Below are positions 1 through 37,560 of a DNA stretch of 37,560 bases, piece by piece. The DNA lies in IMG/VR virus record IMGVR_UViG_3300035180_000083, positions 1 to 37,560 of that record. The stretch is one strand, 5' to 3'. A model generated the notes under the pieces. That model made no database searches and was not told the DNA's origin. It was given only the letters and a program-made list of their open reading frames with translations. The first letter of the stretch is position 1; every line of letters starts with the position of its first letter. Source of the DNA: a virus. The position numbers and the translations under genes were made by a program.

Positions 1-1
1 G

Positions 2-103
2 CTTCGTCACCTTGAGAATGATTACCCACAAGGGTATAACTATAAGGTATTGCGTCAGGCTGCGAAACTTATTCGATTCTATCGGGAGGATTCAGATGAG
101 TGA
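2..103 (+). CDS. 3' end of an unidentified gene, cut by the window edge
   Basis: Frame 2 is open from the window edge and ends in TGA at 101-103, giving 33 residues that end in RFYREDSDE. The fragment is basic and probably helical (RQAAKLIRFYRE) before its acidic tail. Its last bases overlap the next start in the arrangement ATGAGTGA (96-103), the same coupling used throughout this genome, which supports real coding. The start lies outside the window and I do not recognise the product. Confidence 0.6.
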   Translation, partial: LRHLENDYPQGYNYKVLRQAAKLIRFYREDSDE

Positions 104-419
104 TGATACTATGGCTGGTTCGTGGTTGCTGCATCTATCTGTCATCATCAAGGATGATATCTATGATGGAGAATCAGACTATATTAATACTACTATCAAG
201 TTAGTACGAATGTGTGCATGCGCAGGGTATGCTGTTAATGTTATTGATTATGCTATCAATGAGGATGGGTCTACTACAATCTTTCTTGAACTTCCCTTTG
301 ATACAGTAGATGATGAAGATCCTGGTATGGTATCTCTCAGTATCATTGATGATCTTCAGTACTATGTACCTTATGAAGTAATTGGTGATGAAATTACAGG
401 AGATGACCATGAAGGCTGA
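96..419 (+). CDS. small acidic early protein, unknown function
   Basis: A 107-residue product starting MSDDTMAG. I chose ATG 96 over the upstream ATG at 12 because GGGAGGA sits five bases ahead of it (84-90), and the upstream extension would overlap the preceding reading frame almost fully. The protein is strongly acidic, with only about three Lys/Arg and a C-terminus ending TGDDHEG. It has alternating hydrophobic stretches such as TTIFLELPF that suggest beta strands. No signal peptide or membrane segment is visible. It sits in the early operon and overlaps the next gene by 11 bases. I do not recognise a family. Acidity and early location would suit a host-takeover or anti-defence role, but that is inference. 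Confidence 0.7.
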   Translation: MSDDTMAGSWLLHLSVIIKDDIYDGESDYINTTIKLVRMCACAGYAVNVIDYAINEDGSTTIFLELPFDTVDDEDPGMVSLSIIDDLQYYVPYEVIGDEITGDDHEG

Positions 420-795
420 TATTAAAGATCGTTGGGTTAATGCTCTTCGTAGTGGTGACTATGAGCAGGGTACACATTGTCTGCTTAGTGAGAGTGGTAG
501 TTACTGCTGTCTTGGTGTGCTGTGTGATCTCTATATGAAAGAGTCTAATGAAGAGGTAGTGTGGGAAACATCTGAAGATAGTTATGGTGACAAGATGAAG
601 GTTGGTTCTTTCTTTGGCTTTACTACCATACTTCCTAAGACTATCATGGAATGGGCTGGTCTTAATGATCAATCACCTAGTGTTACTTATGTAGATATGG
701 CTGGTTATGGTGGACCCATTATGTTATCTAATCTAAATGATGAGCATGATGCGTCCTTTAAAGAACTTGCTGAACTAATTGAGGAGCAACTGTAA
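409..795 (+). CDS. conserved phage hypothetical with CCLGVLC motif
   Basis: A 128-residue protein from ATG 409, preceded by AGGAG (398-402) with a six-base spacer; ATG 403 and ATG 382 are also in frame. Near the N-terminus it has the pattern W..ALRSG.Y.QG, then CCLGVLCDLY, followed by an acidic middle and the segment TILPKTIMEWAGL. I recognise this pattern as a small protein common in phages and prophages with no assigned function. The paired cysteines could bind metal, but this cannot be shown here. It overlaps both neighbours and belongs to the early operon. Confidence 0.75.
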   Translation: MKADIKDRWVNALRSGDYEQGTHCLLSESGSYCCLGVLCDLYMKESNEEVVWETSEDSYGDKMKVGSFFGFTTILPKTIMEWAGLNDQSPSVTYVDMAGYGGPIMLSNLNDEHDASFKELAELIEEQL

Positions 796-926
796 TGAAT
801 AAGTTTGACATTCAATTTGAAGATGGTTGGTACAGTCTGTATGATTCTACTGGATCTTACATTGATGGATTTAAATCACACTATGATGCTGTGTTGTATG
901 CGAAACATATCTTAGGTGATAACTAA
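795..926 (+). CDS. 43-residue hypothetical protein
   Basis: Short reading frame starting MNKFDIQFEDGWYSLYDSTG and ending HILGDN. The start overlaps the previous stop as TAATG, and it ends one base into the next start in the same arrangement. A GAGGAG ribosome-binding sequence lies about eight bases upstream. The pattern of aromatic residues and turns suggests a small beta structure with a C-terminal helix (YDAVLYAKHIL). No family is recognised. The two-sided coupling is the main evidence that it is translated. Confidence 0.6.
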   Translation: MNKFDIQFEDGWYSLYDSTGSYIDGFKSHYDAVLYAKHILGDN

Positions 927-997
927 TGGGTCCATATGTGTTGGTTGCCTGTGCAATTGTACTTGCGGTATCTCTCTTTATCTTTGAGGATGAATAA
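926..997 (+). CDS. 23-residue single-pass membrane peptide
   Basis: Very short reading frame starting MGPYVLVACAIVLAVSLFIF and ending in acidic EDE. Nearly the whole peptide is one hydrophobic transmembrane helix. Both ends use the TAATG overlap (924-928 and 995-999), so it fits exactly between two genes of the operon. Function is unknown; tiny hydrophobic early peptides in phages may act on the host membrane. Its size makes chance coding possible, but the perfect hydrophobic content and double coupling favour a real gene. Confidence 0.5.
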   Translation: MGPYVLVACAIVLAVSLFIFEDE

Positions 998-1344
998 TGA
1001 CACGATATAATGGTTGGTCTAATTATGAGACATGGAATGTGGTACTGTATCTGACAGAGGATCAGACCATGTATGATATCTTTGAAACCCGATGTAATAT
1101 CTGGCGTAGGTGTGGTATGGCTCCATCTGATCTTAAGTATTCAGTTGTCATGACATACCTTGATATGAATTTCAGCAGTCCTTCTGGACCTGTTACACCT
1201 GATGGTGTATCATTGTATAGTCCTGAGGTTAACTGGCAAGAGATCTATAACTACTACATGAATATGTGGGATGTGGATGTTGATGAGCGTGGTGTTAATG
1301 AGTCAGAAGAGAATGAATTTATAAAGGAACCTAGTAATGACTAA
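997..1344 (+). CDS. phage protein with NGWSNYETWNV motif (DUF7249-like)
   Basis: A 115-residue protein starting MTRYNGWSNYETWNVVLYL. The N-terminal NYETWNV.L.L pattern is widespread in small phage and bacterial proteins often listed as DUF7249; that family assignment is from memory. It is rich in Trp and Tyr, with a glutamate-rich tail (VNESEENEF). No catalytic residues are evident. It starts by TAATG overlap with the membrane peptide and overlaps the next gene by eight bases. Confidence 0.75.
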   Translation: MTRYNGWSNYETWNVVLYLTEDQTMYDIFETRCNIWRRCGMAPSDLKYSVVMTYLDMNFSSPSGPVTPDGVSLYSPEVNWQEIYNYYMNMWDVDVDERGVNESEENEFIKEPSND

Positions 1345-1762
1345 TGAAATTGATACGAAGTTGTGTGATGTAATGCGTGAGTTTGTTCTGCTTAACAAGT
1401 CTGTTGCAGATCCTAACTTGATGGATGTTTCTAAACTTCAAGCCTTCCTTGAGGATAAGGTTACACAGTATATGTGTAATGAGTTTATCATGGAAGATTA
1501 TGTTAACATGGATCGTGAGATTAATGCATACTGTGATGACAATGTATCTGATCTTGTCGAACAGTTTGTTAACGATCAACTAGAGAGTGTGGTTGATGAT
1601 AAGCTGGATAATATTATTGAAGATAAGGTAGACTATAAGATTGAGTCTGCTGTATCGGATAACATTGATCAGGCAATGACTGATTTCTTTAAGAGTAAGG
1701 ATGGCACTATTGCCATTGCTGATGCTATCCTATACCTTATCAAGTCTAAGGTAACTGAGTGA
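1337..1762 (+). CDS. acidic, helical early protein with heptad-like repeats
   Basis: A 141-residue protein, rich in Asp/Glu, with a long central stretch of amphipathic repeats in which Val/Ile/Leu alternate with acidic pairs (for example VVDDKLDNIIEDKVDYKIES). This predicts an extended alpha-helical or coiled-coil structure. The C-terminal segment IAIADAILYLIKSK is a second amphipathic helix. There is no signal peptide. It starts eight bases inside the upstream gene, and its stop is entangled with the GTG start of the dockerin gene (GTGA). No family is recognised; oligomerisation is a reasonable inference. Confidence 0.75.
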   Translation: MTNEIDTKLCDVMREFVLLNKSVADPNLMDVSKLQAFLEDKVTQYMCNEFIMEDYVNMDREINAYCDDNVSDLVEQFVNDQLESVVDDKLDNIIEDKVDYKIESAVSDNIDQAMTDFFKSKDGTIAIADAILYLIKSKVTE

Positions 1763-2478
1763 AATATATCTATCCAATCCTTTTGATGTCTAGTGTGTGT
1801 CATGCACAGTCAGACCCTAATGCTAAGTTGGATCTATCACTTGTGTTCCCACAACAGGCTGTTGATATCAATGATATCATTGAAGTTAAGTTGATGGTGT
1901 CTGCCTCTAGTAATCCTCAGCGATTCATTGTTGCTGATGTTCCCTTTGGTTGGGATACTAGTAAGTTGCAGTTGCTTGGTGTATCATTGGAAGGTTCTAA
2001 TGTTGGTGTTATGCCAGGGTATTCTACATTCCCACCTAATGATTATACTTGGTGCAATGAAGTCGTACCACCACAAGATGGCAACGGTATGTTCTATTGC
2101 TATGGTGTGCTTGGATACGAGTGGATTGTAACTAAGCCAACACAGATGTGTAAGTTTATCTTTAAGGTTGTTGGGTTGGGTCAATCAGAGGTTGTGTTAT
2201 ATGATAACCTACCACTTCGACCTGAGTATCCTGCTTCCTGTGTTGTGTATGGTTGTTGTGTTGGTGGTAATGATGTTACTGGTACACTTAGTAATGCTAT
2301 GGTTGGAGTCCCTGTGTTTGGTGACTTTAATAATGATGGTATTGTAAATGCTGGTGATATGAGTGCGTTGCTTGCTGACTGGGGTGCTATTAACTATGCA
2401 TCTAATCCGCATGATCTTAATGGTGATGGCATTGTGAACTCACAAGATCTTGCACTACTGTTTAATAACTGGAGCTAA
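1759..2478 (+). CDS. secreted cohesin-like plus type I dockerin protein
   Basis: A 239-residue protein using GTG at 1759 (overlapping the previous TGA) that begins with a signal peptide, MKYIYPILLMSSVCHA, and a likely signal peptidase I cut before QSDPN. Residues about 25-185 look like a cohesin-type beta sandwich (VFPQQAVDINDIIEVKLMV, then FGWDTSKLQLLGVSL) with several cysteines that could form disulfides once exported. The C-terminal 55 residues carry two dockerin F-hand calcium repeats, GDFNNDGIVNAGDMSALL and DLNGDGIVNSQDLALLF, each with Asp/Asn at calcium-ligand spacing. Known dockerins bind cohesins in extracellular complexes. In a phage early operon this is very unusual. The repeat style is typical of planctomycete secreted proteins. 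A role in modifying the host surface is inference. Confidence 0.88.
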   Translation: MKYIYPILLMSSVCHAQSDPNAKLDLSLVFPQQAVDINDIIEVKLMVSASSNPQRFIVADVPFGWDTSKLQLLGVSLEGSNVGVMPGYSTFPPNDYTWCNEVVPPQDGNGMFYCYGVLGYEWIVTKPTQMCKFIFKVVGLGQSEVVLYDNLPLRPEYPASCVVYGCCVGGNDVTGTLSNAMVGVPVFGDFNNDGIVNAGDMSALLADWGAINYASNPHDLNGDGIVNSQDLALLFNNWS

Positions 2479-2480
2479 TA

Positions 2481-2720
2481 ATGGGTGAAGAAATTTCAAA
2501 TGTTTATGAGATTGATGCTAGATTTGATAAGAAAATTCTTCTTCTTCAGGCACATCTTGTGTATGACTTGGCTTTTGATGCCAAGCATAAGCGTGGACCT
2601 GTGTGGTCTGATAATGATTATGAAAAGTTGATGGGTGTTGCTGCTCTGTTGCATCATATCCTTGATGAGTCTCTTAAGGTTAAGAAAGTTATTGACCACG
2701 ATAACACGGGAGTTTATTAA
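2481..2720 (+). CDS. 79-residue hypothetical protein
   Basis: Starts MGEEISNVYEIDARFDKK, two bases after the dockerin stop, with GGAG about six bases upstream. Predicted mainly alpha-helical: hydrophobic residues in ILLLQAHLVYDLAF and LMGVAALLHHILDESL are spaced as amphipathic helices, with a Lys-rich connection. There are no membrane segments or cysteines. It overlaps the next gene by TAATG. No family recognised. Confidence 0.65.
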   Translation: MGEEISNVYEIDARFDKKILLLQAHLVYDLAFDAKHKRGPVWSDNDYEKLMGVAALLHHILDESLKVKKVIDHDNTGVY

Positions 2721-2884
2721 TGAGTTATGAAGATGGTAATGTAGATGATATGGATGGTTATGATTGGGTTAACTTCATTGATGAGTATCATTGTCCTGAT
2801 TACTGGTACAATGAAGTATATCTTGATGAACCTGTTGATGATGATGAAAATATTGTGGTAGATGACGAGCAACAGGAGACGTAA
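2720..2884 (+). CDS. 54-residue extremely acidic protein, possible DNA mimic
   Basis: Starts by TAATG overlap and runs from MSYEDGNVDDMDGYDW to DDEQQET. Counting directly, 20 of 54 residues are Asp or Glu and there is no Lys or Arg at all, alongside many Tyr/Trp. It is the last gene before the RNA polymerase, comparable in place to the early anti-restriction genes of T7-like phages. T7 Ocr (gp0.3) is an acidic DNA mimic that blocks type I restriction enzymes; this product is much shorter (Ocr is 117 residues) and I see no sequence match. DNA mimicry is an inference from charge and position. Confidence 0.6.
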   Translation: MSYEDGNVDDMDGYDWVNFIDEYHCPDYWYNEVYLDEPVDDDENIVVDDEQQET

Positions 2885-2934
2885 CGTAGTACATGGCTAG
2901 CCTCGTCGGCTACCCCTAACAAGGAGAAATCAAT
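2885..2934 (+). promoter_or_regulatory. leader before the RNA polymerase gene, small hairpin
   Basis: This 50-base gap is one of very few true intergenic gaps. It holds a five-base-pair inverted repeat, TAGCC (2898-2902) and GGCTA (2908-2912), around a five-base loop. A strong AAGGAG (2921-2926) follows, eight bases before ATG 2935. It could be a processing hairpin or overlap a promoter, as in T7-like phages that process early mRNA, but the stem is short. No recognisable promoter consensus is visible. Confidence 0.25.
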
Positions 2935-5406
2935 ATGTCTTTATCTGACTTCTGTACTGGAAAGAAATGGCTTGGTCTGTCCTTTGAACAAAGACAAACC
3001 AGACTAACACTTAACTCAGTCTTTGAGGAAGATATCTTTAATGAATCACTCCAAAAATATTGGGATAATTATGAGTCGATGCCTAGTATGTATGCTCCTG
3101 AACAGGCACTCATCTATCGTGTTGTTGATCACATCTCTGAGGCAGTAGAACAATATCTATGTGATCAACAGAAAAGAAATGTTCCTTGGATCAATCCGAT
3201 CTATCGTCTTGGTCCTCGTAGAATTGCTGGGTTAATTATTACTGTGTGTGCTGAGACATTGTTGTTCTCTTCACGACGAGAACACAATGGTGTTACCGTC
3301 AGTAATACTCAGGTACTACAGCAAGATCTAGCAAGAGCAATTGCTAATGTGATACAGACAGCAGTTAATTATCAGCAGTCAAGAGCAGATAATCCTGGTG
3401 CTTGGGTTCTTGTATCTAAGATTATTAAATCTAGATGGACTAAGAGACAGATCAGTGACTTCATTAAGTATCACAAGTCACCGTGTCATATTAGAATGAC
3501 CAACAAAGAACGATACTATCTTGGTCTTAACCTGTTAACTATTCTTGAGCGATCAGGTATAGTTGAACTTACTAAGTTTTGGGATGGTCCTACATCTAGT
3601 CCTATTGCAGTAGCATTCTCACGTGAAGTTACTGCGGGACTTACTGAGGCACACTCTGACTTCTTAACTAGAGCTAAGATTAGATACCGTCCAATGATTG
3701 TACCACCCCGTAAGCATACCAAGGATCTATCTGGTGGTGTTCATACTGAACATCTCCGTAAGGGAATGGTTGATAGAGGGTATACATACTTTCATGATGA
3801 AGATTTTGTTACTGAGTTCAAGGGTAGTGAACCATCTGAGGCTGTGATTGATGGGCTGAATAAGTTAATGGGTACTGAGTGGACAATCAATCTTCCAGTA
3901 CTTAATGTAATGGAGTATCTATTCAAGAACAATCTTAGAGTAGCTAATCTTCCACCGTATGAGATTGATTCGCTGTTGTTACAGGATAGGTCAGATGATA
4001 CTAATCCAGAGACAGTTAGTAGACTAAAGAAAGAACGATCAGAGTTGTGGTCTGAGTGGTATGGCAAGGAGAATGAGAGAGTTAGGATGTGTCTCAGGCT
4101 TTCAATAGCCAAGGATATGAATGCCTATGGCTTCTTCTACCATGTGTATACCTGTGACTTTCGCGGTCGAGCATACACAACTACCGATCTGTTATCACCA
4201 CAGTCTGGTGATCATGATAGATCTTTGATTACGTTTGCTAACCCAGTACAACAAACCGAACGTGGTAAGTACTGGCTTAAGGTACATGTTGCAAACCTGT
4301 TTGATCAGGATAAGGAATCCTTTGACAATAGAATCAAATGGGTTGATGCTAACATGAAGATGTTACAATCAATCAACGATGATCCTTATGCTGTCCTAAG
4401 TCTTTGGACTGAGGATAAAAAGAGGAAGAACCAATCCTTTCAACGTTTAGCTGCTGTCTTTGAGTTGTTTAGGACAGATGGTATGACACAACTACCCATC
4501 GGTATGGATGGATCATGTAATGGCATCCAACATTGGGCTGCTATTGCTAAGGATCCTGTCATTGGTAAGATGGTAAACCTATTGCCAGATGATAAGCCTA
4601 ACGATGCCTATGGTGTCGTTGCTAATGCAGTCACACAAACAATGCTTCCTCTTAACTATAAGGATCCGTGGGTAACCATGTTCTTAGAGGAGTGGGATGG
4701 CAAGGTGAACAGGTCAGTTGTTAAGAGAGCAGTCATGACAGATCCATATGGTGTTACCACACGTGGTATAACCGATGGTCTATTGAATGATGGGCATATA
4801 GATTGGATTGATAAGACACTCAGGATTAATGCTGCCAAGGAATTGACATCGTATATCCAAGACGCAATGAATGTTCTCCTTACCATACCCAACCAAGGTA
4901 AGGTATGGCTTAAGAAGATTGCAAAGCTTTCGTCTGATACACACACTCACCTTGAATGGACAACACCAATTGGATTCAAGGTAAGACATCAATACTATGG
5001 ACAGACTAATGGGATTGTTAATCTTCAGGGTCTGCTTACTAAGATGCGTGTTGAGTTCAATGAGTTTATCAGAGACGAAGTAAACGGGAGAGCCGCTAAG
5101 AATGGAATCTCCCCTAACTTTATCCACTCATTAGATGCAAGCCATATGTTTTCTGTGATCATGGGAATCTCTGATGAGTGTGATTCTTATTCATTCATCC
5201 ATGATTCATTTGGTGTTCATGCTCCGCTTGTTGATAAGTTAAGAGATGTAACACGTATAGAGTTTGTTAAGATACATTCGGTTAATCAACTCGATGTACT
5301 ACGGAACCAATTGATTACATATCTAGAGATTGATCTACCCGAAGTACCTAGCACTGGTATTCTGGACATAACTAAGGTGCTAGAGAGTGAGTACTTCTTT
5401 CATTGA
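2935..5406 (+). CDS. T7-like single-subunit DNA-directed RNA polymerase
   Basis: An 823-residue enzyme that transcribes the middle and late phage genes from phage promoters. Family motifs are all present: DFRGRAY (residues 408-414), motif A DGSCNGIQHW with catalytic Asp525, motif B KRAVMTDPYG with Lys597 and Tyr605, and motif C HDSFG with catalytic Asp757. T7 polymerase is 883 residues, so this copy is slightly shorter but complete at the active site. The N-terminal 300 residues, which would recognise promoters, are diverged. The start is fixed by AAGGAG and an upstream gap. It is the hallmark gene of Autographiviridae and separates early genes from replication genes. Its stop overlaps the next start as TTGA. 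Confidence 0.97.
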   Translation: MSLSDFCTGKKWLGLSFEQRQTRLTLNSVFEEDIFNESLQKYWDNYESMPSMYAPEQALIYRVVDHISEAVEQYLCDQQKRNVPWINPIYRLGPRRIAGLIITVCAETLLFSSRREHNGVTVSNTQVLQQDLARAIANVIQTAVNYQQSRADNPGAWVLVSKIIKSRWTKRQISDFIKYHKSPCHIRMTNKERYYLGLNLLTILERSGIVELTKFWDGPTSSPIAVAFSREVTAGLTEAHSDFLTRAKIRYRPMIVPPRKHTKDLSGGVHTEHLRKGMVDRGYTYFHDEDFVTEFKGSEPSEAVIDGLNKLMGTEWTINLPVLNVMEYLFKNNLRVANLPPYEIDSLLLQDRSDDTNPETVSRLKKERSELWSEWYGKENERVRMCLRLSIAKDMNAYGFFYHVYTCDFRGRAYTTTDLLSPQSGDHDRSLITFANPVQQTERGKYWLKVHVANLFDQDKESFDNRIKWVDANMKMLQSINDDPYAVLSLWTEDKKRKNQSFQRLAAVFELFRTDGMTQLPIGMDGSCNGIQHWAAIAKDPVIGKMVNLLPDDKPNDAYGVVANAVTQTMLPLNYKDPWVTMFLEEWDGKVNRSVVKRAVMTDPYGVTTRGITDGLLNDGHIDWIDKTLRINAAKELTSYIQDAMNVLLTIPNQGKVWLKKIAKLSSDTHTHLEWTTPIGFKVRHQYYGQTNGIVNLQGLLTKMRVEFNEFIRDEVNGRAAKNGISPNFIHSLDASHMFSVIMGISDECDSYSFIHDSFGVHAPLVDKLRDVTRIEFVKIHSVNQLDVLRNQLITYLEIDLPEVPSTGILDITKVLESEYFFH

Positions 5407-5639
5407 CTGATTCACCAGTTATTGTGATTGATTGTGAAGGTGCTATAGAGAACGGGGCTAAGATAATTTACAAGGCAATGAAAGATAAGAATAAAACCCG
5501 TATGAATTTTAAGTTTCTATGTACATCTGATTGGATGCACGTACAATTTATTAATCATGTTATAAAATATCTTGAACAAAAGAAAGTAAAGAAGGTAGAC
5601 CATGTCAAACTCGACATCTTTATTGAAGAAAAAAATTGA
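5403..5639 (+). CDS. 78-residue hypothetical, TTG start
   Basis: Starts at TTG 5403, overlapping the polymerase stop, and reads TDSPVIVIDCEGAIENGAKI after the initiator. A beta strand (VIVIDCEG) followed by Lys-rich helices is predicted. The second half (INHVIKYLEQKKVKKVDHVK) is basic, unlike the acidic early genes. No family recognised. The TTG start is unusual but two other genes here also use non-ATG starts at stop overlaps. The 3' end overlaps the next gene by 38 bases. Confidence 0.5.
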   Translation: MTDSPVIVIDCEGAIENGAKIIYKAMKDKNKTRMNFKFLCTSDWMHVQFINHVIKYLEQKKVKKVDHVKLDIFIEEKN

Positions 5640-5844
5640 GCTAAACGGAATCAACTATAGGTGGGGTGATCTCTACGATTCGTGGAACACCTATCAGAAG
5701 GAAGACTTCGATGGCACTGGTATTAGTTGTAATGATTTAATTCCACAGGAAAATGGACCACCTCTTCCATCTCTAGCGGAACAATGGAAAGAGGACTATA
5801 AGAAAAGGATTAAGATCAATGGCAAAAGTTCTCGTAATAGGTGA
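5602..5844 (+). CDS. 80-residue hypothetical protein
   Basis: Starts at ATG 5602 with GAAGG about eight bases upstream, 38 bases inside the previous gene. Residues 10-35 (KKKIELNGINYRWGDLYDSW) look like a small beta unit, and the C-terminus is basic (KKRIKINGKSSRNR). It overlaps the phosphoesterase gene by 26 bases. Overlaps at both ends weaken the case a little, but the start signal is acceptable and no other frame is open through the central part. Function unknown. Confidence 0.55.
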   Translation: MSNSTSLLKKKIELNGINYRWGDLYDSWNTYQKEDFDGTGISCNDLIPQENGPPLPSLAEQWKEDYKKRIKINGKSSRNR

Positions 5845-6478
5845 CTTGCATTGTCCTGCTGTGCATCCAGAATACATGGACTTTGTTAAGTCTATTAAGA
5901 AGAAGTACAAGACTGATACTACTGTGTTCATTGGAGATGTGGTGGATCATGCATCCATCTCATTTCACAAGAAGAATCCAGAACATCCTGCTGCAATGGA
6001 TGAGTATCATCAGACTATGGATGCATTAGGATCATGGATCAGAGCATTCCCAACTGCTCATGTTACTATTGGTAACCATGATGAACGTGTTGCAAGACTG
6101 GCGGCTGATGCTGGTATTCCACCATGCTATCTTAAAGAGTATGGTGTTATGTATGATTCCAAGAATTGGAATTGGCAATACTCAGTAGAGATTGATGATG
6201 TGTATTACTATCACGGTGTTGGTGCGGGTGGTCAATACCCCGCAATGAATGCAGCAAAGCTTCGTCTTCAATCAGTAGTGATGGGACACTATCACAGTGT
6301 GGCTGGTATCAATTGGGTAGTTGGTCCAACATCTCGTATCTTCGGAATGAATGTTGGATCAGGTGTTGATCGGTTCCACCCTGCTATGCAGTATGGTTCT
6401 GCTTACCTTAAGAAGCCAGTCGTATCATGTGCTGTGGTTATTGATGGACACCCCTATTTGGAGTTGATGGACCTATGA
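5819..6478 (+). CDS. calcineurin-like metallophosphoesterase
   Basis: A 219-residue two-metal phosphoesterase with the family motifs in order: GDLH (residues 8-11), GDVVDH (39-44), GNHDE (85-89) and GHYH (156-159). These provide the Asp, His and Asn ligands for the binuclear metal site. Known relatives cleave phosphate mono- or diesters, including cyclic nucleotides, nucleotides and protein phosphates; the substrate cannot be read from sequence. There is no signal peptide, so it is cytoplasmic. The neighbours are RNA polymerase and DNA-metabolism genes. AAAAGGATT lies upstream of ATG 5819. It overlaps the metallopeptidase gene by four bases (ATGA). Confidence 0.9.
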   Translation: MAKVLVIGDLHCPAVHPEYMDFVKSIKKKYKTDTTVFIGDVVDHASISFHKKNPEHPAAMDEYHQTMDALGSWIRAFPTAHVTIGNHDERVARLAADAGIPPCYLKEYGVMYDSKNWNWQYSVEIDDVYYYHGVGAGGQYPAMNAAKLRLQSVVMGHYHSVAGINWVVGPTSRIFGMNVGSGVDRFHPAMQYGSAYLKKPVVSCAVVIDGHPYLELMDL

Positions 6479-6888
6479 ATCTTCAGCAACTCAGAAAGGA
6501 ATCCAAGAAGTGGCAGAAGATTCTTGGACTACACAACTGGAAGATCACCGTTGTGTGGGCAAAGAAGGACGAGTTGAATACAGAAACAGAAAAGGTATAC
6601 GGAATAAATACGTTTGATCCCAATCATATGGAGTCAACGATCAAGATTCTTAACCCCAAGTATGAGAACTACGATGCTTTAAATACTTTGGTTCATGAGT
6701 TGCTTCATCTTTTTATGTTTCAACTTGAGAGCGCAGCAGGATTTAGTATCAAACCACCGTCTGACCAATGGGAGACAGCAATGGAACAGACGATTAATAA
6801 ACTGTCCGAACTATTAATGAAGGAACACAATGGAAGAAACACAGGAAGTACCGACAGCGGAACCAATCAAGATCCTCAATGCCAATGA
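6475..6888 (+). CDS. HELLH zinc metallopeptidase-like protein
   Basis: A 137-residue protein with the zinc-binding signature LVHELLH (His74, Glu75, His78) and a downstream Glu (Glu100 or Glu104, in WETAMEQ) that could be the third metal ligand, as in gluzincin or SprT-like folds. The N-terminal half (LHNWKITVVWAKKDE, then STIKILNP) is beta-rich and the helices follow, in the order expected for small SprT/ImmA-like peptidases. There is no signal peptide. The C-terminal tail is Thr/Gly/Asn-rich and low complexity, and overlaps the next reading frame. Its target is unknown: host regulator cleavage or cell-wall degradation are both possible. Confidence 0.72.
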   Translation: MNLQQLRKESKKWQKILGLHNWKITVVWAKKDELNTETEKVYGINTFDPNHMESTIKILNPKYENYDALNTLVHELLHLFMFQLESAAGFSIKPPSDQWETAMEQTINKLSELLMKEHNGRNTGSTDSGTNQDPQCQ

Positions 6889-6994
6889 GGTTGTTACATA
6901 TCTTGAGACAATCGTTATGTATCTAGAGGCATGTCAACAGGACATGATGAAGAACATCGAACAAATTAAGAAGGAGAAGGACATTAATGACTGA
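6830..6994 (+). CDS. 54-residue helical hypothetical protein
   Basis: Starts at ATG 6830 with AAGGA seven bases upstream and reads MEETQEVPTAEPIKILNANE, then a long helix (VVTYLETIVMYLEACQQDMM) and a Lys/Glu-rich end. Heptad-like spacing suggests a small coiled coil. It overlaps the metallopeptidase by 59 bases in another frame and the ssDNA-binding gene by eight bases. The overlap region is where the upstream protein becomes low-complexity, suggesting that this frame is the constrained one. Function unknown. Confidence 0.55.
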   Translation: MEETQEVPTAEPIKILNANEVVTYLETIVMYLEACQQDMMKNIEQIKKEKDIND

Positions 6995-7535
6995 GCGAAT
7001 CAAGGGTATTATCACACCAGTTATGGAAGTTAAGTGGAGTAATCTCATGAAGCCTGACGTGGCTTTCGGTGAGGGTTCTGCAAACCATAACATTACCGTC
7101 ATCCTTACACCAGAACTTGAGAAGATCCTCAGCGAGATTGCCAAGGATAATGGTGCTAAGAAGATCAATGGTTTGTATGAGAAGGATGGAGTCAAGACAG
7201 TTAAGTTCAAGTCCAAGTCTTATGTTGACAAGGGAGTTTTCCCATGCCAAGATAGTACTGGAAACTATACTGACGTTGTACCGTTTGGTACTGACACCGT
7301 GAGAATCAAGCTTGCTCCTGCCCTTATTACTAAGGGAGCAGTACGATCCATGTCATTCTATCTGAATGGTGTGCAGATTGTCCAGAAGAATGCTAAGGAT
7401 AATCAGCGTGTCAATGGCTTTGATGCGGTAGAGGGAGGGTATGTCGGTACACATGTTGACCGACCTACAAAGTCTGAGGCATCACCGTATGCCCAGTCTT
7501 CCCCTGCCATTACTGATTCAGAAATCCCCTTCTAA
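6987..7535 (+). CDS. single-stranded DNA-binding protein (gp2.5-type role)
   Basis: A 182-residue protein in the position of T7 gene 2.5, between RNA polymerase and resolvase/primase. The N-terminal 140 residues are beta-rich with many Lys and aromatic residues, as in an OB fold. The last residues, ITDSEIPF, resemble the acidic, Phe-ending tails by which SSB proteins contact polymerase, primase and exonuclease partners; E. coli SSB ends in DDIPF. A linker rich in Ser/Pro/Ala precedes this tail. It would coat ssDNA during replication and recombination. AAGGAGAAGGA lies upstream of ATG 6987. Overall similarity to named SSBs was not checked, so the call rests on tail and gene order. Confidence 0.78.
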   Translation: MTERIKGIITPVMEVKWSNLMKPDVAFGEGSANHNITVILTPELEKILSEIAKDNGAKKINGLYEKDGVKTVKFKSKSYVDKGVFPCQDSTGNYTDVVPFGTDTVRIKLAPALITKGAVRSMSFYLNGVQIVQKNAKDNQRVNGFDAVEGGYVGTHVDRPTKSEASPYAQSSPAITDSEIPF

Positions 7536-7903
7536 TGAAGTGGAAGTTTCCCATCTCACCTGTGGCGGCATCCCGTCCACGGGTGAGTAAATGGGGAGCG
7601 TACTTTACTGGTACTTATAAAGACTTTAGAAACGAAGCAAAGCCAATCGTTACTAAGATAACAGAAGGTTGGGAACCAACCGAAAAAAAACTTAAGGTTA
7701 AGGTAGGTATATACCCTATTAAACCAAAGACTAGTAAGCTACAATATCCTAGACCAGACGTAGATAACTATGCAAAGTCTGTATTAGATTTGTGTAATGG
7801 TATTGTCTGGAAGGATGACGCGCAGATTATATTACTTGAAGTAAATAAAGAGTGGTCAAAGAACAGCGGTTATTTTACAATAGAAATAAAGGAAATACAA
7901 TGA
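7535..7903 (+). CDS. RusA-like Holliday junction resolvase
   Basis: A 122-residue endonuclease with the RusA signature RPDVDNYAKSVLD (Asp75, Asp77, Lys81), followed by NGIVWKDDAQI (Asp94, Asp95). In E. coli RusA the equivalent Asp residues bind Mg2+ and cut four-way junctions. The length matches the family (about 120). It begins PISPVAASRPR, the usual RusA N-terminal strand. It lies where T7 has the unrelated junction endonuclease gp3, so it probably resolves branched replication and recombination intermediates before packaging. It starts by TAATG overlap with the SSB and ends with ATGA into the next gene. Confidence 0.92.
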   Translation: MKWKFPISPVAASRPRVSKWGAYFTGTYKDFRNEAKPIVTKITEGWEPTEKKLKVKVGIYPIKPKTSKLQYPRPDVDNYAKSVLDLCNGIVWKDDAQIILLEVNKEWSKNSGYFTIEIKEIQ

Positions 7904-8130
7904 GCAGCTATAAGCAAGATTGTGATAAGATTGAACTTAGTGGTACGGTTTATGGAGTAGCACCTGAGGATGATGGTGAGTGTCCACTGCTTGAGGTTAT
8001 GTATAATGATGAGGATGATGATCAGATGAGCATCTACATTACTATTACCGATGGTGATGGTGAGTCTGTGTCTGGTATCTTTGATACCCGTACCGTTATC
8101 AAGTTGATGGAAAAGTTCTCAGGGTTCTAA
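7900..8130 (+). CDS. 76-residue acidic hypothetical protein
   Basis: Start set at ATG 7900, overlapping the resolvase stop (ATGA), with AAAGGA upstream; an in-frame ATG at 7852 lies deep inside the resolvase gene. The protein is acidic (EDDGECPLLEVMYNDEDDDQ) with alternating strands (SIYITITDGDGESVSGIF) suggesting a small beta fold. It is the last gene before the tRNA block. No family recognised. Confidence 0.65.
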   Translation: MSSYKQDCDKIELSGTVYGVAPEDDGECPLLEVMYNDEDDDQMSIYITITDGDGESVSGIFDTRTVIKLMEKFSGF

Positions 8131-8202
8131 AAAAATAAATCCACTCCGTCTTTCAGGGGGTGGCAGAGGGGCGCGTACAATCTGTAGAAGAACGCGCATT
8201 AT
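8131..8202 (+). promoter_or_regulatory. structured leader upstream of the tRNA cluster
   Basis: A 72-base gap with two hairpins. The first pairs CCACTCC (8141-8147) with GGGGTGG (8157-8163), seven pairs including one G-U. The second pairs GCGCGT (8171-8176) with ACGCGC (8192-8197), six perfect pairs around a 15-base loop. Neither is followed by a T-tract, so neither is a standard terminator. The GC-rich stems stand out against A/T-rich surroundings. Possible roles are transcript processing ahead of the tRNAs or a promoter region. I could not fit the segment to a tRNA. Confidence 0.35.
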
Positions 8203-8292
8203 GGGCGGCTAGCATCTGGGATGCAATCTTACTTATAATAAGACTTAGTGGTAGATTGCCGCGCGAGATGGGTTCGATTCCCATGCCGCCTA
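8203..8292 (+). tRNA. atypical tRNA, anticodon UAU, long variable region
   Basis: The acceptor is GGGCGGC (8203-8209) with GCCGCCT (8285-8291; first pair G-U), with A as discriminator and no encoded CCA. The T arm is perfect: ATGGG/CCCAT around TTCGATT (8268-8284). The anticodon arm is TCTTA/TAAGA (8227-8243) with loop CTTATAA, placing UAU at 34-36, which would read AUA (Ile). Odd points: the D hairpin GCAT/ATGC has only five loop bases (it can also pair as GCATC/GATGC with three), there is an extra A before the anticodon stem, and the variable region is 24 bases (8244-8267), which is not expected for Ile. A competing seven-base pairing, GCAATCT (8223-8229) with AGATTGC (8253-8259), also exists. 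Confidence 0.6.
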
Positions 8293-8297
8293 TTATA

Positions 8298-8370
8298 GCC
8301 ACAGTAGACCAATGGCAGAGTCAGCAGACTTAAAATCTGTATAGTATGGGTTCGAGTCCCATGTGTGGCA
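8298..8370 (+). tRNA. tRNA with UAA anticodon (UUA, Leu?) and short variable loop
   Basis: A 73-base cloverleaf. The acceptor GCCACAG pairs with GTGTGGC (six pairs, with a G-G mismatch at the last position) and the discriminator is A. The D arm is GAC/GTC with loop CAATGGCAGA. The anticodon arm is GCAGA/TCTGT with loop CTTAAAA, giving UAA. The variable loop is only five bases (ATAGT), and the T arm is ATGGG/CCCAT with loop TTCGAGT. A UAA anticodon reads UUA (Leu), but bacterial tRNA-Leu normally has a long variable arm, so identity by anticodon and by architecture disagree. Confidence 0.85.
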
Positions 8371-8374
8371 TCAC

Positions 8375-8447
8375 GATTCTGTAACTCAATTGGTAGAGTA
8401 GTGGACTTTTAATCCATTAGTTATGGGTTCAAGTCCCATCGGAATCA
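8375..8447 (+). tRNA. tRNA-Lys (UUU)
   Basis: A standard 73-base cloverleaf. The acceptor is GATTCTG with CGGAATC (one T-G pair), the D arm is ACTC/GAGT, and the anticodon arm is GTGGA/TCCAT with loop CTTTTAA, giving UUU for AAA/AAG. The five-base variable loop is TAGTT, the T arm is ATGGG/CCCAT with TTCAAGT, and the discriminator is A. No CCA is encoded, so it relies on CCA addition. Confidence 0.92.
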
Positions 8448-8452
8448 TTCAT

Positions 8453-8526
8453 ATTTCCGTAGCTCAATTGGATAGAGCAACAGCCTTCTAAGCTGTAGGT
8501 TAGTGGTTCAAGTCCACTCGGGAATG
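8453..8526 (+). tRNA. tRNA-Arg (UCU)
   Basis: A standard 74-base cloverleaf. The acceptor is ATTTCCG with CGGGAAT (one T-G pair), the D arm is GCTC/GAGC, and the anticodon arm is ACAGC/GCTGT with loop CTTCTAA, giving UCU for AGA. The variable loop is AGGTT, the T arm is AGTGG/CCACT with TTCAAGT, and the discriminator is G. CCA is not encoded. It reads AGA, an A/T-leaning arginine codon used often in this phage. Confidence 0.93.
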
Positions 8527-8547
8527 TTTAAAAGAAAGGAGGTAACT

Positions 8548-8748
8548 ATGAAACCAGGTTATCAAACGACAGAATTCTGGGTAAGTCTTGCACCTATTGC
8601 TGCTTCTTTAACAAACAAAGAGGCTGCTAATCAAGAACTACTGACGGTATGTGCTGCTGTGTTGTGTGCATTGTATATTATTTCACGTACATTTATTAAA
8701 CTTAAGGAACAAAAGATCAATGAAGTTGTGGAACGGAACGGAACCTGA
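8548..8748 (+). CDS. two-helix membrane protein, probable holin
   Basis: A 66-residue protein starting MKPGYQTTEFWVSLAPIAAS. The start is fixed by a full AAGGAGGT (8536-8543) five bases upstream; the longer in-frame ATG at 8503 lies inside the tRNA-Arg gene and is rejected. A first hydrophobic segment (about residues 10-22) and a second (about 31-50, LLTVCAAVLCALYIISRTFI) flank an Asn/Lys/Glu-rich loop, and the C-terminus is charged. The opening GY.TTEFW is a pattern I associate with small phage holin-type proteins. It would permeabilise the inner membrane at lysis. It has the strongest ribosome-binding site in the window. The 3' end overlaps thyX. Confidence 0.6.
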   Translation: MKPGYQTTEFWVSLAPIAASLTNKEAANQELLTVCAAVLCALYIISRTFIKLKEQKINEVVERNGT

Positions 8749-9382
8749 GCTAGTTCAGTATGTTGATCACATGGGTTGTGATGATTCTGTGTGTGATGCC
8801 GCCAGAGTATCTATGAACAAGACATCAGATCTGTTTACAGTACATCAGAATGAGAAGCTGTTAAACTATCTTGCAAAGCACAATCATTGGAGTCCATTCT
8901 CTCACTGTCATATGAAGTTCAGAGTCAAGGGACCAATCTTTATTGCTCGACAATTAATGAAGCATCAGATTGGGTTCTCTTGGAATGAGGTGTCTCGTCG
9001 ATATGTCAGTGAGGAACCAGAGTTTTGGTTTCCCGATCACTATAGACAGGCAGCAGAGAATGTAAAGCAGGGATCAAGAGCTGAGTCTATACACGCAAAC
9101 GAATTGTTTAAGACTGATACTATGTATGTGCTTCAAAAAGCATCACAACATTATCACGATCTTATTCAAGCAGGTGCGTGTGCTGAACAAGCACGTTCTA
9201 TTCTTCCTCAGTCAATGATGACTGAATGGATCTGGACTGGTAGTATCTATGCTTGGGCTAGAATGTATGGACTTAGATCCGATAGCCATGCTCAACGAGA
9301 GGTTCAGTTCTATGCCTACAGTATTGGAGATCACATTAAGAAATACTTTCCACTAAGTTGGAAGGCACTTACGGATGTATGA
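8720..9382 (+). CDS. thyX: flavin-dependent thymidylate synthase ThyX
   Basis: A 220-residue enzyme converting dUMP to dTMP with FAD, NADPH and methylene-tetrahydrofolate. It has the phage version of the ThyX motif, RQLMKHQIGFSWNEVSRRYV (from residue 77), where the usual RHR reads KHQ. A later block reads CAEQARSILPQSMM, containing the nucleotide-binding Arg. Start chosen at ATG 8720, inside the holin gene; the longer frame from 8651 would add 23 residues with no family resemblance. It overlaps the deaminase-like gene by eight bases, and the pair would supply dUMP and then dTMP. Confidence 0.95.
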   Translation: MKLWNGTEPELVQYVDHMGCDDSVCDAARVSMNKTSDLFTVHQNEKLLNYLAKHNHWSPFSHCHMKFRVKGPIFIARQLMKHQIGFSWNEVSRRYVSEEPEFWFPDHYRQAAENVKQGSRAESIHANELFKTDTMYVLQKASQHYHDLIQAGACAEQARSILPQSMMTEWIWTGSIYAWARMYGLRSDSHAQREVQFYAYSIGDHIKKYFPLSWKALTDV

Positions 9383-9731
9383 GTACATCCTTGAGGCTGC
9401 AAGAAACAAGATGTTCAAAGAGAGAACTCATTTCTCTTTTGTTATTCGTAAGAATAAAGTAATTGCAATCGGTAAGGAACAACGAGACAAGACACATCCT
9501 CTTGCCGTAAAATATGGCTACAAGTATCCTACTATTCATTCCGAACTTGATGCGTTTCGACAGCTTCATAAGTCAGACATAAGAGATTCTCTTGTGCTTG
9601 TTAACACAAGGATATCCATCACTGGTAAGTTTGGTATGTCCCGTCCTTGCAAGTATTGCATTGGGTGGGTTGGTGAAATCTTTAATGAGGTTTGGTACAC
9701 AAATGAAGAAGGAATTCTGGTAAAGATATGA
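9375..9731 (+). CDS. small zinc-dependent cytidine/dCMP deaminase-like protein
   Basis: A 118-residue protein with the two zinc-deaminase motifs: TIHSELDAF (His55 as zinc ligand, Glu57 as proton shuttle) and SRPCKYC (Cys92 and Cys95 as zinc ligands). The spacing of about 37 residues and the flanking strands (FSFVIRKNKVIAIG; DSLVLVNTRIS) fit the cytidine-deaminase fold. Lying directly after thyX, a dCMP or deoxycytidine deaminase making dUMP for ThyX is the simplest role. Classical phage dCMP deaminases are longer, so a nucleic-acid or nucleoside deaminase remains possible. It overlaps both neighbours. Confidence 0.82.
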   Translation: MYEYILEAARNKMFKERTHFSFVIRKNKVIAIGKEQRDKTHPLAVKYGYKYPTIHSELDAFRQLHKSDIRDSLVLVNTRISITGKFGMSRPCKYCIGWVGEIFNEVWYTNEEGILVKI

Positions 9732-9913
9732 GACGGGCTACTATTGATAGAGATAAGTTGCGTCAGCAAATAGAACTTGTTGATATTCTTGCTGATACTT
9801 CTACCGAATATGAGCAAGAACTTCTTGATGGTCTTGGTGATTTCCTTGATAAGATTTTAACAAGCGAAATACAATGCTTCCTTAAGGAGAATAACAATGG
9901 AACAACTGAATGA
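9728..9913 (+). CDS. 61-residue helical hypothetical protein
   Basis: Starts with ATG 9728, overlapping the deaminase stop (ATGA), and reads MRRATIDRDKLRQQIELVDI. It is acidic in the middle and almost wholly alpha-helical. Its 3' end (coding LKENNNGTTE) contains the ribosome-binding site and start of the primase-helicase, in a 20-base sequence repeated exactly before another gene at 15309. No family recognised. Confidence 0.6.
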   Translation: MRRATIDRDKLRQQIELVDILADTSTEYEQELLDGLGDFLDKILTSEIQCFLKENNNGTTE

Positions 9914-11627
9914 ATCAGCAGTTATTAAAAGAGAAAGATGCCCTAAGTGTGCGTCTATGGGCAATGATCGAAGCGGTGATAATCTTGCTGTGTACACCGA
10001 TAGTCATGTTCACTGTTTTTCTTGTGGCTATCACAGAGGAGGTAATGGTATTATGGTGGAGATTCAGCCGACGAAGATGACGAACTCTCTCAAGGGTTCG
10101 TTCTCCGATCTAACACATCGGCGTATTGAGGAGAAGACATGCAGACAATACAACTATCAGGTTGCATGTGTTAATGGTAAGGAGGTAGAGATTGCTAACT
10201 ACCACGATCAGTCAGACGAATTAGTAGCACAGCATGTGCGTGGACCTGACAAGCAATTTGTATGGAAGGGTTCACCCAAGTCCGTTCAGTTGTTCGGTCA
10301 GAACCTATGGAAGACAGGCGGTAAGCGACTCGTGATTACGGAGGGAGAGATCGACTGCATGACTGTGTGCCAGCTTCTTGGTGGCACATGGCCTGTTGTA
10401 TCTCTTCCTAATGGGGCGCAGTCAGCAGTCAAGTCTATCAAAGACAACCTTGAATTCGTTTCATCGTATCAAGAAGTTGTGTTATGCTTTGATATGGATG
10501 ATGCAGGACAAGATGCAGCTAAGGCAGTCAGCGAGATTCTTACCCCTGGTAAGTGCAAGATCACAAAGCTTCCACTCAAGGATGCTAATGAATGCCTCGT
10601 GAATAACAACGGCAAGGCTGTCGTGTCTGCCATCTGGGAAGCACAGATCTATTCTCCCGACGAAATCCTGCACATCTCTCAGATTGCAGACTCATTAGAT
10701 ATCTCAGCAAGTAGGGTATATCCATTCCCGTTTGATAAGCTAAGTGAGTTTCTTATTGGTCAACGATCAAGAGAGATTTCTTTATGGGCTTCTGGAACTG
10801 GGTCTGGTAAGTCTACTATACTGAGAGAGTTGATGCATCACCATCTTGAAGAGGGTCGTTCCGTTGGTGCAATCATGTTGGAGGAATCTCCACAAGAAAC
10901 AATGGATGACATGATTAGTCTGTTGATTAACAAGCCAGTACGTGCTATTCGTGCAGCTCAGATGATGAATGAACTTCGTGTTAAGATGGGCAAGAGTCCA
11001 ATTGATATTGGATTTGTCAACGAGTTTAGTAACGAGGAGTATGCTGAGGCTAGGAAGAAGCTGTGTGCTACAAGCCTGTACATCTATGATCATCTAGGCA
11101 ACAACGCAATGCAGAATCTTCTTGCCCGTATGGAGTACATGGCTGTCAGTCTTAAGGTTGATGTGATTATCCTTGATCATATCACAGCAGCAGCGGCGGG
11201 TTTAATGGGTTTAAATTATAAGGATGTCGAGGGTGGCAGCAGTGAACGTCTTATCATTGACACCTTGATGAAGGAACTTCGTTCTCTTGCAGTAAGAACT
11301 GGTGTACATATTGATATCGTATCGCAACTTAAGAAAACAGATAAGGCATACGAAGAGGGTGATCGTATTACGCTACAGGATCTACGAGGATCTGGTGCAT
11401 TATCTTCTGTACCTAACACTGTCATTGCTCTTGAGCGTGACCGACAGAATCAGGATGAGAGAATAGCAAACACAACAATCGTTCGTGTTCTAAAGAACAG
11501 ACTGACTGGACGATCAGGTGTGGCTACTGCTCTGTACTATGATCGTGGTACAGGTAGACTACAGGAAATTGAGGTAGCCTTTAATGATGATGGCTTCCCT
11601 GTGTTTAACCCACAGGATCAACAGTAA
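9897..11627 (+). CDS. T7 gp4-like primase-helicase
   Basis: A 576-residue bifunctional replication protein. The N-terminal zinc finger has Cys15, Cys18, Cys40 and Cys43 (RCPKC, HCFSCG). The TOPRIM primase domain shows VITEGE (149-151 EGE) and DMDDAG (from 199). The RecA-like helicase shows Walker A GTGSGKST (300-307) and a Walker B strand ending in Asp427 (VIILDH). It would unwind DNA as a hexamer and lay down primers for the DNA polymerase. The length is close to T7 gp4 (566). It starts 17 bases inside the previous gene, after TTAAGGAGAATAACA. Confidence 0.97.
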   Translation: MEQLNESAVIKRERCPKCASMGNDRSGDNLAVYTDSHVHCFSCGYHRGGNGIMVEIQPTKMTNSLKGSFSDLTHRRIEEKTCRQYNYQVACVNGKEVEIANYHDQSDELVAQHVRGPDKQFVWKGSPKSVQLFGQNLWKTGGKRLVITEGEIDCMTVCQLLGGTWPVVSLPNGAQSAVKSIKDNLEFVSSYQEVVLCFDMDDAGQDAAKAVSEILTPGKCKITKLPLKDANECLVNNNGKAVVSAIWEAQIYSPDEILHISQIADSLDISASRVYPFPFDKLSEFLIGQRSREISLWASGTGSGKSTILRELMHHHLEEGRSVGAIMLEESPQETMDDMISLLINKPVRAIRAAQMMNELRVKMGKSPIDIGFVNEFSNEEYAEARKKLCATSLYIYDHLGNNAMQNLLARMEYMAVSLKVDVIILDHITAAAAGLMGLNYKDVEGGSSERLIIDTLMKELRSLAVRTGVHIDIVSQLKKTDKAYEEGDRITLQDLRGSGALSSVPNTVIALERDRQNQDERIANTTIVRVLKNRLTGRSGVATALYYDRGTGRLQEIEVAFNDDGFPVFNPQDQQ

Positions 11628-11803
11628 TGGATGAAGCACAGTTCTATCTAATGAGAGCAGCAGCATGGGATATGTATGTTGGTGCTGCACTGTCAATGTC
11701 ATTACATCCTGGAACTACCAGAGACAAGTCAACCCCAAGAACACCAGAAGAAATTGCAAAGATAGCCGACGATATGTTGGCAGAAAGAGATAAGAGATTT
11801 TGA
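11627..11803 (+). CDS. 58-residue hypothetical protein between helicase and polymerase
   Basis: Starts by TAATG overlap with the helicase stop, reads MDEAQFYLMRAAAWDMYVGA and ends EIAKIADDMLAERDKRF. Two amphipathic helices with a Pro/Thr-rich turn are predicted. Its stop overlaps the TTG start of the DNA polymerase (TTGA), so its translation probably sets polymerase initiation. Function unknown. Confidence 0.6.
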   Translation: MDEAQFYLMRAAAWDMYVGAALSMSLHPGTTRDKSTPRTPEEIAKIADDMLAERDKRF

Positions 11804-13512
11804 AATTAGTAATTGATATCGAATCCGATTCTCTCATGGAACTTCTACTAGATGGTAAGGGTAAGCCTGTAAAGGAATGCACCACCGTACATTGTGTTGT
11901 TACCAAGGACATCGAGTCTGGTCATGTTAATGTATGGCAGAAGGAAGATCTTGGTATTCCACTACTCAAGTACCTAGCTAAAGCAGAGTGGCTTATTGGA
12001 CATAACATTTATGGTTACGATCTAGAGTGTCTTCGTAGAATGCTTGGCTACAGTGGATCAGCTAGGATATATGATTCTCTTATCGTTAGTAAGTTAATGT
12101 ATCCAGATAGACAGAACCACCCGCTCGGTGGTAATTCCCTCAAGGATTGGGGAAAATTTCTAGGAAACGAGAAGATGGATTACGAGGGTACTTGGGCTGA
12201 ACTTACAGAAGAGATGGTTACATATTGTATTCAAGACGTTCACGTTGCTCATGACATCTATATCAAGCAACAAGAGTGGGTCTTAAAGAATCCTGAGTAT
12301 CTTAAGGTGATTCAACTTGAGCACATGGCTTCTGATGTTGTGAATCTACAACAGAGGAATGGATTTAACTTTGATGTTAACGCTGCTGAGAAATTAATGT
12401 TTGAGTTGCTATGCTTTAAGACCGAAGTAGAAGACCAGATGCGACAGATCTTCCCTGACAAGATTCATATTCGTATGTCTGAGAAGACAGGTAAACGTCT
12501 AAAGGATAGGGTTGAGTCCTTTAATCCTGGTAGTCGTAAGCAGATTGCTGAGAGATTGTTTGACAAGTATAAATGGGAAGCACCACTAACAGATAATGGA
12601 AACCCTAACGTAGATGCATCAGTACTCAGTGAGTTAGATTATCCAGAGGCAAAGAAGCTAGTAGAATACTTTGATGTCATTAAGCTTATGGGTCAGGTAG
12701 AGGATTGGTTTACACGTGCATCCAACAGTAGAGACAGCATGGTACATGGCTTCGTCAATGTACAGGGTGCTGCTACGGGACGGTGTACTCACAGCCAACC
12801 AAACCTAGCACAGGTATCAGTAGATCCTAGAGCACGATCACTGTGGCTACCACACAAGGGTGATGTACTACTGGGTTCCGATCTAAGTGGTCTTGAACTA
12901 AGAATGCTAGCTCACTACATGGCTCCGTATGATGGCGGTGCGTATGGTGATGTGATTCTTAATGGAGATATCCACACCCACAACCAAGAGAAAGCTGGAT
13001 TACCTAACAGAAACAACGCTAAGACTTTCATCTATGGCTTCTTATATGGGGCTGGCGATGCTAAGATAGGTAAGATTGTTAATGGTTCTGCTAAACAAGG
13101 TTCTAATCTTAAGGAGAAATTCCTTAAGGAGTTGCCAGCATTGGCTAAGGTAAAGCAGTGGGTTGAGTTTCAAGTAGCCAAGAATAACTCTATTGAGTTA
13201 GTAGATGGTAGAAGAGTACCAGTACGCAGTAAACACGCAGCATTGAATACCTTACTACAAGGTAGTGGTGCAGTTATCAGCAAGTACTGGATGATCATTG
13301 CCAATAGAAACCTGAATAAGCAGTTCGGTTCTAAGGTAAAGCAACTAGCATATGTTCATGATGAACTACAGTTCTCCTGTCCCGCAGACATTGCCGATGC
13401 AGCAGGTAAGATCATAACTGATTCGGCAATAGAAGCGGGAACAAGACTTGGAATCAAACTGCCAATCAATGCGGAATATAAGGTTGGGAGAAACTGGTCG
13501 GAGACTCACTAA
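11800..13512 (+). CDS. family A DNA polymerase with 3'-5' exonuclease
   Basis: A 570-residue replicative polymerase. The exonuclease domain has Exo I DIESD (Asp6, Glu8), Exo II GHNIYGYDLE and Exo III YCIQD (Tyr142, Asp146). The polymerase domain has motif A DLSGLELR (Asp361), motif B with Arg404, Lys408 and Tyr412 (RNNAKTFIYG), and motif C HDE (520-522). The TTG start at 11800 is needed because the first in-frame ATG (residue 16) would remove Exo I. It is about 130 residues shorter than T7 gp5 (704), so it seems compact and probably lacks a thioredoxin-binding insertion; this needs alignment. The start overlaps the preceding stop. Confidence 0.96.
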   Translation: MKLVIDIESDSLMELLLDGKGKPVKECTTVHCVVTKDIESGHVNVWQKEDLGIPLLKYLAKAEWLIGHNIYGYDLECLRRMLGYSGSARIYDSLIVSKLMYPDRQNHPLGGNSLKDWGKFLGNEKMDYEGTWAELTEEMVTYCIQDVHVAHDIYIKQQEWVLKNPEYLKVIQLEHMASDVVNLQQRNGFNFDVNAAEKLMFELLCFKTEVEDQMRQIFPDKIHIRMSEKTGKRLKDRVESFNPGSRKQIAERLFDKYKWEAPLTDNGNPNVDASVLSELDYPEAKKLVEYFDVIKLMGQVEDWFTRASNSRDSMVHGFVNVQGAATGRCTHSQPNLAQVSVDPRARSLWLPHKGDVLLGSDLSGLELRMLAHYMAPYDGGAYGDVILNGDIHTHNQEKAGLPNRNNAKTFIYGFLYGAGDAKIGKIVNGSAKQGSNLKEKFLKELPALAKVKQWVEFQVAKNNSIELVDGRRVPVRSKHAALNTLLQGSGAVISKYWMIIANRNLNKQFGSKVKQLAYVHDELQFSCPADIADAAGKIITDSAIEAGTRLGIKLPINAEYKVGRNWSETH

Positions 13513-13969
13513 GTATAAATGCTATATCGGCTTCTATGATTTTTCTAAACTACAAGGAAAATTCTTTGGAACATTAGCAAAGATATGTGGACTCAGTAAC
13601 ATTACACACGTTGGTCCTATCATCTTAATTCCTGGGGTTGGTGAGATATCAATCACTATCTGTGAAGGAAAAATAGTAGATGGCTTTTATAAAACAACGG
13701 CAAGAGTTCATAAGGAAGGGGTTCTAGAAAGAATGGGTGCTGTTCTAGTACACAGAAAATATGTGGGGGAATTTGTCTTTGATCTAGAAGATGTTATGAG
13801 AAGAGCTGAAACATATACTGATGCACACCCGTGGGATATGTTGTTTCATCAATTCATTGGAAGATTCCTTGGTCTAGTAAGACCAAGAGCATGTTCTTCA
13901 TTCGTGTGTAATCTATTTAAACTACAAGAGTACTGGCATCCCGCCAGTATCTACAGGAAATATAAATGA
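13469..13969 (+). CDS. possible permuted papain-fold (NlpC/P60, YiiX-like) enzyme
   Basis: A 166-residue product from ATG 13469; TTG 13448 and TTG 13481 are equally possible starts because all lie inside the polymerase gene. After the overlap comes YIGFYDFSKLQGKFFGTLAK, then ITHVGPIILI with His47, and late in the protein ACSSFVCNLF with Cys142, followed by HPASIY. His before Cys with this spacing matches permuted NlpC/P60-type enzymes (YiiX/LRAT-like), which act on amides, lipids or cell-wall peptides. This is motif-level recognition only. There is no signal peptide. The stop overlaps the kinase gene. A lysis or host-lipid role is speculative. Confidence 0.55.
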   Translation: MRNIRLGETGRRLTKYKCYIGFYDFSKLQGKFFGTLAKICGLSNITHVGPIILIPGVGEISITICEGKIVDGFYKTTARVHKEGVLERMGAVLVHRKYVGEFVFDLEDVMRRAETYTDAHPWDMLFHQFIGRFLGLVRPRACSSFVCNLFKLQEYWHPASIYRKYK

Positions 13970-14676
13970 TAACCATTTTCTTTGCGGGACAAGCAAGGGT
14001 TGGAAAGACAACAGCAGCAGACATCGTGGCAAAGTATGCCAAGAAGAACGATTTCAAACCAGTGTTGTTATCCTTTGCAAAAAGTATTAAGGACGCTGCA
14101 ACAGCAGCTAACCTAACAAAAGAAGCTAACCCAATTGAGTATCGGGCATTCTGTCAATCAATTGGTGAAGGTAAAAGAAAAGAAGATCCTGATTATTGGA
14201 TCAAGAAATTCAAGGAGCAGTGGCTTGAACTATATGAGAAGGATAACAAGGCATCCCAGTGTCTTGATAAGCTTTGGAAAGAGACGATTGTTATCGTTGA
14301 TGATTGTCGTTATCTTAATGAACTTAACCTTGGAAAGCAGCTTGGGGCTAAGACAGTCTTTATCTCTAAGGGAACACGGGATCTTGCAGAGAACCGTGCA
14401 GAGTGGAGGTCACATGAGTCAGAAGACATGGCGAACCAATACGAATTAGGAGCTAAGGACTATCAAGATCTTTTCCACTATGTAATTAAGAACGACGATA
14501 CTCTTGATTCATTCAAGGAAAAGATAAAGAATAGATTACTATTGTGGCTAGATATATCTCCTCAGTCTTATACTGAGTGTGATTGTCTTGCTTGTAATAA
14601 GATGCGTAAAGATGAGAAGATAACTCTTGAAGAATTCTTTAAAGATATCTTCGATGAGAATGATGAGGAAGATTAA
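13966..14676 (+). CDS. deoxynucleoside monophosphate kinase-like P-loop protein
   Basis: A 236-residue P-loop kinase starting MITIFFAGQARVGKTTAADI; the Walker A is GQARVGKTT (residues 8-16). Downstream, ETIVIVDDCRYLNELNL gives a Walker B-like strand with Asp and an Arg, then EWRSHESED lies in the lid/substrate area. This layout fits phage dNMP kinases (T4 gp1-like), which phosphorylate dTMP, dGMP and modified dCMP to diphosphates. It would act after ThyX. The C-terminal 50 residues are extra, with three Cys (ECDCLACNKM) that may bind metal, then an acidic tail. It starts by ATGA overlap. Confidence 0.82.
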   Translation: MITIFFAGQARVGKTTAADIVAKYAKKNDFKPVLLSFAKSIKDAATAANLTKEANPIEYRAFCQSIGEGKRKEDPDYWIKKFKEQWLELYEKDNKASQCLDKLWKETIVIVDDCRYLNELNLGKQLGAKTVFISKGTRDLAENRAEWRSHESEDMANQYELGAKDYQDLFHYVIKNDDTLDSFKEKIKNRLLLWLDISPQSYTECDCLACNKMRKDEKITLEEFFKDIFDENDEED

Positions 14677-14678
14677 TA

Positions 14679-14927
14679 ATGGATATGAACGATTACGTTT
14701 ATCAAGATCTAATGGAAGAACTGCGGGATAGGCGGACTAATGCGACTGAGATGGACGCGAGGATTCGCCAACTGTTAGGAGATACCGAACAGTTGCGCAA
14801 AGATCGCGACGAAGCGCGACGAGAAATTTGCGTATTGCAGGTTCTGTACTCAAGATTTTATCATGTTGGAGAAGAGAGCGAATGTGCAAAAGATCGGGAA
14901 TGGGACTGCTTCAAGGAAACACCATGA
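14679..14927 (+). CDS. 82-residue coiled-coil hypothetical protein
   Basis: Starts MDMNDYVYQDLMEELRDRRT two bases after the kinase stop, with GAGGAAG upstream. It is strongly charged with long Glu/Arg/Asp helices (RKDRDEARREICVLQVL), a predicted coiled coil. Codons in the middle (GCG, CGC and CGA runs near 14750-14820) are more G/C-rich than the neighbours, hinting at recent acquisition or a constraint on the DNA itself. No family recognised. Confidence 0.6.
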   Translation: MDMNDYVYQDLMEELRDRRTNATEMDARIRQLLGDTEQLRKDRDEARREICVLQVLYSRFYHVGEESECAKDREWDCFKETP

Positions 14928-15103
14928 TCAAAATAATATTGTATTATACCCTTGCTGTTTGCATGGGTGTGGCAATTCATATAGGTGTGTTTGTATTTTT
15001 AAACAGATACTGTGGATTATCTCCGTTAACTTCAGTTGGGATTCAAGGATTTCTAATTACCCTTAGCAACATTGCAAAGAAGATTACAAAGGAGACACCA
15101 TAA
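14924..15103 (+). CDS. 59-residue membrane protein
   Basis: Starts at ATG 14924, overlapping the previous stop (ATGA), with AAGGAAA upstream. The longer in-frame ATG at 14828 is inside the previous gene. It reads MIKIILYYTLAVCMGVAIHI, a first transmembrane helix continuing to FVFL, then a polar turn and a second weaker hydrophobic segment (SVGIQGFLITLSNIA) and a Lys-rich end. The layout resembles small holin-like or inner-membrane phage proteins. Function unproven. Confidence 0.6.
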   Translation: MIKIILYYTLAVCMGVAIHIGVFVFLNRYCGLSPLTSVGIQGFLITLSNIAKKITKETP

Positions 15104-15297
15104 TGGTACGCATCGTTGTACTAGAGGATGGATCGTGGGGACCGCTGCAAACAGCAGAGGTTCATACTATATCAGACAATCAGTTACGTGCTTTGGTTCT
15201 TGACGGTGTTAACATTAGAGATCTTAGATCAACAGGATTTCCTATTATCCACCGTCAAGATGATGAATACGATTTTGATAGATGGATTGAAACTTAA
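15103..15297 (+). CDS. 64-residue hypothetical protein
   Basis: Starts by TAATG overlap and reads MVRIVVLEDGSWGPLQTAEV, a compact alpha/beta sequence ending in acidic EYDFDRWIET. No cysteines, signal peptide or membrane segment. The stop falls inside the repeated leader TTAAGGAGAATAACAATGG of the following gene. No family recognised. Confidence 0.6.
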   Translation: MVRIVVLEDGSWGPLQTAEVHTISDNQLRALVLDGVNIRDLRSTGFPIIHRQDDEYDFDRWIET

Positions 15298-15308
15298 GGA
15301 GAATAACA

Positions 15309-15671
15309 ATGGGACTTGATACAATAGCTTATAAGGAGTTTGCTGATGGTGAACATATTGATGCGGACAATGAATGGTTTGCGGGTACTGAAGAACTTTG
15401 TCGTGGGGTTGTTAGTGAAAATCTAGCATGGATACGTGGCAAAGTATATGCAAAGATTGTTGAAGACCTTAGCGGTATCTCATTGTACACTGAATCATTA
15501 TCTAATGAAGCAGTACATAAGATAGCAAGTTCAATTGAAAACTATCTTGAAGATCCACTGAAACGTTCAGATCTATTTCGAGGAAATATTAACACCAAGG
15601 AACTAAGACTGCTTGGTAAATGGTTCAGAGTAGCAGCAGATAAAGGATGTTATCTACATGGTTGGTGGTAA
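15309..15671 (+). CDS. conserved phage hypothetical starting MGLDTIAY
   Basis: A 120-residue protein. The beginning MGLDTIAYKEF resembles a group of small phage proteins that start MGLD..A and often pair this with a W..R or G..W ending; here the C-terminus is ADKGCYLHGWW. The middle is helical (VHKIASSIENYLED). It has a strong AAGGAG eight bases upstream, inside a 20-base sequence identical to that before the primase-helicase. Function unknown. Confidence 0.7.
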   Translation: MGLDTIAYKEFADGEHIDADNEWFAGTEELCRGVVSENLAWIRGKVYAKIVEDLSGISLYTESLSNEAVHKIASSIENYLEDPLKRSDLFRGNINTKELRLLGKWFRVAADKGCYLHGWW

Positions 15672-15828
15672 AATTGCAACGGTTCTAGATGGACCACTCA
15701 AGGGACAAGAAATTAATGTAGATCAAAAGTATCGTTATGTTACTCTTGATGTAACCGAAAACAAGACAGTTCAATATAAACTATATAAGGTACAAGGATA
15801 CTGGTATCTTATGGAGAGCACCCGATGA
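15658..15828 (+). CDS. 56-residue hypothetical, beta-rich
   Basis: Starts ATG 15658, 14 bases inside the previous gene, with AAAGGA upstream. It reads MVGGKIATVLDGPLKGQEIN and then alternating strands (YRYVTLDVTENKTVQYKLYK) ending GYWYLMESTR. The pattern suggests a small beta barrel or SH3-like fold. The stop overlaps the exonuclease start (ATGA). No family recognised. Confidence 0.6.
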   Translation: MVGGKIATVLDGPLKGQEINVDQKYRYVTLDVTENKTVQYKLYKVQGYWYLMESTR

Positions 15829-16532
15829 GAGCAATACTAGACGGAGATATTCTGGCATATCGTGCAGCTTTCTGGGCTGACAGTGAGGGTAGTGATTGGT
15901 TAGAGTCAAGAATTGATGATGACCTAAAGCGATGGACTCCACCTTTATGTACTGATATATGTGTAGCTCTGTCTTGTAGACGTGATGATAACTTCAGAAG
16001 AGATTACTATAAGCAGTATAAGCTTAATCGTAGTGACAAACCAAGCCCAGATAACCTACCACTTGCCTTTGAAATACTTAGGGATAAGTGTAAGATCATG
16101 GTAATTCCACGGCTTGAGGCAGACGATATAATCGGTATAGAACAATCAGCTTTAAGAATGATTGGTGTAACTATTGACAAGGATCTCAAGCAGATCCCTG
16201 GATACTCCTTCTATCCACGCATAACAGCAACAGATGAGGCAGGAGAAGTACAGTATACCGATGTGGACACAGCCAACTGGTGGTTCCACAGACAGTGGAT
16301 CACTGGAGATAGTACCGATAATATCGGTGGTATCTGGAAGATGGGTCCAAAGAAAGCAGAGGATCTGTTGAACAGCACCTCTAAGCGCAACCATACGCCC
16401 CTAGTCCTGTCCCTGTACGAACGCAGGAAGAACAAGGAAGGACAATCCTATACCTACGAGGATGCCTTGGCTATGGCAAGAGCCGTCAGAATCCTACGGG
16501 ACGGGGAGTATTCCCTACCCTGGGAACCATGA
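15825..16532 (+). CDS. 5'-3' exonuclease (T7 gp6/FEN-like)
   Basis: A 235-residue nuclease of the flap-endonuclease family. Metal-binding residues appear in order: DGD (residues 6-8), EADD (98-101), DKD (118-120), then GDSTDN (161-166, Asp162 and Asp165) leading into the helix-hairpin segment IWKMGPKKAEDLL. In T7 the homologous role is primer removal, host DNA digestion and recombination. The length is a little below T7 gp6 (300). It starts by ATGA overlap and sits in the replication cluster just before dUTPase. Confidence 0.93.
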   Translation: MRAILDGDILAYRAAFWADSEGSDWLESRIDDDLKRWTPPLCTDICVALSCRRDDNFRRDYYKQYKLNRSDKPSPDNLPLAFEILRDKCKIMVIPRLEADDIIGIEQSALRMIGVTIDKDLKQIPGYSFYPRITATDEAGEVQYTDVDTANWWFHRQWITGDSTDNIGGIWKMGPKKAEDLLNSTSKRNHTPLVLSLYERRKNKEGQSYTYEDALAMARAVRILRDGEYSLPWEP

Positions 16533-16567
16533 CGAGTAGTAGGAGACGTAACATAGAGGAACAAAAT

Positions 16568-17083
16568 ATGAAGAACGAATATAAAGTTGACACAATGACA
16601 GTAGCTAATCCAGTTAACTTGGTTGCCAACTCATTTCAATATGACTTTCCCAATATGGTTAAGATCCGTACTGGAAAGCATGGAGTACCCAAGAAGGCTA
16701 CTAAGGGATCAGCTGGGTTTGACCTAAGAGCTGACCTGATTAACCCCATTGTGGTCAATCCAAACGAGACGGTCCTAGTATCTACTGGGCTGTCACTAGA
16801 GTTAGCCGAAGAAGTGTGTGCATTCATCATGCCCCGTTCTGGTCTTGCCTATAAGAAGGGCATTACTATTCCAAATAGTCCAGGTCTTATTGACTCTGAC
16901 TATAGAGGAGACATCTGTGTCTTACTAAGGAACGACGGAAACGAGATATTCATTATTGAAGACGGAGATAGAATTGCTCAGTTGATGATTATGCCTTTTA
17001 TAAATCCGTCATTCGTTGTGGTTGATGAACTAAGTAATACCTATAGAAATACTGGTGGCTTTGGATCAACAGGTTTAGGATAA
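16568..17083 (+). CDS. dut: dUTPase (deoxyuridine triphosphatase)
   Basis: Hydrolyses dUTP to dUMP, keeping uracil out of DNA and feeding ThyX. All five trimeric-dUTPase motifs are present: SAGFDLRA, MPRSGLA, GLIDSDYRGDI, GDRIAQLMI and the C-terminal RNTGGFGSTG. From ATG 16568 it has 171 residues, preceded by AGAGGA at good spacing. An in-frame ATG at 16529 overlaps the exonuclease stop and would add 13 low-complexity residues; I prefer 16568 but cannot exclude coupling from 16529. Around 40 residues precede motif I, a modest extension beyond the family core. Confidence 0.95.
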   Translation: MKNEYKVDTMTVANPVNLVANSFQYDFPNMVKIRTGKHGVPKKATKGSAGFDLRADLINPIVVNPNETVLVSTGLSLELAEEVCAFIMPRSGLAYKKGITIPNSPGLIDSDYRGDICVLLRNDGNEIFIIEDGDRIAQLMIMPFINPSFVVVDELSNTYRNTGGFGSTGLG

Positions 17084-17084
17084 C

Positions 17085-18965
17085 ATGAATACATTTGAGA
17101 ACTTTATTGCCCTTAGTAGATATTCAAGGTGGATTGAATCACAGGGTAGACGAGAGACATGGGAAGAAACAGTAGACCGTTGGTGGAATTACTTTACCAC
17201 CAAGGAACCAAAGCTATTAGACAGATCAGATATCAAGAGAGCTGTCATCAACAGGGAAGTATTCCCAAGTATGAGAGCATTGATGACGGCTGGTCCTGCA
17301 TTGGATAGAGATCACACCGCACTGTACAACTGTGCCTACATGGAGATGGATTGTATCACGGCGTTTGCTGAGTTACAATACATCCTTATGTGTGGTACTG
17401 GTGTTGGTTACAGCGTAGAGAGACGATGCGTAGAAAAACTACAGCAGATTCCATCTACTATTACAAGAGACAGTTCTATTGTAATCACTGTACCAGATAG
17501 CCGCGAGGGTTGGTGCGATTCACTTAAGAATCTTCTGACGTATCTATACAATGGCATCCACCCAACATGGGACATGTCATTGGTAAGACCATCAGGAGCA
17601 AGACTAAAGACATTCGGTGGACGGGCTTCTGGTCCAGCTCCACTAGAGGCTGTCTTTAAGTTTATTGTCGGTACATTTATCAAGGCACGTGGTCGTAGAC
17701 TAAGTTCCCTAGAGTGTCACGACATCTGCTGTGTCATTGCACAGTCTGTCATCGTAGGTGGAGTACGTAGATCAGCAATGATCTCACTGTCTGATCTAGA
17801 CGATCAAGAGATGACACACTGCAAGTCTGGTAACTGGTGGGAATCTCACAGCTACCGATCACTTGCTAATAACTCTGCGGTATATACAACCAAGCCAACC
17901 CTAGGTAGATTCCTACAGGAGTGGACATCATTGTATAACTCATTCAGCGGTGAGCGCGGTATCTTAAACAGAGAAGCACTACAGACTGTATGCTCAAGAG
18001 TTGGTAGAGCAGTACCAGATAACTGTCATCTAGGAACTAACCCATGCTCTGAGATTATTCTCAGACCGATGGAGTTTTGTAACCTATCTACTATTGTTAT
18101 CAAGGAACACGATTCCAAGATGGACATTAGACGTAAGATTGAGATGGCTACTATCATTGGTACAGTTCAATCTAAGTTCACATACTTTCCATACCTACGA
18201 AAGGAATGGAAAGAGAATTGTGAAGAGGAAAGATTACTAGGTGTGTCGATGACTGGTATCTTTGACAACGCATTTACCTGTGGAAGAACATCTCCATACG
18301 ATTTAATTAAATTCTTAGAAGATATTAGAGATGTATCCCAGACAGTAAATGTTGAGTGGGCAATGAAGCTAGATACAGAACCATCGAAATCAATTACATG
18401 TGTCAAGCCTGAAGGTACGACATCTTGTTTAGCTGGTTGTTCATCAGGTCTACATCCACAGTATGCTCCATTCTATATCAGACGAGTTCGTATTGATAAG
18501 AAGGATCCATTATATGAGTTGATGAAGGATCAAGGAGTAGCATGTGAGGATTGTGTTCTCAATCCAACATCAACTGCCGTGTTCTCCTTTGCAATGTCTG
18601 CTCCAAGAGGAGCAAGAACAACGCAGGATCTAGATGCAGAGACGCATCTAATTCTGTGGAGAATCTATGCTGATTACTATTGTGAACACAAGCCATCAGT
18701 AACTATTAACTACACAGACAGTGAGTTCCTAAGACTAGGGGCTACAGTATATGAGCAGTTCGATAGCATCTCTGGTGTCTCATTCCTTCCAAAGTCTGAA
18801 CACACATATCAACAAGCACCCTTTGAGGAAATAACTGAAGAACAATATAATGCATTTCCAAATATTGCGGTTGACTTTAGTGTGCTTAGTAACTACGAAA
18901 CAGAAGACACAACCAAGGCTGCTCATGAGCCAGCCTGTTCAGCTGGAGGCTGTTCAATCATATGA
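17085..18965 (+). CDS. class II (cobalamin-dependent) ribonucleotide reductase
   Basis: A 626-residue monomeric reductase making deoxyribonucleotides, probably at the triphosphate level. Key residues: Cys83 (LYNCAY), Cys321 and Glu323 (NPCSEI, thiyl-radical Cys and acid), Cys332 (EFCNLS), the VKPEGTTSCLAGCSSG loop, and a C-terminal pair Cys618/Cys623 (CSAGGC) that re-reduces the active site. This set fits the B12-dependent RTPR type; no separate NrdB-like subunit is seen nearby. Marine T7-like phages often carry this gene between exonuclease and portal, as here. It needs host adenosylcobalamin. AGGA precedes ATG 17085. Confidence 0.93.
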   Translation: MNTFENFIALSRYSRWIESQGRRETWEETVDRWWNYFTTKEPKLLDRSDIKRAVINREVFPSMRALMTAGPALDRDHTALYNCAYMEMDCITAFAELQYILMCGTGVGYSVERRCVEKLQQIPSTITRDSSIVITVPDSREGWCDSLKNLLTYLYNGIHPTWDMSLVRPSGARLKTFGGRASGPAPLEAVFKFIVGTFIKARGRRLSSLECHDICCVIAQSVIVGGVRRSAMISLSDLDDQEMTHCKSGNWWESHSYRSLANNSAVYTTKPTLGRFLQEWTSLYNSFSGERGILNREALQTVCSRVGRAVPDNCHLGTNPCSEIILRPMEFCNLSTIVIKEHDSKMDIRRKIEMATIIGTVQSKFTYFPYLRKEWKENCEEERLLGVSMTGIFDNAFTCGRTSPYDLIKFLEDIRDVSQTVNVEWAMKLDTEPSKSITCVKPEGTTSCLAGCSSGLHPQYAPFYIRRVRIDKKDPLYELMKDQGVACEDCVLNPTSTAVFSFAMSAPRGARTTQDLDAETHLILWRIYADYYCEHKPSVTINYTDSEFLRLGATVYEQFDSISGVSFLPKSEHTYQQAPFEEITEEQYNAFPNIAVDFSVLSNYETEDTTKAAHEPACSAGGCSII

Positions 18966-19183
18966 AAAATATAATCGAAGAAACACTACAAGTCAAACTA
19001 GATAACGGTCTTCCTTTAACGGGACCAGAGTTTGGTAGACTAGCTAGGCAACTAGCAACATACATCACAGGATTAGAAAGAGAATTAAATGAACTCAAAG
19101 TATCCGTATCTAGATCCAGACTGGATCAAGATAATGAAGGAATGGGTTCAGCTACCAAGTTACGACCAAAATCAATCCAGTGA
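18962..19183 (+). CDS. 73-residue hypothetical protein
   Basis: Starts by ATGA overlap with the reductase and reads MKNIIEETLQVKLDNGLPLT, then a helix (RLARQLATYITGLERELNEL) with coiled-coil spacing. The last 30 residues overlap, in another frame, the following gene, and become Ser/Arg-rich. No family recognised. Confidence 0.6.
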   Translation: MKNIIEETLQVKLDNGLPLTGPEFGRLARQLATYITGLERELNELKVSVSRSRLDQDNEGMGSATKLRPKSIQ

Positions 19184-19286
19184 ACTACTGGCTAGAAATA
19201 TAGCGTACACTTCTGGAAAGCTGGACTTCATTGGTAAACTTGAAGTAATCGTAAGACTACAGGAAAGGGATAATAACAATGGCTAA
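19089..19286 (+). CDS. 65-residue hypothetical, long overlap with previous gene
   Basis: Begins MNSKYPYLDPDWIKIMKEWV at ATG 19089 with purine-rich GAAAGAGAA upstream, and runs to an ATGG-type overlap with the next gene. It shares 95 bases with the previous reading frame, the longest overlap in the window. A later in-frame ATG at 19134 would shorten the overlap to 50 bases. The Trp/Tyr content and the absence of stops into the next start favour coding. Function unknown. Confidence 0.5.
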   Translation: MNSKYPYLDPDWIKIMKEWVQLPSYDQNQSSELLARNIAYTSGKLDFIGKLEVIVRLQERDNNNG

Positions 19287-20028
19287 TCAATCATCAGCTG
19301 ATTATTATAGATCCATTGCCAAGATGAGAGACACCAACTACAAACCAGAAGAGCTATCAAATCTTGGTAAGTTTTATAGAGATACAGCAGCAGATTATAG
19401 AAATAGATCTACGGCTTCGGCTGGAGAGTTTAATAAGTGGAATGATATCTGGGAAGATAGATTTAAAAGAGCAGAAGATGCTTATCTTAGTGGATGGAAA
19501 GCCAAAGCATTAGCTGGTTTTCAAGGAAAAAATCCTGACTATCTTAGAATGCGTGGAGGACAGGAGTGGGAAAGATATCAAAAGGTAACTAGTAATGAAA
19601 CCAAGTTATCTGATCTACGAGCAGATTCAAGTTTAAGAAGATATGAACCAACTGGTTCATATGTATCTGCTTACAACCCAAACAGTCAATTCTTTAATGA
19701 TAAAACTGTTTCGTATAATAGAATGTTTGATAGAAAAACTGGAGAAAGATTATCTATGGAACAGATTATTAAACTTGATACAAGTAAACGAGGAAACAAG
19801 TTTCTTCTTGGTCAAGAAGGAGATCAGTTCTTATTTAATCAACAAATTCATTCCAGTAATACAAGTGCAGCTGAATCATATCAAAAACAATTTGATACCG
19901 AACAGGCAATGCTAGTTGTAAAGAATGAAGAAGCTAAAAAGAAATTCATTGCTGATAAACAGCAAGCTCTTTCAGATGCACAAAGCCTCTCCTATCGTGG
20001 GGCTACATATATTGAAAAACCACTATAA
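19279..20028 (+). CDS. unknown protein at the start of the virion module
   Basis: A 249-residue protein starting MANQSSADYYRSIAKMRDTN, Lys/Arg-, Ser- and Gln-rich, almost wholly polar and largely helical, with no signal or membrane segments. It lies directly upstream of the portal gene pair and could be a minor virion or assembly protein, but no motif identifies it. It ends IEKPL, and the next gene also ends in EKPL. GGGATAATAACA precedes the start, a weaker variant of the leader repeated at 9881 and 15293. Confidence 0.7.
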   Translation: MANQSSADYYRSIAKMRDTNYKPEELSNLGKFYRDTAADYRNRSTASAGEFNKWNDIWEDRFKRAEDAYLSGWKAKALAGFQGKNPDYLRMRGGQEWERYQKVTSNETKLSDLRADSSLRRYEPTGSYVSAYNPNSQFFNDKTVSYNRMFDRKTGERLSMEQIIKLDTSKRGNKFLLGQEGDQFLFNQQIHSSNTSAAESYQKQFDTEQAMLVVKNEEAKKKFIADKQQALSDAQSLSYRGATYIEKPL

Positions 20029-20037
20029 GGAATTAAC

Positions 20038-20370
20038 ATGGGCGGATCGCCAAAAATTAGCGGAGGAATGACTGCAGCTGAACAAGCTAAACTACTTGCA
20101 GACGAGCGTCGATTCCAAGATGAACAAGAAGAAAGACGAAGAGCACGTGCTCTTGATGAAGAGAAGCAGAGAGAAGAACGTGATAAGCTAGAGCAAGAAA
20201 GACTTGCTCAAGAAGAAGCACAGAGAATTGCTGGTATCAACAAGGCTGAACAAGCCGTGATTGATGAATCAGATGCAAACAAAAAGGATAAGAAGGCATC
20301 ATTGTCAAAGGTATCATTCTATACTGCGCTCGGTAAGGGTGTGGTAAACAAGAGTGAGAAGCCACTATGA
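20038..20370 (+). CDS. charged coiled-coil protein before the portal
   Basis: A 110-residue protein beginning MGGSPKISGG, then a long, uninterrupted Glu/Arg/Gln-rich helix (residues about 15-75, for example EEQEERRRARALDEEK-style repeats) and a Lys-rich end with KSEKPL. Small proteins starting MGG.SK/P just before the portal are common in phages and are usually of unknown virion function. AAGGAATTAAC lies upstream. It overlaps the portal start by four bases. Confidence 0.7.
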   Translation: MGGSPKISGGMTAAEQAKLLADERRFQDEQEERRRARALDEEKQREERDKLEQERLAQEEAQRIAGINKAEQAVIDESDANKKDKKASLSKVSFYTALGKGVVNKSEKPL

Positions 20371-21968
20371 TGTTACAAGAACGGTTTCGCATACTGGATG
20401 GAAATAGATCTAGTAAATTAGAAAGATCGCGTTTCTGTTCAGCACTTACAATCCCGACAATCCTACCACCATCCTCATGGGATGAGGGTAGATCTTTACC
20501 ACAACCATACTCATCCGTCAGTAGCAGAGGAGTAACCTCCCTTGCTTCGCGGATGTTGAGCGCATTGATTCCATTGAACGATGCACCATTCTTTAGATTC
20601 GGAATGAAGGATGGATCATCAGCTCCCTTTGAAGTAGATCAGTACCTTGAGACATTGTCTTATCAGGTCTACCGAAAGTTAATCTCAACTAACTTACGGG
20701 AATCTGTCTATCAAGCATTACAAAATCTAATCATCACTGGAGATATTCTAATGATGATGGATGATAAGTTTTTCTATACTAACTATCGGCTTGACCAATA
20801 CGTAGTACAGAGAGATGTAATGGGAGAAGTAATTGAGATTATACATCTTGAATACGAGGCTATTGATCCAGAAGATATTAGATATGATCAATCATCTATT
20901 GAGTATCGACAAGGATATAGAACATTCTACTGTCAGTTTATCAAACAAGATGATGGTAGGTGGTACTATAGAAAGGAAGACTCAGCTGGAGAACTGATTA
21001 ATGATGGATACTATTTGGTTCCAACATTTGCAGTTCTTAGATGGCTAAGTATTCCTGGTGAGAACTATGGTAGATCTCACTGCGAAGATATCATTGGAGA
21101 TATTAGATCTCTAGAAGCATATACCAAAGCACAGATCGAAGGTCTTGCTGCTGCTAGTGCATTCTGGATTGCAATAGATCCTGGTGGTGTAACCGAAGTA
21201 GATGACATTGCTCTTATGAGAAATGGATCCTTCGTATCCGCAAGACAGCAGGATGTATTTACTATTAGTCCAGCATCAACAATGAATCCACAGATTCAAG
21301 CAGCATCAGCTGCCGTTGAAAACATGAGACGAGAGGTTGGTCAGGCATTCCTTATGACTGGTCAGGCTATCCCATCTGGAGACAGAGTAACAGCCACAGC
21401 TGTTCGTATGATCGGTTCTGAACTTGAGACGGTACTTGGAGGAGCATTCTCTTCTATTGCCCGTACACTGATGGAGCCGATTGTAAAGAGATGCATTGTT
21501 CAGATGCTAGAGGAAAGTCTTCTTGACCCAGGTCTTGAGGAACAATTCTTTACTGATGATGGCACACTTGATCTACAGATCATCACTGGACTACAAGCAC
21601 TGAGCAGAGACTCAGACTTACAAAAACTTATGCAGCTTGGAGAGATGGTAAGAAACTTACCACCAGATGCTATTGCTACATTCAAGTGGGATGCTTATGC
21701 ATCTCAACTAATTACATCTCTAGGTTTCGATGCCCGTCAATGGGTTCGTAGCGAGGATGAAGTTAAGAAAATGCAACAGCAACAGCAGATGCAACAATCA
21801 CAGATGGCTACACAGCAGACAACTGCTGGAGCAGTGGGTTCATCTATGGCTCAGGCGGCAGGACAGGCTACCAGTACTGCATTAGAATCACCCGAAATGC
21901 AAGCACAGGCACAGCAAGCACTACAGGGTATTGACCTATCTCAGATAACTGGAGGAATGCAACAATGA
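20367..21968 (+). CDS. portal protein (T7 gp8-like head-tail connector)
   Basis: A 533-residue protein forming the dodecameric DNA channel at the capsid vertex. The start region (YSSVSSRGVTSLASRMLSAL, PLNDAPFFRF) and the central VIHLEY/EDI-type beta segments match the podovirus connector family, and the length is close to T7 gp8 (536). A conserved-looking EVGQAFLM..Q...S..RVTATA block with helix EL..LGGAFSS follows at about 325-370. The C-terminal 70 residues are Gln/Ala-rich and low complexity (KKMQQQQQMQQSQ), which is typical. Gene order before scaffold and capsid supports the call. ATG 20370 is an alternative start. Confidence 0.93.
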   Translation: MMLQERFRILDGNRSSKLERSRFCSALTIPTILPPSSWDEGRSLPQPYSSVSSRGVTSLASRMLSALIPLNDAPFFRFGMKDGSSAPFEVDQYLETLSYQVYRKLISTNLRESVYQALQNLIITGDILMMMDDKFFYTNYRLDQYVVQRDVMGEVIEIIHLEYEAIDPEDIRYDQSSIEYRQGYRTFYCQFIKQDDGRWYYRKEDSAGELINDGYYLVPTFAVLRWLSIPGENYGRSHCEDIIGDIRSLEAYTKAQIEGLAAASAFWIAIDPGGVTEVDDIALMRNGSFVSARQQDVFTISPASTMNPQIQAASAAVENMRREVGQAFLMTGQAIPSGDRVTATAVRMIGSELETVLGGAFSSIARTLMEPIVKRCIVQMLEESLLDPGLEEQFFTDDGTLDLQIITGLQALSRDSDLQKLMQLGEMVRNLPPDAIATFKWDAYASQLITSLGFDARQWVRSEDEVKKMQQQQQMQQSQMATQQTTAGAVGSSMAQAAGQATSTALESPEMQAQAQQALQGIDLSQITGGMQQ

Positions 21969-22618
21969 GTATTCAAGGAATCTCAGGTACGATGAACCAC
22001 ATTAAACAGGTTCAGCGGCTAACCTATGTCATGGATAATTCACCAGCAACAAATGTTATTCTGTATGTTAATAAGTCACAGTATGCTGGACGGTATTCAT
22101 CTATTGATGATGCACAACTTGCAGCACAAGGTCTATTAACAAAGTGTGGTTGTTCAAGACCAGACGAAAGAATATTAAATGTTCCTCAGGAAATTATAAC
22201 CCCTGGATTAAGAACAATAACTACACCAAACTGGATAGATATTACTGTTGAGTATGATCAAGTTACTCCAGGATTTGGATATATTTCAGCATCACAAAGA
22301 ATGACACTACAGGGTAATGCAATTGTATTACAACTATCTGGAACATCTAAAGCTGTTTCTTTATATGTAAAGAGAAGTTTTTCTCCTATTACCGCAACCA
22401 CAGTTAGTCCAGTCCTAGAACAATATACAAAAATAAATCTATTTCCAGCATATCTAATTGTTAGTCCTAGTGAGTACGTTAGATTTAAATGTGATCATAG
22501 TTACACAGCACCATACCCAACAGTTGCCAGTGCTTTAGAGTTAGTAACAATAACAAACCTAAGTAATAACGGGTCTCCTGTAGATACATTTAATATGAAC
22601 TACAGTATCTTAGTCTAA
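21965..22618 (+). CDS. beta-rich putative virion protein between portal and scaffold
   Basis: A 217-residue protein starting MSIQGISGTMNHIKQVQRLT, predicted nearly all beta from residue 70 onward (RTITTPNWIDITVEYDQ, NAIVLQLSGTSKAVSLYVKR). It contains three Cys and no signal peptide. T7 has no gene between portal and scaffold, so this and the next gene form an insertion in the head module. A head decoration or tail-associated role is plausible from position and beta content. No family recognised. Confidence 0.7.
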   Translation: MSIQGISGTMNHIKQVQRLTYVMDNSPATNVILYVNKSQYAGRYSSIDDAQLAAQGLLTKCGCSRPDERILNVPQEIITPGLRTITTPNWIDITVEYDQVTPGFGYISASQRMTLQGNAIVLQLSGTSKAVSLYVKRSFSPITATTVSPVLEQYTKINLFPAYLIVSPSEYVRFKCDHSYTAPYPTVASALELVTITNLSNNGSPVDTFNMNYSILV

Positions 22619-22626
22619 GGAACTAC

Positions 22627-24336
22627 ATGCCAAGAATTACATACGTACCAACAACACATCAGAATTCTAGTTCCTTTCCAGAAGATTCTACATCATACGC
22701 AGTATGGGGTACAGCATGGGATGGCAGAGGAATTTCATCAAACGATAAATCTATAGTTCCAGTAGTTAGAATGTTCTATAAAGAAGACACTAGCTTGGCT
22801 GGAACAAGGCGTAGATACACAGACAATGCAACACTGCCTACCCTACCAACTTCTATTAGCGACTCCCTCGCAGTACTACGCGGAATCCCACAATCAAGGC
22901 GTGTTTTGTTTCCTAACTTCTTACAAGACGATGGCATTGGTGGAAACGACCTAGATAACTCCTCATATTATAAGAACAATACTAATACTAATGTTCAAAT
23001 TTCTGGTGTTAACTGGGATTCTGTATTCCAATATAATGCATCATCATCTCAAACACTAGATGCAAAGAAATATTTCAAGGCTTATATAGAAGAAGCTGAA
23101 AAGACCAACGCACAGTTCAGCAACATTGTAGATGACTATGAGTCATGGTCTGCTTGGAGTCTTGGTGGTGTTCGATTAACTGGAGGAACTGTAGCTGCAT
23201 GGCAAACAGCTGGAGATGCTCGTCTTATTGGAATTATTACCGCAGATGCTAGGTTTACTGATACCGCGCATGGAGATCTTACACGTTCTAAGTCATGGAG
23301 TAAAATCCTAACAGATACTTATTTCAACTTAACAGGTACAGTTGCTACTGTTTCAACAATCATGGCAAACTGGATTGGACGAACAACATCAACAGATTAC
23401 GCAAGCGGTTCTCCTTATAATGTTCCCAACTCATATTACTCTTGGGATAAAACAATGAGACAGGTTGCTGAAACACACCGTGTTGAGCATATCTATAAGC
23501 AAGTATTTACAAAGCCGTGGTTTACTGGTAAGTATTCCAACTATGATACACTAAACAATACATACAAAGAGTGGAAATATCTACGAGATTATAACACTCA
23601 CTATGGACTTCTTGGTGGATTGTGTCACAGAGATCCTAAAGTTGTGCCATCACCCGTTCAATACGGTGTTCTTGCTGCTTTATATACTTGGGGATATGTA
23701 ACTACACCCACAACAGATGTAGATTTATATTCATTCAAAGCACCAGGATCTGGAGTAACCGCATACAATAATAATACCTATATGGTTTTTACTATGGATA
23801 TGCAGAATATAAGATCAATCATTCGAGAAAATGAGAATGGCTTTAGACCGTGGGTAAGACACCCTCTTGATACTGGTGATGCTTGTCAGTACGCATATGA
23901 TAGTAGATACTGGAATGAGATGATCTATCACTCAGCATTGAGTGGTGCAAACCCATTCTTATATTTTCAATCAGCAAAGACTGATACAGCACCATTACAT
24001 GCTTGTCTCAAAGAGATCAAGGGAATTTCAAAGAACGGAACATTTAAACCATGTTCAAATGCTAACTCAAGTTCATTAGAGATATCCGATAGAATTAAAC
24101 TAAAGGATAACTACGAGAAGGGTTGTGTTAGTGGTGGTGAAATTCAAAGTGGACAACTAAGAGGACAGAAACTATGGCGAGTTACTGTTCCTCCGCATCT
24201 TGTAAATGGTAGCGGAGTAACAACAGTAACTCTTCAGGTTAATGGTGTAAACGAAACACAAACAGTATCCGCAACAACTCGCGGGTTCTGGTATCTTAAC
24301 GATACAGCTCCCGTAATTATAACAACAACAGGATAA
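22627..24336 (+). CDS. TIM-barrel/glycoside hydrolase-like virion protein
   Basis: A 569-residue protein lying in the head gene cluster. From about residue 45 it reads VPVVRMFYKED, then alternating strand-helix units. DDYESW (Asp169, Asp170, Glu172) sits at the end of a strand, and YDSRYWNEMIYHSALSGANP (Trp429, Glu431, His435) precedes FLYFQS, both in style with barrel-ending loops of glycoside hydrolases. The last 110 residues (WRVTVPPHLVNGSGVTTVTL) look like a beta-sandwich. The general phrasing reminds me of uncharacterised planctomycete glycosidase-like proteins, but no family is confirmed. There is no signal peptide, which suits a virion-borne enzyme. A role in degrading host surface glycan is inference. 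Confidence 0.6.
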   Translation: MPRITYVPTTHQNSSSFPEDSTSYAVWGTAWDGRGISSNDKSIVPVVRMFYKEDTSLAGTRRRYTDNATLPTLPTSISDSLAVLRGIPQSRRVLFPNFLQDDGIGGNDLDNSSYYKNNTNTNVQISGVNWDSVFQYNASSSQTLDAKKYFKAYIEEAEKTNAQFSNIVDDYESWSAWSLGGVRLTGGTVAAWQTAGDARLIGIITADARFTDTAHGDLTRSKSWSKILTDTYFNLTGTVATVSTIMANWIGRTTSTDYASGSPYNVPNSYYSWDKTMRQVAETHRVEHIYKQVFTKPWFTGKYSNYDTLNNTYKEWKYLRDYNTHYGLLGGLCHRDPKVVPSPVQYGVLAALYTWGYVTTPTTDVDLYSFKAPGSGVTAYNNNTYMVFTMDMQNIRSIIRENENGFRPWVRHPLDTGDACQYAYDSRYWNEMIYHSALSGANPFLYFQSAKTDTAPLHACLKEIKGISKNGTFKPCSNANSSSLEISDRIKLKDNYEKGCVSGGEIQSGQLRGQKLWRVTVPPHLVNGSGVTTVTLQVNGVNETQTVSATTRGFWYLNDTAPVIITTTG

Positions 24337-24339
24337 TAA

Positions 24340-25227
24340 ATGTCTGAACAACAACAACCAACGACTCCACAGAACGTGGAACAATCAGAGGTTCATACCG
24401 ATCCCGTCATTGCCCGTGAGGCACAGGCTTTTGAGATACACGTAAACGCAAACAATGTACCAGTACCAGACAATTTCAAGTCTGTTGGTGATTGGTTTAC
24501 AGCCCTCAAGTCTGCTCAAGGTGAATACACCAAGGCAAGACAGGAGATCTCACAACTTAAACAACAGATTCCACAGCCAGTAGCAGCTGAACCCGTAGCT
24601 CAGGAGCAATCAGTTCCAAAGATTCCAGAGGAACTACGGATCCCAGACAAGCCAAAGGAAGTGGAGCAATCTACGCAAGCAGTAGAGAATGTACTCACTC
24701 AGGAAGAGTGGGCAAAGTATTCAACTGAATTTACCGTGAACGGCAATCTATCAGAAGATTCTCGTTCCAAGATTAAGTCGAAGCTAAATGTCCCAGACTT
24801 TGTGATTGATGACTTCATGCAGGGACAGAAGGCCCGCTTGCAAAATGCCTATTCAGAGGCAGCTAATACGGTAGGTGGCAGGGATAACCTTGCCCGTGTA
24901 TTTGATTGGGCTAGTAAGAACCTGTCGCAGCAGGATCAGATCACCATCAATACCGCATTAGCAACACCTTCATGGGAAGTTACGTTGCTTGGTCTTAAGT
25001 CGAAATATGATTCGGCTCAGGCTAGTAAGGTAACATCTCAGGAACCAGCAAAACAAATTGCAAACAAGGTAGGACAAGGTTCGGCAACTAATGTCAACAA
25101 CCTACCCTTTGGCAGTAAGGCTGAGTTCTACTCACAGCGTTCGGATCCACGCTTTGCAACAGATCCAAAATATAGACAAGCCGTAGAGTTACGGATGTCT
25201 AGAACTAATTTTAATAATCTCAGATAA
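24340..25227 (+). CDS. scaffolding (capsid assembly) protein, T7 gp9-like
   Basis: A 295-residue, acidic, Gln/Pro-rich protein immediately upstream of the major capsid gene, close to T7 gp9 in length (307). The N-terminal third is disordered (MSEQQQPTTPQNVEQSEVHT), then a helical middle (GEYTKARQEISQLKQQI) and a conserved-looking C-terminal region. It ends VELRMSRTNF near the residues that usually contact capsid protein. It would template procapsid assembly and leave before DNA packaging. Confidence 0.9.
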   Translation: MSEQQQPTTPQNVEQSEVHTDPVIAREAQAFEIHVNANNVPVPDNFKSVGDWFTALKSAQGEYTKARQEISQLKQQIPQPVAAEPVAQEQSVPKIPEELRIPDKPKEVEQSTQAVENVLTQEEWAKYSTEFTVNGNLSEDSRSKIKSKLNVPDFVIDDFMQGQKARLQNAYSEAANTVGGRDNLARVFDWASKNLSQQDQITINTALATPSWEVTLLGLKSKYDSAQASKVTSQEPAKQIANKVGQGSATNVNNLPFGSKAEFYSQRSDPRFATDPKYRQAVELRMSRTNFNNLR

Positions 25228-25239
25228 AGGATATAGAAC

Positions 25240-26640
25240 ATGGCTATTAATTCAGCCGACAATATTACAGCAGCAGAGTTCCCGTACAGATCAGACGTAA
25301 CATTGGGTCTAGCAGGACCAATCGCAGGAGCTAACAAACTCTGGTTATCCATCTGGAGCGGTGAAACCATTCACGCTTACGATGAGTACAATATGTTCGA
25401 GTCACTTGTTGACTCTAAGACCATCAGCAACGGCGTTGCTATGGAATTCCCAGTTACTGGAACCGTTAACCTCAATGCTGCATGGAACGCTGGTGTTGAG
25501 CTTCTTGGTTCAACCACCGACTCAACTTCCGCAACCATTGCAATCAAGTTAGACAAGCGTCCAATCGCTGCTCACTTTGAAATTGATAATGTTGACCTCA
25601 TGCAGACCCAGTGGGAGTTCCGATCAGAGCTTGCGCGTCAGGCTGGTATGACTCTTGGCAACGCACGTGACAAGCAGATCTCTGCTTACATTGCACGTGC
25701 TGCTGCTGAGGATCTTAACTTTAATACTGCATACAATGGCTCTATTTCTCCAGTTGGAACCGCCGATCCACGCGCAATTCCGTGTGGTCCAGTATACCTT
25801 GAACCAATGTTCTACAACCTTGGTCTATCATCTGCAAGTATTGCAGATAGATCATCAGCGGCTCTTTTAGCACTCAAGGCTTGCGAGGATTTTGTTGTAT
25901 ACCTCCAGACCATCAATGCTCCATCCGATGGGGTTTACCTTGCAGTAGAACCACGCGCATTCCAAGACATTCGTGCTCTTGGTGTTGCTCGTACAGATAC
26001 CGTTGCTGCAAATATGCAACCAATGTTTGGTGGCGTTGCAATGGCTGGTGGTCTTGGTGCAGCCCTAACTCAGGGTCTTAATAAGATCACTGATTCTCTT
26101 GAGTACATGGGTGTCAAGATCATGAAGAGCAATCACCTTCCAACTTCAAACTTCACTGGTATTGGTGAAGCACGTTACAACCTTGCCTTCGGTGATTGTG
26201 GTGTCTGTGGTCTTCTCTTTCAGAAGAGTGCGGTTGCCTCTCTCAAGTTTCAGGGTCTAAAGGTCGATACTGTTGATGACATTCGTCGTAACACCACCTT
26301 TACCGTTGCAAGCATGATGGCTGGTACTGGTGTTCTTCGTCCAGAGTGTGCTGCAGTGCTTGTCAAGCCAACCGCTGCAAACTGGATTATCACAGCTAGC
26401 ATTGATACTGAGGCTAACTATGCAGCAGCAACTCCATCAAGTCCCGCTCTAGCAAACCTATTTAACGGTCCAACTTCATTTGGTACTACTACTGGTATGA
26501 CTCTTAGCGCGTGGCTAGTTGGTGCTGGTTCTGGTGGTGTAACCGCTGCTAAGGCACGTCACGGTATACGTTGCAACCTTGGTGCAAACTTCAGCCGCGA
26601 AGTTCTCAATACCGCTTCTGGTTCATTCCCATACGCCTAA
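25240..26640 (+). CDS. major capsid protein, T7 gp10-like HK97 fold
   Basis: A 466-residue protein, larger than T7 gp10A (345) and gp10B (398). The N-terminal region (LWLSIWSGETIHAYDEYNMF) and HFEIDNVDLMQTQWEFRSEL with DKQISAYI correspond to the N-arm and E-loop/spine helix of podovirus capsid proteins. GVYLAVEPRAFQDIRAL is the P-domain helix. The last about 90 residues (ANWIITASIDTEANYAAATP onward) look like an added beta-rich surface domain. Codons here are G/C-richer than in flanking genes, consistent with high expression. GGATATAGAAC precedes the ATG. A terminator follows 107 bases after the stop. Confidence 0.95.
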   Translation: MAINSADNITAAEFPYRSDVTLGLAGPIAGANKLWLSIWSGETIHAYDEYNMFESLVDSKTISNGVAMEFPVTGTVNLNAAWNAGVELLGSTTDSTSATIAIKLDKRPIAAHFEIDNVDLMQTQWEFRSELARQAGMTLGNARDKQISAYIARAAAEDLNFNTAYNGSISPVGTADPRAIPCGPVYLEPMFYNLGLSSASIADRSSAALLALKACEDFVVYLQTINAPSDGVYLAVEPRAFQDIRALGVARTDTVAANMQPMFGGVAMAGGLGAALTQGLNKITDSLEYMGVKIMKSNHLPTSNFTGIGEARYNLAFGDCGVCGLLFQKSAVASLKFQGLKVDTVDDIRRNTTFTVASMMAGTGVLRPECAAVLVKPTAANWIITASIDTEANYAAATPSSPALANLFNGPTSFGTTTGMTLSAWLVGAGSGGVTAAKARHGIRCNLGANFSREVLNTASGSFPYA

Positions 26641-26718
26641 TAGGTTTGGGATCGTAATTCTTTGTTTTAGTTTTGCAAAGACTTTAGCCAGAAGGGTTGC
26701 GGTGATCAGACATCTCCT

Positions 26719-26738
26719 CTACATACATCGGTATGTAG
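26719..26738 (+). other. perfect 8-bp hairpin downstream of the capsid gene
   Basis: CTACATAC (26719-26726), loop ATCG, then GTATGTAG (26731-26738) forms eight perfect pairs. No T-tract follows, so it is not itself a terminator. It lies ten bases before the terminator stem and may stabilise the capsid mRNA 3' end or be cut by RNase III, as between late genes of T7-like phages. Confidence 0.6.
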
Positions 26739-26747
26739 TTGCATACG

Positions 26748-26780
26748 CCTATGCCCCCTTAAATGGGGGCGTAGGTTTTT
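26748..26780 (+). terminator. intrinsic terminator after the capsid gene
   Basis: CCTATGCCCCC (26748-26758), loop TTAAAT, GGGGGCGTAGG (26765-26775) and TTTTT. The stem has 11 pairs including one T-G wobble. It occupies the place of the T7 T-phi terminator after gene 10, allowing more capsid than tail transcript. It lies in the 168-base non-coding stretch 26641-26808. Confidence 0.93.
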
Positions 26781-26808
26781 CATTATCCCCAACAGAAAGG
26801 AATCATCT

Positions 26809-27462
26809 ATGGGATATTTATCAAAGTTAGACGCAGTTAATATGATGATGCTATCAGCAGGGGAAAGCTTAGTAGCCGACCTAGAGGAAGCATCTGGAAT
26901 AGATACAGGTATTGCAGAGTTTCTGCTAGACCAGTATAGCATGGAGCATCAGCTCCGTGGAATCGCAGAGAATAAGTTTGTCAAGAAGTTTACTCTTGAC
27001 GCAGATGGAAAGATTTTACTAGGTTATCCTAACAACGATTATCTTGGAGTACTTGAGGCATCACTTGCTTCAGCTCACTTCAATGACGAAAGAATATTGA
27101 TTAGAGCTAGAGTAACAGAGACAAATCCTCCATGCCTATATAACATGACGGATGAGACAAGCATATGGAAAGCCGATACGGATTACTATGTTACCATCAC
27201 GGCATTACTTAAGTGGGAACACTTGGATACCGTTACACAACGAGCAATCCTAAGCAGTGCAATGCGTAGATATCAGATCATCACACAAGGTGATAAGATG
27301 CTAGATCAGGTACTAGCACAAGAAGAAATGCTTACTAGAATTAAAGCACGTGCAGATAATATCACGGATAAAAAGCAGAACATCCTAAACAACGCAGAGG
27401 CAATGCAAAGATATCCAAGATCATACTATAATACTAGGAGATTTTGGAACGGAGGATACTGA
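26809..27462 (+). CDS. tail tubular protein A (gatekeeper), T7 gp11-like
   Basis: A 217-residue protein directly after the capsid terminator. It starts MGYLSKLDAVNMMMLSAGES, the typical beginning of this family (LDAVN..L..IGE), and has the helical pattern FLLDQYSMEHQLRGIAENKF and ending RRYQIITQGD. In T7 gp11 forms the dodecameric ring under the portal. GAAAGGAATCATCT precedes the start. The stop overlaps the tail tube B start (TGATGG). Confidence 0.92.
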   Translation: MGYLSKLDAVNMMMLSAGESLVADLEEASGIDTGIAEFLLDQYSMEHQLRGIAENKFVKKFTLDADGKILLGYPNNDYLGVLEASLASAHFNDERILIRARVTETNPPCLYNMTDETSIWKADTDYYVTITALLKWEHLDTVTQRAILSSAMRRYQIITQGDKMLDQVLAQEEMLTRIKARADNITDKKQNILNNAEAMQRYPRSYYNTRRFWNGGY

Positions 27463-30143
27463 TGGCTGAACCACGGACAATTAGAATCCTAACATTAAGT
27501 GGCGGTGTCAGTAGACAACCAGCTACAAAGAGAACACCATATCAAGCAGAGAATCTAGATAACTGCATGGTATCGTTAGAAAGATCAGTAGAAAAAAGAC
27601 CAGGATTTTCGATTCTTCCTGGGGCTGGAACATACGATTTATCATTCCTTCCAGTTAGTGCTAACCCACATTTCACTTGGTTTCAATTGGATAGAAGCAA
27701 CAGGTTTCTTATTATTATTGATAGAAACGCCGTGTCTCCTACCCAAAACATTCTATATGCAATGCAGATAACAGAAACTGGTTGGACAAATAAGACACCC
27801 GAATCACAATGGGATCCAAAGGATTTATTGTTAGTTTGGGATGGTTCTTCTACCATAGACGTACAAGATCCAAGATATATTATTTACCAACTAGCTTTAC
27901 AGCTAGGTGGATCAGGTAGTATTGGTTCTAAGTATAACACTATCTTAAGTAAGGGAATAATTAATTCTCACACAAGACGATACCTTACTTACGGTACTGG
28001 AAACACTAGAGAAGTACTCAAGTCATTACAACTTGGAACCAACACAATTTATTTAAATACAAAAGTATACGCTGGATTTACTAGCGGTACTTCTGGAATG
28101 GAAGTTGGACTTGACGGACACGAAGCTCAAACTGTAGATACAATCGGTAGTAAGGTTACTTATTATACAACAACAAAAGTTGTAAAGACAACTGATGGTC
28201 GTATGTATAATGAGGGTTATGTACTAAGAGAGGGTGAAGAGTTTAATGCTGACTGGAATGCTCAGTTTGTTCCAGTAGAAGAGTTTGTATATGGAGATTT
28301 TGAAAAGCCTTGGCTTGGTCAATCCGTAAGAAACTTTGGAGATCTTAGATTTCCACCAGATAATAATGACTGGATAGCTAATAACTCTCGTCCACTGGAA
28401 GGAGCAGTTCCTCTAGATCAAACTGCAAGAGATATGCTTAAGATTCTATATGATCCCTTTAGTACTTTCTATAACGCATCTACTAACACATCAGCAGCTG
28501 ATGGTAGAGGAAAGATTATATACTGTGATGCTCCGTATCTATCATTAGATGCAGGATTCTACCGCATAGTATCTTTTCAAGAGTCTGATCTTTATGCACC
28601 TCTGTTATTAAATGGAAAGGGCAAACCATATACTCAAAAGGTTCGTTCACCAGATTACTGTTCAGTAATTGATGCTAAGAGAATGCCTCAACGTCTTGTA
28701 TTTTCTGATGGTTCTTTTAAGTTTGAACCAATTGCTTGGACTAATAGAACCGTAGGTGACAGGATAACTAATCCTGGACCTTCTCCTTTTATGACCATAG
28801 ATAATGAAGCACAACACGTTCAGCTTTCAGCACTATCTAATTTTAGAGATAGATTATTCTTTTCATCTGGAGATATCTTGTTCTCATCTCAGATGGGTGT
28901 TCTTGAAGACCTGTGGATTAAGGATCCATCTAACATAACTGTTGGTGATCCTATTGATATTCGTGCATCAAGCAACAGCTATGCAGAGATAACCGCAATG
29001 ATTCCATTCAATACATATCTCTTTATTAATACAAGAGGTGGTGTTCAATTTGAATTAAAGGGACAGAACAATCTTATCTCTCCTCTAACAGCAGAAGTAT
29101 CAAGTACCACATTCTATTCAACAGCAGATCTAGTTGATCCCCAGACTCTAGGCAGTCAGATCTACTTCTTAGATAAGCAGAGAATGTATATCTATCTTAA
29201 TCAAGATAGCCGTGAATTCAATACCGCTGTTGAGTTATCTAATACAGTTCGTGGATATCTTCCAATGAACTATCAAGATGTTACAACCGCAGTAGCACAG
29301 AACTATATACTATCGGTAGATGCTGACAATAAGAATCACATTTATCTTTATTGCAATAGGTTTGATGGTAACCAACTAATTCAATCAGCGTTCTGGAGAT
29401 ACATCATTGACCCAAGTGATTCAATCTTTAGTTTAAAAACTTGGGATAATTACATATACGCTATTGTAAAAAGAGAAACACCCACTTCCGCTGCTTGGTA
29501 TTTATTATCTAACTATCTTGAAACAGAAGATAAAGATATACCAAGAATGGATTCACTAAGTAAGCTAACTATAACAAGTCTTAATGTTTCAGCTCGCGCT
29601 GTAGAAACATCCATTACTGTTCCATATATTATCCCATCGCAAGATTGTTATATTGTATTGGCTGATGGATTTACAGAACAAGGAACAACATTTAGAGCCT
29701 CTAGTTGTACTATCAGTGGATCAAACACAATTGTAGTATTTTCTGGAATGGATCTTACAGAACACATTGGAAAGAAGATCTATGTAGGATCATCCTTTCA
29801 AATGCTTATTGAATTATCTACAGCATATGTTAGAGATCAGAATAATAATATCGTCGAAGGGGCTGTCAATATCAAGACAATGACAACCAGACACAGCCAG
29901 ACTGGAACATATCGTGTTGAGGTAACGCGGCGAGGAAGAACAGCAAAACTAGTTTCTGAATTCTCCGCAACAAACCTAGAGAATACTGATATCCAATCTG
30001 TTAATGGAACGTTTATTTCAAAGGTGTTTGGATTCTCAGACGATGTAAAAATACGGATCATTAACGACAAGCTGTCACCAACAAACATAACACAGATTGA
30101 ACTTGCAACCATCTTCAATCGTAATAGTACATCTTTGAGTTAA
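27462..30143 (+). CDS. tail tubular protein B (nozzle), T7 gp12-like
   Basis: Start set at ATG 27462, six bases after GGAGG (27451-27455), giving 893 residues; an ATG at 27444 is inside the previous gene. The N-terminus (TIRILTLSGGVSRQPATKRT) and the beta-propeller-like body, with segments such as FRDRLFFSSGDILFSSQMGV, match the hexameric nozzle at the tail tip. It is longer than T7 gp12 (794). No enzymatic motif is seen. Gene order A-B-fibre is as in T7. Confidence 0.93.
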   Translation: MAEPRTIRILTLSGGVSRQPATKRTPYQAENLDNCMVSLERSVEKRPGFSILPGAGTYDLSFLPVSANPHFTWFQLDRSNRFLIIIDRNAVSPTQNILYAMQITETGWTNKTPESQWDPKDLLLVWDGSSTIDVQDPRYIIYQLALQLGGSGSIGSKYNTILSKGIINSHTRRYLTYGTGNTREVLKSLQLGTNTIYLNTKVYAGFTSGTSGMEVGLDGHEAQTVDTIGSKVTYYTTTKVVKTTDGRMYNEGYVLREGEEFNADWNAQFVPVEEFVYGDFEKPWLGQSVRNFGDLRFPPDNNDWIANNSRPLEGAVPLDQTARDMLKILYDPFSTFYNASTNTSAADGRGKIIYCDAPYLSLDAGFYRIVSFQESDLYAPLLLNGKGKPYTQKVRSPDYCSVIDAKRMPQRLVFSDGSFKFEPIAWTNRTVGDRITNPGPSPFMTIDNEAQHVQLSALSNFRDRLFFSSGDILFSSQMGVLEDLWIKDPSNITVGDPIDIRASSNSYAEITAMIPFNTYLFINTRGGVQFELKGQNNLISPLTAEVSSTTFYSTADLVDPQTLGSQIYFLDKQRMYIYLNQDSREFNTAVELSNTVRGYLPMNYQDVTTAVAQNYILSVDADNKNHIYLYCNRFDGNQLIQSAFWRYIIDPSDSIFSLKTWDNYIYAIVKRETPTSAAWYLLSNYLETEDKDIPRMDSLSKLTITSLNVSARAVETSITVPYIIPSQDCYIVLADGFTEQGTTFRASSCTISGSNTIVVFSGMDLTEHIGKKIYVGSSFQMLIELSTAYVRDQNNNIVEGAVNIKTMTTRHSQTGTYRVEVTRRGRTAKLVSEFSATNLENTDIQSVNGTFISKVFGFSDDVKIRIINDKLSPTNITQIELATIFNRNSTSLS

Positions 30144-30145
30144 CT

Positions 30146-31054
30146 ATGGCAACAAATCAAACAACAGTTACTATATCGGCACATGGAATATACCCATCAA
30201 CCCTTTATTATACACAACTAACAATGATAGATCAGGTTGATCACAAGGAACAACTACTTTTATTTAGAGAGGGCATTGAATCAATCTTTGGTTCTTCTCT
30301 ATCTGTAGATGAAGTCAAGAGAATGGGACAGATTCCATCTGCTTGGCTTACCCTTGATGTAACCAATAGAACTATAACAGCTATAACAGTTCCTCCATCA
30401 ACAAACTTTATTCGTGACAATGGAACATCTGTTTCATATCCAGCTCTAGTTAGTGGTGAAAGTATTGCAATCAATAGAGTTAATATTATTTCAGAACCAT
30501 ATGTATCTTGGACCACTGGTTCAAGAATTACGGCTGATCAACTTAACTTAAATACCGCACATCTTCTTGGTTTAATTCAAGAGGTAACTAACACCGCCAA
30601 CAAAGCAATCCTCCTCAGTGATAATCTTGCTGTACTTAATCCACTTGAGTTTCCTTTGAATGCTGCTGGGTTTGGAATTACAAATCTACCTGACCCAACA
30701 GGCGCACAAGATGTAGCTACCAAGGCTTATGTAGACGCACAAATTGCAAGCAATGTAACCGCAAAGCTTGCAGCTGTGGGTGGAATAGCAACACTAGATG
30801 GAGCTGCTCTACTTACTACTTCACAAAGACCAGGATCAAGTGGAGTACTTCCAGGTTCCTTCTTTGCTACTTCAACAGCACCAACTAGATCAGAAGCATC
30901 TGGAAACGGATTGTTCTTGTGGGGTTCACTATGGTTTAATACAACAAATGGCCGTCTATATGTATACGCAACAGACGATAGATACACTGGTTTACCAACA
31001 AACACCAACGGAGAAATTGGTTATTGGGTAGACGTATCGGCCCCAGCACAATAA
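30146..31054 (+). CDS. tail fibre adaptor, T7 gp17 N-terminal-like
   Basis: A 302-residue protein. The first about 150 residues are the T7 fibre attachment domain (QVDHKEQLLLFREGIESIFG-type start, then SWTTGSRITADQLNLNTAHL and a coiled-coil stretch). A short fibre segment follows (DPTGAQDVATKAYVDAQIAS), a motif repeated in many phage tail fibres. It ends in a beta domain with WFNTTNGRLYVY. The short length suggests an adaptor on the nozzle to which the following fibre proteins attach, unlike the single long T7 gp17. Confidence 0.9.
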   Translation: MATNQTTVTISAHGIYPSTLYYTQLTMIDQVDHKEQLLLFREGIESIFGSSLSVDEVKRMGQIPSAWLTLDVTNRTITAITVPPSTNFIRDNGTSVSYPALVSGESIAINRVNIISEPYVSWTTGSRITADQLNLNTAHLLGLIQEVTNTANKAILLSDNLAVLNPLEFPLNAAGFGITNLPDPTGAQDVATKAYVDAQIASNVTAKLAAVGGIATLDGAALLTTSQRPGSSGVLPGSFFATSTAPTRSEASGNGLFLWGSLWFNTTNGRLYVYATDDRYTGLPTNTNGEIGYWVDVSAPAQ

Positions 31055-31062
31055 GGTAATCT

Positions 31063-32481
31063 ATGCCAATTAATTTTCCAAACGCACCAGCAGATAATTC
31101 TACCCATACAGACGGAGCTATACAGTGGAGATTTAGTACAGCAAACAATAGCTGGACAATGATTACCACAGGAAATACTGGACTTGAAAACGCAACCGAC
31201 TATGATAATACTATTGTTGGTTTAAATAGAGTATCAACACAGAACTTACAAGTTCCTGCTGTTGGTCTTAGTTTTCATCCAGAAAACAAAACACTTAAAG
31301 TAAATGCACTTACTACTCAACTAGAAAATATGTTAGAGTTTAGAACAAGTACAGATACTTTAATTAACGCATTCAATAAAAGAGGTGTCTTGCTTAATGC
31401 AGGACGTATCTACTATCAGTCTTCACAACCAACTCCCAACGCAGCAGATACAGGTCTTCTGTGGCATGATACGGTTACAGGTATTTTACGTATCTGGGAT
31501 GGAAATAATTGGGTTGTATCTGGTGGTGGCGTAACCACGGCTGGTAACCAAGACATTACTGGAGCAAAGACTTTTACAAACAACATCTTCCTAAGTTCAA
31601 GTGCAAAACTAAATGGACAAGGCGCAAGCAAGTCCATTGTTATTGCTCCAACAAATGCAGGAAGTACACCAGTAGATTGCCTTACGGTAGCTACTACAGC
31701 TGCTACCTTTACAGTTCCAGTTGAGTTATCAGCTATTGGTACTACAGCTAAAACAGTTCTAGCAACCATAGCAGATACACAAACTATAACTGGTGCTAAG
31801 ACTTTTGCAAATGGTCTTAAAATTACAGGTACAGGTAGTATTAGAACAACAGATGATACAACAGCTAATGCTGCATCAGATAATATTATTATTCAACCAA
31901 ACATGTCTGCCTCTGGTAGATCTATTAAGCTTTTTAATAATGCAGATACTACAGATAGTAATGGAATAACCATTAGACCTAAGAATGCAGCAAATTACGG
32001 AAGCTTAAACGTTAATGGGTCAACCAATATAACTGGAGATCTGTTTGTTACTGGTACTGTAAACACAACGGTTGGATTATCAGCTGCCTCTGTAAGCATT
32101 GGTAGTCTTAAGTCTTCTTCAGGTACAGCCGCACAGAATACAAACACGGCTCCAACACCAATTGGAAACCTTACGTTTTCTTTAGGGCTTAGTGGTAATT
32201 ACACAGATCATAATATTACCGCAACAAACACATCCACTACAAAATCAGTTTCATTTTACTGGCGCAGAGAACAGATTCTTGCGGGAGTTTATACTTTTGT
32301 AGTCAGGAAAATTACTTTGGGTCCAAGTGGTATTGCGGTTTGTCCATCAATTACAGGATCACTAGGTAGTGGATCGGTAACCGCCGCTAATGTCCTTGTA
32401 GGCGGTTACCCAACTACCTATCTATTAAACGGAGCAACTGATGCTCCCATTATAATGACCTTTACATTGGCTCAGACATAA
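31063..32481 (+). CDS. tail fibre protein with repeated ITGAKTF units
   Basis: A 472-residue beta-rich protein. The N-terminal part has GLLWHDTVTGILRIWDGNNW, a unit often seen in fibre shafts. Two repeats follow, NQDITGAKTFTNNI and TQTITGAKTFANGL, each starting a shaft stretch. The C-terminal 120 residues (NLTFSLGLSGNYTDHNITAT onward) form a likely receptor-binding or tip domain. No chaperone or enzyme motif was found. It sits between the adaptor and the membrane-protein pair. Confidence 0.8.
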   Translation: MPINFPNAPADNSTHTDGAIQWRFSTANNSWTMITTGNTGLENATDYDNTIVGLNRVSTQNLQVPAVGLSFHPENKTLKVNALTTQLENMLEFRTSTDTLINAFNKRGVLLNAGRIYYQSSQPTPNAADTGLLWHDTVTGILRIWDGNNWVVSGGGVTTAGNQDITGAKTFTNNIFLSSSAKLNGQGASKSIVIAPTNAGSTPVDCLTVATTAATFTVPVELSAIGTTAKTVLATIADTQTITGAKTFANGLKITGTGSIRTTDDTTANAASDNIIIQPNMSASGRSIKLFNNADTTDSNGITIRPKNAANYGSLNVNGSTNITGDLFVTGTVNTTVGLSAASVSIGSLKSSSGTAAQNTNTAPTPIGNLTFSLGLSGNYTDHNITATNTSTTKSVSFYWRREQILAGVYTFVVRKITLGPSGIAVCPSITGSLGSGSVTAANVLVGGYPTTYLLNGATDAPIIMTFTLAQT

Positions 32482-32482
32482 C

Positions 32483-32770
32483 ATGGATTCCGTTACACAC
32501 CCATTAACGGTAGAGCAGTTACTGCTTGTAATCAGTGTGTTGTTTCTCCCCGCTGGAGGATGCGTCTACTGGCTTGCAAGTAAAATAACTTCTCTAGAAT
32601 CAGAAATTAAATCAATGCGAGATATAAAGACTATCGAATACGATACAATTATATCACGTGTAGAACGATTAGAAAAAAACATTCACGAAATACGAAACGT
32701 ATTACAGACATTGACTTTCTCAATGGTAAGGAGCGGTCTGCATGTTGATAAGAACGATCCTATTAACTAG
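32483..32770 (+). CDS. membrane-anchored coiled-coil protein, lysis candidate
   Basis: A 95-residue protein with one N-terminal membrane helix (LLLVISVLFLPAGGCVYWLA, about residues 12-31) followed by a charged helical domain (SLESEIKSMRDIKTIEYDTI) with coiled-coil spacing. T7-like phages place holin and inner-membrane spanin after the fibre gene. This protein could be an i-spanin-like or holin-like component. It overlaps the lipoprotein gene by 29 bases, a nested arrangement typical of spanin pairs. Topology is predicted by eye only. Confidence 0.55.
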   Translation: MDSVTHPLTVEQLLLVISVLFLPAGGCVYWLASKITSLESEIKSMRDIKTIEYDTIISRVERLEKNIHEIRNVLQTLTFSMVRSGLHVDKNDPIN

Positions 32771-33272
32771 TTTCTTAGCGTTGATTTCATGCTCTTCAGT
32801 AGAGAAGATACAGAAGAGTTCTAATTCTATACGATCTCTTGCACAGGACTCAAAGAATAACTTTGAAAAAATCAACGAAGCCGCAACAGCAATCCTCCCA
32901 AGACTCTCAGAAATTCAGAAAAGATCCAATCAAGGGATATTGGAACAGACCGATATCATTGAGAAGACCGAAGGAATTATCGAAGCGACTTCGGGGGTAG
33001 TTGATACCGTGCCTTGGTGGGCAAACACCATACAAATAGTAATGATAGCGATCTCCATATTGGGTATCGTTGTCTTACTGTGGTACTCTGGACTAGGAAG
33101 ACTGATGCAAAAGTTAGTTGGATATATTCCAGAAGCAAAGAAACAAGAGGCAAAACTATTGGATGAAACCCTTAACGGACAAACCAATATTAGAGAAGCA
33201 ATAGCATTCCTTAGAGCAAAGGATCCAGTCTTGGATGCCGAATTCAAGAGGAGAAAAAATGCCAAATTATAA
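32742..33272 (+). CDS. lipoprotein with inner transmembrane helix, u-spanin candidate
   Basis: A 176-residue protein starting MLIRTILLTSFLALISC, a lipoprotein signal with lipobox LISC and Cys17 as the lipid-modified residue. A helical periplasmic stretch (residues 18-90, coiled-coil-like) leads to a second membrane helix IQIVMIAISILGIVVLLWYS (about 97-116) and a 60-residue charged tail. An outer-membrane lipid anchor plus an inner-membrane helix in one chain is the layout of unimolecular spanins such as T1 gp11, though their membrane helix is near the C-terminus. AAGGAG precedes ATG 32742. This would disrupt the outer membrane at lysis. A host-envelope role other than lysis is possible. Confidence 0.6.
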   Translation: MLIRTILLTSFLALISCSSVEKIQKSSNSIRSLAQDSKNNFEKINEAATAILPRLSEIQKRSNQGILEQTDIIEKTEGIIEATSGVVDTVPWWANTIQIVMIAISILGIVVLLWYSGLGRLMQKLVGYIPEAKKQEAKLLDETLNGQTNIREAIAFLRAKDPVLDAEFKRRKNAKL

Positions 33273-33537
33273 ACGTAACGTTCCTAGCACACCCGCTCCA
33301 ATTCGGACGGGTGTCGCTAGGATGTATGTAAATTCAGTTGGAGATATAGTCGTTGAGTATGCATCTGGAAACATTATTCTTTTAGATACCAGCGCAGGAA
33401 CAGGTGGTAAGAATAAACAAATTATACTTGATGGCGTAACCTCTGCACCTACGCAAGTAAATGATCAAGACGGTGGAGATGCTTTTGGTTCCTCTGGTGT
33501 CGATATCGACGCTGGTGGAGTTTTTAACACATTATAA
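33259..33537 (+). CDS. 92-residue small virion protein
   Basis: Start chosen at ATG 33259, six bases after GAGGAG, rather than the in-frame ATG 33235 inside the previous gene. It reads MPNYKRNVPSTPAPIRTGVA then beta strands (RMYVNSVGDIVVEYASGNII) and a Gly/Asp-rich tail. It lies between the lysis-like pair and the long fibre, so it may be a fibre-associated piece. No family recognised. Confidence 0.6.
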   Translation: MPNYKRNVPSTPAPIRTGVARMYVNSVGDIVVEYASGNIILLDTSAGTGGKNKQIILDGVTSAPTQVNDQDGGDAFGSSGVDIDAGGVFNTL

Positions 33538-33548
33538 TAGGAGGCTAG

Positions 33549-36500
33549 ATGCCGCAAGACATCATTAGAATACGTAGAGATAGTTACGCTAACTGGTATG
33601 CACAAAACCCAACACTAGCTTTAGGAGAAATCTCCTATGATCTCACAAGCTTACAAATAAAAGTTGGAGACGGTACTACATTGTGGCGCAGTCTTCAAGC
33701 AATAGGAAATTCAACTCTTGCTAACGGAGACTATGGAGACATAGTTGTATCCGCTGGCGGAACAGTCATTAGTCTTGACTCAGCATTAATGACAATCATT
33801 AATAACAAGATTACACAAGGACCACTTGATGGCGGTAGTCCAGGAACAGCTGGTCAAGTTTTAAATATTAGAAGAGGTAATACTGGAAGCTGGTCTGGTG
33901 TAGTTTTATCAGCTGGAGAAATCGGCTATGATACTACTACTAGTGAACTAAAAGTAGGAGATGGAGTAACAGCTTGGGGTTCTCTAACAACCATTGGAGC
34001 AACCGCTAGCGTTAACAACCTTAATGCATTAACCGATGTAACTATCACTGGTACTCCAGCTTCTCAACAGGCGTTGTTATATAACAGTGGTACTTCACAG
34101 TGGACAAATCAAGCAATACCTACGCCCATATTTCCACTTGATACTTTATCAGATGTTACTATTACATCTCCTGCAAACACACAGTTACTACAGTACAATG
34201 GTACGGCATGGGTAAACGTTAATCCAGCTGTAACAGAACCGCCTATAACAGCTGGAACAAAGAATCACATTAATGTTGTTTCTTTAGATACTGATTGGCG
34301 TATTAGAGATAACGTCATTACACAGAACATGTTTGAGTTAACTTCACCAGTTAACCCAAATGACGCAGCTACAAAAGGTTATACCGACTCTACAGTAGGT
34401 ATGGCAATAACCGCTGCTATACTGGAGGATCTAGATCAAGTAGGTGGTATTGCAACCACGGCATATGTTAGAGAAGATAGTGGACCAACTATTGGAACAT
34501 ACATTGATGATCACCTAGATGTTCCTAATTACATTGCAAAGCTAGATTCAGATAAACGAATCTCTGCTTCATCACTGCCAGTAGCTGGTATTTCTAAAAG
34601 AAATCTAAAGTATTCCGAAAGAGATAAGGCAAACACTGGCCGAAATATTATTAGAACAATGCACACTGACGGTACTTCCGTTGGTGATTTTGTGTGGTCT
34701 ACTTACTCAGCAGTAGACCCCCTAGCTATTGCTACTCTGGTTCAGACTGATACTCATTCGTATATTCAAACAGAGGAAAATCAGTATGGTTCTGTTGGAA
34801 GAGTGCGGCATTGCCATGCTGGCTTTACTGGCATTAACCCAGACATGAAATTAGATGATTGTCCTAAAGAGTTTAAAGCACATGTAAAATATGATGGATC
34901 AGGAAACAACTCTACAGTAGCTTCTGTCGGTTTTCATGCTACTCACGGTACAAGGTCACAGCTACTAGCTTGCTTTGATTGTTTAGGTACAACCAATTGG
35001 TGGATGCGAGTAGTTATGGGTTATACTGCAACACCAACAGATAGAGGCATTCCTGGAAGTTACGAAAATGTAGTTTACTTTATGGATACTGGAATTCCAG
35101 TAAATCAGTTTACCCGACTCGGTATCCGTATTGTTCTGAACGAAAATCCAGGATATCTTCCTGGTGGAAGCGGAGTCTTAGATGGTATTTATTTCTACTC
35201 AGAAGTACCTCAAGAAGTTGGGTCGGCTGGAAATTACAAAGATTATCTCGAAACAAGTTTAGGATCATACCTTCTAACTGGACCAATTGAAGACGTATTT
35301 GGGGCTGATGCTCACTGTTATGTTGGTCTTGAACTTCGACAGAGAAATGAAGGAACAAACAAGTCTAGTCAAAAACTGTACTTCAAGGATATGACGTATC
35401 TTGAGTACTACGGTTATTCCCAGTTTGCCCCTATTGCCCACACCCACACGCTAGCTGACCTTACACAAAGTGCAGCTACGGATGGACAGGTTCCAACATG
35501 GAACAACACAGCGTTGGCTTGGCAACCAGCTACACCATCGGGTGGTGGCGGTGGCGGTGGCGGTGCTACGACGCTTGATGGCCTTACCGATGTAACCATC
35601 ACAGCTGCAACCACTGGTGACATTTTATACTATCAAAATACCCCATCTGCGGGGTGGTATAATAAAACCAGAACAGACGTTATGACTGGCTTTACATTGC
35701 TCTACCCAGCTCTACAATGTCCACCAGCCCAAACGGGTACAAGTAGGCTTGTGTGGTGGAATGATGATATGGGGGTAACAAGAACCATTACACCTAGTGG
35801 TACTGGTATTGCATCCCTTACCCTAGACACAACAGCCAATACTATGGTTGTCAATGTTCCAGCCAGTCACGCCCATGCTCTTTCAGATCTAACGACTACT
35901 GGAACAGCTGGTAGTACTAACTTCCTACGGGGAGATGGCGCATGGACAACGGGTTATCTAGTTACTGACGCAGACAAGGGAGACATCACCGTCACTGGTT
36001 CAGGTGCAACTTGGACTATTGATGCTAATGCTATTACTACTAGTAAACTTGCATCCGATTCGGTTAGAACCGCAAAGATTCAAGATGGGGCTGTTACTCT
36101 TGCAAAGATTACTCTTTTAGAACCAAATTCGTTTCCAATGGGAAATAACCTTGGAACTGCAAATACAGGTGGAGAATTTAGCACTACCTTCTTTGATGTT
36201 GGTGGTGCGGCTCCACAGATTATTACTCCCAAGGATGCCGCACTAACCTACGCCAAGATGCAGAACGTATCAGCAAGCGACAAGTTGCTTGGTAGGTCTA
36301 CAGCTGGTGCTGGTGTAGTCGAAGAGATTCCTTGTACAGCCGCTGGCCGTGCATTGCTAGATGATATTGACGCATCAGCTCAGCGTACAACACTTGGTCT
36401 TGGAGCACTAGCAACACTAGCAAATGCACCAGCGGTAACCCTTACGGGTACAACGCTGGCTGCTAGCGTTACTGCTTCTAGTTTGACATCGGTTGGAACG

Positions 36501-36938
36501 CTTGCAACCCTAACCGTCTCCGCTGCCATTGTGGGATCTGTAACTGGAAACGCAGCTACTGTTACCACTAACGCCAACCTAACGGGACACATTACCTCTA
36601 CTGGTAACGCTACTGCGTTGGGTACGTTTACCTCACTACAACTAAAGACAGCCCTTAGTGATGAAACAGGTTCTGGTGCAGCTGTCTTTGCCGATACACC
36701 GACCCTAGTTACACCAATCTTGGGAACCCCGACATCGGGTAACCTAAGTAACTGCACAAATCTTCCATCTCACACACACGCAGCATCAGATATAACAACT
36801 GGTGTAATTGCAACAGCAAGACTAGGTACTGGTACTCAGAATAATACCACCTTCCTAAGCGGAGATGGTACTTGGCAATCTGTATCTGGTTCTGGCATGA
36901 CCTTCCAACAATCACTAAGAATAGCGGCACTACTATGA
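33549..36938 (+). CDS. long modular tail fibre / receptor-binding protein
   Basis: An 1129-residue fibre. It opens with two copies of the hyaluronidase/phage-tail N-terminal unit (RIRRDSYANW...GEISYD...KVGDGTTLW, then NIRRGNTGSW...GEIGYD...KVGDGVTAW). Three shaft repeats, LTDVTITG, LSDVTITS and LTDVTITA, follow, each ending in a YN..T.W-like unit. Residues about 360-625 form a compact beta domain (lectin/concanavalin-like by look). A Gly8 tract separates this from a second shaft with ASDKLLGRSTAGAGVVEEIP and PTLVTPILGTPTSGN, modules widely shared among phage fibres. AGGAGG precedes the start. It ends by ATGA overlap. Confidence 0.88.
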   Translation: MPQDIIRIRRDSYANWYAQNPTLALGEISYDLTSLQIKVGDGTTLWRSLQAIGNSTLANGDYGDIVVSAGGTVISLDSALMTIINNKITQGPLDGGSPGTAGQVLNIRRGNTGSWSGVVLSAGEIGYDTTTSELKVGDGVTAWGSLTTIGATASVNNLNALTDVTITGTPASQQALLYNSGTSQWTNQAIPTPIFPLDTLSDVTITSPANTQLLQYNGTAWVNVNPAVTEPPITAGTKNHINVVSLDTDWRIRDNVITQNMFELTSPVNPNDAATKGYTDSTVGMAITAAILEDLDQVGGIATTAYVREDSGPTIGTYIDDHLDVPNYIAKLDSDKRISASSLPVAGISKRNLKYSERDKANTGRNIIRTMHTDGTSVGDFVWSTYSAVDPLAIATLVQTDTHSYIQTEENQYGSVGRVRHCHAGFTGINPDMKLDDCPKEFKAHVKYDGSGNNSTVASVGFHATHGTRSQLLACFDCLGTTNWWMRVVMGYTATPTDRGIPGSYENVVYFMDTGIPVNQFTRLGIRIVLNENPGYLPGGSGVLDGIYFYSEVPQEVGSAGNYKDYLETSLGSYLLTGPIEDVFGADAHCYVGLELRQRNEGTNKSSQKLYFKDMTYLEYYGYSQFAPIAHTHTLADLTQSAATDGQVPTWNNTALAWQPATPSGGGGGGGGATTLDGLTDVTITAATTGDILYYQNTPSAGWYNKTRTDVMTGFTLLYPALQCPPAQTGTSRLVWWNDDMGVTRTITPSGTGIASLTLDTTANTMVVNVPASHAHALSDLTTTGTAGSTNFLRGDGAWTTGYLVTDADKGDITVTGSGATWTIDANAITTSKLASDSVRTAKIQDGAVTLAKITLLEPNSFPMGNNLGTANTGGEFSTTFFDVGGAAPQIITPKDAALTYAKMQNVSASDKLLGRSTAGAGVVEEIPCTAAGRALLDDIDASAQRTTLGLGALATLANAPAVTLTGTTLAASVTASSLTSVGTLATLTVSAAIVGSVTGNAATVTTNANLTGHITSTGNATALGTFTSLQLKTALSDETGSGAAVFADTPTLVTPILGTPTSGNLSNCTNLPSHTHAASDITTGVIATARLGTGTQNNTTFLSGDGTWQSVSGSGMTFQQSLRIAALL
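35541..35564 (+). repeat. GGTGGC-type repeat coding for eight glycines
   Basis: GGT GGT GGC GGT GGC GGT GGC GGT inside the long fibre gene. It encodes a flexible Gly8 hinge between the putative lectin half and the C-terminal shaft. The hexamer repeat could slip in steps of six bases, changing hinge length without breaking the frame. Confidence 0.85.
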
Positions 36939-37560
36939 TTCTATCATCAAACACACACACATTAAATCTAACGACAAGTTCAACCAGTGAGGTTGATGTT
37001 ACAGTTTCATATCTGGATATAACATCAAGCTCGCTTACTCCAGCCGCACAGGATTCGCAGATCATCACGGCTACCACGACTCAGATCTGCGATGCACCCG
37101 CGGCAAGTACCCAAAGACAGATCAAGGTAATCACGGTCCTCAATACGGGTACTGCATCTAATTCAATCACCATAGTAAAGACAACTTCATCAGTCTTTAC
37201 GTTATACAAGACTGTACTACAAGCTGGTCAGTCTGCCGTATATTCCATTGATGGTGGCTGGCAGAGATTTGATTCAAACGGTACTCCAATCACAGAACCA
37301 GCAAGCAAGATGGGTATCCAGACTGGATATGCATCATTCTATACCAAGACTGGTACTGCTCCAGAGGCTGCTGGTGTTCCTTATCTATTTGCCAAGGATG
37401 CTGGTATGCCTGGTGCAATGACCGTTTCTTCCGCTGGTATCAACGGAGAATCATGGTCAAACGCCAAGGCTGGTGGTATTCCAGTTACAATCGGTTCTGG
37501 TACTCTGTACCTTAGCTCATTCAGCGTAACGGCAAACCAGACTGGAATGTATGGTCTACT
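36935..37560 (+). CDS. virion/fibre-associated protein, cut by the window end
   Basis: Starts at ATG 36935, overlapping the fibre stop (ATGA), and is open to the window edge for 208 codons with no stop. It reads MILSSNTHTLNLTTSSTSEV and is beta-rich with Thr/Ser runs, then QSAVYSIDGGWQRFDSNGT and AGMPGAMTVSSAGINGESWS. Composition and position suggest a tail or capsid-exposed structural protein. Because its end lies outside the window, full length and domains are unknown. Confidence 0.8.
   Translation, partial: MILSSNTHTLNLTTSSTSEVDVTVSYLDITSSSLTPAAQDSQIITATTTQICDAPAASTQRQIKVITVLNTGTASNSITIVKTTSSVFTLYKTVLQAGQSAVYSIDGGWQRFDSNGTPITEPASKMGIQTGYASFYTKTGTAPEAAGVPYLFAKDAGMPGAMTVSSAGINGESWSNAKAGGIPVTIGSGTLYLSSFSVTANQTGMYGL

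Follow-up and report, generated by a model that had tools for sequence, protein, structure and literature searches.

Host-range genes of T7-like phages are thought to be kept at the tail-fibre end of the genome. Why, then, should a phage of this type carry the gene for a 569-residue, glycosidase-like protein between its portal and scaffold genes, and what might that protein do? The locus in question lies in an IMG/VR virus record, the whole of which (37,560 bases, referred to here as the window) was analyzed.

Two genes between portal and scaffold

The window has a T7-like gene set. It encodes an RNA polymerase, a primase/helicase, a DNA polymerase, an exonuclease and a ribonucleotide reductase, together with the portal, scaffold and capsid proteins, the tail tubular proteins and the tail fibres. 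The first-pass annotation had placed two extra genes between portal and scaffold; both are indeed present as open reading frames (ORFs), which we call P2 and P1, and their flanks are identified by PHROG and Pfam profiles. The order is as follows:

20367..21968, + strand: portal (head-tail connector), upstream border of the slot; phrog_449 (E 1.6e-101) and PF12236 (1.5e-52)
21965..22618, + strand: P2, 217 aa, probable adaptor; ORF, family profile of the N-terminus
22627..24336, + strand: P1, 569 aa, glycosidase-like, optional gene; ATG with AGGA upstream; family, structure comparison and selection
24340..25227, + strand: scaffold, downstream border of the slot; phrog_1052 (E 4.5e-26) and PF05396 (3.1e-8)
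25240..26640, + strand: capsid; phrog_267 (E 6.6e-31)

The P2 start overlaps the portal stop codon, P1 follows P2 after 8 bases and the scaffold gene follows P1 after 3. This tight spacing suggests that P2 and P1 would be made late in infection, together with portal and scaffold. Five named T7-like phages (Lau218, LUZ100, HTVC109P, S-SRP01 and RHEph21) share the window's order of portal, scaffold, capsid and tail tubular proteins A and B, but where the window has P2 and P1 they hold at most one small hypothetical ORF: none in Lau218, S-SRP01 and HTVC109P, one of ~53 aa in LUZ100 and one of ~163 aa in RHEph21.

Scans with P1, portal and scaffold recovered P1 relatives, 32-99% identical to P1, from 18 further IMG/VR contigs; they sit in the same slot on every contig that retains a flank. 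The P1 of the window and that of relative L002 are 77% identical, with dN 0.17 and dS 0.94; this divergence pattern, together with the relatives on 18 other contigs, establishes P1 as a real gene. It is under purifying selection, dN/dS being ~0.1-0.25 in most pairs and 0.43 between the window and L036, where dS is near saturation. The family begins with a short conserved MPxITYNP, and none of the other ORFs in the scanned loci shares this start. P1 has no match in Pfam, PHROGs, NCBIfam or the sequences of the PDB, nor in named phages or plasmids, and none was detected in the sampled prokaryote genomes, which were scanned by short peptide patterns that remote relatives could escape. An NCBIfam 'halocin' hit was rejected, as it scored 17 bits where the cut-off is 200.

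Other features of the window and its relatives were recorded along the way. At 33549-36938 the window encodes a protein of 1129 aa that begins like a fibre (phrog_38417, E 3.7e-18) and also matches PF18454, the N-terminal domain of the major tropism determinant (E 4e-27). Between this large fibre gene and a T7-fibre-like protein, at 31063-32481, lies a 472-aa protein that has no PHROG match and is found in all three fully read relatives at 38-51% identity. Two contigs of ~64 kb, both from relatives of the window phage, encode giant proteins downstream of terminase: a 4007-aa ORF beside one of 1519 aa at locus L146 (5403-17426 of the locus; contig IMGVR_UViG_3300044628_000433, 45403-57426), a pair with no PHROG match of note, and a 3665-aa ORF beside one of 1369 aa at locus L152 (contig IMGVR_UViG_3300035670_000195, 23242-34239). 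The latter contig (64703 bases, loci L151-L154) repeats its first bases at its end, with at least 20 identical, which suggests that the genome of this relative is probably complete. For a T7-like phage, 64.7 kb is a large size. The window probably ends before the giant-ORF region.

The portal-scaffold slot as a swap site

Comparison of the slot across relatives revealed what we regard as the more interesting part of this locus, its variability, which lies beyond the sight of a single-sequence reading. Among ~50 representative relatives the portal-scaffold gap ranges from 279 to 6,505 bases. The clearest case is the pair L002 and L009, which are 98% identical in portal, 92% in P2 and 97% in scaffold, yet only one of the two carries P1. 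They differ precisely by this entire gene, the boundary extending from the ribosome-binding region behind P2 up to the start codon of the scaffold gene. L012 likewise lacks P1 and, as with L009, is nearly identical to L002. P2 is exchanged as well, being only 31% identical between L034 and L029 (portal 99%, P1 96%, scaffold 99%) and only 34% between L002 and L004 (portal 99%, P1 95%). The two genes also move separately: in L004, P1 follows an 84-aa P2, and a closely similar 84-aa P2 is found in L012, where P1 is absent. Exchange is thus quick among close relatives, with P2 at 31-34% where portals are 99% identical and P1 present or absent where they are 98% identical. Distances between P1 proteins also disagree with those of the core portal gene, since the window and L022 are 82% identical in portal but 55% in P1, and the window and L002 are 70% identical in portal but 77% in P1. 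The portal-scaffold slot is therefore a swap site, in which P1 is an optional gene.

A further contig, IMGVR_UViG_3300035661_000293 (L006/L049), has a portal 100% identical to the window's and ends ~20 bases past the portal match; an end at the start of the swap site is as expected if strains differ there. More distant relatives fill the slot with proteins that match tail families (phrog_5939, E 3.7e-36 to 2.7e-74), a CBM_4_9 carbohydrate-binding domain (3e-7) or a lectin-like domain.

That phages nearly identical in their head genes do without P1 argues against a role that all of them need, such as assembly, cell-wall passage or lysis. This bears directly on the idea that P1 is a peptidoglycan-cutting glycosidase for entry or lysis. 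Barrel glycosidases are common among phage cell-wall enzymes, GH25 lysozymes being an example, and the structural comparison of P1 described below is glycoside hydrolase-like, but L009 and L012 must enter and lyse their hosts with P1 dispensable, and no lysozyme profile matches P1. We consider this explanation very improbable. As relatives gain, lose or replace the genes of the slot, P1 probably helps to choose or enter particular hosts.

Predicted fold and candidate active site of P1

The first-pass annotation had proposed a TIM-barrel-like glycosidase with a C-terminal beta-sandwich and two catalytic glutamates, Glu172 and Glu431. The regions concerned are:

23125..23142, + strand: P1 codons I167 to E172, motif D169-D170-x-E172; candidate active-site strand end
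23899..23931, + strand: P1 codons D425-x-R427-Y428-xx-E431-xxx-H435; invariant, predicted helix 426-438
24124..24333, + strand: C-terminal beta-sandwich of P1, about residues 500-569; six predicted strands, block pLDDT 60-87

No glycoside hydrolase family profile in Pfam, NCBIfam or PHROGs matches P1 or its family above cut-off, and we therefore do not claim membership in a described glycoside hydrolase family. A DUF4015 hit to a single member of the P1 family (E 0.048) fell below cut-off and was discarded. An AlphaFold2 model of P1 built with a 17-row alignment (pLDDT 49, pTM 0.42) consists of a low-confidence alpha/beta region followed by a well-predicted sandwich, so the proposed C-terminal domain is predicted here too, at residues 500-568. 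A Foldseek search with the model against PDB and BFVD returned no match at E <= 0.001. When Foldseek's candidate chains, which the sandwich may itself have selected, were aligned to the model with VIA-align 2, 50 of the 50 matches listed were glycoside hydrolases. The top match among those listed was a GH27 enzyme (Z 6.4 over 151 residues, rmsd 4.5 A), and most alignments span model residues ~334-560. This best Z of 6.4 is below the safe range and below the 7-8 often reached by models that have no clear Foldseek match.

An earlier AlphaFold2 model made from 4 close sequences (pLDDT 27.7) gives a rough control against which to judge the structural alignment. Its matches are confined to the sandwich; most are Ig/FN3-like and some are alpha-galactosidases, indicating that the hydrolases come in through the alpha/beta part that the better model adds. 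The barrel proposal thus gains from the uniformly hydrolase matches and loses from a weakly modelled barrel and a Foldseek result short of significance, and we take the structural alignment as suggestive only of a glycoside hydrolase-type fold, an alpha/beta barrel that would be followed by the C-terminal sandwich. A barrel with a C-terminal sandwich is known from GH27 alpha-galactosidase/alpha-N-acetylgalactosaminidase, GH79 heparanase, GH44 and GH13, in which, as in the predicted order of P1, an alpha/beta region comes first and a sandwich after. P1 differs from these enzymes in being 3-12% identical over the aligned part, in giving no profile match and in offering candidates only for a catalytic pair.

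As to those residues, D169, D170 and E172 (codon 23140-23142) are invariant in 10 of 10 full-length members of the family, the nine others being 34-77% identical to P1, and the 17-row model predicts a strand at 167-169, at the end of which the DDxE motif lies. Glu431 is also invariant, but it falls inside the predicted helix 426-438. The claim of two catalytic glutamates is accordingly half supported: Glu172, within DDxE, is the leading candidate for a catalytic residue of P1, and Glu431 appears doubtful in that role. Conservation does not settle the pair, since Glu172 and Glu431 are joined by 14 other invariant aspartates or glutamates, 16 in all, and the 10 proteins amount to about five lineages, so that invariance alone cannot single out two of them.

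These features also invite the reading that P1 decorates the virion or resembles a lectin, keeping a glycosidase-like fold but only binding glycan or shielding the particle. About half of a barrel plus the sandwich is what can be recognised in P1, Glu431 sits in a predicted helix and carbohydrate-binding and lectin-like domains occupy the slot in relatives, all of which would suit a binding protein; on the other hand, 16 acidic residues, those of DDxE included, held invariant at 34-77% identity exceed what we would expect a binding scaffold to need. On balance we regard this as unlikely, and prefer an enzyme.

P2 as a probable adaptor, and the proposed place of P1 on the virion

If P1 is an enzyme that cuts a host glycan, how might it reach its substrate? 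P1 has no domain in common with a known tail adaptor, and neither P1 nor P2 matches a tail or depolymerase family in PHROGs or Pfam. A conserved N-terminal anchor followed by a variable distal part is found in P2, and we claim no such architecture for P1. The P2 family, whose members range from 84 to 1125 aa, joins a conserved N-terminal domain of about 85 aa to a variable C-terminal part. A hidden Markov model (HMM) was made from the first 88 aa of 20 short P2 proteins. In the same slot of L007, which was outside the model, it recognises the start of a 1125-aa protein (E 1e-23), and this protein also contains a tail-family stretch (phrog_4577, E 1.5e-6). The HMM also finds L016, L056, L063, L066 and L069; besides the L007 protein, its matches in the slot include proteins of 314-471 aa, and the remainders of these proteins are quite different. 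From its sequence family, P2 is a probable adaptor, which may attach to the particle by the conserved domain and display the variable distal part. P2 also gave a hit to an internal part of Klebsiella tail fibres (E 0.1), which we discounted as a chance match.

The late structural operon, the swapping of the slot and the fusion of P2-type domains to tail-like domains suggest that P1 too may be located on the virion. One could suppose instead that P1 is a soluble late enzyme off the particle, acting on host polysaccharide inside the cell or, once released at lysis, clearing glycan to prevent useless re-adsorption. The absence of a signal peptide, as first described, agrees with this, the top 19-residue hydropathy mean being 0.3 among windows starting within the first 60 residues, where no transmembrane stretch is found either; P1 also has no recognised anchor and comes and goes independently of the P2 variant. 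Yet P1 is spaced as a structural gene within the head operon, and other occupants of its slot are tail-type proteins, so we think a soluble role improbable.

Our best explanation, to which we give about an even chance, is that P1 is an optional, exchanged, glycosidase-like virion accessory acting on host glycan, with the portal-scaffold slot as its swap site. We infer its fold, enzyme activity, substrate, virion attachment and role in host choice as parts of this account. P1 most likely has the barrel-and-sandwich fold and would most likely cut a polysaccharide on the host surface, probably as a component of the particle and with Glu172 as lead candidate catalyst; as an additional cassette that recombination adds or removes, it would serve those phages whose hosts bear the matching polysaccharide, which would explain why the gene is optional and mobile.

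More tentatively, P1 may be the founder of a new phage glycosidase family, and the gap may give this T7-like clade a second host-choice locus, distinct from the tail-fibre gene, in which genes for adaptors and enzymes are swapped singly. We found no report in the open-access literature of a barrel depolymerase at the portal-scaffold position. If this proposal is true, the swap site in the head operon would be a second place in which to seek proteins of uncultivated phages that set host range or cut polysaccharides, and the orphan glycosidase-like family may supply kinds of enzyme missing from present libraries.

The closest parallel is with the Klebsiella KP32 and KP34 viruses, whose receptor-binding proteins are described by an anchor and anchor-branch model (PMC6872550). 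No homology was found between those systems and the slot proteins; the likeness is one of organization, with a conserved N-terminal anchor whose distal part can be exchanged, anchors that are truncated in some phages, an additional enzyme gene that breaks synteny and intense horizontal transfer (PMC6872550). The candidate enzyme of the window is glycosidase-like and, unlike those of KP32 and KP34, is not recognised as a beta-helix spike. The position differs as well: the KP32/KP34 genes lie downstream, near the internal virion and lysis genes (PMC6872550), whereas those of the window lie between portal and scaffold.
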